Part shown: in pieces, positions 1-64,000 of the stretch
Position numbering within the stretch: position 1 is the stretch's first letter
Layout of the letters: the number at the start of each line of letters is the position of its first letter
Source: Akkermansiaceae bacterium
Lineage (GTDB): Bacteria; Verrucomicrobiota; Verrucomicrobiia; Verrucomicrobiales; Akkermansiaceae
NCBI GenBank assembly: GCA_013041925.1
Contig: JABDRB010000026.1
Location: forward strand, 62,001 to 126,000
DNA: 64,000 bases
Direction of reading: 5' to 3'
The notes under the pieces: model-generated
What the model saw: the letters and a program-made list of their open reading frames with translations, nothing else
The model's database searches: none
What the model was told of the DNA's origin: nothing
Translations under genes and position numbers: made by a program

Positions 1-2375
1 CAGATGACCTGAAGCAAACGTCGGCCATTGTCATCAATTTGTGGTCCGCAATCCTCCATCATCATGTGGGCGTAGCCATCGATCGCACGCACCGGGGTCC
101 GCAGGTCATGCGAGACCGAATAACTAAAGGATTCTAGCTCCTCGTTGACTACGTTAAGCTTGGTGGCGCGGGCCTCCAAATCGTCGTTGAGACGCTGGAT
201 GTTGGTATTGGCTAACTGTAATTCTTGGGTCCGCGTCGCCACACGTTGCTCGAGTTCCGCGTTGACCTTAAGGACTTTCGACTGGGCCTCCTTGATCTCA
301 GTGATATCCAAGCAACTGCCGATGTAACCGAGAAACTCACCCGCAGCATCGTAGCGCGGCACTCCCGTATCGACGAGTGTGCGGAACTCACCATCGGCAC
401 GGCGCAACCGATACTCCATCCGGAACTTCTCTCGGCGCTCGAAGCTGTTCACATAAATCTCTAAACAGCGATCGAAATCATCTGGATGTACGCCTTCAGC
501 CCAGCCATTGCCCGACTCCATCGACAACGTTCGCCCTGTGAACTCCAGCCAACATTTATTAAAGTAGTAGCACCCCTTGTCCAAGCCAGCCTCCCAGATG
601 AGCACGGGCGTATTATCTGCCACCGAGCGGAACCGGGCTTCACTTTCGCGCAGCTCGTTTTTTGCCCTCCTCGTCTCGGTGATGTTGAGGTGGGAAACCA
701 ACGCCCCTTTAGGTTCATGCAAGATCCCGATCGCCTGAAGTGTGATCCATTCCGCCTGCCCTGAAGATGTCCGCGGGTATTCCAGCTGAAACTCCCGGCG
801 CGTCCCGTCCAACACCTCCCGAATGCCCTTGATCGCGGCCTCAGCGTAGGGTGACTTCGTGACGATGGCTTTGGAGCAAACTTCGAGGTAATTACTACCG
901 AGCTCCATCGTAGGGCCGTCGTCCACGCCTTGCTCACGTGAGAAATGTAGCCACGGTTCGTTGACGTCGAGAATCTCCCCGTCGGAGTCGAGCATCACGA
1001 TCTCTGCTGGCAGGGAGTCGAGAATTGAGGTTTTTAACAACTCAGTATGCTTTAACGATCTCGCCACCTGGTCGCGCCTAGTGATCTCCGCATTGAGTTT
1101 AAACAGCACTGCTGTGAATAATGCAAGGCTCAGAAGAAGTCCGAGCGGGAGAACACTCAACACCTGCTTCGTTTTATCTTCCACCAGCGCATGCTCTGAT
1201 ACAAGGATGGCCTCTAGTTCCTGCCTCATTTCACTGAATTGCGTTCTGATTTCGTCACTCAACTGTCTGCCATGTCCCGTGGCGATCAGTAAGCGGGCCG
1301 ACTCGAATCCCGTCGTTCGGCGCAGGTCGATGGATTTCTGTAAAAATTCGACACGCTCGGCGACCAGCGGCTCAATGGTCGCGAGCCGCTCCTCGAGGTA
1401 AGGCCTTGCTTTCAACAACTCATGCAAAATCGTTAGATCACTTTGCACCCTAGTGTTGATGACCTGGTGCTCCTTGATGAAATCCTCTTGTCCCGTGATC
1501 ACATACCCCCAAGCTCCATACGGCGAATCTTCGAGTTCGATCGTGACGAGATTAATGACGCTAAGCGTTTTGCGCGTCAACCGCTCATCCTCCGAGTATT
1601 TGAGGAGATCCGTTGTGGTGCGGTAGGAAATGGAAGCCACCACGATCAACATCACCAAAGCCAGCGTTCCCACGATGGTCAACCCGCGCCCGATCAGCCA
1701 GCGCCTCCTCCCTTCACGCCTTGCAAAGGCGAGCATCGCGATCCCCAGCAACAGGAAGAGCACGGCCGTATGGATCGCCAACGCGGTCATACGCCACAAG
1801 GTCGGGCTAACATCGAACCCAACGAGGTAGCCAAGTAGGCCCAGCAAGCTGATCATCACCACCAATGAGCCCAAGCATTCCAGCGCCCACAAACGCCAAG
1901 GGGAAAAACCCCCAGCCCGGCTCATGAGCCACAGAGACACTGCGCTCAACAAGACACTGGCCGAGCAATACGGCGACATGCGCCCTGGATGAACTGTGCC
2001 GACCAGCGTGCCCGTTTCGTAAAAGAAAAATTCGTCGATGCCGATATTCCAGCCCGTCGCGTGCTCCAAGAGGGTGAGGAATCCAATGGCTCCAACCGCA
2101 AGTGCGCAACCCCGCGCCACACGCAATCCTCGCGCCCCACCTCGATGCACAAGCAAAAGCGCCGTGCCGCTGAGAAAAAGCGACAGCGCAGCATTGACCT
2201 TCATCGTCACGGCACCTTGAAGCACGGAAATCAACGGCATAATCCCGAACATCCAGCCCACTAAGCCAAGGCTACTGAACAGCAAAAGTGCAACCCCAAC
2301 GGATTGCTCGAAGGTGAAACGAGCCGACTTGAGAGACTGATTCGGTTCAGTCCTCCGTTTTACATCTTTACTCAT
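1..2375 (-). CDS. Membrane CHASE3-PAS sensor histidine kinase, 3' end outside the window
   Basis: The reading frame is open from an ATG at 2375 to the left edge, about 791 residues, with the C-terminus missing. Residues 20-250 hold several hydrophobic segments. A CHASE3-like extracytoplasmic helical region follows (about 255-395), then another membrane segment, two PAS-like domains (about 440-560 and 570-690), a coiled coil and a HisKA domain. The phosphoacceptor is His756 in SVSHDLRTP. The ATPase domain should lie beyond the edge. CHASE3 and PAS domains in this order are typical of kinases that sense an external or membrane signal and phosphorylate a response regulator. Two candidate regulators lie immediately upstream on the same strand. 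The ligand cannot be read from the sequence. Confidence 0.88.
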   Translation of the reverse strand, partial: MSKDVKRRTEPNQSLKSARFTFEQSVGVALLLFSSLGLVGWMFGIMPLISVLQGAVTMKVNAALSLFLSGTALLLVHRGGARGLRVARGCALAVGAIGFLTLLEHATGWNIGIDEFFFYETGTLVGTVHPGRMSPYCSASVLLSAVSLWLMSRAGGFSPWRLWALECLGSLVVMISLLGLLGYLVGFDVSPTLWRMTALAIHTAVLFLLLGIAMLAFARREGRRRWLIGRGLTIVGTLALVMLIVVASISYRTTTDLLKYSEDERLTRKTLSVINLVTIELEDSPYGAWGYVITGQEDFIKEHQVINTRVQSDLTILHELLKARPYLEERLATIEPLVAERVEFLQKSIDLRRTTGFESARLLIATGHGRQLSDEIRTQFSEMRQELEAILVSEHALVEDKTKQVLSVLPLGLLLSLALFTAVLFKLNAEITRRDQVARSLKHTELLKTSILDSLPAEIVMLDSDGEILDVNEPWLHFSREQGVDDGPTMELGSNYLEVCSKAIVTKSPYAEAAIKGIREVLDGTRREFQLEYPRTSSGQAEWITLQAIGILHEPKGALVSHLNITETRRAKNELRESEARFRSVADNTPVLIWEAGLDKGCYYFNKCWLEFTGRTLSMESGNGWAEGVHPDDFDRCLEIYVNSFERREKFRMEYRLRRADGEFRTLVDTGVPRYDAAGEFLGYIGSCLDITEIKEAQSKVLKVNAELEQRVATRTQELQLANTNIQRLNDDLEARATKLNVVNEELESFSYSVSHDLRTPVRAIDGYAHMMMEDCGPQIDDNGRRLLQVI

Positions 2376-2541
2376 GCTTCTTCAGATTGGGGGGCTTGGG
2401 GATTTCTGAGGGAATTTCTGCATGCAGTTATTCCACCATCTGATCGGGGTACCCTACACGATACCCAGCCACTTGACCAGCCATCATATTCACCAATTCA
2501 TTTGACCCGCGCCCATGGCAAATTGCACAAAATAAGCCGTA

Positions 2542-3828
2542 TTATTGGGCCACCTCGACCCGCGCTTCCATCCGTGAGATCTCGACACCGACGAGGCAAA
2601 CGTCATCGGTGAATACATGATCTTGGGCGAAGTCCTTGATCTCATGGGAGGTGTCCTGGAGTAGTTTACCCAACGGTAAAGAGGCACGCTGCTGGATCAC
2701 ATCTCGAAGACGGTCTTCGCTGAAGGCTTGCTCTTCCTCGTTTTCGACCTCGAACAGGCCGTCGGTGAAAAGCAGGATACGGTCGCCTACATCCACGGTG
2801 AGTTCATGAGTATGATATGGGACGTCATCAATCAAGCCGAGCGCTGGGCCATGCTTCTTCCCTGACCCAATGACCTCAACATTCCCGGTGGCGCTGCGAA
2901 TGAGAAGAGGATAGGGGTGACCCGCATTAGCAAAGGTAAGGCGCCCGCTTGCGATATCCACGGTGATGTAACAGGCCGTCGCGAACATCGTGGTGTCAAA
3001 TTGCTGCAAAATGACTCTCAGTTGGCTGTTTAACTGAGTTAACAGCGGGCCAGGATCTCCCGACTCCTCGCCAAGCTGCTCCTCCAGAGCCCGCATGATC
3101 GCCGTCACCAGTGCGGCCCGCACGCCGTGACCCATCACGTCACAGATGAAGATGCCCACGGTGCTTTCCGAAATACGCACGATGTTGTAGAAATCGCCGC
3201 TGACCGAACTGGACGGATAAAAAACGCTGGCAAACTTCACCGCACTCGCCGCCTCAGAAACACCTCGCGGAATGGTCGGGAAATGCGTCGGCAAAAACGC
3301 CATCTGAAGTTCGCGCGCCATTTCCAAATCCTCCTCCATCACCGTATTTTTCTCCCGCAATTCTTGGGTCCGTTTCTGGACGCGATACTCAAGCTCTTCG
3401 TTGAGCGAGCGCAGATCTGCCTCGGCTTTACGGCGGGCATTGCGCGATTCTACTTCCTGCAAGGCACGTCGAACGGCTGGGACAAGGCGCCCGAGGTGGT
3501 CTTTGATGACAAAATCCGTCGCTCCGTTTTTGATTAACTCCACGGCGGTTTCCTCACCGACGGCGCCGGAAATAACGATCAACGGAACATTCGGGCAATG
3601 GTCTTTCGCAATTTCGAGAGCCAACGCTCCATCGAAGGTCGGCAACCGGTAATCGGCTAAAATAAGATCGGGGTGAAACTCATGGATAGCGCTCACATAA
3701 TCATCGCGGTTATCCACGCGGGTGGATTCAAACAAGAGGCCACCCTCTTGGAGCACACGCAGAATGAGTTCAAAATCAATGACGGAGTCCTCGAGGGAGA
3801 GAACGCGAAGTTTGGTGGGAGTTGACAT
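2542..3828 (-). CDS. Response regulator with SpoIIE/RsbU-type PP2C phosphatase output
   Basis: A 428-residue cytosolic protein. The receiver domain covers about 1-125 with phosphoacceptor Asp59 (LILADYRLP). A coiled-coil linker follows (about 130-180). The C-terminal PP2C-like SpoIIE domain has the metal-binding elements SGDFYNI, GHGVRAALVTAIM and DGLFE. Such proteins dephosphorylate anti-sigma-factor antagonists in partner-switching pathways when their receiver is phosphorylated, so this one is likely the output of the neighbouring kinases. The frame extends upstream to an ATG at 3867, which would overlap the previous gene. I chose 3828 because the receiver fold begins directly after it. No anti-sigma factor or antagonist gene is visible nearby. 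Confidence 0.9.
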   Translation of the reverse strand: MSTPTKLRVLSLEDSVIDFELILRVLQEGGLLFESTRVDNRDDYVSAIHEFHPDLILADYRLPTFDGALALEIAKDHCPNVPLIVISGAVGEETAVELIKNGATDFVIKDHLGRLVPAVRRALQEVESRNARRKAEADLRSLNEELEYRVQKRTQELREKNTVMEEDLEMARELQMAFLPTHFPTIPRGVSEAASAVKFASVFYPSSSVSGDFYNIVRISESTVGIFICDVMGHGVRAALVTAIMRALEEQLGEESGDPGPLLTQLNSQLRVILQQFDTTMFATACYITVDIASGRLTFANAGHPYPLLIRSATGNVEVIGSGKKHGPALGLIDDVPYHTHELTVDVGDRILLFTDGLFEVENEEEQAFSEDRLRDVIQQRASLPLGKLLQDTSHEIKDFAQDHVFTDDVCLVGVEISRMEARVEVAQ

Positions 3829-3847
3829 TGTGTAGGTAGGTCGGGGG

Positions 3848-4288
3848 TTAATTATTAGGAAATACATTCGTCTTCATCCAGTATCGCCCCATCTTGCCGA
3901 CCACATCGAGATAGGACTGAAATCCCATCGGTTTGACGACGTAGCTATTGGCTCCAATGCGGTAAGCTGAGGTGACATCCGAGTTTTCCGAGGATGAGGT
4001 CAACACGACGACGAGAAGATGCTTCGTTCGTTCGTCTGCCCTGATTTCACGTAAAACATCCATACCATCAAGCTTCGGAAGCTTCAGGTCAAGCAGGATC
4101 AACTTCGGCTGCTCTCTCACGTCCCGCCCTTGATACGCACCCGTGGCGAAAAGGAAGTCGTGAGCTTCCTGCCCGTCGGAAACATGGCAGAGGTGGCTTG
4201 CAAGATCCCATTTTTTCAAGGCGCGGATCGTGAGCTCCGCATCATGCGGGTTGTCTTCAACGAGGAGGATTTCTAGATCTTCTTTCAT
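3848..4288 (-). CDS. Single-domain response regulator, Rcp1-like
   Basis: A 146-residue stand-alone receiver domain. The acidic pocket is in LLVEDNPHD, the phosphoacceptor is Asp67 (LILLDLKLP), a switch Ser/Thr lies in VVLTSS and the conserved Lys in VVKPM. There is no output domain. Its ATG overlaps the stop of the upstream kinase gene as ATGA, which indicates translational coupling and a dedicated partnership. Small receivers of this kind paired with PAS or phytochrome-type kinases (Rcp1, CheY-like) usually act as phosphate shuttles or bind a protein target. The frame is open further upstream to 4351, but that would lie inside the kinase gene and add residues that do not fit the fold. Confidence 0.92.
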   Translation of the reverse strand: MKEDLEILLVEDNPHDAELTIRALKKWDLASHLCHVSDGQEAHDFLFATGAYQGRDVREQPKLILLDLKLPKLDGMDVLREIRADERTKHLLVVVLTSSSENSDVTSAYRIGANSYVVKPMGFQSYLDVVGKMGRYWMKTNVFPNN

Positions 4289-7200
4289 GATGGTTGATGA
4301 GGTAGAGTGAAGTAAAACGTGGCGCCGTGATCGATTTCTGATTCCGCCCAAATGCGGCTACCGTGGCGCAGTACGATGCGCTCGACGAGCGCCAATCCGA
4401 CGCCAGTGCCTGAAAATTCCTCCTGACTATGCAGGCGTTGGAAGACGCCGAACAACTTGTCAGCATGGCGTGGGTCAAATCCGATCCCATTGTCTTTGAT
4501 GTAATAAATTTGACCCTTCTCGCCATTCGACTTCGCTCCGATTTCGATCTCACCTATTTCGCGCCCGCCGGTAAACTTGATCGCGTTGCTGATGAGGTTG
4601 GTCCACACCTGCCGAATGAGGGACCCCGTCCCATAGGCGGGCGGGAGGGTGTGGAGGTTGAGGCGTAGCTTACGCTCCGGATGACGATCAACCAACTCGT
4701 CAAAAACATCTCGTGCCATGGTTTCCATGTCGATGGGTTTCAGTTCGATCGGGTGGCGTCCTAGCCGGGAAAAGGCGAGCAGGTCATCGATGAGCAGACC
4801 CATCCGCTGGGCCTCGCTGTGAATCACACCCAGCATACGCCGCCCCTCACCATCCATTTTCCCAGCATAATCTTCGAGCACCATGCGCGAGAAACCACTC
4901 ACCGCACGCAAGGGGGCGCGCAAGTCATGGGAGACGGAATAACTAAAGGACTCCATTTCTTTGTTGGCGGCTTCCTGCGCTTCGGCACGCACTTCAAGTG
5001 CGGCGTTGAGCTCTCGAATGCGAGCTTCGGCACGCTGGCTCTGGGTCGCGTCATAATTAATCCCTACCATCCGCTTCGCTTTCCCGTTCGAATCCGTAGC
5101 TATCATCTCAGAGCCTCGGATCACCCGCACGTCTTCATCCGTAGCCCGTGTAATCCTGAACTCGCGCTGACCGCGGCCTCGAGATTGCACCGTATACTGC
5201 AGTTGTTCCTCCTGCTCCGCCAAGTCCTCAGGCAACACCGCAGCAGCCCAATCCGAGTAGTCCATCCTCCCTTGCGGACTGGGAGGCAAGCCGTAAATCT
5301 TAAACATCTGATCATCCCACGTCACCTCATCGGTTGCTAAGTTCCACTCCCACACTCCGATCTTACCCGCCTCCGCCGCCAGCCTAAGGCGCTCCACAAC
5401 ATCTTGCAGTTCCACCTCCATGCGCTTGCGCTTGGTGATATCGGTGCTGATCATCATAAACTGGACGGGCTTGTTATCTGGTCCGAGGAAGGGGACGATG
5501 GTGCCGTTCACCCAGTAGGTCGACCCGTCTTTGCAACGGTTTTTGATTTCTCCCTTCCACGTCCGTCCGGAGATAATCGTCTCCCACAAATCGCGAAAAA
5601 AAGCTTCAGAGTGATACCCGACATTCACGATCCGGTGACTCTGGCCAATCAGCTCCTCGTTTGAATACTTGGAAATCTCGCTGAACTTGTCATTGGCGTA
5701 GAGGATCGTCCCCTCTGTGTCGGTGGTCGCAACGACGGAGTGCTGGTCGAGCGCCGACTTAAAGTCATTGAGCGTGGCGTTGGCGGACTGTAACTCATTG
5801 GTCCGCTCTTCCACTCGCTGTTCCAGCTCCGCGTGCAGCTTGTGGATTTTTTGCTCCGAGCGCTGATTCTCAATGGCGATGCGGATCACCTGCACGGCCC
5901 GCTCGATCACTTCCCTTTCGGCAGCGTCCGGGTGATACCGCTCGCTATGATAAATAGCACAAGTGCCGAGGACTTCCCCTTGGTTGCTGTGGATCGGTGC
6001 GCTCCAGCAGGTGTGCAGTCCGTGTTTCAAGGCGATCTCGCGGTGATCTGACCACAACGGATCGCTGGCAATGTCAGCCACCTCAATCTGTCGATCCCCC
6101 TGTGCCGCTGTGGCCCACAATCCGACGCCAGCGCCGACGACCATGCCATCAATGGCACGATTATACGACTCCGGTAAGCTGGGGGCTCCGCCGTGACGCA
6201 GGTGGAAGCCATCGTCATCAAGTATGAGCACTGAACAGAGCACCCCAGGCATCAGATTTTCCATGCCGAGTATCAACACGTCGAGCTGCTGGCCCAATGA
6301 TGACTCACTGACGATGGATTCCATGGCCTCTTTTTCCCACGCCAACAAACGCTGGTTCAGCTTGCGTTCGGTGATATCGGTGTGAGCGACAATGGCTCCG
6401 CCTCCTTCTCCTGTCAGCTTGATTACCTCCATCACAAACCAGCGGGGCTGTCTGGGACCGTTGCACGGGTATTCCATGATGAAACGTGGCTGTTTTCCCG
6501 ATAACACAGACAGCACGCCGGCAACGGCATCCTTGGCACTCGATTCCGATTCAGAATCCAACGTTTTACAGGCGTCTGGATAGTTGACACCCACGCCGAT
6601 TGCTTCGACCCCTGGGTTACCGTTTTCACGGGCAAAGCGAAGCCAAGGCTCGTTCACAGCGACAATGATTCCCGACTGATCCAAGACGGCGATGTGGGCT
6701 GGAAGTGAATTCAAAATAGCCCGCTCAAATGCCTCGTTCGCCCGCAGTTCGTCTTCCATTTGAATGCGCTGGGTGATGTCAAAGGCGGATCCGACCAAAC
6801 CCGTAATTTCGCCACTGCTCGAGCGGATCGGCACCTTGCTGATCAGCCGAACCTGTAGATCGCCATTGTCCAATATTCTCCGTTGCTCGCTGTGCAACTG
6901 ATGCTTACCGCTTAAGACTTCGAGCTCTTCGGCCCGAAATTCTGCAGCGATTTCGGGTGGATACAAATCGGCATCGGTCTTACCCACCAAACTCTCTGGG
7001 GAATCTAGCCCCATCAGGTTCGCACAGGTGACGTTGGCCAACACAAATCGGCTCTCGCAGTCTTTCACAAAAACCGCCGAGGGCAAGATGTCGACCAGGG
7101 TGCGCAGCAGGTTGCGCTCTTCTGTTAATTTCTCCTCCGTATGCTTGCGCTCCGTGATGTCACTGAGAGCGATGCGGATCTCCTCATTACCTGCACCATC

Positions 7201-7704
7201 ATGGGCAAGGGTGAGCACCAAACGCGCCCACACTGGCTCTCCCTGATCGCGCACCAAGCGCAACTCACATGATTGCATTTCACGTGTCTTGAAAAGTTTT
7301 TTGCGAGCCAGATTAAAAATACGTTCGTCCGCATGAAAAAGAATGTGGCTGATCGATCGATGAATCGGCACCCTCCGTTGCACGCCCAGCAGGGTGGCGG
7401 CCCTGAGGTTAACTTGCTGAATAAGCCCCATGTCGTTGACCGTCACATATCCCACTGGGGCCCTCTCATAAAGATCGATATAACGTTCTTGCGAGGCCAC
7501 CAATTCAGCTTGTTCGAGATACAGCGACTCGTTTTCTGTCTCGAGTTCGATTTGACGCACACGCATTTCGTGGATGAGTCGGCGGATATCCTCGGGCGCA
7601 AGCGAATCAAGGTTTTCAGGCAAATCATCGCCCCGCCCGCGCGAGGACTCTTCCGCATGCCCTCGCAATCCTGATGTGTTAGAATGGTGCCGCCGATGCC
7701 TCAT
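4285..7704 (-). CDS. Cytosolic multi-PAS/GAF histidine kinase
   Basis: 1139 residues with no membrane segment. In order I see PAS (about 67-185), PAS (195-310), PAS (322-440), GAF (455-610), a coiled coil, PAS (640-760), PAS (770-890), HisKA with phosphoacceptor His926 (SVSHDLRAP) and an HATPase_c domain with an N-box (NLISNAIKFTG) and G-boxes (DNGIGFD, GTGVGLALV). The C-terminal half resembles bacteriophytochrome-type kinases. Five PAS domains and one GAF suggest integration of several small-molecule, redox or light cues, but no chromophore-binding cysteine can be assigned. The gene is coupled by ATGA overlaps to the receiver gene downstream and to a 56-codon ORF upstream. Confidence 0.93.
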   Translation of the reverse strand: MRHRRHHSNTSGLRGHAEESSRGRGDDLPENLDSLAPEDIRRLIHEMRVRQIELETENESLYLEQAELVASQERYIDLYERAPVGYVTVNDMGLIQQVNLRAATLLGVQRRVPIHRSISHILFHADERIFNLARKKLFKTREMQSCELRLVRDQGEPVWARLVLTLAHDGAGNEEIRIALSDITERKHTEEKLTEERNLLRTLVDILPSAVFVKDCESRFVLANVTCANLMGLDSPESLVGKTDADLYPPEIAAEFRAEELEVLSGKHQLHSEQRRILDNGDLQVRLISKVPIRSSSGEITGLVGSAFDITQRIQMEDELRANEAFERAILNSLPAHIAVLDQSGIIVAVNEPWLRFARENGNPGVEAIGVGVNYPDACKTLDSESESSAKDAVAGVLSVLSGKQPRFIMEYPCNGPRQPRWFVMEVIKLTGEGGGAIVAHTDITERKLNQRLLAWEKEAMESIVSESSLGQQLDVLILGMENLMPGVLCSVLILDDDGFHLRHGGAPSLPESYNRAIDGMVVGAGVGLWATAAQGDRQIEVADIASDPLWSDHREIALKHGLHTCWSAPIHSNQGEVLGTCAIYHSERYHPDAAEREVIERAVQVIRIAIENQRSEQKIHKLHAELEQRVEERTNELQSANATLNDFKSALDQHSVVATTDTEGTILYANDKFSEISKYSNEELIGQSHRIVNVGYHSEAFFRDLWETIISGRTWKGEIKNRCKDGSTYWVNGTIVPFLGPDNKPVQFMMISTDITKRKRMEVELQDVVERLRLAAEAGKIGVWEWNLATDEVTWDDQMFKIYGLPPSPQGRMDYSDWAAAVLPEDLAEQEEQLQYTVQSRGRGQREFRITRATDEDVRVIRGSEMIATDSNGKAKRMVGINYDATQSQRAEARIRELNAALEVRAEAQEAANKEMESFSYSVSHDLRAPLRAVSGFSRMVLEDYAGKMDGEGRRMLGVIHSEAQRMGLLIDDLLAFSRLGRHPIELKPIDMETMARDVFDELVDRHPERKLRLNLHTLPPAYGTGSLIRQVWTNLISNAIKFTGGREIGEIEIGAKSNGEKGQIYYIKDNGIGFDPRHADKLFGVFQRLHSQEEFSGTGVGLALVERIVLRHGSRIWAESEIDHGATFYFTLPHQPS

Positions 7705-7871
7705 CGCTTATCTCCTCGGGTTAGCCGTTCATTCGTCACCATGTCAACCCACTGAACGCCATACGACTGAGCGGCTTTGGATCGGCTGAATAGATCCAGC
7801 ACATCCAAATCCCGCTTCGGGTTACGGTTGTTTTCTTCTCGGGTCACTGCACCACTCCAATCTAACTTCAT
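7701..7871 (-). CDS. Small ORF (56 aa) coupled to the kinase gene
   Basis: An ATG at 7871 opens a 56-residue frame that starts MKLDWSGAVTREENNR and ends TRGDKR. Its TGA overlaps the kinase ATG as ATGA, the same arrangement used between the kinase and the receiver gene. The product is polar and charged, with no signal peptide, membrane segment or recognisable domain. No clear Shine-Dalgarno sequence precedes it. It could be a genuine small protein, a leader that couples translation of the kinase, or a chance frame. The exact ATGA junction is the main argument for it. Confidence 0.4.
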   Translation of the reverse strand: MKLDWSGAVTREENNRNPKRDLDVLDLFSRSKAAQSYGVQWVDMVTNERLTRGDKR

Positions 7872-8209
7872 ACACACATGCTAAGAATATACTTTTTGTT
7901 GGGTTTTTAAAAGAAAAAACATAAAGCCAAACTTTCAAAAAGACTAACGAAAGTAAACATTTCACCATTCTTATCATTGCTGAAATCTGTATAAAACAAC
8001 TTCTATCATAAGCATACCCTAGGATATTTTTTAAAAAAATAGCTCCGCCTGAATAAAAATATCAGTTAAAAAACCCGCCCCTGCATCGTAAATTAATATG
8101 AATCCATCGCCCCAAAAAAACAAAGAGGCCGATTTACGCCCGCGCTACCCTACGATATCCAGACGATAAAATTCAACGAATCCAAGCCAGCCCGCCTAGC
8201 CCGTATCGA
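7872..8209. other. AT-rich intergenic region
   Basis: About 340 bases between the hydrolase gene and the signalling block, markedly more AT-rich than the flanking genes. I see no credible ORF or RNA gene. It should hold the minus-strand promoter of the signalling block and the end of the transcript from the 8.2-13.1 kb operon. T-rich tracts near 8085-8125 could help termination, but I see no strong stem. Confidence 0.6.
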
Positions 8210-8959
8210 TCACCGCGCCGCCAGTGCGGTCAACCATGTGACCACAGCATCCGTCGCCTGCTCCTTGTGCGCTGGTTGATTAAAACTATGATCCGCTCCG
8301 TCAACGCACACCACCTGAACGGCGTCACCATGCATCTGCTGCACCTGCTCGGTGTCACGCGGAAGAACCACATCATCGGCTGACCCATGCAGCAAAATCC
8401 AAGGGGCGGTGACGCAGCGAGCTTGCTCTGCGATGCTCTGGATCGTCTCGCAGAGGTCCGTCATAAAGGCGGACGACAGCGGGCAGCTTTCCTCCTCCCA
8501 CATCAATCCGTCATCGGGTGTCTCCTGACCAAATTCTGTTTTGGCAAAAGCCTTGGTATCGATCATACCCGCCAGCGACACCAGTGCGCTGATGCGCGGG
8601 TCCTTGGCCGACTGAATCACGCCGACGGCAGCTCCCATGCTGTGGCCGATATAACCAATATGTGAATAGGAGGAGGCGACGGCGCTGAGCACGGCATCGA
8701 GATCGCCCACTTCCTTCGTGATCGTGGCATCCCGAAAATCGCCATCCGACTGACCATTCCCAGCAAACGAAAACCGGAGTGTGTCAAAGCCCGCGGCATT
8801 GAGGGCTGCTGCAGTATCTACGATAAGTGGGCGGTCTTTATCACCCGTCACGCCGTGGCCGAGCACGACGATCCAATCAGATTGTCGAAGTCCCCCTGCC
8901 CCGCGGGCCCATGTGGAGTCGAGGGTTTCCCCCACGTTGTTTTTGATGATTGATTGCAT
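8210..8959 (-). CDS. Alpha/beta hydrolase, dienelactone hydrolase/acylesterase-like
   Basis: 249 residues with no signal peptide. The nucleophile elbow is GHSMG with Ser107, the acid is Asp195 or Asp196 (GSADDVV) and the base is His224 (DGADHSF), a complete catalytic triad. The HGVTGDKDRP segment near residue 35 is the usual oxyanion-hole strand of the family. Family members cleave esters, lactones or acyl derivatives; the substrate cannot be predicted. It is the last gene of a four-gene minus-strand group, 37 nt after the dehydrogenase gene, so it may remove an acyl group or open a lactone formed in the same pathway. Confidence 0.85.
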   Translation of the reverse strand: MQSIIKNNVGETLDSTWARGAGGLRQSDWIVVLGHGVTGDKDRPLIVDTAAALNAAGFDTLRFSFAGNGQSDGDFRDATITKEVGDLDAVLSAVASSYSHIGYIGHSMGAAVGVIQSAKDPRISALVSLAGMIDTKAFAKTEFGQETPDDGLMWEEESCPLSSAFMTDLCETIQSIAEQARCVTAPWILLHGSADDVVLPRDTEQVQQMHGDAVQVVCVDGADHSFNQPAHKEQATDAVVTWLTALAAR

Positions 8960-8996
8960 ATCGGTCTAGGGTGAGCAGTCCAGGGTGGGGTCGATG

Positions 8997-9887
8997 CTAG
9001 GTGCGACCTTGAAACGTCAACTCGGCGACACCCGATTTATCAAGTTCCCCTTTTCCTAGGGTGACCAGCCGGGTGAATTGATTCCACGTGGCCTGCGCCA
9101 ATGGGGTGTCGACCCCTTGCTCCGCAGCGAGGGCGAGCGCGATACCCGAATCTTTGGCCGCGTGGGCAGCCGAGAAATAACAATCGTGATCCCGGAGGAT
9201 CATATCTTCCGCATCCGTTTCAAGGACACGTGAGTTGGCTCCAGTCTGGCTGAATATGTCACACAGCATTTTGAGGTCGATACCGAGAGCATCCCCGATG
9301 CCGAGCCCCTCCGCAAGGGCTGCCGTGTTGATGTTCATCACCATATTCACCAGTGCCTTCACTTCAGATGCCTTACCTGCGGGCCCGACGAAGTGCAGCG
9401 CCTTACTCAGATCATCCAGCAGCGGCTGATTGGCATGAAAAACACTCTCCTCGCCACCGACCATAAGGAAAAGCTCGCCATTCCGTGCCTGCGGGATACT
9501 TGATGCCATGCAGGCCTCAAGACACTGCGCCCCCACCTTAATGGCGGCGGCTTCGACCCTCTGATGCACGGCGGGTGTCAGCGTCGCGCAGTTGATAAAG
9601 ACACACCCGTCAGCACCCGCCAATAGATTGTCGTCACCAAAGAAAATAGCATCCATCGCACGATCATCCGTAACCACCGTCAGGATGACATCCGCATCGG
9701 CGGTAAGCTCAGATAGCTTGGTATAGGCGGTGGCACCGAGCTCGTCAGCCAACTCCGCGGCCACCGACTCGTTTACATCCAATACGGCTGATACGTGGTA
9801 TCCTTTCTCATGCAGACAACGGGCCATGTTCCCACCCATCCGCCCGAGACCGACCAGTCCAATTTTTCTATCTTTCATCGGATTCAT
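8997..9887 (-). CDS. NAD(P)-dependent beta-hydroxyacid dehydrogenase (3-hydroxyisobutyrate/tartronate semialdehyde reductase family)
   Basis: 296 residues. The Rossmann motif GLGRMGGNMA lies near the N-terminus, and the catalytic lysine is Lys177 with Asn181 (SEVKALVNMVMN). The substrate loop that usually reads DAPVSGG is replaced by EACMASSIPQAR (about 124-135), so the substrate probably differs from that of characterised GarR, GlxR or MmsB enzymes. Family members oxidise or reduce the hydroxyl of small beta-hydroxyacids or semialdehydes. The gene starts 4 nt after the TIM-barrel gene, and the pairing recalls hyi-glxR, where an isomerase feeds a reductase. Start at ATG 9887; an in-frame ATG at 9878 is possible. 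Confidence 0.88.
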   Translation of the reverse strand: MNPMKDRKIGLVGLGRMGGNMARCLHEKGYHVSAVLDVNESVAAELADELGATAYTKLSELTADADVILTVVTDDRAMDAIFFGDDNLLAGADGCVFINCATLTPAVHQRVEAAAIKVGAQCLEACMASSIPQARNGELFLMVGGEESVFHANQPLLDDLSKALHFVGPAGKASEVKALVNMVMNINTAALAEGLGIGDALGIDLKMLCDIFSQTGANSRVLETDAEDMILRDHDCYFSAAHAAKDSGIALALAAEQGVDTPLAQATWNQFTRLVTLGKGELDKSGVAELTFQGRT

Positions 9888-9891
9888 CGGT

Positions 9892-10743
9892 TTACGCTTC
9901 GGCGACGGCTTCGGCCCAGATTTTCTTCAGGTCGTTACCCAGCACGATGGCATCTTGCCAACTGTCGGGGAAACAACTCAGCCCGTAGCCAAATTTTGGG
10001 CCCAGTTCGGGCATCACCCAGAGTTCGTTTTGAGGACGTGGCCCGCTCAACCAATGGTCAAACCCCTGACGCGCAAAGGGACGTATCTCTTTGTATTCAG
10101 GTGAAAAATCCCCCTCACCATCCGTGATCGGGACTTGGCAGTGGTGACCATTGAATGGGCGCATGTGCCAGAGAGTCGACTGCTGAAACATAGGCACATG
10201 CTCAAAAAGGCGCTCGATATAATGACTTGCATCCAGGTGCCTGAAGCAGGCGGGGTGCGAATAATCAAAGTTAATCTTCGGGTAATACCCCTTGGCCTTT
10301 TTAAACCCTTCCGCAATGGCGTAGGTTTTCTCTGGCGTTTCCGTGCACGTGTCACGGTGCATCTCCAAATGCATATCCGCACCTTGACGCTCCGCTTCCT
10401 CCATAAGGGCGACGGTCATTTCAACCCCCTCTTCGATCGACGTGCTGTGATCGCCTAACTGACAATTCATCGGACCGTTATCAATTTCCAAACCCTCACG
10501 GATCAAGGATTCAAATTCTTCTTGGTTTTGGGTAATAAAGGCCGCACCAAACCGGAGCCCGTATCGATCGAGTGTTGTTTTTAGTTCCGGAGTCTCTGCG
10601 GGACAGGTGAAGGCATCAAAGCCGGCGGCCTGCACCGCGCTGATCTGCTGGTCCAAACTCCACGGCTCCCCGTCGTCGTTGATTTGATTCCAAAGTGTCC
10701 AGTGGTTGATGATGATCTTAAGATCGGGTGTGTCGTCGGCCAT
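9892..10743 (-). CDS. Xylose-isomerase-like TIM-barrel protein
   Basis: 283 residues with the layout of the AP endonuclease family 2 / sugar-phosphate isomerase-epimerase fold. Metal-ligand candidates follow the family order: Glu in HLEMHRDT, Asp and His in NFDYSHPA, His in LWHMRPFNGHH, Glu in MPELGP. No signal peptide is present. Homologous folds include hydroxypyruvate isomerase, IolE dehydratase and MocC. The exact activity cannot be assigned; an isomerase, epimerase or dehydratase acting on a sugar, cyclitol or keto acid is the reasonable range. It sits second in the four-gene operon, 62 nt after the oxygenase fusion and 4 nt before the dehydrogenase. Confidence 0.82.
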   Translation of the reverse strand: MADDTPDLKIIINHWTLWNQINDDGEPWSLDQQISAVQAAGFDAFTCPAETPELKTTLDRYGLRFGAAFITQNQEEFESLIREGLEIDNGPMNCQLGDHSTSIEEGVEMTVALMEEAERQGADMHLEMHRDTCTETPEKTYAIAEGFKKAKGYYPKINFDYSHPACFRHLDASHYIERLFEHVPMFQQSTLWHMRPFNGHHCQVPITDGEGDFSPEYKEIRPFARQGFDHWLSGPRPQNELWVMPELGPKFGYGLSCFPDSWQDAIVLGNDLKKIWAEAVAEA

Positions 10744-10805
10744 AGTCGTTGTCGGTAATTAGGAGGGTGTGTGTTGTGAATCGCAATGTCGGTTCCGGTC
10801 CTGAT

Positions 10806-13103
10806 TTAAAATACGTCATAGGCGATCTGGTCGTCACTGACGCCGAGGTCATGAAGCATCTTCGTGCAGGCCTTGATCATCATCGGTGGCCCGCAAAGAT
10901 AAAACTCGACCGCGCTAGGTTGAGGATGATTTTCTAAATAATGAATCAAGACCACTTCATGAATAAAGCCGGTGTATCCGTCCCACGGATCGTCGTCCTC
11001 TGGGTTCGAAAGCGCAAGGTTGAAATCAAAATGTGGATGCTCGTCCGCTAATTGTTCAAAGTAGTACTGATAGAAAATTTCCTGTTGCGATCGAGCACCA
11101 TACCAGAAACTCACCTTACGCGATGTTGATTCGTTTTCAAACAGGTGGGCAAGGTGCGCACGCAACGGAGCCATGCCAGCCCCCCCACCGATGTAAACCA
11201 TTTCCTTCTGGGTCGGTTTGATGTGAAAATCACCAAAGGGCCCGATCGCCGTGACCGTGTCTCCAGGGTTCAGGCTGAATACATAACTCGACCCCACACC
11301 AGGCAAACAATCCTGCCCAGGTGGTGGGGTGGCGATACGCACATTAAACTTCAGCTGGCGCTCGGTGACGCCATTACTCGCCAGCGAGTAGTTGTTACGC
11401 CGACCTGACTCGGCGTTGCTGGCGATTAATTCATCGACATGTTGATTCCTCCAGACGGTGGTATACGGCTCAGGGATATCGAAGTCACTGAAGCGGATCT
11501 GCTCATAGGCCGGGATATCAATCTGCATGTAATCCCCCGGTGTAAACTCAATGTTTTCCTGATCATCGACCGGCTCCAACACCAACTCCTTGATAAAGGT
11601 GGAGACATTGTTGTTGCTCACCACACGCAGCGTGTAGGTTTTTTGCTGCCGTGCACCATCGCCACCAGCCTGCGCGACATTCAGCCAGATCCGCCCCTTC
11701 CGCTCCTCAGCGGGATAAGTCGCTAAACCACGGCAGATCGGTGCGCGCGCTGGTGACCCGTCCTCTAAGTTAAATCTGCCATTATGCTTCGGGCATTCGA
11801 TGATCTTCCCTTTAACCAATCCCTCAGATAGGTGGGTGTTACCATGCGTGCAGACGCCATCCGTCACGTAAATTTTGTTTTCCGCATCACGATACAGAGC
11901 AAAGGTCTTTTTACCGTGGTCGAATCGAATCACATCTTCCATGCCAAGCTCTGCTCCATCACAAATCTCCAACCAGCCATCGGTATCAGGCTGGGCGTCC
12001 GATCGCTGAAACTCCTCATCGATCCACTCCCGAGGCTCAGGCAACTTACGCTTGGCGTAATAGGTCGGATCTTTGAGCTGCTTGAGCAGGGTGGGGAAAA
12101 TCTCTTTCCACGCCGATAAGATGGAGGGGTATGGCGGAGGACAATCATCTTTGATCACCTCATGCAGCTTCGGCAGCGCATGGTAAGGAACCAGCGGAAA
12201 GATGTGATGCTCAACATGGTAATTCATGTTCCAGTAGATGAACCGGCTGATCGGGTTCATGTAGACGGTGCGGCAGTTGAGTCGGTGGTCGAGCACATTC
12301 TCCGCAAGACCGGCGTGCTGCGGCGTGTTGTGGATAATCATCAACCAAGTGCCAAATAATTGGGGCAACACAAAAAGAAAAATCGGCACCCAACTCTGCA
12401 GGATCACGGCTGAGCCAATCACCAATAAATAAAACATCAGATAAATCCGTGCCCGTAGGTAGATCTTCGTAAACTCCGTTTCGGGTATAAACGTTTTTTC
12501 ATCGGCCGTCATCCTTCCAAATGCGTGCCGGAGGATTTTAGGGAAAAACGTCCGGTATCCACCGACGTTAAATAAACTCAGAAAGTGCGCCCACATATCG
12601 GGTGGTCGGGGCACCTGGATCTCGGGATCACGCCCCACGATGATGGTGTCACTGTGGTGCCGTGTATGACTCCATCGCCAAACCACCGATTCACGCATGA
12701 CCATCAACGACGCCACTTCATAGAGCGCGCTGTTCATCCAATCGGTGCGGAAAGGTGTCCCATGTTCACACTCGTGCCATCGCGAATCCGAGCTCGTTCC
12801 ATAAAGGGTCGCGTAAATAAAATAAGGGATCACCACCCACCATGTCCCCCAGAGCAACGCCGTCGCATAGCCAGTGAGACACAGGAGCGAAAACAGAATC
12901 AGGGTGTCGCGAATCGCGGGACCATTCCTCCGCTCCAAAAGCTTCCGCAAGGTCGCACGAGGGATCTGCGGCTGATACCAATCTGCCTCCGCCAAACCAA
13001 GCTCAACCGCACGGTCCGCATTTTCTCCAGTCAGGCTGTAATCGAGAACATTGGGAGGCCGCATCAGCATCGGCGCCCCATGGTGGTGGTCGTGGTCCAT
13101 CAT
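10806..13103 (-). CDS. Three-part fusion: membrane desaturase/hydroxylase, Rieske domain and NqrF-like reductase
   Basis: 765 residues. Residues 60-345 are a membrane fatty-acid-desaturase-type diiron domain with histidine boxes HECEH (110-114), HTRHH (146-150), HNTPQH (258-263) and HVEHH (296-300), plus hydrophobic segments between them. Residues about 375-475 are a Rieske domain with Cys418, His420, Cys437 and His440. Residues 485-765 match the C-terminal part of NqrF: FAD site RNNYSLAS (569-576), NAD site GGGAGMAPLR and CGPPMM (737-742). NqrF itself carries a plant-type ferredoxin; here a Rieske domain takes its place. The protein thus contains a whole NADH-FAD-[2Fe-2S]-diiron electron chain. 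The likely reaction is O2-dependent hydroxylation, desaturation or demethylation at the membrane. Confidence 0.9.
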   Translation of the reverse strand: MMDHDHHHGAPMLMRPPNVLDYSLTGENADRAVELGLAEADWYQPQIPRATLRKLLERRNGPAIRDTLILFSLLCLTGYATALLWGTWWVVIPYFIYATLYGTSSDSRWHECEHGTPFRTDWMNSALYEVASLMVMRESVVWRWSHTRHHSDTIIVGRDPEIQVPRPPDMWAHFLSLFNVGGYRTFFPKILRHAFGRMTADEKTFIPETEFTKIYLRARIYLMFYLLVIGSAVILQSWVPIFLFVLPQLFGTWLMIIHNTPQHAGLAENVLDHRLNCRTVYMNPISRFIYWNMNYHVEHHIFPLVPYHALPKLHEVIKDDCPPPYPSILSAWKEIFPTLLKQLKDPTYYAKRKLPEPREWIDEEFQRSDAQPDTDGWLEICDGAELGMEDVIRFDHGKKTFALYRDAENKIYVTDGVCTHGNTHLSEGLVKGKIIECPKHNGRFNLEDGSPARAPICRGLATYPAEERKGRIWLNVAQAGGDGARQQKTYTLRVVSNNNVSTFIKELVLEPVDDQENIEFTPGDYMQIDIPAYEQIRFSDFDIPEPYTTVWRNQHVDELIASNAESGRRNNYSLASNGVTERQLKFNVRIATPPPGQDCLPGVGSSYVFSLNPGDTVTAIGPFGDFHIKPTQKEMVYIGGGAGMAPLRAHLAHLFENESTSRKVSFWYGARSQQEIFYQYYFEQLADEHPHFDFNLALSNPEDDDPWDGYTGFIHEVVLIHYLENHPQPSAVEFYLCGPPMMIKACTKMLHDLGVSDDQIAYDVF

Positions 13104-13247
13104 TTTGAGTGGGGTATTATTTTATACGTATCGCGCCGGCCTCGCCGATTTGGATGATTACGCAAACTGATACTCAATCGCAAATGGCGCAAGGGTAAAA
13201 GCGAATCAACGGGAAATCCGATCCAAGGTGATCCCGTCAAAAGCCCC

Positions 13248-14717
13248 CTAGCCTTCGAGCTTCTCGCGCTTCCCCGATTTTGCCTTAGCCGGCACGGGGT
13301 GATCGATATCCAGATCGTCACCCATCTCTTTTTGCAGCACCTTGAGCTCTTTCTTAAGCTCTATGAGCTTGACCGCATACTCGGGGTGGTCAGACAAATC
13401 ATGCATTTCGTGTGGATCCTTCACCGTGTTGTAAAGACGGAGTTTTTGAGCGGTCGGATAAGAAATCAACTTCCAAGACCCCTTGGCAATCATTCGCTGC
13501 GAGTTGATATACTTCCCATAAATACGCTCATACTGGATCTTCTTTGTCCCCTTGATCAAAGGCCACAGACTATGAAACTCGACCTGCGCCGGCTTTTCGA
13601 CACCAGCAAACTCCAACGTCGTCGCCATCGCATCCTGAAGGTAGATGGGCATCTCCAACCTCCTCCCCGGCTCGATCCCAGGACCCGTGATCATCATGGG
13701 AACACGCATGCTATGATCATACATACTCTGCTTCCCCAACAACCCATGATGACCACACGCCAATCCATGGTCGGCCGTAAAAATCACATAGGTATCGTCC
13801 GCCATACCCGTCGCTTCCAGCGCATCCAAAATCCGCCCAATCTGCGCGTCCATATGTGTGATGATCGCAAAGTATTCTTGGCGATGCACCTTGACCGCAA
13901 ACTCTGTCCGAGGAAAGGGTGCCAACTTCTCATCACGCAGCCTAGGCCCACATCCCATCGCATCTTTATACGGGTAAAGATCGAGAAAATTCTCCGGCAC
14001 CTTCATCTTCTCAAGCGGATACATGTCAATGTATTCCTTCGGCGACTGACGCGGGTCATGGGACGCGTTAAACGCAAGATACATAAAAAACGGTTGCTCG
14101 TCAGACTTCGCTTGATTGAGAAAATCAATCCCGTGGTTAGCCACCACCTCACTCCAATGCGTGCCGCCCTGCCAGAACCCACCCTGGCTTTTATCCCACG
14201 GTTTCCAACCGTTCTCGTAGTCCTCCTTATTCTTCGGCCGATGATACCCCGACCCTTTTGGCATGCCACCGCGTGGGTCTTTCACCACATCAAAGCGTGG
14301 CTTACCTGGAACATGCCATTTTCCCGTCATGTAGGTTGTGTATCCAGCCCCCTTCATCATCTCCGACCAGTGCGGCTTTTCTTTCACCGCCCTCTGGGCC
14401 CGATTGACAAAGGCCCCACTGTTGAGCATCGCGCGGCTCGCCACACAAACTGCCCCATTCCACGCTCCCATATTGTAGGCCTGCGAGAATGTCGCCCCAC
14501 CCATCACCAGCCGATCCAAGTTCGGCGTCTTACAGTCGGTCATCCCATACGACCCAATACTCTCAAAGGTCATATCATCGGCAAAAATAAATAAAATGTT
14601 AGGCTTGGCTCGTGGGCCAGATTTCTCAGCATTCACATCACCTGCAACCACCCCCAGCATGGCAACGGCCACCATCAGACCAACCCACCCCTTTTTTTCT
14701 ATCATCAAGCAACGCAT
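13248..14717 (-). CDS. Exported type I sulfatase
   Basis: About 489 residues from ATG 14717 with a hydrophobic signal segment (about 10-28); the frame is open to 14903, but the upstream part has no secretion signal. The alkaline-phosphatase-fold sulfatase domain starts at PNILFIFADD, with metal ligands Asp47 and Asp48. The formylglycine site is Cys91-Val-Ala-Ser-Arg95, the C-x-A-x-R variant of the canonical C-x-P-x-R. A later TADHGLACGHHG block completes the metal site. Such enzymes remove sulfate esters from polysaccharides. Gene sits 144 nt upstream of the oxygenase fusion on the same strand. An ATG at 14705 is an alternative start. Confidence 0.9.
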   Translation of the reverse strand: MRCLMIEKKGWVGLMVAVAMLGVVAGDVNAEKSGPRAKPNILFIFADDMTFESIGSYGMTDCKTPNLDRLVMGGATFSQAYNMGAWNGAVCVASRAMLNSGAFVNRAQRAVKEKPHWSEMMKGAGYTTYMTGKWHVPGKPRFDVVKDPRGGMPKGSGYHRPKNKEDYENGWKPWDKSQGGFWQGGTHWSEVVANHGIDFLNQAKSDEQPFFMYLAFNASHDPRQSPKEYIDMYPLEKMKVPENFLDLYPYKDAMGCGPRLRDEKLAPFPRTEFAVKVHRQEYFAIITHMDAQIGRILDALEATGMADDTYVIFTADHGLACGHHGLLGKQSMYDHSMRVPMMITGPGIEPGRRLEMPIYLQDAMATTLEFAGVEKPAQVEFHSLWPLIKGTKKIQYERIYGKYINSQRMIAKGSWKLISYPTAQKLRLYNTVKDPHEMHDLSDHPEYAVKLIELKKELKVLQKEMGDDLDIDHPVPAKAKSGKREKLEG

Positions 14718-14941
14718 ACCCGCTTCATAACCCCGACCCCGACCACCATACAGAAAAAAGAACAACCGAACCCACTTCGCGAGAAAAGGATTCGCCCCCC
14801 CATGACGCACCACGACCCAATCATCGGCTCCCAAACCACCCCCAAAGACCTGAGCGAACGCGCGTCGGTGCAGATTATGGGTAGAGGGAACCCTTCCTCC
14901 CAAACAAAAGGCTCAGAGGTGCATCTGAGCCTGAAAAGGGA

Positions 14942-15016
14942 TGGTGCGCGATGCAGGATTTGAACCTGCGACATCATGCGTGTGAAGCATGCGCTCTACC
15001 CCTGAGCTAATCGCGC
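14942..15016 (-). tRNA. tRNA-Val(CAC)
   Basis: A full cloverleaf on the minus strand: acceptor GCGCGAT pairs with ATCGCGC, D-arm GCTC/GAGC, anticodon stem CATGC/GCATG with loop TTCACAC (anticodon CAC), T-arm GCAGG/CCTGC with TTCAAAT. The discriminator is A and CCA is encoded. Confidence 0.96.
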
Positions 15017-15038
15017 TTAAAATGTGGCCACCATGGAT

Positions 15039-15068
15039 GCGGCTCGGGGGATTGATTAACCGAGCCGC
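15039..15068. terminator. Hairpin between the beta-CASP gene and tRNA-Val
   Basis: A perfect 9-bp inverted repeat (gcggctcgg and ccgagccgc) with a 12-nt loop. No T-run follows on either strand, so a role in termination or processing is only tentative. Confidence 0.35.
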
Positions 15069-15163
15069 TGGGAGGATGCAAGCCAATTTGGTCGATTCTA
15101 GCCTTTGTAACGATCACCCACTGGGGGACGAACCGCCGTCCCGAGGCGGGTGATGGATGCGGG

Positions 15164-16564
15164 CTAGAAGTGCACTTCTTTACCGATCACGCCGACCTCG
15201 ACATCGCCATGATGAATCTCTCGCAAGGCTTTACAAAAGACGTCAGAACGAGATTTCTCACCGTGGACGAGCCAGACTTTTTTCTTCGGTCCGGTCGTCG
15301 CGTTAAAGTAATCGATTAATTCCGAGTGGTCGGCGTGGCCGGAAAACGAGTCCATGATCTCGACCTGTGCCTTGAGTGGATACGGGTCACCAAAAATTTT
15401 GACCTCGGGCTCCTTGTGACGGATTTTCCATCCGAGTGTATTTTCTGCGCAGTAGCCGACAAAGAGGATGGTATTGTTCGGGTTGCCGATACCATTTTTT
15501 AAATGGTGCAGGATCCGTCCGGCCTCACACATGCCCGAGGCGGAGATGATGATCCCTTGTTTTTTGCTGTCGTTGAGTTCTTTGGACTTCGATACCGCAC
15601 GGATCAGGGTGAGGCCTTCAAACCCAAACGGGTCCCGCTTTTCGTAGAGGAAGTCGTTGACCTCCTGATTAAAACACTCCGGGTGGAGACGGAAAATTTC
15701 CGTGGCATTCACCGCGAGCGGGCTATCGACATACACCGGGACTTCAGGCACCCGATCCTCTTCAAAGAGCTGATGCAGGACGTAGAGAATCTGTTGAGTT
15801 CGTTCCACCGCAAAACACGGAATGATGATTTTCCCACCCCGCTTGATCGCCCTGTTTAAGACATCGGCAATCCGATCATCCGCGCCGGTGCCCAACTCAT
15901 GCTCACGCCCGCCGTAGGTGCTCTCCATCAAAACGTAATCGACGTCATTGACTGGCACTGGGTCATTGAGAATATCATTACCACCTCGACCCACGTCGCC
16001 AGAGAACAGAAATCGTTTCTTTTTCCCATCCTCCTCGTCGTCAATCTCAAGTAGGATCTGAGCGCTACCGAGGATGTGCCCAGCATCAAAAAACCGGACT
16101 GTCACGCCGGGAGCAATCATCATCGGGCGATCGTAGCCGACGTTGACAAACTGCTTCAAGCACTTCTCGGCATCACGCGCGGTGTAGAGCGGCTCGACGA
16201 GAGGTTTATTTTTCTTTTTAAGACGTTTATTCAGCCACTTGGTATCACTCTCTTGGATATGGGCACTGTCCGCCAACATGATCTGACAGAGGTCACGGGT
16301 GGCGAAGGTGGCGTAGATATTCCCCTCAAACCCCTTCGAGCTGAGGTTGGGTAAGTTACCGGAGTGGTCGATGTGCGCATGCGAAAGAACCACACAATCA
16401 ATCGTGGACGGGTCAAAATAGGGGAAACAACAGTTCACCTTATAGGCGTCCTTACGGCGACCCTGATAGAGACCACAATCAAGTAAAATTCGCTTCCCAT
16501 TCACCTCCAACAAATGTTGGGAACCTGTCGTCGTGCCCGCCGCACCGCAAAATTTAAGCTTCAT
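15164..16564 (-). CDS. Beta-CASP metallo-beta-lactamase-fold RNA nuclease
   Basis: 466 residues from ATG 16564 (an in-frame TTG at 16576 is also open). The zinc site His62-Ala-His64-Ile-Asp66-His67 is intact, followed by further metallo-beta-lactamase motifs (DAGHILGSA, SGDVGRGG). The beta-CASP domain and C-terminal motifs include SGMCEAGRILHHL, the GYCAENTLG region and SGHADHSEL. This is the CPSF-100/Ysh1-like bacterial family expected to cleave RNA endo- or exonucleolytically. It follows ftsA by 72 nt on the same strand, in the place where ftsZ is commonly found. Confidence 0.9.
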   Translation of the reverse strand: MKLKFCGAAGTTTGSQHLLEVNGKRILLDCGLYQGRRKDAYKVNCCFPYFDPSTIDCVVLSHAHIDHSGNLPNLSSKGFEGNIYATFATRDLCQIMLADSAHIQESDTKWLNKRLKKKNKPLVEPLYTARDAEKCLKQFVNVGYDRPMMIAPGVTVRFFDAGHILGSAQILLEIDDEEDGKKKRFLFSGDVGRGGNDILNDPVPVNDVDYVLMESTYGGREHELGTGADDRIADVLNRAIKRGGKIIIPCFAVERTQQILYVLHQLFEEDRVPEVPVYVDSPLAVNATEIFRLHPECFNQEVNDFLYEKRDPFGFEGLTLIRAVSKSKELNDSKKQGIIISASGMCEAGRILHHLKNGIGNPNNTILFVGYCAENTLGWKIRHKEPEVKIFGDPYPLKAQVEIMDSFSGHADHSELIDYFNATTGPKKKVWLVHGEKSRSDVFCKALREIHHGDVEVGVIGKEVHF

Positions 16565-16636
16565 GAGACAACTCAACCTTACAATCCAAGAGGATGCAAG
16601 GAGGGAGGTGCATTTCTACGGTTTTTTTGACCCCCT

Positions 16637-17854
16637 CTATCGCCCGAATGGCCAGATTGACTTCATAATCTTGTTCATGGTGCCTCCTCCGCCCTCGCCA
16701 CCGCGTTCTGCTTCAAGGATCTGAGCGTATCGAATCAGGCCGACGGCGGTGGAATACTGAGGGTCACGGAAGTTTGCGTGCACGCCACTGATATTCGCCT
16801 GCTCCGCAAGATAAATCGGGAGGTCAAAAAAGGCGTGCGCCAAATCGCTGAAGCCGCGCATCCGGCTCGTCCCTCCTGTCAGAAAAACACCAGCTCCGAC
16901 CCCTTGGAGTGCGTCGGCAGGGAGGCGATCTCGGACAAGGCTGAGAGTTTCCTCGAGTCGTCCGTTAATCACGTCGTTAAGCAATGATCGCTTGATTTCA
17001 CCTTCCTCGAAGCCGTTATCATCGATCACCTTGACGTTACCGATTCCACGTGCGGGGTCACCGGAGGCATCGCCTTCGGATTTCTTTAATGCCTCGGCAC
17101 GACTCAGTGGGATGCGCGTGATCAGGTGAATATCATTGGTGATGTGATCCCCTCCTACAGGGATACATCCGGAGGCCGCGATCGCTCCCTTGAGGTAGAG
17201 CACGTAGTCGGTGGTGCCGCCGCCGATATCAATGACCAGGGCACCCGCGTCTTTTTGCTCTCGCTCCAGCGCGACCTGTGCGGTGGCAATCGGAGCAAAA
17301 ACAACGTCGTCCACCTCCAGAGGGATCTCTCGGACACACTTGATGCTGTTTTGTATCCGGCTGCGGATGCCGTGCACGATATGAAAATCGACATCGAGCG
17401 ACCTTCCTAACAAACCGATCGGACTCACGGTATGTTCGTGCTGGTCGAGTCGATAGTGGCGGATAAAATTATGCAGGTAGACGTGATCGCCAGGGATGGC
17501 GAGATCGCGGGCAATCTCCGTGGCCTCCTCAAGGTGACCCGCGTGGACTTCATCCTCCTCGTCGGGCAAACGGAAGGTGCCACGATTGTTTACACCCTCG
17601 ATGTGGGAGCCCGTCACGGCGAGCAGCACACTGCTGATATCGACGTCACAGACGTCCTCGGCCTTGAGTAAGGCATCCTTGACGCCAGCACGCGCCTGCG
17701 GGTAATCTGAGATTTCACCTTTTCGTATTCCGGCGCTACGGGTCTCGCCGACGCCGAGAATTTTTACGGAGCCGTCAGGCTTCACCTCGCCAACCACCAT
17801 ACAAGTTTTGGTGGTGCCGATTTCGAGTCCTACATGTATTTTCGTCTTGGCCAT
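16637..17854 (-). CDS. ftsA: Cell division protein FtsA
   Basis: 405 residues of actin-fold ATPase. The phosphate-1 motif is GLEIGTTKTCMVVGE at the N-terminus, phosphate-2 is DIGGGTTDYV and the adenosine motif is FLTGGTSRMRG. The C-terminus (NKIMKSIWPFGR) is the amphipathic membrane-targeting helix that anchors FtsA and, through it, FtsZ filaments. Last gene of the dcw cluster here, 60 nt downstream of ftsQ; the intergenic stretch holds a run of nine C on the coding strand. ftsZ does not follow, which is unusual. Confidence 0.96.
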   Translation of the reverse strand: MAKTKIHVGLEIGTTKTCMVVGEVKPDGSVKILGVGETRSAGIRKGEISDYPQARAGVKDALLKAEDVCDVDISSVLLAVTGSHIEGVNNRGTFRLPDEEDEVHAGHLEEATEIARDLAIPGDHVYLHNFIRHYRLDQHEHTVSPIGLLGRSLDVDFHIVHGIRSRIQNSIKCVREIPLEVDDVVFAPIATAQVALEREQKDAGALVIDIGGGTTDYVLYLKGAIAASGCIPVGGDHITNDIHLITRIPLSRAEALKKSEGDASGDPARGIGNVKVIDDNGFEEGEIKRSLLNDVINGRLEETLSLVRDRLPADALQGVGAGVFLTGGTSRMRGFSDLAHAFFDLPIYLAEQANISGVHANFRDPQYSTAVGLIRYAQILEAERGGEGGGGTMNKIMKSIWPFGR

Positions 17855-17914
17855 GAATCAGAGCGGGGGATTGAGTGGATGGGGGGGGGAGTTGCGGTTG
17901 GGGGGCGACTGGAT

Positions 17915-18874
17915 TTAACGTTCGCGGGGATTTACCGCGACCGGTTGACGTTGTGGCCTCACGAGCACAGGATCACCAGCGAATTTTACCGGGATATTTT
18001 TTTTCGGGATCAGATTAACATGCTTCACCTCGCGCTGCGTTTTGTGGGTGTGCTCACGGATGGTGAGAAAATCCGTCAGTTGGCGGTCGTGATCATACAT
18101 CCCAAAGGTGGCGCGTGAGCCATCGTTACAGATCGCCTCCATCGAGTAATCGTTGATCAGCACGACGCGTTCGGGAAGCCACTCAGCCCTTACATCGCCA
18201 GCGTCAAACGCCTGCACTAGATGCAGCGCGCGCATCACCTCAAGGTGTTTCATTGGGCTTCCGTGCTGGAAGGCATCGCTTGGGGTCACCGTCACAACAA
18301 TGACGGGCAAGTCCCTGGCGGAGTCCCAGAGTGCACCTTCGCAGGGAAAAGTGATCCCCTCCTTGTCTGCGAGTATGCCACCGTTGCTGCGGCCTGGAAA
18401 ACCGAGCTCAGCACACTCAATCCATACAACCGGCACACGCTCGGTGAGACGGATGCGCAGCGTGCCAGGCAAGCGACGCTCGACTTGGCAGTCGACCACT
18501 TCAGGAAGCTCCTCCAGACTCTCCCTGACGCTACCTGTATCGACCGCAAAGATACTCGCATTAAGATCGATACTGGCGATATCAACCACGCGGGTGTGAC
18601 TGAGCTGACCATTGGTTTGCAAGTCAATCTCTTGAAGGCGGTATTTTTCATTACCAATGAATAGGTGCTGGACGCCCTTGTAGCCCCCCACGCCGATCAG
18701 GCCAACCATGGCTAACAATACAGCATATTTCACCCCCTTGACCAGCCCGCTCAGAACCTGAAACATCACGATGCGGGGTGAGTGCACCGTGATGTGAAGC
18801 TTTTGGAGATCCCCCCCCCTGCTCACAGTGCGTGGGGAGCGAGTGGTTTTCCGACGTTGTTTCAATGAGGCCAT
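17915..18874 (-). CDS. ftsQ: Cell division protein FtsQ
   Basis: 319 residues. A basic cytoplasmic N-terminus (1-45), one membrane segment (about 47-67), a POTRA-type domain (about 75-145, starting near YRLQEIDLQTNG) and the FtsQ/DivIB beta domain. It is a bitopic divisome protein that links FtsA/FtsK to FtsB, FtsL and FtsW/FtsI. Position between ddl and ftsA is the classic dcw order. A run of nine G in codons 19-22 is a potential slippage site very close to the start. Confidence 0.93.
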   Translation of the reverse strand: MASLKQRRKTTRSPRTVSRGGDLQKLHITVHSPRIVMFQVLSGLVKGVKYAVLLAMVGLIGVGGYKGVQHLFIGNEKYRLQEIDLQTNGQLSHTRVVDIASIDLNASIFAVDTGSVRESLEELPEVVDCQVERRLPGTLRIRLTERVPVVWIECAELGFPGRSNGGILADKEGITFPCEGALWDSARDLPVIVVTVTPSDAFQHGSPMKHLEVMRALHLVQAFDAGDVRAEWLPERVVLINDYSMEAICNDGSRATFGMYDHDRQLTDFLTIREHTHKTQREVKHVNLIPKKNIPVKFAGDPVLVRPQRQPVAVNPRER

Positions 18875-18909
18875 GATGGGGAGGTGGGGGTGTTCCTATA
18901 ACTAAACGA

Positions 18910-19827
18910 CTAACGACGACAGGCAAGCGAGAGTTGAGCAATTTTTTTACAAAGCGGTCCGAATGAGTATCCTGCGACCTTCGCCGCCTTAGGCAGCAGG
19001 CTGCTAGCCGTCATCCCTGGGATGGTATTGGCCTCGAGCACATAAGGTTGCCCGGCCTCATCTAATAAAACATCCACGCGCGAGTAGGTTTCTATCCCAA
19101 GCGCACAGTGAGCCGCAAGAGCGGCCTCTTGCACAAGCACCGTGGTATGCTCATCCAGCTCAGCCGGACAATAGTAATCGGTGCCACCATCGTTGTTGAG
19201 CCATGGATACTTGTTACTCATATCATAAAACCCACTACGCGGCGCAATATGAACAACAGGCAAAGCTACACCATCCAGCACACCCACGGTGAGCTCTTTC
19301 CCCACAATCATCTGCTCAACCAACACCTCGTCACCGTATTGAGCCGCATCTTCCATGGCGGCCATCGCCTCAGCCTCGTCATGCACAATGTGAACCCCCA
19401 CGCTGGAACCTTCACGGGGAGGTTTAACAACATAAGGTAGCGGCATCACTGGAAGCCTCACACCCTGCGAACAATCGACAATTTCCGATGCTGGGGTGGG
19501 CACGTTGTGATCAACAAAAACCTGTTTGCTGGCCACCTTATCAAAGGCCACACGGCTGCTCTCGACACCGGCACCCGTGTATGGAACGCCGCGCTCCTCG
19601 AGCATCGTCTGCAATTCCCCATCCTCACCAAAGGTGCCATGGATGACATTAAAACAAAGACCGGTCTCATCGGGGAGCTTGAGTGTATGATCGGTCACAT
19701 CCACAGGCAAAGCATTGAGACCTTCATCGAGGAGGGCCTTGAGCACGGCATGCCCGGACGCCAGCGACACCTCGCGTTCGGAACCTGGGCCACCCATGAG
19801 GACGGCGATGAGTAAATTATGATCCAT
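18910..19827 (-). CDS. ddl: D-alanine--D-alanine ligase
   Basis: 305 residues, a normal Ddl length. The N-terminal domain carries the glycine-rich MGGPGSEREVS motif. The ATP-grasp core has YVVKPPREGSSVGV, the lid segment, SRVDVLLDEAGQPYVLEANTIPGMT with the Mg-binding Glu and Asn, and a terminal helix. It forms the D-Ala-D-Ala dipeptide that MurF attaches. It lies 14 nt after murC/B and 35 nt before ftsQ, so it is most likely co-transcribed with both. Confidence 0.96.
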   Translation of the reverse strand: MDHNLLIAVLMGGPGSEREVSLASGHAVLKALLDEGLNALPVDVTDHTLKLPDETGLCFNVIHGTFGEDGELQTMLEERGVPYTGAGVESSRVAFDKVASKQVFVDHNVPTPASEIVDCSQGVRLPVMPLPYVVKPPREGSSVGVHIVHDEAEAMAAMEDAAQYGDEVLVEQMIVGKELTVGVLDGVALPVVHIAPRSGFYDMSNKYPWLNNDGGTDYYCPAELDEHTTVLVQEAALAAHCALGIETYSRVDVLLDEAGQPYVLEANTIPGMTASSLLPKAAKVAGYSFGPLCKKIAQLSLACRR

Positions 19828-19841
19828 TCTGATTGTTGGGT

Positions 19842-22172
19842 TTAAAATGCACTTTCGTCTTCACCGATGACCTGAACCTCGGTTTCCATCGTGATGTTGC
19901 GTAGGGATTTTGCCTTGCTGCGAATAGCTTCGATCAGGCCTAGCACATCGGCTGCCTTCGCCTTACCGCGGTTGACAATAAAGTTTCCATGTTCCATCGA
20001 GACCTGGGCATTCCCGACCGATGCATCCTTCATCCCTAATTCATCGACCAACTTCCCTGCGGGGATTTCCTCTGGGTTTTTAAAAATGCATCCCGCACTA
20101 GCGGCGATCGGTTGAGACGCACGGCGTTTCTTTTTTGATTCATCCATGCGCTGCGCAATGCTCGCTGAGTCAGACCGCTGCGCTTGAAACTTCGCCACCA
20201 AGGCAAAGTTACTACGAAGTTCAGGCACGTTCCGGTAATGGGCCGTGATTTGGTCACGTGTGCGCTCGCGGATCTCCCCGTCCTCGTCCAAAAAGGTCAC
20301 ACCGATCACTTGGTCAAAGGTTTCCGTGCCCATGGCCCCTGCATTCATCCGTAGCCCACCCCCGACATTTCCTGGAATACCTTCCATCCACTCCATCCCC
20401 GTCAGACCATGAGAGGCGGCAACACTCGCTACCTTTTTAAATCGGGCACCCGCGCCCGCGATGATCGTGTCACCCTCCACCCGCACATCGGAAAAGGCTC
20501 CCCCGGTGGGATGGATCACAGCACCGCGAATCCCGCCGTCACGCACAAGGAGGTTCGATCCCCGTCCGACAACACGCTGCGGGATACCCCGATCTCGGCA
20601 ATAACGGACAAGCGTTGAAAAAGCATCCAAACTGTGGGGCTCAAGCCAGAACTGAGCCGGCCCGCCACAGAGGATCGTGGTGTGGCGACTCATCGGTTCA
20701 TACAAGCTACCCGTTGCCTCGCCATCCTTGCAGTAGCGTAACATCTCCTCGAGCACCGTCCTATCACGAGCAATCTTGGTACCAATCTCATGTACGTTTC
20801 CAGCACCAAGGGTGATTAACAAATCACCCTCACTGAGCGCATTCCCCACAGCATGATGGGCAGCATGAACCGCACCCACAACCTCCGCTCGGGTATCACC
20901 ATTCGCCTCAATCGCATCTACGATGGTTTGCGCCGTAACCCCCTCGATCGGCAACTCACTCGCAGGGTAGATGTCCGTCACAAAAACACGATCGGCCGCC
21001 TGCAGCGCTTTCCCAAAATCATCCGCCAGCTTCTGAGTCCGACTATACCGGTGCGGTTGGAAAACAACCACCAGCCGCTCTGGCATCAATGATCGGGCCG
21101 TCTGCAACGTCGCCGCCACCTCGGTCGGATGATGACCATAGTCATCGATGATCCGCAACTTAGGCGATAGATACTTGTTTTCAAAACGTCTTCTCGCACC
21201 CGCAAAGGTCGAGAGCGCACGCGCGACAAGTTGAAAATCCATCTCAGCCGCATCAGCCACAGCCATGGCGGCCAAGGCATTAAGCACGTTGTGACGGCCT
21301 GGAATCCCCAGCTCGACACGACCTAAAAATTCCCCGCGCCGAATCACATCGAAGGTTACCGCCCCACCCGCCTCGCGCACATCACGAGCAACAAAATCAG
21401 CATGCTCCCATCCGTAAGAAACCGCACCTTCCCTCCCAGAGCAAAGTTCATGGGCAACCGGACACCCCGCAAAGTAGATTTTATTCCCCCGTGTTTGATC
21501 CAACAAGGTCGTAAAAACCTCCTTGATATGATCAATCCCACTGTAGAAATCCAAATGCTCTTCTTCGATATTGAGCACCACACAATGTTCCGGCTGATAG
21601 AGTGCCAACGTCCCATCACTCTCATCCCCCTCGGCCACCATCAACTCACAATTTTCCTCCCAGTGGGCATTGGCACCCAACACCGGAATCTCAGCTCCGA
21701 CGTAATGGCATGGCATGACCCCACTACGCCTGATGACATGAGCACTCATCGCCGATGTCGTCGTCTTCCCATGAGTCCCCGCAATCACCACCCCCTTACG
21801 GGTATGTAAAATAGCCGCCAAACACTCGGCTCGGCGGATACACGGAATACCATGAGCCCGCGCCTCAGCACGTGCCACATTATCCTCGCGAATAGCCGAT
21901 GAATAAACAACCACGTCCGCACCATGCACTTCCTCCGCACGATGGGGGCTGGAAAAAATAAGACCCAATCCCTGCATGCGCTGCGTCTCCCCACTGGTCA
22001 CCCTATCCGACCCGCTGACACGATGACCCATTCCCAACAGAAGAAGCGCCAAGCCACTCATCCCCGATCCTGCAACACCCACAAGATGCACCTTCACCGG
22101 ATCTTCTCGGTCGATCAGTCGTTTACTTAGTTCATCAATCTTCATTCCTTCAAAAATTTCAGCATTATTCAC
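19842..22172 (-). CDS. murC/murB: Fused MurC-MurB: UDP-MurNAc--L-alanine ligase and UDP-MurNAc dehydrogenase
   Basis: 776 residues. Residues 1-485 are MurC: UDP-sugar loop GVAGSGMSG, ATP site GTHGKTTT (132-139), the EGDESDGT carbamoyl-lysine region and YGHHPTEV. Residues 495-776 are MurB: FAD site GRGSNLLVRDGG and GIPGNVGGGLRMNAGAMG, then SAGCIFKNP, where a Cys stands at the position of the proton-donating Ser of E. coli MurB. One protein would thus perform both the enolpyruvyl reduction and the next ligation. The gene follows murG by 9 nt. I see no stop or frameshift at the junction, so the fusion is real in this sequence. Confidence 0.95.
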   Translation of the reverse strand: MNNAEIFEGMKIDELSKRLIDREDPVKVHLVGVAGSGMSGLALLLLGMGHRVSGSDRVTSGETQRMQGLGLIFSSPHRAEEVHGADVVVYSSAIREDNVARAEARAHGIPCIRRAECLAAILHTRKGVVIAGTHGKTTTSAMSAHVIRRSGVMPCHYVGAEIPVLGANAHWEENCELMVAEGDESDGTLALYQPEHCVVLNIEEEHLDFYSGIDHIKEVFTTLLDQTRGNKIYFAGCPVAHELCSGREGAVSYGWEHADFVARDVREAGGAVTFDVIRRGEFLGRVELGIPGRHNVLNALAAMAVADAAEMDFQLVARALSTFAGARRRFENKYLSPKLRIIDDYGHHPTEVAATLQTARSLMPERLVVVFQPHRYSRTQKLADDFGKALQAADRVFVTDIYPASELPIEGVTAQTIVDAIEANGDTRAEVVGAVHAAHHAVGNALSEGDLLITLGAGNVHEIGTKIARDRTVLEEMLRYCKDGEATGSLYEPMSRHTTILCGGPAQFWLEPHSLDAFSTLVRYCRDRGIPQRVVGRGSNLLVRDGGIRGAVIHPTGGAFSDVRVEGDTIIAGAGARFKKVASVAASHGLTGMEWMEGIPGNVGGGLRMNAGAMGTETFDQVIGVTFLDEDGEIRERTRDQITAHYRNVPELRSNFALVAKFQAQRSDSASIAQRMDESKKKRRASQPIAASAGCIFKNPEEIPAGKLVDELGMKDASVGNAQVSMEHGNFIVNRGKAKAADVLGLIEAIRSKAKSLRNITMETEVQVIGEDESAF

Positions 22173-22181
22173 ATTGCACCA

Positions 22182-23279
22182 TCAGCTCAGCACCTCCACC
22201 GAGATCTCATCACAAATTTTACCCGCAGCCCCCCTGAGTGCAAGGCCATCCGCCATCGCCGCCATCTCTTGCATCACCTCATCACCCTCAACCATCCGCG
22301 TCAGATCCGCCACCAATCCCCCCGCATCCAGATCGACTTCCTGCCTCATCACCGCCGCCCCAGCCCCATCAAACACCTTGGCATTCACCGACTGATGATC
22401 ATCCGCCGCATACGGGTAAGGCACAAGAATCGACGGCATCGCCACATAAGCAAGCTCGGTCATACTCGACGCGCCAGACCGACACACAGCCACGTCACAA
22501 GCCGCGTAGGCCGACGCCATGTCATCACAAAAGGAAAGCACATGATAGCCGTCACGCTCGGCGGCCATCTGCTTGACGCGATCGTAGTCAAAGGCACCCG
22601 TGATATGGAGAAATTGGAGACCCGGCATTGCCTTGGCCGCCTCCACCACCAACGTGTTGAGTCGTTTCGCCCCCTGACTCCCGCCCATCACCAACACGGC
22701 GCGACCCTCAGCGGAAAGATCATACTTCGCCCTCGCCGCCGACCGATCTGGCAGCGCTGCCAATTCATCACGGACCGGGGTGCCCGTAACCACGACATCA
22801 GATTGCGGGAAGTATCTCGCCGCCGCTTCAAACCCGACCAAGACCTTACTGCACCAGCGGGCGGTAAGCCGGTTCGCCTTGCCCGGCAGCGCATTGGAAT
22901 CATGGACATAGGTCCGCAACCCCAGCTTTTTCCCAGCCAGAACGGGAGGAAGCGAGGTAAATCCCCCCATCCCCAACACGGCGTCACACCCGTGATGCTG
23001 AAGAATCCTCCGGCACTGCCTCACCGTTTTCCAAAGTTTAAAAAGAAAGGGGATCATCTTCGGCGAAAACGTCGATGGCTTGGCAATCGCCGGCACCGTC
23101 TGAAATGCCAGGTCCCCGTATTTCTCCGACGCCTCAGCATCCACCTTTTTTTCAGAAATCAACAGCCTCACAGAATGCCCCCGCTTCTCGAGCTCCTCAG
23201 CCACAGCAATACCCGGAAACAAGTGTCCCCCAGTGCCGCCACAGGCGATTAATACATTCATTTTCTTAGACATACCCAT
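22182..23279 (-). CDS. murG: UDP-GlcNAc--lipid I GlcNAc transferase MurG
   Basis: 365 residues of GT28 fold. The N-terminal glycine loop is CGGTGGHLFPG, the second G-loop is VMGGSQGAK, and the UDP-GlcNAc pocket includes CRSGASSMTELAYVAMPSILVPYPYAADDHQ. It makes lipid II from lipid I on the cytoplasmic face of the membrane. Start at ATG 23279; ATGs at 23273 and 23261 are in frame and the last sits directly before the conserved VLIACGG strand. It is the first gene of the detached half of the dcw cluster and has its own promoter candidate upstream. Confidence 0.96.
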   Translation of the reverse strand: MGMSKKMNVLIACGGTGGHLFPGIAVAEELEKRGHSVRLLISEKKVDAEASEKYGDLAFQTVPAIAKPSTFSPKMIPFLFKLWKTVRQCRRILQHHGCDAVLGMGGFTSLPPVLAGKKLGLRTYVHDSNALPGKANRLTARWCSKVLVGFEAAARYFPQSDVVVTGTPVRDELAALPDRSAARAKYDLSAEGRAVLVMGGSQGAKRLNTLVVEAAKAMPGLQFLHITGAFDYDRVKQMAAERDGYHVLSFCDDMASAYAACDVAVCRSGASSMTELAYVAMPSILVPYPYAADDHQSVNAKVFDGAGAAVMRQEVDLDAGGLVADLTRMVEGDEVMQEMAAMADGLALRGAAGKICDEISVEVLS

Positions 23280-23321
23280 ATCACTGCATCTCAGGCCTTA
23301 GCGTGTAATCTGCGCCCGCCC

Positions 23322-23350
23322 ACTATGCTAAATTACCAAGGATCCTTCAA
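23322..23350 (-). promoter_or_regulatory. Candidate sigma-70-type promoter for murG
   Basis: TTGAAG (23345-23350, minus strand) and CATAGT (23322-23327) are spaced by 17 bp, each matching four of six consensus positions. It would give a leader of roughly 35 nt before murG. A promoter is needed here because the upstream neighbour is divergent. Seen by eye only. Confidence 0.4.
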
Positions 23351-23469
23351 TGCTTAATGTTCGTTAAATACCGACCCGCACCCGCATTTTACAACAAATT
23401 CACCCTGATGATCAAATCTTCCGTGTCTTCCCCTCTCCTAGCGGCTATGAAAAACGCGTGAGCGCCGCC

Positions 23470-26103
23470 ATGGACACCGATGACCTTTACCCGTTCCTGA
23501 CATCAGGCGACTGGAAAACCACCTTTTCCAGCTCCGTGTTGGCCGCCGGTTTCAAAACCGCGCGCGCCAAACAAATCACCCGCTGCGTGGCAGAACAACT
23601 CGATACCCACGACATCGAGATCACCGCCAGCATCATCGATCATGCCGGCCACCAAGACGAAACAACCATCGCACTCTGGTCTGAAAACGGGACTATCCAG
23701 ATCGACACCTCCTGCACCTGCGCAGTCCGCACCTGTTGCGTCCACGCCGCGGCCACCCTCGAACACCTCAGCCGCCCAGGCCGACTCGATAAAGCGTTCG
23801 GTGAGCTCGCCGAAGCCCCCACCACCGACACCCTCGCCCCCCGATTGCCCGTCACCTCACCCGAGGTAAAAACCCCCGACGACCCAGTCTTTCACCTCTA
23901 CATTCAATGCCGCCCGCAAGGTGACCGCTCATCTTGGCTCCCAGAAATCTATGCCAGCGCCCACGTCCACTACGGCAATGACACCTACCCGCTCGACCCC
24001 GCAGGCAACCTCTCCCCACCCCGCAATCGCGCCGCAGAGATGACCGCCCTGAATACCCTCTACGCACTCGACCTCATTCCAGGAGCAGAAAACCCACCGC
24101 CCTCACTCAAAAAACTCACCCCCGCACCAGCCAACGGCACACTTTGGGCACCCAACAGCAAAGATTGGCAACCCAGCATCTACTGGCAACGCTTCCGCCA
24201 CGAGGGCGTGCCAGCCCTTGAAAAACGCGGGTGGAAAGTGGCTATCGCCCACAATGCCACCCCCGAACCCCTCCGCTTCAACACGTCAAGCTGGCGCGCC
24301 GAATTCATCGAGGAAAGCAAAGGATGGTTCAGCCTCTCCGCCGGATTTGAGATCGATGGTGAACGCATCGACCTCCAGCCGATCCTCGCAACCTTGGTCG
24401 AATACCATTTCCTCGAGCTCACCGAAAACATGCCGGACGGCCAGGAGTTTCTCATCTTCCTCGCCGACGGCCGAGGCCTGACACTCCCCGTCGGACGCTT
24501 CCGCCGTATCCTCACCCACCTCGGCGAACTCATGGATTTTAAGTTTTCCGATCGACCGATCAAGCTGCACAAGATCGAGGCCGCGCAACTCGTCGACACC
24601 CTCGCCGAGGACGATCCAGACTTCAGCCCGCCTACCGAAATAGAAACACTGCACCCGTCCACACTCAACACCCAGCATCCCGATATCCCCCAAGCACTCT
24701 GCGCCACCCTTCGCGATTACCAACGCGAGGGCTACGAATGGATGCAATTCCTCGCCAACAACCACCTCCACGGCATCCTCGCCGACGACATGGGCCTCGG
24801 CAAAACCATGCAGACACTCGCCCACATCCTCGCCGAAAAAGAAAAAGGCAACACACTCCCCAACCTCGTGATCGCACCCACCAGTGTGGTCGAAAACTGG
24901 CAGCGCGAAGCTGCAAAGTTTGCCCCCTCACTCAAGATCACCATCCTCCAAGGTGCCGACCGATCACGCCGATTTTCCGAGTTGGCCGACACGGACATTG
25001 CGCTCACCTCCTACGCCCTCCTCCACCGTGACCTCGAACACTTCACCCGTCAGCCGTTCCACCTCTGCATCCTCGACGAGGCGCAGCACATTAAAAACCC
25101 CGACTCTCAGGTCTCCCATGCCGTGCGCCAGCTTCACGCCCAGCACCGCATCTGCCTCTCCGGCACCCCCATCGAGAACCATCTCGGCGAGCTCTGGAGC
25201 TTGTTCGATTTCTTGATCCCCGGCCTGCTTGCCACCTCCGAAACCTTCCGAGAAACCTTCCGCACTCCCATCGAAAAAGAGGGCAACCAGCAACGCGCCG
25301 ACGCCCTCGCCAGCAAGGTAGGACCACTCATCCTCCGTCGAACCAAAGATCAAGTCGCCACCGAACTCCCGCCGAAAACCGAGATCCCACATTTCATCGA
25401 GCTCAGCTCCGATGAAAAAGACGTCTACGAAACCGTGCGCTCAACCATGGACAAACACGTCCGACAAGCCCTCGCCATCCGCGGCCAGCAAGCACAAATC
25501 GTCTTCCTCGACGCCCTGCTCAAACTTCGCCAAATCTGCTGCCACCGATCACTCCTCAGCACCAGCGAGACCAACCCAACACCCGCAAGCTCGGCCAAGT
25601 TCGACTACCTCACCGGCCTCCTCGAAACCCTCAAACAAGAAGGAAGACGTGTCCTCCTCTTCTCCCAGTTCACTTCCATGCTCGAGATCATCGAGCACCA
25701 CCTGATCACACAAAATACCCGCTACCTCAAACTTACAGGCGCTACAAAAAATCGCCAAGACCTCGTCGAAAAATTCCAAGCTGGCGACACCGAGGTCTTC
25801 CTCATCTCCCTCAAAGCCGGCGGCACCGGCCTCACCCTCACCGCCGCCGATACCGTCATCCACTACGACCCATGGTGGAATCCCGCCGCAGAAAATCAAG
25901 CCACCGACCGCGCCTACCGCATCGGCCAGGACAAACCCGTCTTTGTCCATAAACTCATCTGCCAAGGCACCGTCGAACAACGCATCCAAAAAATGCAGGA
26001 AAAAAAAGGCAGCATCTCCGAGTCCATCCTCACCGCCTCACTCAATCAACTTAAACTCGATGACGACATCCTCACCCAGCTGCTCGCCCCCATCGGCAGC
26101 TAA
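23470..26103 (+). CDS. SWIM zinc-finger SNF2-family DNA translocase/helicase
   Basis: About 877 residues from ATG 23470 (GTG at 23458 is in frame). The N-terminal SWIM-like finger is CTCAVRTCCVHA. A long middle region follows, then a SWI2/SNF2 ATPase: Walker A in DDMGLGKTMQTL, DEAQ box, SGTPIENHLGELWS, and the helicase C lobe with LLFSQFTSM, SLKAGGTGLTLT and the arginine finger region ATDRAYRIGQ. This is the bacterial HepA/RapA-related, SWIM-containing type. It probably moves along double-stranded DNA to remodel protein-DNA complexes. It is divergent from murG and lies inside the break in the dcw cluster; its link to cell wall genes is probably positional only. Confidence 0.92.
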   Translation: MDTDDLYPFLTSGDWKTTFSSSVLAAGFKTARAKQITRCVAEQLDTHDIEITASIIDHAGHQDETTIALWSENGTIQIDTSCTCAVRTCCVHAAATLEHLSRPGRLDKAFGELAEAPTTDTLAPRLPVTSPEVKTPDDPVFHLYIQCRPQGDRSSWLPEIYASAHVHYGNDTYPLDPAGNLSPPRNRAAEMTALNTLYALDLIPGAENPPPSLKKLTPAPANGTLWAPNSKDWQPSIYWQRFRHEGVPALEKRGWKVAIAHNATPEPLRFNTSSWRAEFIEESKGWFSLSAGFEIDGERIDLQPILATLVEYHFLELTENMPDGQEFLIFLADGRGLTLPVGRFRRILTHLGELMDFKFSDRPIKLHKIEAAQLVDTLAEDDPDFSPPTEIETLHPSTLNTQHPDIPQALCATLRDYQREGYEWMQFLANNHLHGILADDMGLGKTMQTLAHILAEKEKGNTLPNLVIAPTSVVENWQREAAKFAPSLKITILQGADRSRRFSELADTDIALTSYALLHRDLEHFTRQPFHLCILDEAQHIKNPDSQVSHAVRQLHAQHRICLSGTPIENHLGELWSLFDFLIPGLLATSETFRETFRTPIEKEGNQQRADALASKVGPLILRRTKDQVATELPPKTEIPHFIELSSDEKDVYETVRSTMDKHVRQALAIRGQQAQIVFLDALLKLRQICCHRSLLSTSETNPTPASSAKFDYLTGLLETLKQEGRRVLLFSQFTSMLEIIEHHLITQNTRYLKLTGATKNRQDLVEKFQAGDTEVFLISLKAGGTGLTLTAADTVIHYDPWWNPAAENQATDRAYRIGQDKPVFVHKLICQGTVEQRIQKMQEKKGSISESILTASLNQLKLDDDILTQLLAPIGS

Positions 26104-26195
26104 ACATTTGCCATCATTTCGCAACTTTTTCCGACCGCACGGGTTGGATCCTCAGTCACCCCAACTCGCCCCCAGCCGCAAGCGTCATCTTCCCC

Positions 26196-28244
26196 ATGAA
26201 AATCTCCTCCATCACCCCCCTCTTCCTGCTCGCCGCAGCCGCCCTTTCCCCCCTCTTGGAGGCCAAGCCATTCTCTCAGAAAACCGTGCGCAGCACCAGT
26301 AACCAAATCGACCAACTGGTGGCCGACTACCTCCAGAAAAAGAACATCAAGGCCAACCCCGTCATCGACGACGCCACCTTCGCCCGCCGATCATTCATCA
26401 CCATCACAGGCCGTATCCCAACCGCCGAGGAAGCGCGCGCATTTATCCATGATACCCAGTCAGACAAACGCCGCACACTCGTCGACACCCTGATCCACTC
26501 CAAAGGCTACGAGTCACGTATGTTTAACTTCTGGGCCAACCTCTTACGCCTCAAAACCAACCACGAGAAATACGGACTCGGATGGCATACCTGGATCCGA
26601 AACGCTGTGGCCAACAACACGCCCTATGATCAGTTTGTCCACGCCATGATCAGTGCGGACGGCATGTCCGCTGAAAACCCCGCCGTCGGCTACTACCTCC
26701 GCGACCGCGGCATGCTGCTCGATAACATCAGCAACACAGCACAGATCTTTCTCGGCACCCAGATCGGATGCGCGCAGTGCCATGATCACCCTTTTGAGGA
26801 TATCACCCAGCGCCAATACTATGAGTTTGCCGCCTTCGCTGGTGGCACGGAATACAGAAGCTCCGCCGCCAAGGAAAAGGTCAAAGCCATGACCTCACAC
26901 ACACTCAAAGAAAAAGGAACCCAACTCAGCAACCGACTTAACACCAAAAAACGCACTCAAAAACAAAGAGGCGCGGCAAGAAAGACAGCCCGCGATTACG
27001 CCAGCCTGTTCAGAGACTTCCACAAAAATGCCATTACCGACAGCCCCCACAAAAAACTCCAACTCCCCCACGACTACCAATACAACGATGGAGAACCCGG
27101 CGAGGTCGTCGAACCCAAAACCTTTTTCGGCGCCTCCGTCAGCAACGTCCCGCCCGCCGATCGCCGTCAAGCATTCGCCGACTGGATCTCCAACCGTCAT
27201 AACCCCTACTTCACCAAAGTCATCGTCAACCGCCTCTGGGCCGAGGTCTTTGGCCGCGGCATCGTCGAGCCTGCCGACGACTGGTCAGAAACAACCAACG
27301 TCTCCCACCCCGAACTCATCGATTACCTCTGCCAGGTCATGATTGCCACCGACTACGATATCCAACAGTTCATGCGCGTGCTCTACCACACCCGGCTGTT
27401 TGAAAGTGCCGTCGCTCCCGAGGAAGCCGCCATGGGGCGCAGCTATGACTTCCGCGGACCCATCCTACGCCGCATGTCAGCCGAGGAAATCCATGATTCG
27501 TTCATCGCACTCGAATTCGGCAACCGCGACAACACCGTGAACAAAAACATCAAAACTCAATGGGACACCTACACCCAAAACGTCAAAAACCTCTTCAAAC
27601 TGCAGCCGGCCCAACTCATCGCCTTGGACACCGCCACCGATGATGCCGAGAAAAAATTCTATGCCGACCGAATCGCGGCACGCAAACTCCGCCAAGAACT
27701 CGAAAAAGCCAGAGGCGAGGGCGATCAGGAAAAAGCTCAGAAACTCCAGCTCCAGCTGCGCAAGCAATACACATCACTCAAACGTAAAAGCCAAAAACAA
27801 AACAACGATGCCCAAGGTAACGAGGAAAATATGATGATGAACATGGTCATGCAGCGCAATCTACGCACCCGAGGAAATCAGTCGATGCGCTCGTCCGAGC
27901 AACCGGCTCCGTTCAAACCCAGTAGCTTTATGCGCCAGTTTGGTGCCTCCGACCGAGAAACGCCAGATGGCTCACACACCCAAGCATCTATCCCGCAGGT
28001 GCTCACCCTCCTCAACGGCCGCGAGGTTACCTCCATGACCGATGGCAAAGGGCTGCTCGCACGCAACCTGCGCAAAACCAACAACCCAAGCGAACGACTC
28101 GATACCCTCTTCCTCTCGATCTACGGGAACCTCCCTAACGCATCCGAACGCAAACGCTATCAAACGATGATGCAATCACCCACGAACATCCAAACACTCG
28201 CTAAAGCCATGCTCAACTCGAAGCGCTTCCTCTTCGTGCAATAA
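26196..28244 (+). CDS. Exported DUF1549/DUF1553 protein
   Basis: 682 residues with a signal peptide (about 1-23). DUF1549 spans about 35-225 and contains CAQCHDHP (Cys192 to His196), a CxxCH motif that could bind heme c. DUF1553 spans about 320-680, with a charged, Lys/Gln-rich helical insert at about 500-560. This domain pair is expanded in Planctomycetes and Verrucomicrobia, generally beside DUF1501 genes; its biochemical role is not established. The DUF1501 gene follows after 20 nt, so the two form an operon. No separate cytochrome (PSCyt1) domain is present, unlike many longer relatives. Confidence 0.9.
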   Translation: MKISSITPLFLLAAAALSPLLEAKPFSQKTVRSTSNQIDQLVADYLQKKNIKANPVIDDATFARRSFITITGRIPTAEEARAFIHDTQSDKRRTLVDTLIHSKGYESRMFNFWANLLRLKTNHEKYGLGWHTWIRNAVANNTPYDQFVHAMISADGMSAENPAVGYYLRDRGMLLDNISNTAQIFLGTQIGCAQCHDHPFEDITQRQYYEFAAFAGGTEYRSSAAKEKVKAMTSHTLKEKGTQLSNRLNTKKRTQKQRGAARKTARDYASLFRDFHKNAITDSPHKKLQLPHDYQYNDGEPGEVVEPKTFFGASVSNVPPADRRQAFADWISNRHNPYFTKVIVNRLWAEVFGRGIVEPADDWSETTNVSHPELIDYLCQVMIATDYDIQQFMRVLYHTRLFESAVAPEEAAMGRSYDFRGPILRRMSAEEIHDSFIALEFGNRDNTVNKNIKTQWDTYTQNVKNLFKLQPAQLIALDTATDDAEKKFYADRIAARKLRQELEKARGEGDQEKAQKLQLQLRKQYTSLKRKSQKQNNDAQGNEENMMMNMVMQRNLRTRGNQSMRSSEQPAPFKPSSFMRQFGASDRETPDGSHTQASIPQVLTLLNGREVTSMTDGKGLLARNLRKTNNPSERLDTLFLSIYGNLPNASERKRYQTMMQSPTNIQTLAKAMLNSKRFLFVQ

Positions 28245-28264
28245 CCACCAAACCCACCGCTCTC

Positions 28265-29587
28265 ATGCATCACGATCACCACAAACTCGACGACCTCTCA
28301 CGCCGCGGATTTCTCGCCACCACCGCCAAATCATGTTTTGGCCTCACCATCGGCGGCTCAGCGGCCAGCTTCTTTGCCTCACCCACGGCCACCGCTAACC
28401 CCGCCATACACACCACCGGCGGCGGCAAGGCAAAAAGCGTCATCTACCTCTTCATGTCCGGCGGCATGACCCACATCGACACACTCGACCCCAAACCCAA
28501 TGCTCCCGCTGAGATCCGCGGAGAAACCCAAACCATCAACACCAACGTCGATGGCATCCAGCTCGGCCACTGCCTCCCAGGTCTCGCCAAACACATGGAT
28601 CAAGTCGCCTTGATCCGCTCGATGAGCACCACCCAAGGCGCCCACGCACAAGGACGCTACTACATGCGCACTGGCTATGCCCCCCGCTCCAGTATTGTCC
28701 ACCCTTCACCCGGAGCTTGGGCCAACCGACTCATGGGAGACGCCAACAAGGACATGCCCAGCTACATCACCGTGAACTGCGGCAGCTCCCACCCCGGCGC
28801 CGGATTCATGGAGGCCCAATACGCCCCACTCCCCATCGGCGACGCCATGGCAGGACTTCAAAATAGCCGCCCAGCCCGTAACATGGATGATGCCCAGTTC
28901 CACCAACAACTCAACCTGCGCCAACAACTCGATCACGAGTTCGATCAAAAATTCGCCCGTGGCCAAAAAAACGTGCGCGACTACAACGAGGCATTCGACG
29001 CCGCCGTCAAACTGATGAAATCCAAGGACCTCGAAGCCTTTGACCTCAGCCAGGAGGGTAAGGACTCCCACATGCTTTACGGCACCAGCCGCTTTGGAAA
29101 AGGGGTGTTACTCGCCCGCCGGCTCGTCGAGCGGGGCGTGCGGTTCGTCGAAGTCGAATACGGCGGATTCGACTGGCACAACGATAACTTCGGCGAAATG
29201 GAAAATAAGATGCCCGCTCTCGATCAGGCCCTCAGCGCGCTACTCGCCGACCTTCAAGCCAAAGGCCTGCTCGACACCACCCTCATCGTTCTCGGCACCG
29301 AGTTTGGTCGGTCCCCCCAAATCAACACCAATGCCGGACGCAACCACTACCCCAAAGCCTTCTCCACCCTCATGGCTGGCGGCGGCATCCAAGGTGGACA
29401 AGTCCACGGCGCCACCGACACCTCAGGCTCCAACGTCACCTCTGGCAAGGTTTCTGCCACCGATTTCAATGCCACGATCGCGCACGCCCTTGGCCTCCCG
29501 CACGATCAAGTCATCTACTCCGCCTCCAAACGACCGTTCCGTATGGGTGGTCGCGATGGCAAACCTCTCACCCACTTATTTACCTAG
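28265..29587 (+). CDS. DUF1501 protein with Tat signal
   Basis: 440 residues. The twin-arginine signal SRRGFLATT at about 12-20 is followed by a hydrophobic stretch, so export in folded form through Tat is likely. The DUF1501 domain fills the rest; it has the alkaline-phosphatase/sulfatase-like core with a metal site suggested by FMSGGMTHIDTLDPKP, FDWHNDN and GTEFGRSP. Function is unknown. It is the normal genomic partner of DUF1549/DUF1553 proteins and is 20 nt downstream of one. Together they probably act on a substrate at the cell envelope. Confidence 0.92.
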   Translation: MHHDHHKLDDLSRRGFLATTAKSCFGLTIGGSAASFFASPTATANPAIHTTGGGKAKSVIYLFMSGGMTHIDTLDPKPNAPAEIRGETQTINTNVDGIQLGHCLPGLAKHMDQVALIRSMSTTQGAHAQGRYYMRTGYAPRSSIVHPSPGAWANRLMGDANKDMPSYITVNCGSSHPGAGFMEAQYAPLPIGDAMAGLQNSRPARNMDDAQFHQQLNLRQQLDHEFDQKFARGQKNVRDYNEAFDAAVKLMKSKDLEAFDLSQEGKDSHMLYGTSRFGKGVLLARRLVERGVRFVEVEYGGFDWHNDNFGEMENKMPALDQALSALLADLQAKGLLDTTLIVLGTEFGRSPQINTNAGRNHYPKAFSTLMAGGGIQGGQVHGATDTSGSNVTSGKVSATDFNATIAHALGLPHDQVIYSASKRPFRMGGRDGKPLTHLFT

Positions 29588-29687
29588 GACGGTTGGCCTC
29601 TCTGATGAAAAACAACGACTCCCGGACCACTTCCAGTTCACCGTTTTTGCCAGCTCATCCAGTGTGCTAGGCTGACTGATTCAATAA

Positions 29688-29716
29688 ACCTTCCAGCATG
29701 TGAATCCAAGGAAGGT
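29688..29716. terminator. Weak hairpin between convergent genes
   Basis: A 7-bp inverted repeat (accttcc and ggaaggt) with a 15-nt loop lies between the convergent DUF1501 and glycosidase-like genes. No clear T-run, so only a possible bidirectional terminator. Confidence 0.25.
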
Positions 29717-29717
29717 A

Positions 29718-32141
29718 TTACTCATACTGGAGCGACCATAGCACTTCTGTATTCTCTGCCGCAGAGAGAGTTAAGCGGCTTAAGCCAGCGACCGGATGAG
29801 CAGAGAGGTCGGCCTTGGCACCCTTCGCCTCCAACTTGAGTGCTTTAGCTTCATTATCAGCAACCACTATCTCAAAGGGTTCACCACCAATCACACTCGC
29901 TGTCCCTGCCAAAATGCGTGATTTTGCATTCCAACGGACATCCTTCAACTCAACCCAACCCTGCAGGATATGTCTGTTCGTGCTGATCACCTGAGGATGG
30001 CCCTGCACCTTACGCACTGAAACCATCGCACAATGGTTGGGCTCAAGATCCCGCCCAATGCGTGCGCTGCCAGGAAGCTTACCTAGATACTGATTTGTCC
30101 AGAACTCATACGCGTGATAGTGCGCTTGGGGGTCGAGGCCGATCGCATTATCAACGCGCTGCCCACTGATGGCCGTGGAGACCTCTGCCTTTTCACCCGA
30201 AGTATTGTAGAAGGTAATCTGGTGCCAGTCGGGGGTGAGCTCTAAATCATAGACCTGAGGATCGGCGACACCCGTGAAAGCATCAAGGGGCCGCGCTGTC
30301 TTGGCCTCTTTGTAATGGGGGTAGATACGGGAAAAATCGTGGGTAATTTCCGGGGTAAAAAGGGAGAATGAGGTTGCCAGATCAACCCTACCACTTGAAA
30401 GATAGGTCATCGTCAACAGAGATTGGCGGATTTTCTGTGAACACCCATGCACCGCCTTGGTGTCGGCGTAATAATTGAAGACCGTACGGTTTTTATACCA
30501 GCGCAATCCACTGATTGAGATCATCGCCGGAACATATTTATTTGAATCCGCCCAAGTCCGCTGGGTATCCACAATACCTGCGGTAACATCGAGGCAGGGC
30601 CGAGACGATTCGCCAAGGTTCCGCTCGTCAATAAGACCCTCTTTGCCAAACGCCTCACGCAGCATGATATAAGCACGGCGGTAAGCACTATTGGTGGTGG
30701 CGTAGCGATCATCAAAGCCACCCTCGGGACGCCAAGCGCTCGCTGGGTAGTCAACCTTCACACCTTGGATCCCGTCTTGGTGTAACTTGCTCCAAACCTT
30801 CACAAAGTGCTTGGAAAACTCCTTGTCCGTGTAGTCATAGGAAACATACGGCTGATGGTGGGGGTGCTTGTTGCGACTCTTGCGCTTACCTGGCCGCTGG
30901 GGCGTGACCCGATCCACCTCCGAGCCATCGTTAAAGAGCATATACTGCGGGTATTTTCTGACAAAATCATCTGATGGCATACCCAACTGCATGTAGATAT
31001 AGGGCACGCCATGGTGCGCGTTCATCGCTTGGCTCCACTTAGAAATCGTCTCATAAGGCTCAACGAGATGCTTAAATTTTTGCATATGAGCATCGTCCCA
31101 CCACCCTTGCTCGGTATCATTGTGGTACTTGTCTGGCTCCAGACGGAGGGAGACCTTGGTGTATTTGGTCAGGCCACATTGGTTTGCGTGCTTGAGCTCG
31201 TCGATCAACTTCGCGGAGTTATTCACGTCAGGAAGTTTACTGATAGCGCCCACACTCCAGCCGCAGAGAACGGGGAAATCATAAACGTTTGGCGAGGCGT
31301 TATTAGCTTTACGCATCGTCAAGCCATATCGCTCAAGTGCCTCGAAGGGTTCGCGGGTATGGACATCGATGTAAAAAGTATCTTTCGGGAGATAGAGCTC
31401 CTCCTCATCGACGAGTCGGCCGATCGGGTCCTGGGCGTAAAAAGAAGGTGACCCGTTCTGGAGCAGGGCAAATTTTCCAAATGCCTCATTGCCCAGCCCC
31501 CCCCACACCACCGACCGGCGTTTTCCCTCAACGACCCCCGTAAGCATCAGGCTATTAGCGCTGCGACGGTCTAGGCCCGGAGTGACCCGGGTTTTGATGG
31601 CACCCGCTGAGCCGTTCAGCGTCATGGCTTTTTCCATCGTTTGACCACCGAATAGTTGCCCGCCCGCCAACGGTGTGCTTTCGCGCAAACGGTAGCTGAG
31701 AAAATTGGGAAGTTTAAGACCAAATCCACACACAAGCGCTGGCTGGTTTTCATAAAGCGCATAGGTATAAACGCGTTTCGCAGATGTCCGACCGTATTGG
31801 CCAAAAACGCCCATCTCATCAAATTCGCTCACCTCGAGGGTCACGCGTTGCCCATTACCCAACACATCTTTGATACTTTCGGATGAGAGCTTAACCACAT
31901 TGCCTTTGATTCCGCGTGGCAGCCAGAAACGTGAACCCGAAAGCAGTGCTTCCTGACTCTTCGCGTCATGGATTGAGAACGTGCCGTCTTTTTCAAACGC
32001 CACCTCGACGATGCCATTACTCAGGCGACCGTCCTCGTAAACAACGGGTTGTGCCGCCCCAGACAGGCAGTTGATCATGATTAGCGTGGTGATGGCCCAC
32101 ACACAGGGGAGAGAGAATATTGATTGCGTTGCCGTTTTCAT
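29718..32141 (-). CDS. Exported glycoside-hydrolase-like protein, alpha-galactosidase clan appearance
   Basis: About 807 residues from ATG 32141, which opens a signal peptide (ATTLIMINCLSGAA); the frame reaches 32225 without a secretion signal there. The N-terminal half (about 30-290) is beta-rich, then comes a likely TIM barrel (about 300-630) with GVKVDYPAS, an Asp after a strand as in the nucleophile of clan GH-D (GH27/GH36) enzymes, and a beta C-terminal domain. I cannot place it in a family with certainty. It has no close functional link to ftsW, its upstream neighbour. A role in extracellular or periplasmic glycan hydrolysis is inference. Confidence 0.7.
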   Translation of the reverse strand: MKTATQSIFSLPCVWAITTLIMINCLSGAAQPVVYEDGRLSNGIVEVAFEKDGTFSIHDAKSQEALLSGSRFWLPRGIKGNVVKLSSESIKDVLGNGQRVTLEVSEFDEMGVFGQYGRTSAKRVYTYALYENQPALVCGFGLKLPNFLSYRLRESTPLAGGQLFGGQTMEKAMTLNGSAGAIKTRVTPGLDRRSANSLMLTGVVEGKRRSVVWGGLGNEAFGKFALLQNGSPSFYAQDPIGRLVDEEELYLPKDTFYIDVHTREPFEALERYGLTMRKANNASPNVYDFPVLCGWSVGAISKLPDVNNSAKLIDELKHANQCGLTKYTKVSLRLEPDKYHNDTEQGWWDDAHMQKFKHLVEPYETISKWSQAMNAHHGVPYIYMQLGMPSDDFVRKYPQYMLFNDGSEVDRVTPQRPGKRKSRNKHPHHQPYVSYDYTDKEFSKHFVKVWSKLHQDGIQGVKVDYPASAWRPEGGFDDRYATTNSAYRRAYIMLREAFGKEGLIDERNLGESSRPCLDVTAGIVDTQRTWADSNKYVPAMISISGLRWYKNRTVFNYYADTKAVHGCSQKIRQSLLTMTYLSSGRVDLATSFSLFTPEITHDFSRIYPHYKEAKTARPLDAFTGVADPQVYDLELTPDWHQITFYNTSGEKAEVSTAISGQRVDNAIGLDPQAHYHAYEFWTNQYLGKLPGSARIGRDLEPNHCAMVSVRKVQGHPQVISTNRHILQGWVELKDVRWNAKSRILAGTASVIGGEPFEIVVADNEAKALKLEAKGAKADLSAHPVAGLSRLTLSAAENTEVLWSLQYE

Positions 32142-32288
32142 ATGATGGTGAAAAAGCTTCGGGATATCTGGGCCTTTGTAAACCCTAATCCGCGGCCACC
32201 GTGTAAGCGCATCACGCAGCGTCACATTAATATGAAATAACCCACACCGCCAACCATTGTTGTCGGCTATGTCATAAGAATGAGTAGG

Positions 32289-33434
32289 TTAAATCCGTAG
32301 GCACTGTTTTTTCTCATTAATCACCGGCAGCTCGGAGCGGGTGACAAACACCGACTGGCGATGGATGGAAATAAGCATGCCAACGGCAAACAGAGTGAAC
32401 AGCATGTTGGTGCCACCGTAGCTGATAAAGGGCAACGGCAGTCCCGTGTTCGGCAAAACAGCCGTGCACACACCGATGTTCATCATCGCAGGAATCACGA
32501 TGATGCTGGTGAGCCCGACAGCCAATAACTTGCCAAAAATATCCTTGGCGTGCATGGCGATCGCAATGCCATACACCACAATCACCACAAAACAAAACAC
32601 GCTGCCCAGCGTGAACCATAAACCAAGCTCCTCACCAATCGCAGGGAAAATAAAATCCGTATGCGCCTCAGGAAGATATCCATGTTTTTCGACACCATTC
32701 CCGAGGCCCGTGCCGTCAACGCCTCCATTGGCAAACGCATAGAGACCGTGCAGCTGCTGGTAACCATCGCCGAGCCTATACTTGTCTGACTCCAGGTCAA
32801 ACAGGGCATAAATCCTCCCCATCCGTTCTTCATTCGTCCTGATCACCACCGCCATCCCTGCCATTGCGATAGCAAAAGCTGCGCCCAGATAGGGAATCCG
32901 AGCACCTGCCACAAACATCACGACACCACCGGCAGCCCCAAGCGCCATCGCGGTGCCCATGTCTTTTTCAAAGAAAATCAATACCACAGGAAGTCCCAGT
33001 AGCGCGGCTGGCCAGACAAACCCTTTAAACAACTTTCTGTTCTCAGTTTGAAAATGGGCATACCAAGCCGCAAGTGCCATAATGACAAAGATCTTGGCAA
33101 TCTCGGAGGGTTGAAACTGAGGTAAACCAGGAACTTTCACCCAACGCGCCTCGCCCTTGATACTCTGCCCCACACCCGGCAAGTAACACAAGCCAAGCAA
33201 AACACATGAGCCGACAAGCAATGGAACCCAGAATGGCCGCAGCTTCCGGTAGTCAAATACTGCAATCACCCCGCCCCCAAAGACCCCTAAACCAATCCAC
33301 AGAAACTGCTTCTGAACGAGGGCGTAACCGTTCACCTCATCATCCCAGACGCTCGTGCTGGTAAGCATCACAAGACCCAGCGTCACCAATGCGGTGACTG
33401 CTAGGCAGAGGAAAACAGCATTTTTACGTCCCAT
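32289..33434 (-). CDS. ftsW: SEDS peptidoglycan glycosyltransferase FtsW
   Basis: 381 residues with about ten membrane segments. SEDS signatures are present: the QFQPSEIAKI loop, GIGEELG-type segment in AIGEELGLWF, and GLPLPFISYGGTNM near the C-terminus. FtsW polymerises lipid II at the septum together with FtsI. It follows the LysM gene by about 50 nt in the first half of the dcw cluster. Position next to murD supports FtsW over RodA; no second SEDS gene is visible in the window, although the mre operon would be the usual place for rodA. Confidence 0.93.
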   Translation of the reverse strand: MGRKNAVFLCLAVTALVTLGLVMLTSTSVWDDEVNGYALVQKQFLWIGLGVFGGGVIAVFDYRKLRPFWVPLLVGSCVLLGLCYLPGVGQSIKGEARWVKVPGLPQFQPSEIAKIFVIMALAAWYAHFQTENRKLFKGFVWPAALLGLPVVLIFFEKDMGTAMALGAAGGVVMFVAGARIPYLGAAFAIAMAGMAVVIRTNEERMGRIYALFDLESDKYRLGDGYQQLHGLYAFANGGVDGTGLGNGVEKHGYLPEAHTDFIFPAIGEELGLWFTLGSVFCFVVIVVYGIAIAMHAKDIFGKLLAVGLTSIIVIPAMMNIGVCTAVLPNTGLPLPFISYGGTNMLFTLFAVGMLISIHRQSVFVTRSELPVINEKKQCLRI

Positions 33435-33484
33435 AATGTGTGCTGGTCGGTTTTGTGATGAGGGTGGAAATAGGCAAACAAGAT

Positions 33485-34339
33485 CTACCTCTTGGGGATC
33501 TTGATGTCACGCCCTGCGTAGAGCTTGTTAGGATCTTTAATTCCGTTGAGTTTAAGAATGTTATCCCGCGATACCTTATAGCGGGTTGAAATACGCCACA
33601 ATGTATCACCACTCTTGATGGTGTAACGTTGTCCACTGTCCAGCACGTCTGAGCTTACCGCAGGGCGACCTACAGTGGGCTTCACCACAACCGCCTTGGG
33701 CGCACCTGACACATCCAGCTCCGACCCGCTTGCCACGGCGCGGAAGGGCGCCTCTGCAGGCGTGCTCTCATCAACAACGACGGCAACCGCTGGCTCGGTT
33801 GCAGGCGGATCTGAAACCTCCACTGGCCGCGTTGACAACTCGGCAGGAAGATCGAGCACCACACCGGCACGCAGGGGTCGATTGCTGTTCAGGGCACGCA
33901 ACGATTGTTCATCGACATGACGCACTTGGGCGACTCTCTGGTAGGTGTCACCTGTGACGACGATGTAGCGCGCCGATGCGGACTCGTCGACAAGTGGCAC
34001 TGCTGTCGATGGTGTGACGGCAGCCACGACGGGATCGGGTGCCTTTTTCTGATCCACGGCGGCGGCCGTTGTCTTGGACGCATTGGTGGTTGAGCCAGCA
34101 TCATTTCCAAAAAACGTGCTGTGGACGTAGATGGCAGCAATGGCCAGAATATGCAGCACAAGGATAATGAGCAAGGCACGACCGATCCCGACGTTCGGCA
34201 CATCGGATTCGAGATCAATGTGCGGGTCTGCCGTGGCGGTGGCTGCGTTGAGTCTACGTTTGCGGCCAGTTTTGGCATACAGCACACGGAAGTGGGACCC
34301 GGGTGGCTTATTTCTTTTGGTTTGGATGGTTCTTTTCAT
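33485..34339 (-). CDS. Membrane-anchored protein with two LysM domains
   Basis: 284 residues: a basic cytoplasmic N-terminus, one membrane segment (about 52-72), a first LysM (about 123-165, YIVVTGDTYQRVAQV), a Pro/Val/Ala-rich linker and a second LysM at the C-terminus (YTIKSGDTLWRISTRYKV). The topology places both peptidoglycan-binding domains in the periplasm. No catalytic domain is present. Located between murD and ftsW, where no gene is found in the usual dcw order, it probably binds septal or nascent wall; it could be a divisome accessory protein. That role is inferred from position only. Confidence 0.88.
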   Translation of the reverse strand: MKRTIQTKRNKPPGSHFRVLYAKTGRKRRLNAATATADPHIDLESDVPNVGIGRALLIILVLHILAIAAIYVHSTFFGNDAGSTTNASKTTAAAVDQKKAPDPVVAAVTPSTAVPLVDESASARYIVVTGDTYQRVAQVRHVDEQSLRALNSNRPLRAGVVLDLPAELSTRPVEVSDPPATEPAVAVVVDESTPAEAPFRAVASGSELDVSGAPKAVVVKPTVGRPAVSSDVLDSGQRYTIKSGDTLWRISTRYKVSRDNILKLNGIKDPNKLYAGRDIKIPKR

Positions 34340-34415
34340 AACGGCTTATGGTTTTAGTGGTTGGGGTTGGTGGCGTGGGCGATGCAGGATCATCGAGATT
34401 GATGGGAGTCTAGGG

Positions 34416-35726
34416 TTAGGTGAGTTTTTTAACAATGCAGCGGAAGCGATCGCCGCGATCTTCATAGCCAGCGAACATGTCAAACGACGATGTCCCCGGG
34501 GAAAAAAGGATGGTGTCACCATGCTCGGCCAGCGATGTGGCACGCTGGACAGCATCCTCAAGGGTAGATACCACGGCCGTGGGCACCGACGCAGAAAGAG
34601 AATCAAAGGTGTCCGCCAGCTGATGCGCAATTTCGCCAAAAACGACAATCGCTTTGGTGGTCATCTTCAGGCGCGGTATCAGCTCAGCGTAATCCAAGCC
34701 TTTTTCTTTACCGCCGGCAATGAGAACGATCGGCCGCCCACCCTGTGAGCGAAGTGCACTATCAAGCGCATGCAGATTCGTCGCCTTGGAGTCATTGATG
34801 AATTCAACCCCATCGAGCGAGCGCACAAGCTCGCAGCGGTGCACCGGTGGGGCAAAGCCACGCAATGCCTCAGAGGCATCAACAGGATCAACCCCCATGG
34901 ACGCACACGCAGCCAGCGCTGCCATGGCATTTTCCGCATTGTGAAGCCCGCGCAATCGCGTGTTCGAGAGGTCGGTCATTTTCTCCCCGCGACAAAGAAT
35001 CCAGCCATCATCCAGTGTGTAATCCGCTGGGGCTTCCGTCGAGAAGGTGTGCATGGTGGCCACTTGCTCCCCGATCTCCTCACCAGCACGCACAATCACA
35101 TCATCCTCATCGGTCAGGTTTTCAAACACGCGAAGCTTTGCCTTTTTATAATCCTCCAGCGCGGCATATCGATCCATGTGATCAGCAGAAAAATTTAACC
35201 ATATCACGACGTCGGGGTGAAGCGTCACCATAGTTTCGAGTTGGAATGAGCTCACTTCAAGTGCTGCAACCTCTGGTGGCACCTCCATGACGGGGAGCTC
35301 GGAAAACGGAATACCGTAGTTACCGCAGGCACGGCAACTCACCCCACTGTGGTTTAAGATACGCTCCACCAACTCCGTGGTGGTCGTTTTCCCGTTGGTT
35401 CCAGTAATGGCCACGATCCGTCCCTTGTAGAACCGACTGGCGAGTTCGACTTCACCGATCATCTCACCGGCATTGCCCGCATAGGCTTTGGCAAAAGCGC
35501 TCTCGCCATCGATTCCAGGTGAAATCACGAGCAGATCACAGCAGCTTGACTCACCGGTGGCTTGGCTCGCTTGGGCGACGGACGTCACCCCATCAGGCAT
35601 CCCCGTGATCGCCTCACAGGAATCATGCACAGACACATCAGCCCCCTCGCGCAACGCAAGCGCTGCCGCAGCCCGACCACTCGAGCCGGCACCTAAGACG
35701 ATGACCTGTTTGTTTTTTAAATGCAT
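34416..35726 (-). CDS. murD: UDP-MurNAc-L-alanine--D-glutamate ligase
   Basis: 436 residues from ATG 35726. The N-terminal Rossmann domain starts IVLGAGSSGRAAA, the ATP loop is GTNGKTTT and the C-terminal ligase domain has NDSKATNLHAL and FSPGTSSFDMF. It adds D-glutamate to UDP-MurNAc-L-Ala in the cytoplasm. The start sits one base after the mraY stop (TAA then C then ATG); the TTG at 35750 would overlap mraY and add non-conserved residues. Confidence 0.96.
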   Translation of the reverse strand: MHLKNKQVIVLGAGSSGRAAAALALREGADVSVHDSCEAITGMPDGVTSVAQASQATGESSCCDLLVISPGIDGESAFAKAYAGNAGEMIGEVELASRFYKGRIVAITGTNGKTTTTELVERILNHSGVSCRACGNYGIPFSELPVMEVPPEVAALEVSSFQLETMVTLHPDVVIWLNFSADHMDRYAALEDYKKAKLRVFENLTDEDDVIVRAGEEIGEQVATMHTFSTEAPADYTLDDGWILCRGEKMTDLSNTRLRGLHNAENAMAALAACASMGVDPVDASEALRGFAPPVHRCELVRSLDGVEFINDSKATNLHALDSALRSQGGRPIVLIAGGKEKGLDYAELIPRLKMTTKAIVVFGEIAHQLADTFDSLSASVPTAVVSTLEDAVQRATSLAEHGDTILFSPGTSSFDMFAGYEDRGDRFRCIVKKLT

Positions 35727-35727
35727 G

Positions 35728-36885
35728 TTAGACAACTTTAAGGATCGCAATCCCCATCAACCCACTAAAAATTGAGATAATCCAAAATCGCACGATCACC
35801 TGGCTTTCGTGCCACCCGCGAAGTTCGAAATGATGATGGATCGGAGACATCGCAAAAATACGTTTCCCTGTGAGTTTAAAACTGGCCACCTGGAGGATGA
35901 CGGAGAGTGCCTCCATGACAAACACCCACCCGATGATCACCAGCAGAAGTTCTTGTTTGGCACAGATGGCGGCCGTTGCCAGCGCGCCACCAATAGCGAG
36001 TGATCCGGTGTCGCCCATGAAGACCTTGGCTGGGTGGCAGTTGTGCCAAAGAAACCCGAACCCGGCACCGACAAGAGCCATGAGAAAAACAGCCAACTCC
36101 CCCACGTGGGTGTTGTATGGGATAAACAGATACTCCTCAGCCATGTAGACATGCCCCGCGAGGTAGGCAATCACCGCGTAGGTCATGGCCACCGTGATGG
36201 TGCATCCAGTCGCCAAGCCGTCTAATCCATCGGTCAGGTTAACCGCATTCGAACACCCCACCACAATGATGGCAAAAAACGGAATACAAAGGTACCCCAG
36301 ATCAAACAAAGGGTATTTAAAGAGTGGGAACGTCACCTCACTGATGCGTAGCGGCTCCCCCATCAGCGTGTAGCCCGCGCTTTGTGTTTTGTAATAGAGA
36401 AACGTTGCGGCAACGAGACCAATGCCAAACTGCCAGAAAAGCTTCATCTTCCCACTGACCCCATCCGAGCTCTTGAGCTTTACCTTGGTGTAGTCGTCTA
36501 CAAACCCTAACATACCAAGTGCTAGCATCACACAGGTCGTCACCGTAACAAAGGGGTTGAGTGGTCGACCACAGATCAAGACGGCTGCCAGCACACTGCC
36601 GAGAATCATGATCCCTCCCATGGTCGGCGTGCCTGCTTTCCCGCCGTGAAGCTCGTTAAGCTTATGCACTTCCTCGGCGCTACGGATCGGCTGACCTACC
36701 TTCAGTGAGATCAGTTTCCGGATCACCCACGGACCATAGACGGCAGATAAAACAAAGGTCATCAAGCAGGCCAAGCCAGCACGCACGGTCAGGTATTGCA
36801 GCAGGTTAAGCACACGCAGGTGATGCGCCCAGTCGGCACCTGCCGTATGAGCATCATTCCATCTTTCGTAAATCCAATATAACAT
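35728..36885 (-). CDS. mraY: Phospho-MurNAc-pentapeptide transferase MraY
   Basis: 385 residues with about ten membrane helices. Conserved cytoplasmic loops are visible: KAGTPTMGG, DDYTKVK with the catalytic aspartates, the NAVNLTDGLDGLA loop and the HNCHPAKVFMGDTGS motif, and PIHHHFE near the end. It transfers phospho-MurNAc-pentapeptide to undecaprenyl phosphate to give lipid I. Starts 12 nt after murF and runs directly into murD. Confidence 0.97.
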   Translation of the reverse strand: MLYWIYERWNDAHTAGADWAHHLRVLNLLQYLTVRAGLACLMTFVLSAVYGPWVIRKLISLKVGQPIRSAEEVHKLNELHGGKAGTPTMGGIMILGSVLAAVLICGRPLNPFVTVTTCVMLALGMLGFVDDYTKVKLKSSDGVSGKMKLFWQFGIGLVAATFLYYKTQSAGYTLMGEPLRISEVTFPLFKYPLFDLGYLCIPFFAIIVVGCSNAVNLTDGLDGLATGCTITVAMTYAVIAYLAGHVYMAEEYLFIPYNTHVGELAVFLMALVGAGFGFLWHNCHPAKVFMGDTGSLAIGGALATAAICAKQELLLVIIGWVFVMEALSVILQVASFKLTGKRIFAMSPIHHHFELRGWHESQVIVRFWIISIFSGLMGIAILKVV

Positions 36886-36897
36886 GAGTTTAAATAG

Positions 36898-38274
36898 CTA
36901 ATCGATCGGGAAGGCACGGTGCATCACGTTCTCCATACTCGCCATGCGGCTCCCCTTGAATAGGACGTTGTCACCTCCCCTGCAGTAATCCTTGAGCCAA
37001 TCGGCGGCGGCCGCCGCATCGTCAAAATGCTGTGCCGTGTCGTTCACTTCATGCGCACCTTGGGAAATCTTTACCGCAGCAGCTCCAACGCTGACCACTT
37101 GTAGGTTTTTCTCGGCGGCCAATTTCCCGATCCTAAGATGCTCCGCATCGGCATGCGTCCCGAGTTCCGCCATCATCCCGAACACACACACCCTGCGGGA
37201 ACCATCGACGACTGGAAAATCTGCTAGCGTCTCGATGGCAGCTTCTGCGGAATCAGGATTCGAGTTATAGGTATCATCGATGACGGTAACACCCTGTGAA
37301 ACATAACGACGCAGTCGGCCACTCGTCAGCGTGGCGGCATTCAAACCTGCGGCAATCTGCTCGACGTTCATCCCGAGAGCATAACCCGCCGAAGCAGCTA
37401 ACAGCGCATTACTGACCATGTGCTTCCCGTTGACAGCGATCTCGACAGGCACCTCATCAAAACCGTTGATACAGAGGTTAAAAGCGGAACCTGTCTCCGT
37501 CATTTTTAAATTCTCGGCGCGGACAACGCCACGACCATTACCAGCGATGATGACCTTGGCGTGCGTCCGCTTCATCATATATTCGTCGAACTCACAGCTT
37601 GCGGGGAGAATCAGCGCCCCGCTATCGGGCAATGCCCGCGCGAGAGCGCTTTTTTCCTCAGCGATCCCTTCACGTGATCCGAGAAATTCAATATGCGCGG
37701 TTCCCACGCTGGTGATGATCCCTAGATCAGGTGCGGCAATCTCACACAACGGCGCAATTTCCCCAGCATGATTCATTCCCATTTCCCAGACAGCCACCTG
37801 GTCCGTCTCCTCGGCGGATAACACCGACAAGGGTAAACCAATGTGATTATTCAAATTCCCCTTGGTTGCATTTACTTTAAATTGCTGTGCAAGGACCGAG
37901 GCGGCAAAATCTTTGGTCGATGTCTTCCCGTTCGATCCTGTAATCGCTACCACTCGGATATCAAGTTGCTGCCGATACCATAATGCGAGCCGCTGAAGCC
38001 CATAGAGCGTGTTTTCCACCAACACCGCAGGCACGCCTAGGTCCACTCCTCCCTCGGGAAGTTCCTCAAGCATCAGGCAGCCGGCACCCGTTTCCGCCGC
38101 TCTCGCCGCAAAGTCATGACCATCAAAGTGGTCACCACGGAGTGCCACAAACAGACAACCTGCAGGTAGGTTGCGCGTGTCCGTAGAAACCGCACCCACC
38201 AACTCACCAGCGTCACGGCCAATCAATTGGCCGCCTGTGGCTGATACAATTTCTGTGATGCTAAGCGGCTTCAT
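36898..38274 (-). CDS. murF: UDP-MurNAc-tripeptide--D-alanyl-D-alanine ligase
   Basis: 458 residues. ATP loop GSNGKTSTKDF, the MGMNHAGEI segment and the DDTYNSNPDSAEAAI motif are those of MurF. It attaches the D-Ala-D-Ala dipeptide made by Ddl. Its ATG overlaps the murE stop by 4 nt (ATGA), which indicates translational coupling. Confidence 0.96.
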   Translation of the reverse strand: MKPLSITEIVSATGGQLIGRDAGELVGAVSTDTRNLPAGCLFVALRGDHFDGHDFAARAAETGAGCLMLEELPEGGVDLGVPAVLVENTLYGLQRLALWYRQQLDIRVVAITGSNGKTSTKDFAASVLAQQFKVNATKGNLNNHIGLPLSVLSAEETDQVAVWEMGMNHAGEIAPLCEIAAPDLGIITSVGTAHIEFLGSREGIAEEKSALARALPDSGALILPASCEFDEYMMKRTHAKVIIAGNGRGVVRAENLKMTETGSAFNLCINGFDEVPVEIAVNGKHMVSNALLAASAGYALGMNVEQIAAGLNAATLTSGRLRRYVSQGVTVIDDTYNSNPDSAEAAIETLADFPVVDGSRRVCVFGMMAELGTHADAEHLRIGKLAAEKNLQVVSVGAAAVKISQGAHEVNDTAQHFDDAAAAADWLKDYCRGGDNVLFKGSRMASMENVMHRAFPID

Positions 38275-39767
38275 TCTTCCTCTTCTTTGACTTTTTTCAA
38301 ATTGATCGCCTTGTAGGCCGCACGTCGATCATCGAAGTCGATACGCTGACCCGCGACTTCCTGATAGGTTTCGTGACCTTTGCCCGCCACCAGAATGATA
38401 TCACCTTCACCTGAAAGGTTGACGGCTGTTTGGATCGCTTCCATGCGGTCTGGGATACTTTGATAACGTTTGCCCACCATGCCTTTTTCGATATCCTGAA
38501 TGATCGAGTGAGGATCTTCCGAGCGTGGGTTATCTGAGGTGATGATACAAAACTCGCTCCCCTCGGCGGCAGCCTGCCCCATGAGCCTACGCTTCGATGA
38601 ATCTCGGTCACCACCACAACCAAACACCGTGATGAGGTTACGCGGGTTTGACTCGCGCAATGCAGCACATGCATTGATCAAGGCATCGGGCGTGTGAGCG
38701 TAATCAACAAAGACGGTGGCGCCATCGCGCGTGCCTACCTTTTCCATCCTGCCGGGCACCTGAGGAGCATCGGCAAGGGCACGGACCGCATCACGGGGCT
38801 TGACCCCGGCAGCGATACAGGCGGCAAGGGCCGCTGCGCAGTTAGACACATTAAAGCGACCTATGTATGGGGTGCAGACACGATAATCACGACCCTTAAA
38901 ATTCACATCAAACTCGGTCCCGCGCACCGTTTGCACGGCACGCCCCACCCGAAGATCGGCGTGCACACCATGACCATAAGTCAGGAAGTAAAGGCGACCC
39001 TCAAACTCCTCAACCAATCGCTGACCATACGGGTCATCGAGATGAATCACCGCCGTCGGCTTCTTCTTTCCCTCCTGGCTGCCAAGCAGCTCAAAAAGAC
39101 GACATTTCGCAGCAAAATAGTTTTCCATGTTGCCGTGGTAATCAAGGTGATCCTGACTAAAATTGGTGAACACCGCGACGTCAAGCTGAAGCCCGTCGGT
39201 GCGTTTCTGCTCAAGTGCATGTGAGGAAATCTCCATAGCAACACCACGGCAGCCATTGTCCACCATCGTCCGAAGGGTAGCTTGCAGTTCGATCGGCCCC
39301 GGTGTGGTGTGTGTGGCGGGCGTGACATGCTCACCATCATCAACTTGCACCGTCCCAAGCAACCCAGCACGTGTCCAAACTTTCTGCATCACAGCGTGGG
39401 TGATAAAGGCGGTGGTGGTCTTGCCATTGGTTCCGGTAATCCCCACAACTTTCATGTCCGCGGATGGGTTTTTATTCCAGCGGCAGGCGAGAGCGGCCAC
39501 GGCTGCACGCGCATCCGGCACATGCGCCCAGCATAACTTGTCGTTTACCTCTGCACCCGGCGCCACCTCAGAAACAATGGCACAAGCACCTTGTTTGATT
39601 GCTTCAGGGATGTACTTCTGCCCGTCAGAATCACTCCCGCGCACCGCGACAAAGATACTTCCAGCGACCACTTCACGGGAGTCCGAGGTCACCCCGACAA
39701 CTTCTTTATTTAGGTCACCTGAGATGGTGGCCTTAGGAAGACATTTAATAATATGACGTAAATTCAT
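38271..39767 (-). CDS. murE: UDP-MurNAc-L-Ala-D-Glu--meso-diaminopimelate ligase
   Basis: 498 residues. ATP loop GTNGKTTTAF, the carbamoyl-lysine segment and DYAHTPDALINA are present. The DNPR motif in TSDNPRSEDP is the marker for meso-diaminopimelate rather than lysine as the third residue, so the peptidoglycan should be of A1-gamma type. It starts 4 nt after ftsI and overlaps murF. Confidence 0.97.
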   Translation of the reverse strand: MNLRHIIKCLPKATISGDLNKEVVGVTSDSREVVAGSIFVAVRGSDSDGQKYIPEAIKQGACAIVSEVAPGAEVNDKLCWAHVPDARAAVAALACRWNKNPSADMKVVGITGTNGKTTTAFITHAVMQKVWTRAGLLGTVQVDDGEHVTPATHTTPGPIELQATLRTMVDNGCRGVAMEISSHALEQKRTDGLQLDVAVFTNFSQDHLDYHGNMENYFAAKCRLFELLGSQEGKKKPTAVIHLDDPYGQRLVEEFEGRLYFLTYGHGVHADLRVGRAVQTVRGTEFDVNFKGRDYRVCTPYIGRFNVSNCAAALAACIAAGVKPRDAVRALADAPQVPGRMEKVGTRDGATVFVDYAHTPDALINACAALRESNPRNLITVFGCGGDRDSSKRRLMGQAAAEGSEFCIITSDNPRSEDPHSIIQDIEKGMVGKRYQSIPDRMEAIQTAVNLSGEGDIILVAGKGHETYQEVAGQRIDFDDRRAAYKAINLKKVKEEEE

Positions 39768-39771
39768 GTGC

Positions 39772-41682
39772 TTAGTGACTCACCTGAGCGAGTGGTTGGG
39801 ATGATTTTTTGGGATCCATCGGCTCAGTTGGCTCGAGACCCATACGGGCAGCTACACGGGTAGCCACCTTGGCAAAAATAGGTGCGGCAATCGTGCCGCC
39901 ATAACGTTTGACGTCGGTTGTTTGTGGATCATCCAAAACGACGACACAAACAAAGGCAGGTTTTTCAGCGGGCATCATCCCGGCAAACGAAACGGTGTAG
40001 CGCCCATTGAGGTATCCGCCCTCAGGGTTGATTTTGACGGTGGTTCCTGTTTTTCCCGCCACCTTATACCCCTCCACCTTGGCCCGCCTCGCAGTGCCTT
40101 TGACATCCACCACGGTAGCGAGCGCCCGGCGCATCTTCCGTGCCGTCGATTCCTTAATGACTTGGCGCACCAGCTTCGGTTGGTATTGTTGAATCATGGC
40201 CCCATTATTTGCCATGATCGATTTAATAAGCTGTGGCTCCATAAGCTTGCCACCATTTGCGATGGCAGAATAGGCGCAGGCCACCTGCAGTGGAGTCACA
40301 CTCACGGCGTAGCCGTATGCCACACGGGAAAAATCCGTCGGATTACCTGTGTTGCGCACCACCCCAGCGCTTTCACCTGCCATCATAATATTGGTTTTTG
40401 AGCCAAAACCAAATGCCTTGAGGTAGTTAAAAAACTTTTTTGTCCCTAACTGAAGGGCGATTTTGTAGGCCCCGATATTACTCGATTTTGCAAGCACCTG
40501 TTCCACGCTGAGCTTACCATACGGGTGATGATCGGGAACGCGCACCGACCCCACACGGTAGTTGGCATAATGGCAAAATACCTCAGTGCTCGGCTGAACC
40601 AACCCCTGGTCAATCGCCCCTGCTGTGGCGATAATTTTAAACGTAGATCCCGGCTCGTAGATCGCCTGAGTGGCAAAGTCGAACCCGTTTTTTGCGATAT
40701 TCTCGCGCGTGTTTAAGTTATAGGTCGGGCGACTCGCCATGGCGAGAATGCCGCCGGTATGAGGATCCATCAGGACGATGGTTCCTTTTTCCGATGAGAA
40801 CTCTTTCAGCCCAGCATCCAGTTCTTCCTCAAGGATGGCCTGTATCCCCATGTCGAGCGTAAGCTGGACATTTAACCCATGGATCGGAGGGCGAATCTCC
40901 TGCGGCTTGGCAACCGCTAACAACTCAAACTTATCTCGGTAGTTAACCACATGTCCATCTTTCCCCGCCATGTAGTGGTTCATCTTCTTTTCAATACCAG
41001 ATTTACCCGTGCCCGTATAATCGCCAAAGCCGATGATGTGTGACGCCATGCTCGGCATGACATACCATCGCTTCTGCAACTCTTCAAAAATGAAGGTGTG
41101 CAGGATGCTATACTCCCGTGTGAGTTTTTTGAGGTTTTCCGCATCCTCCTCAGAGAGGTCAGGTTTGATCACAACATATTTCTGTTTTTCTTTATGGAGT
41201 TTCATCCGCTGGCGCAGCTCCTGAGGAGGCATCCCCAATGGACGCGCAAAGGTGTTAATGACGTGATCAATATGCTGATCGATAATCACCTCTGCGGTCA
41301 TCTCATTTTTTATCTTCGCGGCGCGCGCCTTGATTTTGCGGTTACGCGTGCTCTGGTCCCACTGCCTCCATTCGGGAGAATCACGTAGCTCCTTGTTGGC
41401 CAGCGATAAGGTCGCGGGTCCAATATCACGCAGCAATTTTTTATCCAACGCAAGGCGCGCACGCGGGATGTTGCGGGCAATCAGTTGATTGTTCACATCC
41501 ACAATGCAGCCACGACTCGCTTTGATCACCTCCTTCCGAATCGACACACGATCGGATTTTTTGGCGTAGTCATCCGCCTTGATGACTTGGAGGTAAATGA
41601 GCCGAGCTGATAAGCCACTCAGCCCGATCACAAAGATCAGGCAGAGAAACAGGCAACGACGATGAAATGAGGCGGGGTTCAT
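39772..41682 (-). CDS. ftsI: Septal transpeptidase FtsI (PBP3)
   Basis: 636 residues: short cytoplasmic tail, one membrane segment (about 10-30), a dimerisation/pedestal domain and a penicillin-binding transpeptidase domain. Active-site motifs are STFK (SxxK, in EPGSTFKIIA), SSN (in AKSSNIGAYK) and KTGT (in VAGKTGTTVK). It crosslinks septal peptidoglycan and pairs with FtsW. The ATG overlaps the ftsL stop by one base (TAATG). Class B PBP; the place after ftsL and before murE supports FtsI over the lateral-wall PBP2, which is encoded separately in the mre operon. Confidence 0.95.
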   Translation of the reverse strand: MNPASFHRRCLFLCLIFVIGLSGLSARLIYLQVIKADDYAKKSDRVSIRKEVIKASRGCIVDVNNQLIARNIPRARLALDKKLLRDIGPATLSLANKELRDSPEWRQWDQSTRNRKIKARAAKIKNEMTAEVIIDQHIDHVINTFARPLGMPPQELRQRMKLHKEKQKYVVIKPDLSEEDAENLKKLTREYSILHTFIFEELQKRWYVMPSMASHIIGFGDYTGTGKSGIEKKMNHYMAGKDGHVVNYRDKFELLAVAKPQEIRPPIHGLNVQLTLDMGIQAILEEELDAGLKEFSSEKGTIVLMDPHTGGILAMASRPTYNLNTRENIAKNGFDFATQAIYEPGSTFKIIATAGAIDQGLVQPSTEVFCHYANYRVGSVRVPDHHPYGKLSVEQVLAKSSNIGAYKIALQLGTKKFFNYLKAFGFGSKTNIMMAGESAGVVRNTGNPTDFSRVAYGYAVSVTPLQVACAYSAIANGGKLMEPQLIKSIMANNGAMIQQYQPKLVRQVIKESTARKMRRALATVVDVKGTARRAKVEGYKVAGKTGTTVKINPEGGYLNGRYTVSFAGMMPAEKPAFVCVVVLDDPQTTDVKRYGGTIAAPIFAKVATRVAARMGLEPTEPMDPKKSSQPLAQVSH

Positions 41683-42050
41683 TAGGGATGTCTCTGGGAA
41701 AGAATGATGGGGGCACCCCGAGAATCCGCCACCGCACCAAACTCATGCAGTGGGATTTTTTCGAGGGCACTGACGGGTAGCGTAACCAGCGATGAATGCG
41801 CACGCTCAAGATCATCTCGCAACTGGTAGATGTTGAGTTTTTTATCAATCTTGACTTGCAGGCTGTTGATCGAATCCTCGTGGTCACGAATCCGCTGATG
41901 AGCTTGATCCACATCACGGATCACCACCACATGACTATTCCTCAACCATGCATGCGTGACACCCGCAGCCATCAATACAACGCCAGCAAGGATAAGGAGT
42001 AATACCTCAGGCAAACTCATTCTACGTTCTTGGTTTCGGCGCTTGTTCAT
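41682..42050 (-). CDS. ftsL: FtsL-like divisome protein
   Basis: About 122 residues from ATG 42050; the frame is open to 42125 inside rsmH. Layout is basic N-terminus, one membrane segment (about 13-32) and a coiled coil (about 45-95) rich in heptad-like Ile, Leu and Val, as in FtsL. Sequence identity is low, as usual for FtsL, so the name rests on size, topology and the position between rsmH and ftsI. FtsL with FtsB and FtsQ would control FtsWI. Confidence 0.78.
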   Translation of the reverse strand: MNKRRNQERRMSLPEVLLLILAGVVLMAAGVTHAWLRNSHVVVIRDVDQAHQRIRDHEDSINSLQVKIDKKLNIYQLRDDLERAHSSLVTLPVSALEKIPLHEFGAVADSRGAPIILSQRHP

Positions 42051-42060
42051 TGGCTCTAGG

Positions 42061-43065
42061 TCAGATTTTTTCAACAACCCGCAGCTTGGCACTGCGCGAT
42101 CGTTTGTTGGATTGGATCTCGTCATCGGTCGCGATGACAGGTCGGCGGGTGATCAGTTGATACTCAAAATCAGGGTTGAGTCGGGGCTCCGGCCACTCCT
42201 TGCGGTCGATGTATCGTTGCGATACCTTCTTGAAAAACTGCTTCACGATCCGGTCTTCCAAGCTGTGAAAGGTGATCACCAACAAGCGCCCACCAGGATG
42301 AAGCAATGCGGCAGCACTGGCAAGAAGCTCACGCAGCACACCGAGCTCATCGTTGACCGCAATACGCAGTGCTTGAAACACACGCGTCGCCGGATGGATC
42401 TTACCTCTCGGCCCTTTACCTCGGGGGATGATAGACGCAATAAAATCAGCGAGGTCGGTGGTGGTCGTAAATGCTTTCTGCTGCCGGCGCGCAACAATGC
42501 GACGGGCAATCTTCGCCCCAGCACGCTCTTCACCGAATTCGTAAAATAGGGTCTTCAACTCCTGCTCAGAGCGGTGGTTCACCCAATCCGCCGCCGTTTC
42601 GCCCACCGAGCGATCCATGCGCATATCCAACGGCCCCTCTTTCCCAAAAGAAAACCCGCGCTCGGCTTCATCCAGTTGCCATGAGGAAACTCCAATATCA
42701 ACGAGAATCCCATCGACTTTCTCCACCCCCGCATTGGCAAGGATCGATGGAAGTTTGGAAAAATTCCCGCGCAAGGCGGTGAACGCTCCATCAAAGACAC
42801 CCAACCGCTGTTGCGCAAAGGCGAGCGCCTGCTCGTCTTGATCGATTCCGATAACACGGGCACCGGCCTTCAACATGGCCTCGCTGTGCCCGCCTCCACC
42901 GAGCGTGCCGTCCACAATCGTTTTCCCCTTTTCGGGAGCCATATACTGCATCACCGCCTCCAGCAAAACGGGGACGTGATACGTGTTATCCGGTGAATCG
43001 TTCATGGCCTTACGCATGGGACGCAACCCAGGAGCACGACCGCGGTGCGACTTCGTCGAAGTCAT
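42061..43065 (-). CDS. rsmH: 16S rRNA m4C1402 methyltransferase RsmH
   Basis: Methyltransferase with the family start HVPVLLEAV and SAM-binding VDGTLGGGGHSEAML, then DIGVSSWQLD and HSLEDRIVKQFF near the end. It N4-methylates C1402 in the 16S rRNA. Three starts are possible: 43107, 43065 and 43005. I chose 43065 because GAGG stands 5 nt before it; 43005 gives the usual short lead before the conserved block. Second gene of the dcw cluster, after mraZ. Confidence 0.94.
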   Translation of the reverse strand: MTSTKSHRGRAPGLRPMRKAMNDSPDNTYHVPVLLEAVMQYMAPEKGKTIVDGTLGGGGHSEAMLKAGARVIGIDQDEQALAFAQQRLGVFDGAFTALRGNFSKLPSILANAGVEKVDGILVDIGVSSWQLDEAERGFSFGKEGPLDMRMDRSVGETAADWVNHRSEQELKTLFYEFGEERAGAKIARRIVARRQQKAFTTTTDLADFIASIIPRGKGPRGKIHPATRVFQALRIAVNDELGVLRELLASAAALLHPGGRLLVITFHSLEDRIVKQFFKKVSQRYIDRKEWPEPRLNPDFEYQLITRRPVIATDDEIQSNKRSRSAKLRVVEKI

Positions 43066-43215
43066 CCCCGCCTCGGCAATAGGCCACTTTGTTTGAGTCT
43101 GTAACATATCGCATAGGGCTGAACGGCATCTGGGGGTCAGTGGGCGGCAGAGGAATGAGTTGGGTTCCGGTGAATGGGTGATAAAAGGGGGTGTCTTGGA
43201 TTGAGAAAAAAGGGT

Positions 43216-43677
43216 TTAGAAAAAACCAAATTCGTCGTTGAAGTCGTCGATCGCCGCATCTTGGGCCACCCGAAGCTTCGTATGATTCTCTTCGTTTAAA
43301 ATTTCGATAAAATCGCCGCGCCCACAGAGCACCAGACCCTCACCCGCAACCAGGCCAGGATGTTCCAGCAACACTTTCGGGATACTCAGCTTGCCTTGCT
43401 CATTGATCGATGATTGCGTACAACGCTCAAAGAGCATCCCCAAAATACTACGCTTCTGCGCCGGAGACCGCCCGCTGTCATCCACCTCTTGCTGCATTTT
43501 CTCAAACTCTCGCTCCGTCAATACCTTCAAAACAGGGAGATTTTCATTATGCGAAACCATCAACCTCAATACCCCATTCGATATCTCAGCACGCCACTCA
43601 CTAGGAATGGAAACACGACATTTCGCGTCCATTTTATACGGGTAAGACCCTCCCAGGCTATGACTTTGAGTGCTCAT
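43216..43677 (-). CDS. mraZ: MraZ transcriptional regulator
   Basis: 153 residues with two AbrB-like MraZ repeats: the first near YKMDAKCRVSIPSEWR, the second near INEQGKLSIPKVLLEH. The first repeat has the conserved K-x-R-x-x-(I/L)-P pattern. MraZ binds repeats in its own promoter and represses the dcw operon in bacteria where it has been studied. Start at ATG 43677; a TTG one codon upstream is also open. First gene of the cluster, with a good promoter candidate just upstream. Confidence 0.95.
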   Translation of the reverse strand: MSTQSHSLGGSYPYKMDAKCRVSIPSEWRAEISNGVLRLMVSHNENLPVLKVLTEREFEKMQQEVDDSGRSPAQKRSILGMLFERCTQSSINEQGKLSIPKVLLEHPGLVAGEGLVLCGRGDFIEILNEENHTKLRVAQDAAIDDFNDEFGFF

Positions 43678-43707
43678 CAATACACAGTTTGCGCTTAATT
43701 GAGCCCT

Positions 43708-43736
43708 TTAGTACACAATAATACACTCTGGGTCAA
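43708..43736 (-). promoter_or_regulatory. Candidate sigma-70-type promoter for the dcw cluster
   Basis: TTGACC (43731-43736, minus strand) and TACTAA (43708-43713) with 17-bp spacing, ending about 30 nt before the mraZ ATG. This is the only strong candidate upstream of mraZ and would drive mraZ to ftsW. I could not identify clear MraZ-binding repeats (TGGGN) in order next to it, although TGGG occurs close by. Confidence 0.5.
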
Positions 43737-44081
43737 TAGGGAAAGGGGGTTATTTGCGTGGTTCCGCATAAACCGATGGAAGAATCAGCAGTCTAATACT
43801 GACCGCGAGCCTGAGGAGAAAAAATCCCCAATGCTTGATCGATACCCGACTTGGTTACCACCAAGTTATTCACATCGGCCTCCGATACCGCCTGACAAGT
43901 TGGTGGTTTTCTGCTTCTCGACTTCCCAGTTCCAAGCTCCGATCAACCACCCGTCGATGATGGCAGCGATCTCATTGTATTGAAAAATCAAGCACTTAGA
44001 TCAATCGCCTGTATCTTTTCGGGTCACCACCTCGTGAGTTTCCCCATTTCTCCCCAACTTATTCACATCGACTGAGGCACT
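43737..44081. other. Intergenic region upstream of mraZ
   Basis: About 345 bases with no gene I can support. Two copies of TTATTCACATCG lie on the plus strand near 43865 and 44059; both contain the DnaA-box-like TTATNCACA. A minus-strand frame without ATG reads a short tryptophan-rich peptide (GWLIGAWNWEVEK) and is more likely chance or a remnant than a gene. Confidence 0.5.
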
Positions 44082-44330
44082 TCATCGCACCCCTGGGAAG
44101 TGATTCACATACTTGATCTTAAAATCGGGAAAATGGTTCACGATTTGGATTTTATAATCGGGGCAGCGAGTGACGATTTTCCACAGACCTGGTTTGTTTG
44201 GAAAATGGCGCACTTTTTTTACTTTCAAATCGGGAAAGTGATCGACCACCTGCACCTTGTAGTCGGGGAAGTGCGTGACGTATTGAATACGTCCATAAAT
44301 TTGGGATACATCTACGTGTTTTTTAGCCAT
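44082..44330 (-). CDS. 82-residue protein made of 11-residue HFPD repeats
   Basis: The start is ATG 44330 (MAKKHVDVSQIYG); the frame continues upstream into rsfS without conserved content. From about residue 18 the protein is a chain of near-identical units with the consensus x-H-F-P-D-x-K-V-x-x-V: THFPDYKVQVV, DHFPDLKVKKV, then RHFPN with a PGLWKIV insert, TRCPDYKIQIV, NHFPDFKIKYV and a terminal NHFPGVR. Alternating hydrophobic positions suggest a small all-beta fold. It resembles the short-repeat DUF6150/septknot type from memory, but I cannot verify that. No signal peptide. It lies 55 nt after rsfS on the same strand. Confidence 0.8.
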   Translation of the reverse strand: MAKKHVDVSQIYGRIQYVTHFPDYKVQVVDHFPDLKVKKVRHFPNKPGLWKIVTRCPDYKIQIVNHFPDFKIKYVNHFPGVR

Positions 44331-44385
44331 CGTCGTTGTTGTTGCGTTGTGATTGACGCAGGGTTCGACGTGTAGCTGGGCCGAA

Positions 44386-44757
44386 TTATTCAGATGCCTG
44401 CTCGGCATCCGCCCAATCAACTTCCGTGCCGCGGGCCCAGAGGTCTTCGAGGCCGTAGAGGTCCCGCATTTCTTGGTGCATGATGTGGACCATGACATCG
44501 ATATAATCCATCACCACCCAGCGGGAGTCGGCATTACCCTCGGCATTGACCGTGCGGACATCATATTTAGCGATGATTTCTCTTTCCACGTCACGCAGCA
44601 CGGCCTTGAGGTGGGGCAGTGAGGTGCCTGAGCAGACCACCATAAAATCGGTCAGCGATGACACACCGGTGAGGTCGAGAACGCGGACGTCCTCGGCTTG
44701 CATAGCCTCCGCAGCGTAGGCGCATGCGATGGCGAGTTCTTTTCCTTCAATGGCCAT
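44386..44757 (-). CDS. rsfS: Ribosomal silencing factor RsfS
   Basis: 123 residues of the Iojap/DUF143 family: VLDLTGVSSLTDFMVVCSG, then DSRWVVMDYIDVMVHIMHQEMRDLYGLEDLW. RsfS binds ribosomal protein uL14 and prevents joining of the subunits under starvation. The C-terminal extension after LEDLW is short and acidic. The 82-residue repeat protein follows; the upstream side carries an intrinsic terminator for the tRNA-Ala transcript. Confidence 0.95.
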   Translation of the reverse strand: MAIEGKELAIACAYAAEAMQAEDVRVLDLTGVSSLTDFMVVCSGTSLPHLKAVLRDVEREIIAKYDVRTVNAEGNADSRWVVMDYIDVMVHIMHQEMRDLYGLEDLWARGTEVDWADAEQASE

Positions 44758-44777
44758 GGTGGTGGTGGTTTGCCGAT

Positions 44778-44812
44778 AAAAAAGCCGCCCTTTGTGTTAA
44801 ACACACGGCGGC
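44778..44812 (-). terminator. Intrinsic terminator
   Basis: On the minus strand GCCGCC pairs with GGCGGC around an inner TGTG/CACA stem, followed directly by six T (44778-44783). It lies between tRNA-Ala and rsfS and should end the tRNA transcript. Confidence 0.7.
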
Positions 44813-44884
44813 GAGGTGGTTTTTCAATGGCTCATCTTGAACCATCTGTGTGCGCATCACCTGATCGGTGAAAATAAAGAAAAA

Positions 44885-44957
44885 TGGAGCATAGCGGATT
44901 CGAACCGCTGACCCCCTGCATGCCATGCAGGTGCTCTACCAACTGAGCTAATGCCCC
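44885..44957 (-). tRNA. tRNA-Ala(GGC)
   Basis: Cloverleaf on the minus strand: acceptor GGGGCAT with ATGCTCC (one G-U pair), D-arm GCTC/GAGC, anticodon stem CCTGC/GCAGG with loop ATGGCAT (anticodon GGC), T-arm AGCGG/CCGCT with TTCGAAT. CCA is not encoded, unlike the other two tRNAs here. Confidence 0.96.
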
Positions 44958-45174
44958 CCATTTTCCTTTCTCCGCTACCCCTCCATCCGAAAAAGCAGGA
45001 GCAACGATGTGCGGGGGGGAATTATCCCACCAAGGGACGCGTGGCAAGACGTTTTTTTCAAGAGTGCGTATTTCATCCATGGACGATGCTGCACGGTAGG
45101 GAATACGGGAGCCCTTGCCCCCCTTACTAGCTCACCCTTGGGCGGATCATTTGGCGGATCATCCACGGTTCCTC

Positions 45175-46059
45175 CTATCTGGCGGCTTTTAACAACCACG
45201 CCCTGATCGCACGTGCCACATCGAGCGTGCGGGCAAGCCGACCTTCACGTTGATCCACCCAGGCGGCGGGAGAAAAAACGGTATGGGTCACCCAGACCGA
45301 CGGCGGTGATGATGCTTCGGAGCCACCGGCTGATGGCCCACCCTCGGAGAGATACTCCCACCATGACTGATCCGCATCCGTAGGCGCCACCACGGTCCAG
45401 TCGTCCGCGCCAATCTCAGGCGGTTTTTCCATGGTGCGCAGGCCGATGATCCCGACACAACGCTCACCAGCTTCAAGACAACGTCTGGTCAGCCATTGAT
45501 TCTGCTCTACGGGCGATCGATCCATCGGTAGAAAAACAAAGCGTAACGTGCGCGCAGGCGTCTCCCGGGCCATCGATGACGCCAAGATCTGCAAGGTCGA
45601 GACACAATGCGCATCCGCCAACTCACCCGCACCCGCGTAGGAAACTGCAACAAGAACAACCTCATCCGGCTCGCTCGCGCCACGAAGCTCGACGGACAAG
45701 CTTTTCCAAAGCAAACCATACGCAGCCTCCCCCTCACTTTTTTTGACGAGGTAACCGACGTTTTGAGGCCCCAGCCCGCCTTCGATCATGGATGCGGCAC
45801 GGCGTAGCCCCAGCCTCCCTTCATCGGTCTCGATCACACGCGGTCCGATACGGTCGGTATACTTCCCGACCATGCTCTCCAAGTCGCTGACGCGTAAGCC
45901 ATGGGAAACAATCACGGAGTGCTCGCGCTCCTCCTTCCGCTCGAGATAAAAATACATCACCATAAAGATGACCGTCCCCACCACCACCCCGACGGGAAGC
46001 ACCATGAGCAGGATTTTATAAATGCGCGGAGATTGTTGCGTCGTGGTGTCGTCTATCAT
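45175..46059 (-). CDS. Membrane-anchored, apparently inactive M28-like protein
   Basis: 294 residues from ATG 46059, one base after the lpxB stop. A membrane segment lies at about 17-40, then a periplasmic domain. The arrangement GAGELADAHCVSTLQIL followed by TLRFVFLPMDRSP follows the M28 aminopeptidase pattern (the HxD, GAxDNxSG and FVFxxxEE blocks), but the zinc ligands are replaced, so it is probably not a metallopeptidase. The low-complexity segment SEGGPSAGGSEASSPPS is near the C-terminus. Function unknown; coupling to lpxB suggests an envelope role. Confidence 0.65.
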   Translation of the reverse strand: MIDDTTTQQSPRIYKILLMVLPVGVVVGTVIFMVMYFYLERKEEREHSVIVSHGLRVSDLESMVGKYTDRIGPRVIETDEGRLGLRRAASMIEGGLGPQNVGYLVKKSEGEAAYGLLWKSLSVELRGASEPDEVVLVAVSYAGAGELADAHCVSTLQILASSMARETPARTLRFVFLPMDRSPVEQNQWLTRRCLEAGERCVGIIGLRTMEKPPEIGADDWTVVAPTDADQSWWEYLSEGGPSAGGSEASSPPSVWVTHTVFSPAAWVDQREGRLARTLDVARAIRAWLLKAAR

Positions 46060-46060
46060 G

Positions 46061-47203
46061 TTAATTGGTGACAAGAAATTGGGCTACCTCGGCAGCGGCG
46101 CGCTCGTGGGCACCTGGCTCACCGAGTTTGGCAGCGGTTTCGAGAAGCTTGGCTCGCAGTTTTTCCCGTTCCGGGGCATCGACAAGTAATTGGGTCAGAT
46201 TATTTTCCAACTGGCAGGGGTCGGCATCGCTCTGAATCAGTTCCACCACGACTTGCTCGCCAGCGAGGATGTTGACAAGACCGATGAAATCGACTTTTAC
46301 CAGCATCTTTCCCAGCACCCACGTCGGCCAAGCCACTTTATAAACCAAGCAGTATGGCAACCCCAATGCCGCAGCCTCAAGAGTCGCCGTGCCGCTGGCC
46401 ACCACACCACACGTCGCACGCTGCATCAACGAGTGACTTGTCCCCGTATGCAAACTGATCACGTTGTCGACGGGTAACTTCGCCGCATCCATCATGGCAC
46501 GCATCCGCCCTGCCAGCTTTTCACTCGCCGCTGCGGCCTCAAATTTCACCTCGGGATGATGCGAGTGGATCCGCCGTGCGGTCTCGACCATCAACGGGAA
46601 CAATCGCTCAACCTCACGCTCTCGGCTACCGGGAAAGAGCCCGATAAGCGACGGTTCACGCTCGACCTGCTCGCGCTTCTCCTCCAGTTCATCCACCAAG
46701 GGGTGCCCAGTAAACACGGTGCGCAGCCCAGCCGATTGAAAAATTTCCTGCTCAAAGGGGAAAATGCACAGCATGAGGTCGAGTGTTTTGGCCATCTTCG
46801 GGATCCGCCCCTTATTCCACGCCCAGACCTGCGGGCTGATGTAGTAAACGATACGTGTATCAGGTAGCTTCTCTTTGACCGCATGAGCGAGCCGGAGGTT
46901 AAACCCAGGATAATCAATCAAAATCAACACATCAGGGCGGAGCTGCACCACCTCATTAAGCATTTCATCAAATCGCCGCTTAAACCACTTATAATGTTTC
47001 AGAACCTCCCATATCCCCATCACCGCAGCATCCTCCACCCAGTCGGTTACCCCCTCACCACCTACCGCCCGCATCGCAGGGCCACCCGCACCATGGAACG
47101 TCACTCCAGGCACTTGACCAAGCAGGGACTCCATCAGGAAAGCACCATGGGTATCCCCACTGACTTCTCCTGAAACAATGTATATCGACTTGCTCACCCA
47201 CAC
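46061..47203 (-). CDS. lpxB: Lipid-A-disaccharide synthase LpxB
   Basis: 380 residues of GT19 fold. Family blocks visible: SGEVSGDTHGA near the N-terminus, DYPGFNLRLA, YYISPQVWAW, LFPGSRE and SGTATLEAA. It joins UDP-2,3-diacylglucosamine and lipid X to form the lipid A disaccharide, which shows that the organism makes lipid A and has an outer membrane. Followed directly by the M28-like gene. Confidence 0.96.
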   Translation of the reverse strand: MWVSKSIYIVSGEVSGDTHGAFLMESLLGQVPGVTFHGAGGPAMRAVGGEGVTDWVEDAAVMGIWEVLKHYKWFKRRFDEMLNEVVQLRPDVLILIDYPGFNLRLAHAVKEKLPDTRIVYYISPQVWAWNKGRIPKMAKTLDLMLCIFPFEQEIFQSAGLRTVFTGHPLVDELEEKREQVEREPSLIGLFPGSREREVERLFPLMVETARRIHSHHPEVKFEAAAASEKLAGRMRAMMDAAKLPVDNVISLHTGTSHSLMQRATCGVVASGTATLEAAALGLPYCLVYKVAWPTWVLGKMLVKVDFIGLVNILAGEQVVVELIQSDADPCQLENNLTQLLVDAPEREKLRAKLLETAAKLGEPGAHERAAAEVAQFLVTN

Positions 47204-47280
47204 ATCCCTAGCGTGATAAGAAAAAACTTCAAACTCAATACATCTTGCATCTTACTTCTTTCGTCTTACCTCTTTGAAGC

Positions 47281-47955
47281 ATGCGCATCGATATCATCAC
47301 CCTCTTTCCCGATATCGCCCTCGCCCCTCTCAGCGAGAGCATCATCCAACGTGCCCGCCAAAACGGGCTGGTCGATATCCACGCCCACCCACTGCGCGAC
47401 TGGGCCACGGGCAAACACCGCAAAACGGATGAATACCTCTGTGGCGGTGGCCAGGGGATGTTGCTGATGCCCGGCCCCCTCTTCGCCGCCGTCGAGGATC
47501 TGAAACGCGATGACACCCGCGTCATCCTGATGACACCTCAAGGGGCACCGTTTCAACAATCCGACGCCCAAAGACTCTCCACATCAACCCACCTGATGAT
47601 CCTCTGTGGCCATTACGAAGGCGTCGACCACCGCGTCATTGATGCCCTCGTCGATGAAGAAATCTCCATCGGCGACTACGTCCTGACCAATGGTGCCATC
47701 GCCGCCGCCGTGATCACCGATGCCATTGTCCGCCTCATCCCCGGCGCCCTTGGCGATGCCCGATCCCCCGTGGACGAATCCTTTACCAACCCCAACATGC
47801 TCGAGGCTCCCGCCTACACCAAACCAAACGAATTCCGCGGCATGCACGTCCCCGAAGTCTTACTCAGCGGCGACCACGGAAAAATCGAGGCATGGAAAAA
47901 AGACCAAGCACTCAAGCGCACCCAGAAAAATAGACCCGATTTACTCGACCGCTAA
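47281..47955 (+). CDS. trmD: tRNA (guanine-N1)-methyltransferase TrmD
   Basis: 224 residues of SPOUT fold. Family markers: MRIDIITLFPD start, HRKTDEYLCGGGQGM (usually DDxxxGGGxGM), CGHYEGVDHR, EISIGDYVLTNGA and DHGKIEAWKKDQAL. It methylates G37 of tRNAs with CNN anticodons. Divergent from lpxB; no rimM or rplS is next to it, although these are its usual partners. Confidence 0.96.
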   Translation: MRIDIITLFPDIALAPLSESIIQRARQNGLVDIHAHPLRDWATGKHRKTDEYLCGGGQGMLLMPGPLFAAVEDLKRDDTRVILMTPQGAPFQQSDAQRLSTSTHLMILCGHYEGVDHRVIDALVDEEISIGDYVLTNGAIAAAVITDAIVRLIPGALGDARSPVDESFTNPNMLEAPAYTKPNEFRGMHVPEVLLSGDHGKIEAWKKDQALKRTQKNRPDLLDR

Positions 47956-48203
47956 CCGGCATCGTCCTTACCCAACATCCGGTCGATTTTGGTGACCAGC
48001 TTATGGGGGCATCGGCCGCGCTGATACTTATTCCACATCACCTCGCGCAGTTTTTCGAGGAGCTCGACAGGAATAGGATCGTGATGCTCCCACTCCTCCT
48101 CATCCTTCATCTGGGAATACATCTTCCACTGCCCTGCATGGTAGGTGGCGCGGAAATACCTTTTCCCCTCATCGTCCTCTTCTCTCCACTGATGTTTTTG
48201 CAT
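47952..48203 (-). CDS. Small hypothetical protein
   Basis: 83 residues, highly charged (EEDDEGKRYFRATYH at the start), rich in Trp and Tyr, with a helical second half ending VTKIDRMLGK. No known motif, signal peptide or membrane segment. It converges with trmD, overlapping the end of that gene by 4 nt. The composition and conserved-looking RYFRAxYHAGxW pattern suggest a real gene rather than a shadow. Confidence 0.7.
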   Translation of the reverse strand: MQKHQWREEDDEGKRYFRATYHAGQWKMYSQMKDEEEWEHHDPIPVELLEKLREVMWNKYQRGRCPHKLVTKIDRMLGKDDAG

Positions 48204-48291
48204 ACACGGGTTCTAGCACTAAACCCGCCCGCATGAGAATGGGAAAGTTCACCCATCCCCGTCATTGACGTCCGCCTTGATTGGAAAGAGG

Positions 48292-49050
48292 ATGACCCAC
48301 GTGATTCTCCCTCCCCCATTCGACCGCGTGAAACCACTAACCAACAGGTTTCTCGACTTCATCTACCCAGCGACCTGCCACCTGTGCCAGCGATCCCTGA
48401 CTCAAGGTCGCCACCTCTGTGACCCCTGCACAGACACCCTGCACCTCATCACCCCACCCTTCTGTAGCCAATGCGGCGAGAGCTATGACGGGAAGATCCA
48501 CGCCGATTTCATCTGCCCGAACTGCCACGATCTCGATTTCTCCTTCGATTTCGCCAAAGCCGCCCTGCATAGTGATGGAGAAGGCCGCGCACTGGTGCAC
48601 GACTTTAAATACCGACGCCAAATCCACCTTGCCAGAGAACTCGGTCGACTCGCCGCCATCGCCCTCGACGACCCCCGGTTCCACCCCTACTTAAATGATG
48701 GAATCCTCATCCCCGTCCCACTCTACCGACTCAGGCTACGCAAAAGAAAATTTAACCAATCAGAAGAAATTGCCAAATGCCTCGCTAAAAACCGCCAACT
48801 CACTGCGGTCAACGCACTTAAACGCAATCGGAACACACAAACACAAACCCGCTTCAGCCGAGCGAAACGATTGGCAAATCTGAGCGGTGCCTTCGATATC
48901 ACCCCCCGGTTCAAAGCCCGCATCCAAGACAAACGCGTCATTTTGCTCGATGATGTTTTTACCACGGGATCCACCGCCAACGAATGCGCACAAGTCCTCG
49001 TAAAAAATGGAGCATCCCATGTGGCGGTCCTCACCGTTCTCCGTGGATGA
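48292..49050 (+). CDS. comF: ComF-family phosphoribosyltransferase-like protein
   Basis: 252 residues from ATG 48292. An N-terminal zinc-ribbon double-zinc-finger (CHLCQ, CDPC, CSQCGE, CPNC) is followed by a type I phosphoribosyltransferase fold with the PRPP loop VILLDDVFTTGSTANEC. ComF proteins assist DNA uptake by transformation where studied. The purine-rich GGAAAGAGG lies directly before the ATG, which leaves open a GTG start at 48301 with better spacing. A TTG at 48265 is also in frame. Confidence 0.9.
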   Translation: MTHVILPPPFDRVKPLTNRFLDFIYPATCHLCQRSLTQGRHLCDPCTDTLHLITPPFCSQCGESYDGKIHADFICPNCHDLDFSFDFAKAALHSDGEGRALVHDFKYRRQIHLARELGRLAAIALDDPRFHPYLNDGILIPVPLYRLRLRKRKFNQSEEIAKCLAKNRQLTAVNALKRNRNTQTQTRFSRAKRLANLSGAFDITPRFKARIQDKRVILLDDVFTTGSTANECAQVLVKNGASHVAVLTVLRG

Positions 49051-49162
49051 TAGAGGCATCGATGATAGCACTTCATCGACTCGTCATGAAGAGATCCAGC
49101 TCGCCCTGCTACCTCTCACCTGATCATACCTCGCGGACAATTCCCGCAACTCGGCACCCCGA

Positions 49163-49855
49163 TCATATGGAAAAATCTTCCCATACGCGGTGCTCCATCG
49201 CATCAATTGCCGCCTTGATCTCCGCGTCTTTTTTATTTTTCCCAACCCCCTCACCAAGACCAAGCGCCCTCCACATCACCCGCACCCTGAAGGATTTATC
49301 GTGATCCGGACCACTTTCTTCGATCACCTCATAAAAAGGACTCTCGGGAGCCAGCGCCTGTAACGCCTCCTGAAGCTGCCCTTTCGGGTTTTTTTCCTGT
49401 GGCGATTCCTCAACCTGATCAATCCACTTAGCACAAACCTTGCCCACCGACACCTTCGCCGCATCAAACCCCCCATCGAGATAAATTGCACCCATGATCG
49501 ACTCAAAAGCATCCGCCAGCGTCGATGGCCTCGTGCGACCACCTGTCGATTCCTCACCTTTGCCCATCATGATGTATTCACCCAGATCGATGGACAACGC
49601 AAACTCATGCAAGGCCTCGCGCGAGACCAGACAAGCTCTCAACTTCGTCAGTCGACCTTCAGAAAACCCTGGAAACATCGCATACAATCGATCCGTAAGC
49701 ACCAATTGAATCACCGCATCACCTAAAAACTCCAACCGCTGGTTATCAAAATGCGGCTTCTGCGTCTCATACGCCAGACTCGGGTGCGTTAACGCCTCTG
49801 CCATCAGGAGCGAATTCCTAAATTTATAACCAATCGCCTTTTCTAACCTCTGCAT
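49163..49855 (-). CDS. rnc: Ribonuclease III
   Basis: 230 residues. Catalytic signature RLEFLGDAVIQL with the Mg-binding Glu and Asp, a second acidic site in DAFESIMGAIYLD, then a C-terminal double-stranded RNA-binding domain (about 155-225). It processes rRNA precursors and cleaves structured mRNAs. tRNA-His lies 75 nt upstream on the same strand. Confidence 0.96.
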   Translation of the reverse strand: MQRLEKAIGYKFRNSLLMAEALTHPSLAYETQKPHFDNQRLEFLGDAVIQLVLTDRLYAMFPGFSEGRLTKLRACLVSREALHEFALSIDLGEYIMMGKGEESTGGRTRPSTLADAFESIMGAIYLDGGFDAAKVSVGKVCAKWIDQVEESPQEKNPKGQLQEALQALAPESPFYEVIEESGPDHDKSFRVRVMWRALGLGEGVGKNKKDAEIKAAIDAMEHRVWEDFSI

Positions 49856-49929
49856 ATGATCCTTTATTCAGGCGTCTAGCACCTACTGGGGGGCAATATA
49901 CCTAACTCCCTTATGATGAAAAGTAAAAA

Positions 49930-50005
49930 TGGGGTGACTGACGGGATTTGAACCCGCGACAACCGGAATCACAATCCGGGGCTCTACCCCTGAGCTACAG
50001 TCACC
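49930..50005 (-). tRNA. tRNA-His(GTG)
   Basis: Cloverleaf on the minus strand: acceptor GTGACTG with CAGTCAC, an extra 5' G (G-1) opposite C73 as expected for histidine, anticodon stem CCGGA/TCCGG with loop TTGTGAT (anticodon GTG), T-arm GCGGG/CCCGT. CCA is encoded. Confidence 0.96.
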
Positions 50006-50120
50006 ATTACAATCCCTTCATCAGAAGGGTCGCCGCGCGGGAATAAGGTATTAACCGCCCCTTGCAAAGCCAAAAATGACAGGATCGGGGGAAAATATTC
50101 AAAATAACCCGCCCACCAGG

Positions 50121-50714
50121 CTAAACAAGGCGATCTTTCACCTTCTTTTTCGTCAGGAAAATCAGACACAAAACAGGATAAACCGCGATAAACACAACGC
50201 CCATGACACTCCCGACCCCTTGAGCCATTTGCTGGAACTGCTCTTGCTGCCCGCCGTCCATCTGGCCCACTTTTTCCTGAAATTCTCGAGTCGGCCCCAG
50301 TGTGACCACCGTCATCACCCCAGCTGCAACGATCCGGGCAACCGCCCAAAACAGACTCATCTTCTGCCCCCACAGCTTCTTTTTTAACAATCCGACACCT
50401 GCCACCAATAAAATCAACCCCAACACCACCTTCAGCCCCGCATCAATATAAGAATAAACCATCAGCTCATCAAAGGCTTCAACAAACAAGCTCGCCTCCT
50501 TCACTTCACCTCCTACCTCAGTCATCAAGGCTTTCATCGCAAACATCATCCCCACACTGAGCACCCCCATGAACATGCCCAAACAGGCATACACCACGTT
50601 GATAATACCAAAAACCTTCGGAATCGCAGTGGGCATCTCAGGAGGACCTCCGGACTCCGCCACAGGCGACATTCCACTTGGTGATACTTGATAAGGTGAG
50701 GGTTGTGCTTCCAT
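50121..50714 (-). CDS. Hypothetical four-helix membrane protein
   Basis: 197 residues. A Pro/Ser-rich cytoplasmic N-terminus (1-30) is followed by four predicted membrane segments (about 33-60, 88-110, 118-138, 165-188). The loop between helices 3 and 4 is Gln-rich (QMDGGQQEQFQQM). No domain recognised. Likely a conserved membrane protein of unknown function. Divergent from tyrS. Confidence 0.75.
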   Translation of the reverse strand: MEAQPSPYQVSPSGMSPVAESGGPPEMPTAIPKVFGIINVVYACLGMFMGVLSVGMMFAMKALMTEVGGEVKEASLFVEAFDELMVYSYIDAGLKVVLGLILLVAGVGLLKKKLWGQKMSLFWAVARIVAAGVMTVVTLGPTREFQEKVGQMDGGQQEQFQQMAQGVGSVMGVVFIAVYPVLCLIFLTKKKVKDRLV

Positions 50715-50803
50715 GCGCCCAACCTACCCCACCCCGTCACTCCACGTAAAGTCCCATCTTCCGACTCGACACACGCCCGCAATCACTCCAACCTCCGCGC
50801 GCC

Positions 50804-51988
50804 ATGACACATTCTGTCGAAGATGCCCTGTCCATCCTAACCTCCGGAACTGCTAAAGTCCTCAGCGAGAAAGAGCTCGAAGAAAAACTTAAGCTCGGTC
50901 GTCCACTGCGTATCAAGCTCGGGGTCGACCCCACCGCACCTGACATTCACCTCGGTCACACCGTTGCCATTGAAAAACTGCGCCAGTTTCAGGAACTCGG
51001 CCACCAAGCCGTCCTCATCATCGGCGACTTCACCGCCACCGTCGGCGACCCCACAGGCCGGTCAGCAGCCCGGCCCCCGCTCACCCGAGAGGAAGTCCTT
51101 GCCCATGCCGAAACCTACACCACCCAAGCATTTAAAATTCTCGACAAAGACAAAACCGAGGTCGTCTACAATGGTGAGTGGTTCCGCACCATGACCTACG
51201 AGCAAGTCCTCAAACTCAACGCGCGGGTCACCATGCAGCAAATGCTCCAACGTGAAGACTTCAAATCCCGGATTGAAAAAGGACAAGAAGTCCGCCTCCA
51301 CGAAGTCCAATACCCGATCATGCAGGGCTGGGACTCCGTTGAAATCAAATCGGACGTCGAAATCGGCGGCACCGACCAGCTCTTCAACATCCTCGTCGGC
51401 CGCGACCTCCAAAAAGAAGAAGGCCACCCGCAACAAGTCGTCATCCTCATGCCCCTGCTCGAAGGTCTCGATGGCGTTAAAAAAATGTCCAAGTCGTCTC
51501 ACAACTACGTAGGTGTCAACGAACCCGCCAACGAAATGTTTGGTAAACTCATGAGCATCTCCGATGACCTCATGGATCGCTACTACACACTCCTATTAGG
51601 GGAGCAGCGCGACAGCACACTCCATCCGATGGAGGCCAAAAAACAACTCGCCACCCACATCACAAGCCGCTACCACAACGAGCAAGAAGGGACCGATGCC
51701 CGCGCCACCTGGGAAGCCCGATTTTCCAAACGCGACACCGCCGCAGGAGCCACTGACCTCACCATGGCCGATATCCCCGCCGACGCCAACGTCATCACCA
51801 TGGCCGCTTATGCCTTTGAATCCGCCTTCGGCATGAAAAAATCCAACGGCGAACTCCGTAAACAATTTATCACCACGGGTGCTGTCCAACTCAATGGTGA
51901 AAAACTCACCGACCCCGCAGCGACCCCCACGTTGAAAGCAGGTGACATCCTGCGCCTCAGCAAAAAACACTCCGTCAAATTTACCTAA
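50804..51988 (+). CDS. tyrS: Tyrosyl-tRNA synthetase
   Basis: 394 residues. Class I signatures HLGHTVAIEK (HIGH) and KMSKS, the tyrosine pocket VDPTAPDIHLGH and QYPIMQGWDS. A C-terminal S4-like RNA-binding domain (about 330-390) is present. The length and the Ala/Val placement fit the TyrRS group found in many Gram-negative bacteria. It charges tRNA-Tyr. Confidence 0.96.
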   Translation: MTHSVEDALSILTSGTAKVLSEKELEEKLKLGRPLRIKLGVDPTAPDIHLGHTVAIEKLRQFQELGHQAVLIIGDFTATVGDPTGRSAARPPLTREEVLAHAETYTTQAFKILDKDKTEVVYNGEWFRTMTYEQVLKLNARVTMQQMLQREDFKSRIEKGQEVRLHEVQYPIMQGWDSVEIKSDVEIGGTDQLFNILVGRDLQKEEGHPQQVVILMPLLEGLDGVKKMSKSSHNYVGVNEPANEMFGKLMSISDDLMDRYYTLLLGEQRDSTLHPMEAKKQLATHITSRYHNEQEGTDARATWEARFSKRDTAAGATDLTMADIPADANVITMAAYAFESAFGMKKSNGELRKQFITTGAVQLNGEKLTDPAATPTLKAGDILRLSKKHSVKFT

Positions 51989-52033
51989 CTCCGTCCTCCT
52001 CGGAGCCCACTCACAAACCACACCCATTTTACC

Positions 52034-52534
52034 ATGCAAGCCTACCAACTTTTTCAACACGTCAAACCATCCATCGTTTCCGACATGTTCATGTGGATGC
52101 GCGACACCGATCGCGAACTCTACAAAACCGCCCTCGGAAGCCTCGCCTCCAACCGGAAATTACGCCTCACCTACCTTCAGAAAAAACCCGCCACCGAACA
52201 AATCGAGTGGATGCACAAAACGCTGAAACTCAAAACAAGCGGCATGATCGCCGAACACCTGCTTCAGGTCTACTTTATGAAAGGACAAGAGTCCCTGCTC
52301 GTCACCTTCTGTGATGCCCTAGAGATTCCGCACGACGGCAAAGGTCAGGTCGAAAACGAACTCCCCGACACCCTCGACCCCGATAAACTCAAGGCCGCTG
52401 TCGATGCGCTTCTCGAGGGGAACGACCCCGCGCTCGTCGCCCTCTACCTCCACACCTTCAACCTGCAAACCCCAGACGGTTGGACCGGACTCACCAAAAC
52501 CCTCGCCGACGATGAACGGCTGACGCTTTCTTGA
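52034..52534 (+). CDS. Hypothetical helical protein
   Basis: 166 residues, predicted mostly alpha-helical, no signal peptide or membrane segment. The first half is basic (about 1-80), the second half acidic with DPDKLKAAVDALLEGNDPALVALYLHTFN, which looks like a helical hairpin repeat. No domain recognised. It lies 45 nt after tyrS on the same strand and upstream of the mre operon; no functional link can be shown. Confidence 0.72.
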   Translation: MQAYQLFQHVKPSIVSDMFMWMRDTDRELYKTALGSLASNRKLRLTYLQKKPATEQIEWMHKTLKLKTSGMIAEHLLQVYFMKGQESLLVTFCDALEIPHDGKGQVENELPDTLDPDKLKAAVDALLEGNDPALVALYLHTFNLQTPDGWTGLTKTLADDERLTLS

Positions 52535-52591
52535 ACAGCGCACCGCTGCCCCATCACGCCCCATTTTCCAAGGGATTCAACGTCTTACCTC

Positions 52592-52618
52592 TTGACCTTG
52601 GCGGGGTTAGGCTAAATA
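52592..52618 (+). promoter_or_regulatory. Weak promoter candidate upstream of mreB
   Basis: TTGACC (52592-52597) and TAAATA (52613-52618) with only 15-bp spacing. It is the best candidate in the 240-bp region between the hypothetical gene and mreB, which otherwise holds no gene I can support. Confidence 0.25.
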
Positions 52619-52685
52619 GTCACCCACCCATTGTGACCCGCATCCTGCCATTCGCCATCGGCGCGTGGCTCCCTCGCTTCATTGA

Positions 52686-53807
<1,122 letters not shown>

Positions 53808-53866
53808 CCTCACATCAGCCTCCCGTGTCGTAGCTCTGCTACTCGCTGCTCGTCTCCCCGGACGCC

Positions 53867-54685
53867 ATGAAGCCGCAAAACCTCATTGCTCTCTTACTCT
53901 TTATCGCGGGTGCCCTCTGGGCGCTCACGCGTAGCGAGCCCACTGTGCGCAGCATTCAAAAAAACGTCTACCTTGCCATCAGCCCCTTTATCACAGGAGG
54001 AACCAGCCTTGAATCCACCGCGTCCGAGTTTATCCAAGAAGTCGAACACTCCAAGGAATGGGAGCTCAAGTATAACCTCGCCAAAGAGGAGCTCGATCAA
54101 AAACGCATCGAAGTCGCCTACCTGCGCAAACTTGAATCGGAAAATGCCCGACTCAGCCAAGCGCTTAAATTTCAGCAAGAAGTGCCCTTCCATGTTCTTG
54201 CCGCCACCATCATCCGCCGCCAGCCTTCCACCTGGTGGCAAACCGTCACCATCAACCGTGGTGAAAAACAAGGCGTCGGTGTCCAACTTCCCGTCCTCGC
54301 TCCCGAGGGCCTCGTTGGCAAGGTCGACGCCCCTTCAGCAAACACATCCACCGTTATCCTACTCACCGATGAAAACTGCCTCGTCTCAGCAAAAGTCGAC
54401 GGCACACCGGAAGTAGGAATTTTAAGCGGACAACGAGGCCAGACCGGAGACAACCCCACTCTCCGCCTGCGTTTCCTGTCGAAAGATGCCAAAATCAAAC
54501 CCGGCATGCTGGTATTCAGCACTGGGCGCGGCGGCCTCTTTCCTGCAGACATCCTTCTTGGCACCATCGAGTCATTCGAATCCGGACCCTTGTCCGGCAA
54601 TGCTCTTGTCAAGCCAGCGGTGGACTTTGCAGCACTCAACACGGTGTTTGTAAAAATCCCGAACTCCCCCGAGTCATCCCGCTAG
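53867..54685 (+). CDS. mreC: Rod-shape protein MreC
   Basis: 272 residues: one N-terminal membrane segment (about 5-22), a coiled coil (about 65-105) and the paired beta-barrel periplasmic domain with INRGEKQGV, LAPEGLVGKV and STGRGGLFPADILLGTI. It scaffolds the elongasome and activates PBP2. 59 nt after mreB. Confidence 0.94.
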   Translation: MKPQNLIALLLFIAGALWALTRSEPTVRSIQKNVYLAISPFITGGTSLESTASEFIQEVEHSKEWELKYNLAKEELDQKRIEVAYLRKLESENARLSQALKFQQEVPFHVLAATIIRRQPSTWWQTVTINRGEKQGVGVQLPVLAPEGLVGKVDAPSANTSTVILLTDENCLVSAKVDGTPEVGILSGQRGQTGDNPTLRLRFLSKDAKIKPGMLVFSTGRGGLFPADILLGTIESFESGPLSGNALVKPAVDFAALNTVFVKIPNSPESSR

Positions 54686-54697
54686 CCTGACCTCCAC

Positions 54698-55285
54698 GTG
54701 ATCAAATACACCATCAGCGTTATTCTCCTGACCCTTGCAGCTTGCATGGTGCAGCAGTTTTTGCCCGCCATCTCCGGATTGCATGGTGCCCGCGTCCTCA
54801 TCCTTCCGCTTGTCTTCCTCTGCGCTGCGGCCAGCGTCGATTTCCCCCCCATGCTCTTACTCGCCTTCATCTGTGGCTTCCTCTGGGATGCCCAGCATGC
54901 CCTCGCCCCCCATGGCGGCAACCCCGAAGTCTACACCACCCCGGTCGAGTCGCTCAGCTTCGGCTACAGCATCATCCTCTACGCCCTGATGGGCCTGCTC
55001 ATGCAGGGGATCCAACCCCTCTTCCGCAATGGCAAATGGCATATCTCCTCGCTGCTCGCAGGCATCGCCATTTTCCTTTACCTCTTTTCCGAGTATCTTC
55101 TCATTAACTTCGTTCGCGGTGACTTCGTCTTCCCCCCTACCGCCTTCTACCGCATCTATCTTACCAGCGCACTGACCATGCTCTTCTCCCCCATCATCTT
55201 CTGGCTCATTTTTCAACTTTCATCCGCCTGCCAACACACAATCCGATACGACGGCCTGAAAAACCGATCACGCCTCTCGGTTTAA
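54698..55285 (+). CDS. mreD: MreD-like membrane protein
   Basis: 195 residues from a GTG at 54698, 12 nt after mreC. About five to six membrane segments and almost no conserved motif, as usual for MreD. The name rests on topology, length and position between mreC and mrdA. It should be the integral membrane partner of MreC. Confidence 0.82.
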   Translation: MIKYTISVILLTLAACMVQQFLPAISGLHGARVLILPLVFLCAAASVDFPPMLLLAFICGFLWDAQHALAPHGGNPEVYTTPVESLSFGYSIILYALMGLLMQGIQPLFRNGKWHISSLLAGIAIFLYLFSEYLLINFVRGDFVFPPTAFYRIYLTSALTMLFSPIIFWLIFQLSSACQHTIRYDGLKNRSRLSV

Positions 55286-55335
55286 CTCCACCCGATCTCA
55301 TGACCACCCACTGATCTCCTCCCCTCCTGTAAAAA

Positions 55336-57459
55336 ATGGAACCTCGCTACCGCCTCAGACTCTACCTCCTCACCGCCCTGATTATCTTCGGGTTCGGTGC
55401 GTTGCTGTCGCGGCTCTACCAGTATCAAATCAAAGATCGCACACGCTTTCTCAATCAAGTCCCGTCAAACTACACCGTCACCATCCGAGAACCAGGCATC
55501 CGCGGTGACATCACCGACCGCAATGGCATCATTCTCGCCCATAACCTGCTCAACTATGAGATCGTCTTGAACCTCGATGAAATCCGGGACGACTACAAAC
55601 GCTACTTAATCGAAACCAAAGGAAAAGATGACCCCTCGGTCAAGGAGTTCAGGAAAATCAAAACTCACAAGATCATCAACGAATGGGTGCGCCCAAAACT
55701 CGCCCTGCACAACCTCGATCATCATTACCGAGCCAGCGCTCTCGATACCCACTACATCACCCACGGCGGACTCGTCCCATTCACCTTCCGTGACGACCTC
55801 AGCTACGATCAATTTGCCCACTTTGCGGAACACAACCTCGAACTCCCCGGCGTGGATATCCGTGTCAGCCCACGCCGACAATACCTCTACGGGTCACTCG
55901 CCTCCCATGTCCTCGGCTACGTCAAGCAGTGGGAAAAAGGGGCCATCTCCCCCGAGGAAAAACGTAAGTTCAAGCACTACACAGGCGATAGCAAAGGCAT
56001 CGCTGGTGTGGAAGCCACCATGAACGACTACCTCACTGGCGAAGAGGGAATCAAAACCTTACTCAAAAATGAAAAAGGCGAGGTCCTTCAGATGGTCGAC
56101 TACATCAAACCCGACGTCGGCTCCCGTGTCGAACTCACCCTAGATTCCCGCGTCCAGTGCCTTGTCGAAAACACCCTACGCCGTGTCGGCCGCGCCGCCG
56201 CGGTGGTCATGAACCCAAACAACGGCGAAATCATCGCCATGGCATCCGTGCCGGACTTTACCCCCAGCAACTTCGTTCCCAGCATCGACCCCGTCGCCTG
56301 GAAAAACTACCGACTCAACAAAGCCCGCCCACTCATTAACCGGGCCATCAATAACTTCACCCCCGGCTCAACGGCCAAACTACCCACCGCCATCGCCGCC
56401 GCTATGCACGGCCATGCCTATGACACCGAAAACTGCCCAGGCTACGTGACTTACGGCAACATCAATATCAGATGCTGGAAAAGGAGCGGCCACGGCACAC
56501 TCGGCCTGCAAGAATCCATCCAGCGCTCGTGCAACTGCTACTTCATGAAGGTGGCAAACGAGATCGGAAGCAACAACATGCTTACCTCATTCCAACTCCT
56601 CGGACTCGGCCAAAAAACAGGCATCGAACTCCCGTCCGAATCCCCCGGATTTATCCCAGGGAGCCGATACTGGCGACAGGAACTTCGCCCTGGCGCCGCC
56701 GTCACACCATCGATCACCGGCATGATGGCCATCGGACAAAGCGACAGCGCCACCAGCCCATTACAAATGGCCGCCGTGGTCACCAGCATCGCCAACGGTG
56801 GAAAATACTACAAACCGCGTATCGTCAAACGTGTCATCCACCCACGCCAAGGTGTGCTCGTGCCAAACCGCCCTAAACTCAAACTCAACCTCCTTCAAAA
56901 AGGCGTTCAACCCGAACACCTCGAACGCATCCGCAAAGGCATGTGGATGGCCGCCAACCAATTAGGCGGGACCGCACGCCGCGCCGCCGTCACCGATAAA
57001 GGCGTCTCCGCAAAAACAGGCACCGCACAGACCGTCGATATGGGCCTCAAATCCCAGGACGCATGGACCGTTGCCTTCGCCCCCTACAATCAACCCCAAT
57101 ACGTCGTCGTGGTCGCCGTCAAACGTGGTGCCCACGGAGGCACCGTTGCCGGCCCCCTCGTTCATCTCATCCTACGCGGCCTCTTCGCCCGTGATGACGG
57201 CCTCAACCTCCCCCTCTCAAAAATGAAAGAATCCGAAGGCGATTTCATCGTCCGTGAAAAAGTTGAGCTCCCCGATCAAGGTGAACTGCTCGACATCGCC
57301 TACGAGGACGAAGGCGAGACGGGCAATGAAATAGCGGACATCCTCATGGCTCCCTCAACCACAGAATCATCCAACCCCAACATCCCTCAACCCACGATCA
57401 AACAAACAGCAGACGCCGAGGGCTCAACAGCGCCCAAGGCCATTATCATCGAAGAATAA
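55336..57459 (+). CDS. mrdA: Elongasome transpeptidase PBP2
   Basis: 707 residues. One membrane segment (about 10-30), pedestal domain, and transpeptidase domain with motifs STAK (in PGSTAKLPTA), SCN (in QRSCNCYFMK) and KTGT (in SAKTGTAQTV). It is the class B PBP of lateral growth and normally pairs with RodA. The C-terminus carries an acidic, low-complexity tail (about 655-707). The serine-lysine motif has the usual spacing. No rodA follows. Confidence 0.94.
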   Translation: MEPRYRLRLYLLTALIIFGFGALLSRLYQYQIKDRTRFLNQVPSNYTVTIREPGIRGDITDRNGIILAHNLLNYEIVLNLDEIRDDYKRYLIETKGKDDPSVKEFRKIKTHKIINEWVRPKLALHNLDHHYRASALDTHYITHGGLVPFTFRDDLSYDQFAHFAEHNLELPGVDIRVSPRRQYLYGSLASHVLGYVKQWEKGAISPEEKRKFKHYTGDSKGIAGVEATMNDYLTGEEGIKTLLKNEKGEVLQMVDYIKPDVGSRVELTLDSRVQCLVENTLRRVGRAAAVVMNPNNGEIIAMASVPDFTPSNFVPSIDPVAWKNYRLNKARPLINRAINNFTPGSTAKLPTAIAAAMHGHAYDTENCPGYVTYGNINIRCWKRSGHGTLGLQESIQRSCNCYFMKVANEIGSNNMLTSFQLLGLGQKTGIELPSESPGFIPGSRYWRQELRPGAAVTPSITGMMAIGQSDSATSPLQMAAVVTSIANGGKYYKPRIVKRVIHPRQGVLVPNRPKLKLNLLQKGVQPEHLERIRKGMWMAANQLGGTARRAAVTDKGVSAKTGTAQTVDMGLKSQDAWTVAFAPYNQPQYVVVVAVKRGAHGGTVAGPLVHLILRGLFARDDGLNLPLSKMKESEGDFIVREKVELPDQGELLDIAYEDEGETGNEIADILMAPSTTESSNPNIPQPTIKQTADAEGSTAPKAIIIEE

Positions 57460-57470
57460 CCAACTCATTT

Positions 57471-57518
57471 ATCAACTAACCAATCAACTAACCAATCAAC
57501 TAACCAATCAACTAACCC
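57471..57518 (+). repeat. Four tandem 12-bp repeats upstream of rng
   Basis: Three perfect ATCAACTAACCA units and a fourth ending in ACCC run head to tail in the short gap between mrdA and rng, finishing 9 nt before the rng ATG. The space where a Shine-Dalgarno sequence would be expected is filled by this repeat and holds no purine-rich motif. Confidence 0.9.
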
Positions 57519-57527
57519 AACCAACTT

Positions 57528-59117
57528 ATGATTAAACGTATCAAAAATGCTCTCGGACTCGGTAGCCCTACACCTATGGAAGGCACCTCCCTCATCATCA
57601 ACTCAGAAAAACTCGAACGCCGCGTCGCCCTCATTGAGGACGGCTCACTGGAAGAATACAACCTCGAACGCGAGGGCGACCTCAACATCGTCGGCGGTAT
57701 CTTCAAGGGCACCGTCAAAAATATCGAGCCTGGCCTCAAAGCCATGTTTGTCGATATCGGACTGGATAAAAATGCCTTCCTTCACTTCTGGGATGCCATC
57801 CCAGCCGCCTTGGATGGTGGACTGGAAGTCATCCACCGCGAAGGCCAGAAGAAAAAGAAAAAGCAAAAACGTATCACCTCCAAAGACATCCCCCAGATTT
57901 ACCCACAAGGGTCTGAAATCATGATTCAGGTGTCCAAAGGACCGATCGGAAACAAAGGCCCGCGTGTCACCACCAACATCTCACTGGCAGGTCGCTATCT
58001 CGTCCTCATGCCCTACTCCGACCAGTTCGGAATCTCACGTAAAGTCGATGATCCAAAGGAGCGCCAACGCCTCCGCCGCATCATGCAAAAACTGCAAGTC
58101 CCCGAGGGCATGGGCATCATCATGCGCACCGTTGGCACCGGCCAGCGTGCCCGCCACTTCGTCCGCGACCTCGCCATGCTTCTTGAGCAATGGTATGCCG
58201 TCGAGGATAAACGCGACAGCAATCCAGCTCCCCTCTGTGTCTTCCGCGAACCCGACCTCATCGAGCGAAGCGTCCGCAGTTTCCTCACCGATAACGTCGG
58301 TCAGGTCATCTGTGATAACGAAGACACCACCGAGCAGATGCGCGAGATCGCCGGAAAGATCTCACGCCGCGCCAAACGCCGCATCCACCACCTTGCGACA
58401 CGCCAGTCGATCTTCGAGAAAATTGGTATCCAAAAACAGATCGAAGAAGCATTCTCACGCCAAGTCTGGCTCAAATGCGGCGGCTACCTCGTCATCGATG
58501 AAACCGAGGCCATGATCACCGTGGACGTCAACACCGGCCGCAATAAGGGGTCCAAGGACGTCGATAAAATGCTCTTGGAAACCAATATCGAATCCGCCGA
58601 AGAGGTCGCACGCCAACTCCGCTTGCGCAACATCGGAGGACTGGTCGTTGTCGACTTCATCGACATGCGCCACCGCCGTGACCAGCAGGCCGTTTACCGT
58701 GCCATGAAAGAGCGACTCAAGCGCGACAAAGCGAAAACTCAAGTCCTTCAGATCTCGTCCATTGGCCTGATGGAAATGACACGCCAACGGCTCAACGAGT
58801 CGCTCCGCGACAGCTTGTTAGAACCTTGCCCATACTGTCAAGGTCGAGGACGCGTCAAGACACCGATGACGATGAGCGTGGAGGTGCAACGCGCCTTAAA
58901 CACCATCATCCAACGGGGTGAAGGTCAGCTCGGCGACCTGGTCATCGTGGTCAACACCGATGTACTCAACCGCTTTAAGAAAGAGGACTCCAACCTCTTT
59001 GTTGAACTCGAGCGCACCCACAGCGGTCGACTCACCTTCCGCACCGACCCCACGCTGAACCGTGAACGCTTCGCCATCATCGAAGCCGACACAGATAAAA
59101 CACTGCACCAAGCGTAA
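57528..59117 (+). CDS. rng: RNase E/G family ribonuclease
   Basis: 529 residues, the length of RNase G or the RNase E catalytic core without the degradosome tail. An S1 domain with GLKAMFVDIG and KNAFLHF at the start, the 5' sensor and DNase-I-like domain with DVNTGRN (catalytic Asp), the Zn-link CPYCQGRG and a small domain at the C-terminus. It matures 16S rRNA and initiates mRNA decay. It ends the mre operon, as in several Gram-negative bacteria. Confidence 0.94.
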   Translation: MIKRIKNALGLGSPTPMEGTSLIINSEKLERRVALIEDGSLEEYNLEREGDLNIVGGIFKGTVKNIEPGLKAMFVDIGLDKNAFLHFWDAIPAALDGGLEVIHREGQKKKKKQKRITSKDIPQIYPQGSEIMIQVSKGPIGNKGPRVTTNISLAGRYLVLMPYSDQFGISRKVDDPKERQRLRRIMQKLQVPEGMGIIMRTVGTGQRARHFVRDLAMLLEQWYAVEDKRDSNPAPLCVFREPDLIERSVRSFLTDNVGQVICDNEDTTEQMREIAGKISRRAKRRIHHLATRQSIFEKIGIQKQIEEAFSRQVWLKCGGYLVIDETEAMITVDVNTGRNKGSKDVDKMLLETNIESAEEVARQLRLRNIGGLVVVDFIDMRHRRDQQAVYRAMKERLKRDKAKTQVLQISSIGLMEMTRQRLNESLRDSLLEPCPYCQGRGRVKTPMTMSVEVQRALNTIIQRGEGQLGDLVIVVNTDVLNRFKKEDSNLFVELERTHSGRLTFRTDPTLNRERFAIIEADTDKTLHQA

Positions 59118-59150
59118 CCTACTTGACGTTTTTATCGTCAAGCGATCAAC

Positions 59151-59492
59151 ATGCCCAAATCAAAAACCATCGAGATCGATGAAGTCCTTTCCCCCAAGGA
59201 CGGTGATGGCCCTACTCAGGGCCGCGCCTCCTTGGGAGGAAGGGGTCAGGGTGCGTCCACCCAAAAACCCACGCCTGATAACCCCTTTGCTGATTTTCAA
59301 AAATCACTCCCGTGGAAAGCCCGCCTCACCCTCGGGCTCACTCAGGGGCTGATGATCCTGCGCAGCAAGAGCTGGGGAAAGTGGGTCATCGTTCCCGCCG
59401 TCATCCTCGGTATCCTCATTGCCATTCCTCTCGGGATCCTCTTCATCATCGCCATGATCATTCGGTCATTCCTTCGCTCGTTCCAGCGCTAA
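59151..59492 (+). CDS. Small single-pass membrane protein
   Basis: 113 residues: a polar, Gly/Asp-rich N-terminal region (1-50) and one long hydrophobic segment (about 75-105) followed by a basic tail (RSFLRSFQR). No known domain. 33 nt after rng on the same strand. The positive C-terminus suggests the N-terminus is outside or the protein is a membrane anchor; the function is unknown. Confidence 0.7.
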   Translation: MPKSKTIEIDEVLSPKDGDGPTQGRASLGGRGQGASTQKPTPDNPFADFQKSLPWKARLTLGLTQGLMILRSKSWGKWVIVPAVILGILIAIPLGILFIIAMIIRSFLRSFQR

Positions 59493-59577
59493 GCCACTCA
59501 CCATCGGGAAAACCACCCCCCAAGGTATTTTCTGCTTCATCCCGTCTTTTCTATGACCTCATGCTGGGGGTTCCGTT

Positions 59578-62154
59578 TTACCGAACGAGCTTCTCGAATG
59601 GCACATCGCGCGGCAGGCCAAGCAGAGGTTTGACGATCCCGCCATCGCCCTGCTTATCTGTTTCGATATACGCCCCATAGAAGTTGGAATTACAATCGAC
59701 CCATGCGGAAATGCGGCGCAGCTCATCAGGGGTCAGCTTCACTCCATGATGATCCCGCTGCACGAGTATTTTATAAAGGTTGGAAACGCGAAACCCCTCT
59801 TGCCCGGGGATGGAGTAGGAGCGTTTATTTTTCCTGATCGCGCCATTGCCACCACTTTTCCCCCATGCGTGACGTGAAAGGGTCGCGAATGCGGCCGACC
59901 ATCCATGCTGGGCAAAGGTATCACCACGCAGGCTCCCTCCCCGCGCTTGGCCGTCATGGCACACAACGCACTTGCGATCGAGCACCGGCTGGACGAGCCG
60001 TGGAAAGGTAAGCGGATAACTTCCGCTTGCCTCAGGTTTGATCTTGGAGGCAGGACGCTGAAGCGCCGTGGGTGTGTGCCCGCGATTGACTGGTGAGTTG
60101 TGACTAGATTCGTGACAGCCGACACAGCTGAGCCGTTCACCTGGGTGGAGGTAGGTGACCGAGCGCATATTCTGAACCATCATCCCACGTTCATCGAGTG
60201 CTTGGAAATAAATCCCCATTCCAGTAGGGCATTCAAAGTGCACGCTGCCGTCTGCCTCGACGGGGACCGTTCCCAAAATCCCACGGGCCAGCGACTGATC
60301 AGCCATACCAATCATCGGCTTGTCCAAATGGTAGTTCGGTTTCGGGAATGGATTGATAATGCGGAGCTCCTTGATTTGCGTTCCCTTTGGCCAAGGGTAT
60401 CGGCTGGCATAAACATTCATGATGGAAACGGTTCCCATCGGGGCGTCTTTGCCGGCAGCTTGATCGGGCAACTGATCCATTTTTGCCTGTTGCGTTTTTA
60501 CTGGGATGACGGGAGGGCGCTTCCGTGCGCGGAATGGAATCGGGTCGAGGCATCCTATCTTTTCATCCTGGTAGAGAAGCTCTTTATTTCCAAAACTATC
60601 GACGAGGTAGATCCCGTGTTTTTTTCCGGGCATGCTGTAGGTGCAAAGGTAAAAATCCTCACTGAGTGGCCATGGCTGACCGTAGATTTCGCCGTTGGGT
60701 CGGTGCGTCCCCTTGGCGTGCATTTTTCCTGGCGCGCTTTCTGATTCGGGGAATAGGACTTCTGGGGTGATGCGTTTGATTTGTGACATCGATCCGTCGT
60801 CTTTTTTACGGATATCGATCATCACAAGCGACCCGTAGTTTTCTCCATGGTGGGGTGCGGCGACGGAGATGTATTTATGTGAGTTGGGGATCGCTCGGTT
60901 GGCGAGCTCCATCCACGGTCGGCTTTCGCGAATTTCTGGGTAGTTTCCGTGATAGCTCCTCGGGTCGCGACCGTCGGGATAACAGTGCCAGAGGTGGTGA
61001 GCAATATCTGAATCGCGGTCGACGTAATCCCAGCGCGAGTAGATGACCATCCCATTGTTATCGACGCTCGGATGCCATTCGTTGGTATCATGGTAGCTGA
61101 ATGGAATGATATCCGAGCCATCGGGCATCATGCCGTGGAGAGTGTAGGTCGAGTTGTAGCGACTTCCGCAGCGTTGGTTGCCCTCGCTGCGGTCGGAAAC
61201 AAAGACCAAGCGTCCGCTGGGTAGAACGCAAGGGTCAAAATCATTGTGACTGGCGTCGGTCAGGGCGGTTAATTCCGAGCCGTCGGCATTCATGCGCATG
61301 ATCTGAAAATTGCGTTCCGGGGTGAAGGCATAGAAGGATCCTGCGTGACCACTCGCACTGTGATAAGATTTTAACACGTTCAGCGGGTCGCTTTCATTTT
61401 CGGGCAACTCGTATTTTTCATGCTTGGCCTCGGTAAAGGCGAAGTAGATGTGCTTGGCGTCGTAATCAAGTTCGAGAGAAATGATCGCCCCTTGATCCTC
61501 GAGGAGTTTTCCTTTGAGCCGTCCATTTTTCACCGTATTTCCGGCAAGCAAACTTTTGACCTTGGTTTCCTCGGGGATTAACGAAAATGGATTTTCGAGA
61601 ATATAGACTCCGCCGGCTTTTTTCTGGTTGAAGCCGAGGTATTGATCGACCATATGTCGCGCGCCACGCGCCATTTTATCGTGTTTGATAAAGAGGATTT
61701 CTTTAAATTCGAGTAGTGGGTTTTGGAAGGCGATGGCACGGCGCAGTGTGGTGATTTGGGTGAAGTGGTCGAACGTATCCCCGGCCTTCTGGTGTTTGAG
61801 CTCGTCGAGTCGTTTTTGTTCCTCTTTCAGTGGCACGCCCATTCCTTGGAGGTGCTTGAGCAGTGCCTCGGTGCGGCGAAACACGATGGATACAGGTGTG
61901 GTGTCTGACTCTAGAATCAGGGCTTCTTGGCGGATTACTTCTTTGCTGAGGCGATCGTTGTCCCAATTGATACGTTGGCCGATCAATTGGGTCAGAAGAT
62001 TCCACTCATCCTTCTCTGGTTGTCCGGTTTCCGCCATCAACGCGGGGCCAGAGAAAACCCCGAAACAAAGCGCCACCAGCCACAGGACCAACGCCCTCGG
62101 CAGGGATAACGAGGAATGGGCATTCGCCGCCGTATTTTTCATCTTACTTATCAT
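59578..62154 (-). CDS. Exported diheme HZS-alpha-like protein
   Basis: About 858 residues from ATG 62154 with a signal peptide (LVLWLVALCFGVFSGPALMA); the frame opens at 62220 without one. The middle part (about 240-620) has WD40/PD40-like beta-propeller repeats (FSYHDTNEWHPSVDNNG, IMRMNADGSELTALTD). Two CxxCH heme c motifs, CVGCH and CVVCH, lie in the C-terminal third, in the arrangement of the hydrazine synthase alpha subunit family and relatives. The wider family is found in Planctomycetes and Verrucomicrobia lacking anammox, so hydrazine synthesis should not be assumed. It is followed by no partner redox gene in the window. Confidence 0.8.
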   Translation of the reverse strand: MISKMKNTAANAHSSLSLPRALVLWLVALCFGVFSGPALMAETGQPEKDEWNLLTQLIGQRINWDNDRLSKEVIRQEALILESDTTPVSIVFRRTEALLKHLQGMGVPLKEEQKRLDELKHQKAGDTFDHFTQITTLRRAIAFQNPLLEFKEILFIKHDKMARGARHMVDQYLGFNQKKAGGVYILENPFSLIPEETKVKSLLAGNTVKNGRLKGKLLEDQGAIISLELDYDAKHIYFAFTEAKHEKYELPENESDPLNVLKSYHSASGHAGSFYAFTPERNFQIMRMNADGSELTALTDASHNDFDPCVLPSGRLVFVSDRSEGNQRCGSRYNSTYTLHGMMPDGSDIIPFSYHDTNEWHPSVDNNGMVIYSRWDYVDRDSDIAHHLWHCYPDGRDPRSYHGNYPEIRESRPWMELANRAIPNSHKYISVAAPHHGENYGSLVMIDIRKKDDGSMSQIKRITPEVLFPESESAPGKMHAKGTHRPNGEIYGQPWPLSEDFYLCTYSMPGKKHGIYLVDSFGNKELLYQDEKIGCLDPIPFRARKRPPVIPVKTQQAKMDQLPDQAAGKDAPMGTVSIMNVYASRYPWPKGTQIKELRIINPFPKPNYHLDKPMIGMADQSLARGILGTVPVEADGSVHFECPTGMGIYFQALDERGMMVQNMRSVTYLHPGERLSCVGCHESSHNSPVNRGHTPTALQRPASKIKPEASGSYPLTFPRLVQPVLDRKCVVCHDGQARGGSLRGDTFAQHGWSAAFATLSRHAWGKSGGNGAIRKNKRSYSIPGQEGFRVSNLYKILVQRDHHGVKLTPDELRRISAWVDCNSNFYGAYIETDKQGDGGIVKPLLGLPRDVPFEKLVR

Positions 62155-62259
62155 ACGTTGGGGTCTCCCACTCTTATCAAGAAAATGGCTACCCCATGCT
62201 GCGGTGCCCTCACTGATCATCTAGACCGAGGACTTCGGATTACCAGATGAACCCTTGAT

Positions 62260-63486
62260 TTAATCGCGGCGATGCACATTTTCACCCCCAACGAGTTTGT
62301 AAACCTCGGTGCCGGCGGCGAGAAACGCGCCGATGCCGTAGACTTCGGTTTTATCCGGGTAAGAATCTCCAGGCGCAGCACCGACCGGCTGCACGTATCC
62401 AAGCAGGCCGTCTTGGGTGACACAACCCGTGAGGGCGTTCCACCCTTTAAGAACGATCGGCTCGTATACCTGGCGGTCGAGCAGCCCATTGTTCACCCCC
62501 CAGGCAAGACCAAAGGTGAAAAACGATGTGCCACTGGTTTCTTTGATCGGATACCCCTCGGTGCCGCCGAGCAGCCCCATACTCCAGGTGCCGTCCTCAC
62601 GCTGGCATGCTTTCAGGCTTTCGGCCATTTGTTGGAAGAGCTCGATGTAGAATGGCCGACCTTTCCAATCCTTCGGAAGGTCTGGGATCATCAGGGCTAA
62701 ACCACCAAAGACCCAGCCATTACCACGCGCCCAGTAGAGTTTTTTGCCATTGGTTTCACGTTTTGGAAAAAATGACGAGTCGCGCCAGAAAAAGCGATCC
62801 CCCTTATCCCAGAGGAGGTCGTAGGTGGCGTGGTATTCTTCGTCCATGAATGTCAGGTATTTCTGCTCACCCGTGATTTTGGCAAGTCGCGCCCAGACAG
62901 GCGGAGCCATAAAGAGGGCATCACACCAGCCCCAGCGGTCGTGGCAGTCCGTGGTGTAGGGTTTTTTATACCCGCACCAGTCCAGCGAGCCGGTTTTTCG
63001 GTTGGCGAGAATCCAGTCGAAGTGATCCTGGGTCGGGCTCAGCATGGCCGCATTTTTTGTCTCTTGATAAAGCGACAGATAAAACTGGCCCACGGTGTGG
63101 TCATCGGCGTGGTAAGGGCGTTTGTGGAGTTTCCAATCGTTGCGATCACCGATTCCTTTGAGGAAGGCTGTATATTTATCGGGTTGGTCGGCGATGGTGC
63201 GCCATTGGTCCATGCCTGCATAGAGGGCTCCCATATGCCATAAAAGGTCATGATAGGGCTTGGGGAGTTTTCCTGTTTTTTCAGCCTGCTCCTTGTGCTT
63301 ACTTGAAAGCGCGCGATGCTGGGCATGCTGGTCAAACGTTTTGATTTGCCAATCCGCCACCTTCTGGGTGATCGCCTTGACACTTTCGGGGGACGGTTTT
63401 TGTTCGGCTGACGCATAGCTTGTCATGCCGCAAAGTATCATCGCAGCAAGGATCATGGCGCATCGGTGAAAGGTTCTCTTTTTCAT
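62260..63486 (-). CDS. Exported GH105 unsaturated glycuronyl hydrolase
   Basis: 408 residues with a signal peptide (about 1-27). The (alpha/alpha)6 GH88/GH105 fold is recognisable from KRPYHADDHTVGQFYLSL, CDALFMAPPVWARLA, YWARGNGWVFGGLAL and GTSFFTFGLAWGVN. The catalytic Asp is expected in the DCHDRWGWCDALF block. Members hydrolyse unsaturated uronic acid from the ends of lyase products (rhamnogalacturonan, ulvan). Located between the HZS-like gene and a small ORF, on the same strand. Confidence 0.9.
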   Translation of the reverse strand: MKKRTFHRCAMILAAMILCGMTSYASAEQKPSPESVKAITQKVADWQIKTFDQHAQHRALSSKHKEQAEKTGKLPKPYHDLLWHMGALYAGMDQWRTIADQPDKYTAFLKGIGDRNDWKLHKRPYHADDHTVGQFYLSLYQETKNAAMLSPTQDHFDWILANRKTGSLDWCGYKKPYTTDCHDRWGWCDALFMAPPVWARLAKITGEQKYLTFMDEEYHATYDLLWDKGDRFFWRDSSFFPKRETNGKKLYWARGNGWVFGGLALMIPDLPKDWKGRPFYIELFQQMAESLKACQREDGTWSMGLLGGTEGYPIKETSGTSFFTFGLAWGVNNGLLDRQVYEPIVLKGWNALTGCVTQDGLLGYVQPVGAAPGDSYPDKTEVYGIGAFLAAGTEVYKLVGGENVHRRD

Positions 63487-63504
63487 GTTGATTGATAAGG
63501 ATCT

Positions 63505-63531
63505 GCTTAAGGTGTCATCTCCACCTTAAGC
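63505..63531 (-). terminator. Strong hairpin after the small ORF
   Basis: A perfect 10-bp inverted repeat (gcttaaggtg and caccttaagc, 7-nt loop) that contains the stop codon of the 52-residue ORF. No T-run follows. It could be a terminator-like or processing structure upstream of GH105. Confidence 0.5.
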
Positions 63532-63684
63532 GTTGGCCGTGTCTTTACGCTGAATGAGATCGGACATCAAGTCGTATCGTTTCTGATCCCCCTCCGTCAT
63601 GGGCGACTGATCCCCTATGTCGGCGCGCCCGCCAAGCTTACAAAAAAGGCCGGTGCCCCGTCGCCGAGGCACCAGCTCACACAC
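63526..63684 (-). CDS. Probable 52-residue ORF between two hairpins
   Basis: A GTG at 63684 opens 53 codons ending in TAA at 63526-63528. The product reads CELVPRRRGTGLFCKLGGRA near the start and SDLIQRKDTANA at the end; it is compact and basic, with two Cys. No domain recognised. The frame lies between the partial gene and GH105, flanked by the hairpins at 63505-63531 and 63694-63722. The GTG start and absence of a clear ribosome-binding site lower confidence. It is below the size of usual gene calls. Confidence 0.45.
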   Translation of the reverse strand: MCELVPRRRGTGLFCKLGGRADIGDQSPMTEGDQKRYDLMSDLIQRKDTANA

Positions 63685-63693
63685 AAATTACTC

Positions 63694-63722
63694 TTCGGAA
63701 AACCTCTTAAAGGTTTTCCGAA
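63694..63722. terminator. Hairpin after the partial gene
   Basis: A perfect 12-bp inverted repeat (ttcggaaaacct and aggttttccgaa, 5-nt loop) between the small ORF and the partial gene. No T-run follows on the minus strand. The short stem-loop separates the two genes and could terminate the upstream transcript. Confidence 0.55.
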
Positions 63723-63774
63723 CGAAATTCAAGGATTTCACCCTCGTGACTTGCAGATTCTATGCTAGCAGATT

Positions 63775-64000
63775 CTATACCGTTCCAGGCAATTCTTTGA
63801 AAACATTTTCAGCCCTGTCACCATGCGATGCGTTTTTCTGGGCACTCCCACGACGGACCTTATCAGCGGCACGGCGCCCGGCAGCGGCTCCTTTTGACAC
63901 GCCATCCTTCACGGTTTGGGGGACAAACTCATTGGCAAAGGCGCTGGCAAAAAAGGCACCGTAAGCGGTACCATAGGCGACATCAAAAATAACATCGGCA
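63775..64000 (-). CDS. Hypothetical protein, 5' part outside the window
   Basis: The frame enters from the right edge and ends at TAG 63775-63777, about 74 visible residues. It starts ADVIFDVAYGTAYGAFFAS in the visible part, a helix-like stretch rich in small residues, and ends with a basic region (AAAGRRAADKVRRG) and KELPGTV. No domain recognised. The frame is clean and codon use is normal for the window, so I take it as a real C-terminus. Confidence 0.65.
   Translation of the reverse strand, partial: ADVIFDVAYGTAYGAFFASAFANEFVPQTVKDGVSKGAAAGRRAADKVRRGSAQKNASHGDRAENVFKELPGTV

Follow-up and report, generated by a model that had tools for sequence, protein, structure and literature searches.

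A single-chain MocD-type membrane diiron oxygenase with a Rieske domain and an NqrF-type reductase: a candidate O-demethylase of methylated sugars

Introduction

The window, the whole 64,000-nucleotide stretch of Akkermansiaceae DNA analyzed here, contains an open reading frame in which an oxygenase appears joined to its own electron-transfer chain. This locus raises three questions: whether the three parts belong to one genuine polypeptide, what reaction and substrate such an enzyme would serve, and whether its reductase half instead marks it as a piece of Na+-NQR.

Domain organization and conserved residues

The gene lies on the minus strand, running from 13103 to 10806, with no internal stops. 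A sequence-only reading of the window had given these coordinates exactly, leaving the strand unstated, and its claim that one ORF carries diiron, Rieske, and NqrF-like parts is borne out by the ORF bounds, Pfam, and NCBIfam:

10806–13103, minus strand: three-domain oxygenase, 765 amino acids (ORF list, Pfam, NCBIfam, and an alignment with 75 further three-domain proteins)
12120–12845, minus strand: MocD-like membrane diiron domain (Pfam FA_desaturase, residues 87–328, 1.5e-34)
11712–11975, minus strand: Rieske [2Fe-2S] domain (Pfam Rieske, residues 377–464, 3.3e-16)
10809–11642, minus strand: NqrF-type FAD/NAD reductase (NCBIfam nqrF equivalog, residues 488–765)

From the N-terminus, Pfam and NCBIfam place an FA_desaturase-family diiron domain first, the Rieske domain second, and the NqrF-type reductase last. 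The predicted oxygenase and electron-transfer domains all lie within one chain, as the self-sufficient oxygenase class requires. The start codon is uncertain: the beginning of the ORF reads MMDHDHHHGAPMLM, and the earliest invariant residue in the alignment is D21. The conserved stretch of the diiron part covers approximately residues 21–356, extending beyond the Pfam limits. For residues 377–475, the highest-scoring Rieske model is that of the MocE family (MocE_fam_FeS, TIGR02377), with a score under the NCBIfam cut-off (115 vs. 136 bits). In the reductase half, NAD_binding_1 matches residues 638–747 (Pfam, 5e-17), and FAD_binding_6 scores slightly below the Pfam cut-off (20.4 vs. 21.1 bits).

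The earlier reader had also reported that all key ligands are present, and the alignment of 76 three-domain proteins agrees. The diiron histidine boxes (HxxxH at 110/114, HxxHH at 146/149/150, H263, and HxxHH at 296/299/300) and the presumed Rieske ligands (C418/H420/C437/H440) are invariant in 76/76 proteins, as are the FAD residues Y572/S573, the NAD-site glycines G639–G641/G643, C737–G738–P739, and the terminal F765. R569 is kept in 66 of the 76, so that 27 of the 28 counted ligand and motif residues are invariant, a degree of conservation that rules out chance. An AlphaFold model of the oxygenase has a pLDDT of 84 and a pTM of 0.62, the latter leaving the domain arrangement unsettled; in fold searches with the full model, the rows shown are matches to the reductase domain.

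Homology to split mocD and mocE genes

In rhizobia, rhizopine catabolism is served by split mocD and mocE genes together with a different reductase. The sequence-only reading had proposed an analogy with the separate MocD, MocE, and MocF proteins. For the first two, the resemblance is in fact homology: the first ~476 residues share about 50% identity with rhizobial split mocD- and mocE-type genes, and the diiron domain alone is 52–58% identical to the mocD-type genes of 31 rhizobial loci. Both systems have a membrane diiron oxygenase and a Rieske ferredoxin of the same descent. For the reductase, the analogy fails. In the one rhizobial locus scanned (L085), the gene at the MocF position encodes a Pyr_redox_2 plus Reductase_C protein of the disulfide-reductase type, whereas the window protein carries a fused NqrF-type module in place of the third separate gene. 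Because the reductase family differs, the fused enzyme is not simply MocD, MocE, and MocF joined end to end.

The two systems also share a TIM-barrel gene close by. In published accounts (PMC5132102 / PMC3538637), TIM-barrel epimerase homologues lie near rhizobial mocDEF clusters, and a mocDEF cluster of Pseudomonas syringae adjoins a xylose isomerase gene.

Distribution and phylogeny

We searched 384 genomes of the class for the same architecture. Some match to any of the three domains occurs in 239 of them, and in 46, as judged by hand from the match tables, a single gene contains all three. Two three-domain copies are present in each of four genomes (G160, G111, G024, and G058), and the copies in G102 and G351 are interrupted. 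Among named genomes, the best 80 loci divide into 49 that are three-domain genes or fragments thereof and 31 rhizobial loci with split genes. Outside the class scan, three-domain loci occur in Verrucomicrobiota, Bacteroidota, Acidobacteriota, Gemmatimonadota, Ignavibacteriota, Kiritimatiellota, and one Verminephrobacter. A cultured marine member of the Flavobacteriaceae, Winogradskyella sediminis (L041), has a homologue. An assembly join or frameshift between the domains is rejected on these grounds, since the architecture recurs in many independent assemblies and the window copy has no internal stop.

Among plasmids, 329 records give a match, none of them reaching 80% coverage of the query at a single site, so three-domain proteins were not seen there; no PHROGs family was found at E <= 1e-5. 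A literature search, which excluded most subscription journals and is hence weak as a negative, returned no paper on the MocD–Rieske–NqrF architecture and no characterized protein that has it.

We built a diiron-domain tree of 62 rows, comprising 34 of 85 three-domain sequences (hand-picked), all 10 without a reductase, 10 of 31 rhizobial sequences (random), and eight of nine distant homologues (L179 omitted), using a quick search with SH-aLRT support only. The three-domain rows group together to the exclusion of the rhizobial rows (SH-aLRT 99), and the whole MocD-type family is set apart from the eight more distant class homologues (SH-aLRT 100). Two MocD–Rieske fusions without a reductase, L157 (G253) and L158 (G312), are nested within the three-domain branch; this placement looks like later loss of the reductase.

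The window operon and its TIM-barrel partner

The oxygenase is followed on the same strand by three closely spaced genes, which together with it would form an operon of oxygenase, TIM isomerase, hydroxyacid dehydrogenase, and hydrolase:

9892–10743, minus strand: partner TIM-barrel protein, 283 amino acids, 62 bp downstream of the oxygenase (ORF list, model)
8997–9887, minus strand: 3-hydroxyisobutyrate/tartronate-semialdehyde-reductase-like dehydrogenase, 296 amino acids, 4 bp downstream of the TIM gene
8210–8959, minus strand: alpha/beta hydrolase, 249 amino acids, 37 bp downstream of the dehydrogenase; last gene of the putative operon
13248–14903, minus strand: sulfatase, 144 bp upstream of the oxygenase

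The dehydrogenase scores under the NCBIfam equivalog cut-offs shown, and membership of the sulfatase in the operon is doubtful. The gene order oxygenase–TIM–dehydrogenase–hydrolase is common to the window and loci L031 and L148. Further downstream on the same strand, at 4285–7704, lies a gene for a 1139-amino-acid protein that, judged from reading its sequence, looks like a multi-PAS sensor histidine kinase.

The TIM-barrel partner has no Pfam or NCBIfam family match. In an alignment of 39 relatives, E127, H129, R130, D160, S162, H163, H193, R195, and E246 are found in every row; the model has a pLDDT of 90, and its closest structures are IolE and D-tagatose 3-epimerase, at a TM of about 0.6. 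The relatives make up an IolE-like TIM-barrel family in which an E-D-H-E set is invariant; of the four members scanned, none has a Pfam match.

For the neighborhood tallies, 90 loci were used (83 distinct at 97% identity), leaving out L001–L030, which are short copies of other loci, and L168, which repeats the L111 region. Six loci that match all three domains are also absent from the neighbor counts, as the ORF caller gave no usable frames for them: L057, L073, L078 (where the matches lie in broken frames), L120, L142, and L146. ORF calling was naive, with antisense frames selected where the locus is GC-rich, and the 24 neighbor profiles were made from the same loci that they afterwards labeled. 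With these definitions, at least one same-strand gene lies within 250 bp downstream in 70 of the 83 distinct loci, and a TIM relative is the next downstream gene in 35, the window included (the copy in L152 is broken). The downstream context is otherwise varied: 13 loci lack a same-strand gene within 250 bp, some of them at a contig edge, and in 21 the downstream same-strand gene matches none of the 24 profiles. In the flavobacterial loci, the downstream genes are instead those of a creatininase-family protein and an aldo-keto reductase.

Across the class, a TIM relative at E <= 1e-20 occurs in 42 of the 46 carrier genomes (counted from hand-read tables) vs. 50 of the 338 others (Fisher 1e-25, uncorrected for phylogeny). 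It lies within 2 kb of the oxygenase in 25 of the 46 carriers, counted by eye, and is elsewhere or absent in the rest. A TIM relative also adjoins mocD-/mocE-type genes in one Acidiphilium plasmid and in two class genomes with split genes; the 31 rhizobial loci yielded none.

Gene neighborhoods and substrate clues

Genes near the oxygenase were counted within 7 kb in the 46 genomes from hand-read match tables, and the Poisson probabilities that follow assume uniform placement and independent genomes. Aldose 1-epimerase is found this close in 17 of the 46 genomes (17 of 84 matches; 0.43 expected, 1e-21), RhaM in five (6 of 56 matches, of which G237 contributes two as fragments; 0.29 expected, 6e-7), and FdhD in six (6 of 29 matches; 0.14 expected, 1e-8). 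The FdhD loci of G035 and G222 are near-identical, and counting five events still gives 4e-7. Across the class, FdhD is moderately commoner in carriers (29/46) than in other genomes (140/338, p = 0.007), with no match in 17 of the 46 carriers. None of the three genes lies near the window copy, and the FdhD of the window genome is on another contig; what links the window to the pathway is its TIM protein and the arrangement of genes that it has in common with L031 and L148.

Individual loci bring these functions together. In L148, FdhD and an FdhF/YdeP-type oxidoreductase come after the same four genes as in the window; the family of the oxidoreductase was named via its homologue in L153. In L134, an aldose 1-epimerase gene lies on one side of the oxygenase and an alpha-L-rhamnosidase gene on the other, and the genes for RhaM, FdhD, and a molybdopterin oxidoreductase are also near. 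The oxygenases of L128 and L136 adjoin molybdenum-cofactor genes and FdhD, and in L152, the stretch directly upstream encodes an ABC importer, seemingly of the sugar type. Unsystematic inspection of the loci recognized no formaldehyde dehydrogenase.

The mutarotases beside the oxygenase suggest an aldose as the substrate, and the formate dehydrogenase functions beside it suggest a one-carbon product. L-rhamnose was considered as the specific sugar and dropped. RhaM is enriched, and alpha-L-rhamnosidases (PF17389) are not clearly so, with two within 7 kb and a third just outside against ~0.7 expected in a rough hand count by eye; the claim is limited to methylated aldoses.

Two other neighbors were noted. 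A URO-D/MtaA-CmuA-like protein (one member scanned) is encoded near the oxygenase in 12 three-domain loci (e.g., L133, L043, and L050). A PanB (ketopantoate hydroxymethyltransferase)-like protein lies near rhizobial mocD-/mocE-type genes in several of L080–L110 and at 10704–11519 (plus strand) in L180, and might take up a released C1 unit.

Proposed reaction and alternatives

Taken together, the domains and their surroundings make it probable, in our moderately confident judgment, that the window protein is a self-sufficient, NADH-dependent membrane diiron monooxygenase of the MocD lineage that O-demethylates a methylated sugar. From the domain anatomy, we infer a self-sufficient electron path in which NADH would reduce the FAD of the NqrF-type module, electrons would pass to the Rieske [2Fe-2S] center and on to the membrane diiron center, and O2 would be activated there. 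The substrate would be an O-methylated sugar, namely an aldose, and in some clusters probably a 6-deoxyhexose. Hydroxylation of its methoxy carbon would yield the free sugar and formaldehyde; mutarotases and the isomerase/epimerase encoded by the partner TIM-barrel gene would then take over the freed sugar, and formate dehydrogenase would be the end point for the C1 unit. Removal of a methyl group is favored by the neighbors together with the labeling in PMC2593844 of MocD as the rhizopine oxygenase that converts 3-O-MSI to SI, i.e., an O-demethylation.

The same sugar-gene neighborhood would suit any sugar oxidation, and the enzyme might instead hydroxylate a carbon of a sugar or cyclitol without removing a methyl group, for which the 17 carriers without an FdhD match also speak. 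We regard this self-sufficient hydroxylase as unlikely, though it is the alternative that survives best: the FdhD, FdhF/YdeP-type oxidoreductase, and molybdenum-cofactor genes of several loci suggest a one-carbon product, and the split relative MocD is labeled in PMC2593844 as turning a methyl ether into the demethylated compound.

Less probable still is a demethylase whose substrate is a cyclitol ether or a methylated amino-cyclitol, like rhizopine or methyl-inositol, rather than an aldose. The MocD/MocE homology, the presence of IolE among the nearest structures of the TIM partner, and the MocA-type oxidoreductases and KduI/IolB-family gene of some loci are all consistent with it, but the enriched neighbors, aldose 1-epimerase and RhaM, act on aldoses.

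A lipid desaturase or hydroxylase carrying its own electron supply is suggested by the FA_desaturase family of the N-terminal domain. It appears very improbable, given that no fatty-acid gene family is prominent among the annotated neighbor clusters, which are part of all clusters, and that the family stands apart from the eight more distant class homologues in the tree.

The reductase half and its relationship to NqrF

The reductase half resembles NqrF closely. Residues 488–765 match the nqrF equivalog at 328 bits vs. a cut-off of 295 (NCBIfam), and the model of residues 485–765 superimposes on the NqrF structure 7qty with a Z of 39.8 and an rmsd of 1.2 Å over 278 residues. The FAD/NAD half is alike in the two proteins (46% identity, Foldseek).

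The normal partner domain of the NqrF reductase half is a plant-type ferredoxin. In the 765-amino-acid protein, Fer2 has no Pfam match at E <= 0.01, and a Rieske domain is present instead, so the replacement of the ferredoxin by Rieske that had been read from the sequence is confirmed; unlike NqrF, the window protein also has an added oxygenase. NqrA serves as a marker of Na+-NQR. NQRA_N has no match in the window's own genome and one marginal match in the 46 carriers (24.7 bits vs. a cut-off of 25, counted by eye).

This type of reductase also occurs in another single-chain oxygenase, unrelated to the first, which is encoded at 6150–8930 (plus strand) of L167, in genome G342. This 927-amino-acid protein combines a Rieske non-heme oxygenase (NdmA/DdmC-like, VanA_C) with a flavodoxin, a plant-type ferredoxin, and an NqrF-type reductase. 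No full-length relative was found among the matches listed in 188 class genomes, and a search of viral contigs with this protein gave no relative of any length. When the 188 genomes were probed with it, the matches listed at E <= 1e-60 to its reductase part were three-domain proteins. That these matches fall only in three-domain proteins, together with the near-absence of NqrA, suggests that the reductase type is seen here as a part of oxygenases.

The idea that the window protein is a misnamed NqrF, i.e., a Na+-NQR subunit with an altered N-terminus, draws on the whole protein scoring above the nqrF cut-off and can practically be dismissed, given the missing Fer2, the complete oxygenase fused in its place, and the near-absence of NqrA, the sole Nqr subunit searched. 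Since the cut-off is passed via the reductase half, a name taken from the nqrF model alone would hide the oxygenase, and a protein above this cut-off can be an oxygenase.

Comparison with other oxygenases

Single-chain membrane diiron oxygenases are already known from AlkB fusions; the present protein differs in lineage, carrier, reductase, and probable substrate. In one such fusion, a ferredoxin reductase and a ferredoxin precede AlkB, and the expressed protein is reported to be active (PMC8918992). Like the window protein, this three-domain AlkB is a membrane diiron hydroxylase with covalently attached electron carriers. The order differs, the AlkB protein having its reductase and ferredoxin at the N-terminus, whereas the window protein begins with the MocD-type domain and places the Rieske and NqrF-type domains behind it. 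The diiron domain matches the AlkB structure 8f6t at a profile E of only 0.17, and the structure lists are filled by the reductase domain.

In function, the proposed activity is alike to that of a P450 system of marine bacteria, which, as described in PMC10033563, converts 6-O-methyl-D-galactose of porphyran to the free sugar and formaldehyde by oxidative demethylation. That system belongs to a different enzyme family, using a heme P450 with a separate ferredoxin and ferredoxin reductase. If the proposed reaction is correct, a widespread single-gene enzyme removes methyl caps that hinder the use of algal and plant sugars, and does so with a membrane diiron center rather than a P450. It would link MocD, a protein of rhizopine use, to general carbohydrate turnover, and would offer a single-chain system in which to follow electron flow from NADH through a Rieske center to a membrane diiron site.

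A wider synthesis is tentative, and we think it rather unlikely to hold in full. The NqrF reductase would be a plug-in module of single-chain demethylases in bacteria without Na+-NQR. On one occasion it would have joined a MocD/MocE-type membrane oxygenase, and the resulting sugar O-demethylase would have spread between phyla; on another, it would have joined the Rieske non-heme oxygenase, with flavodoxin and ferredoxin, of the 927-amino-acid L167 protein. Within the window operon, the methyl group would be released as formate, perhaps by way of a formyl ester that the hydrolase opens, and the TIM companions would constitute a sugar isomerase family, so far undescribed, that serves specifically the demethylated product.

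The L152 cluster, which holds a three-domain oxygenase and the ABC importer, also contains a cytochrome P450 gene (2846–4105, plus strand) that could be an alternative agent of such demethylation chemistry.
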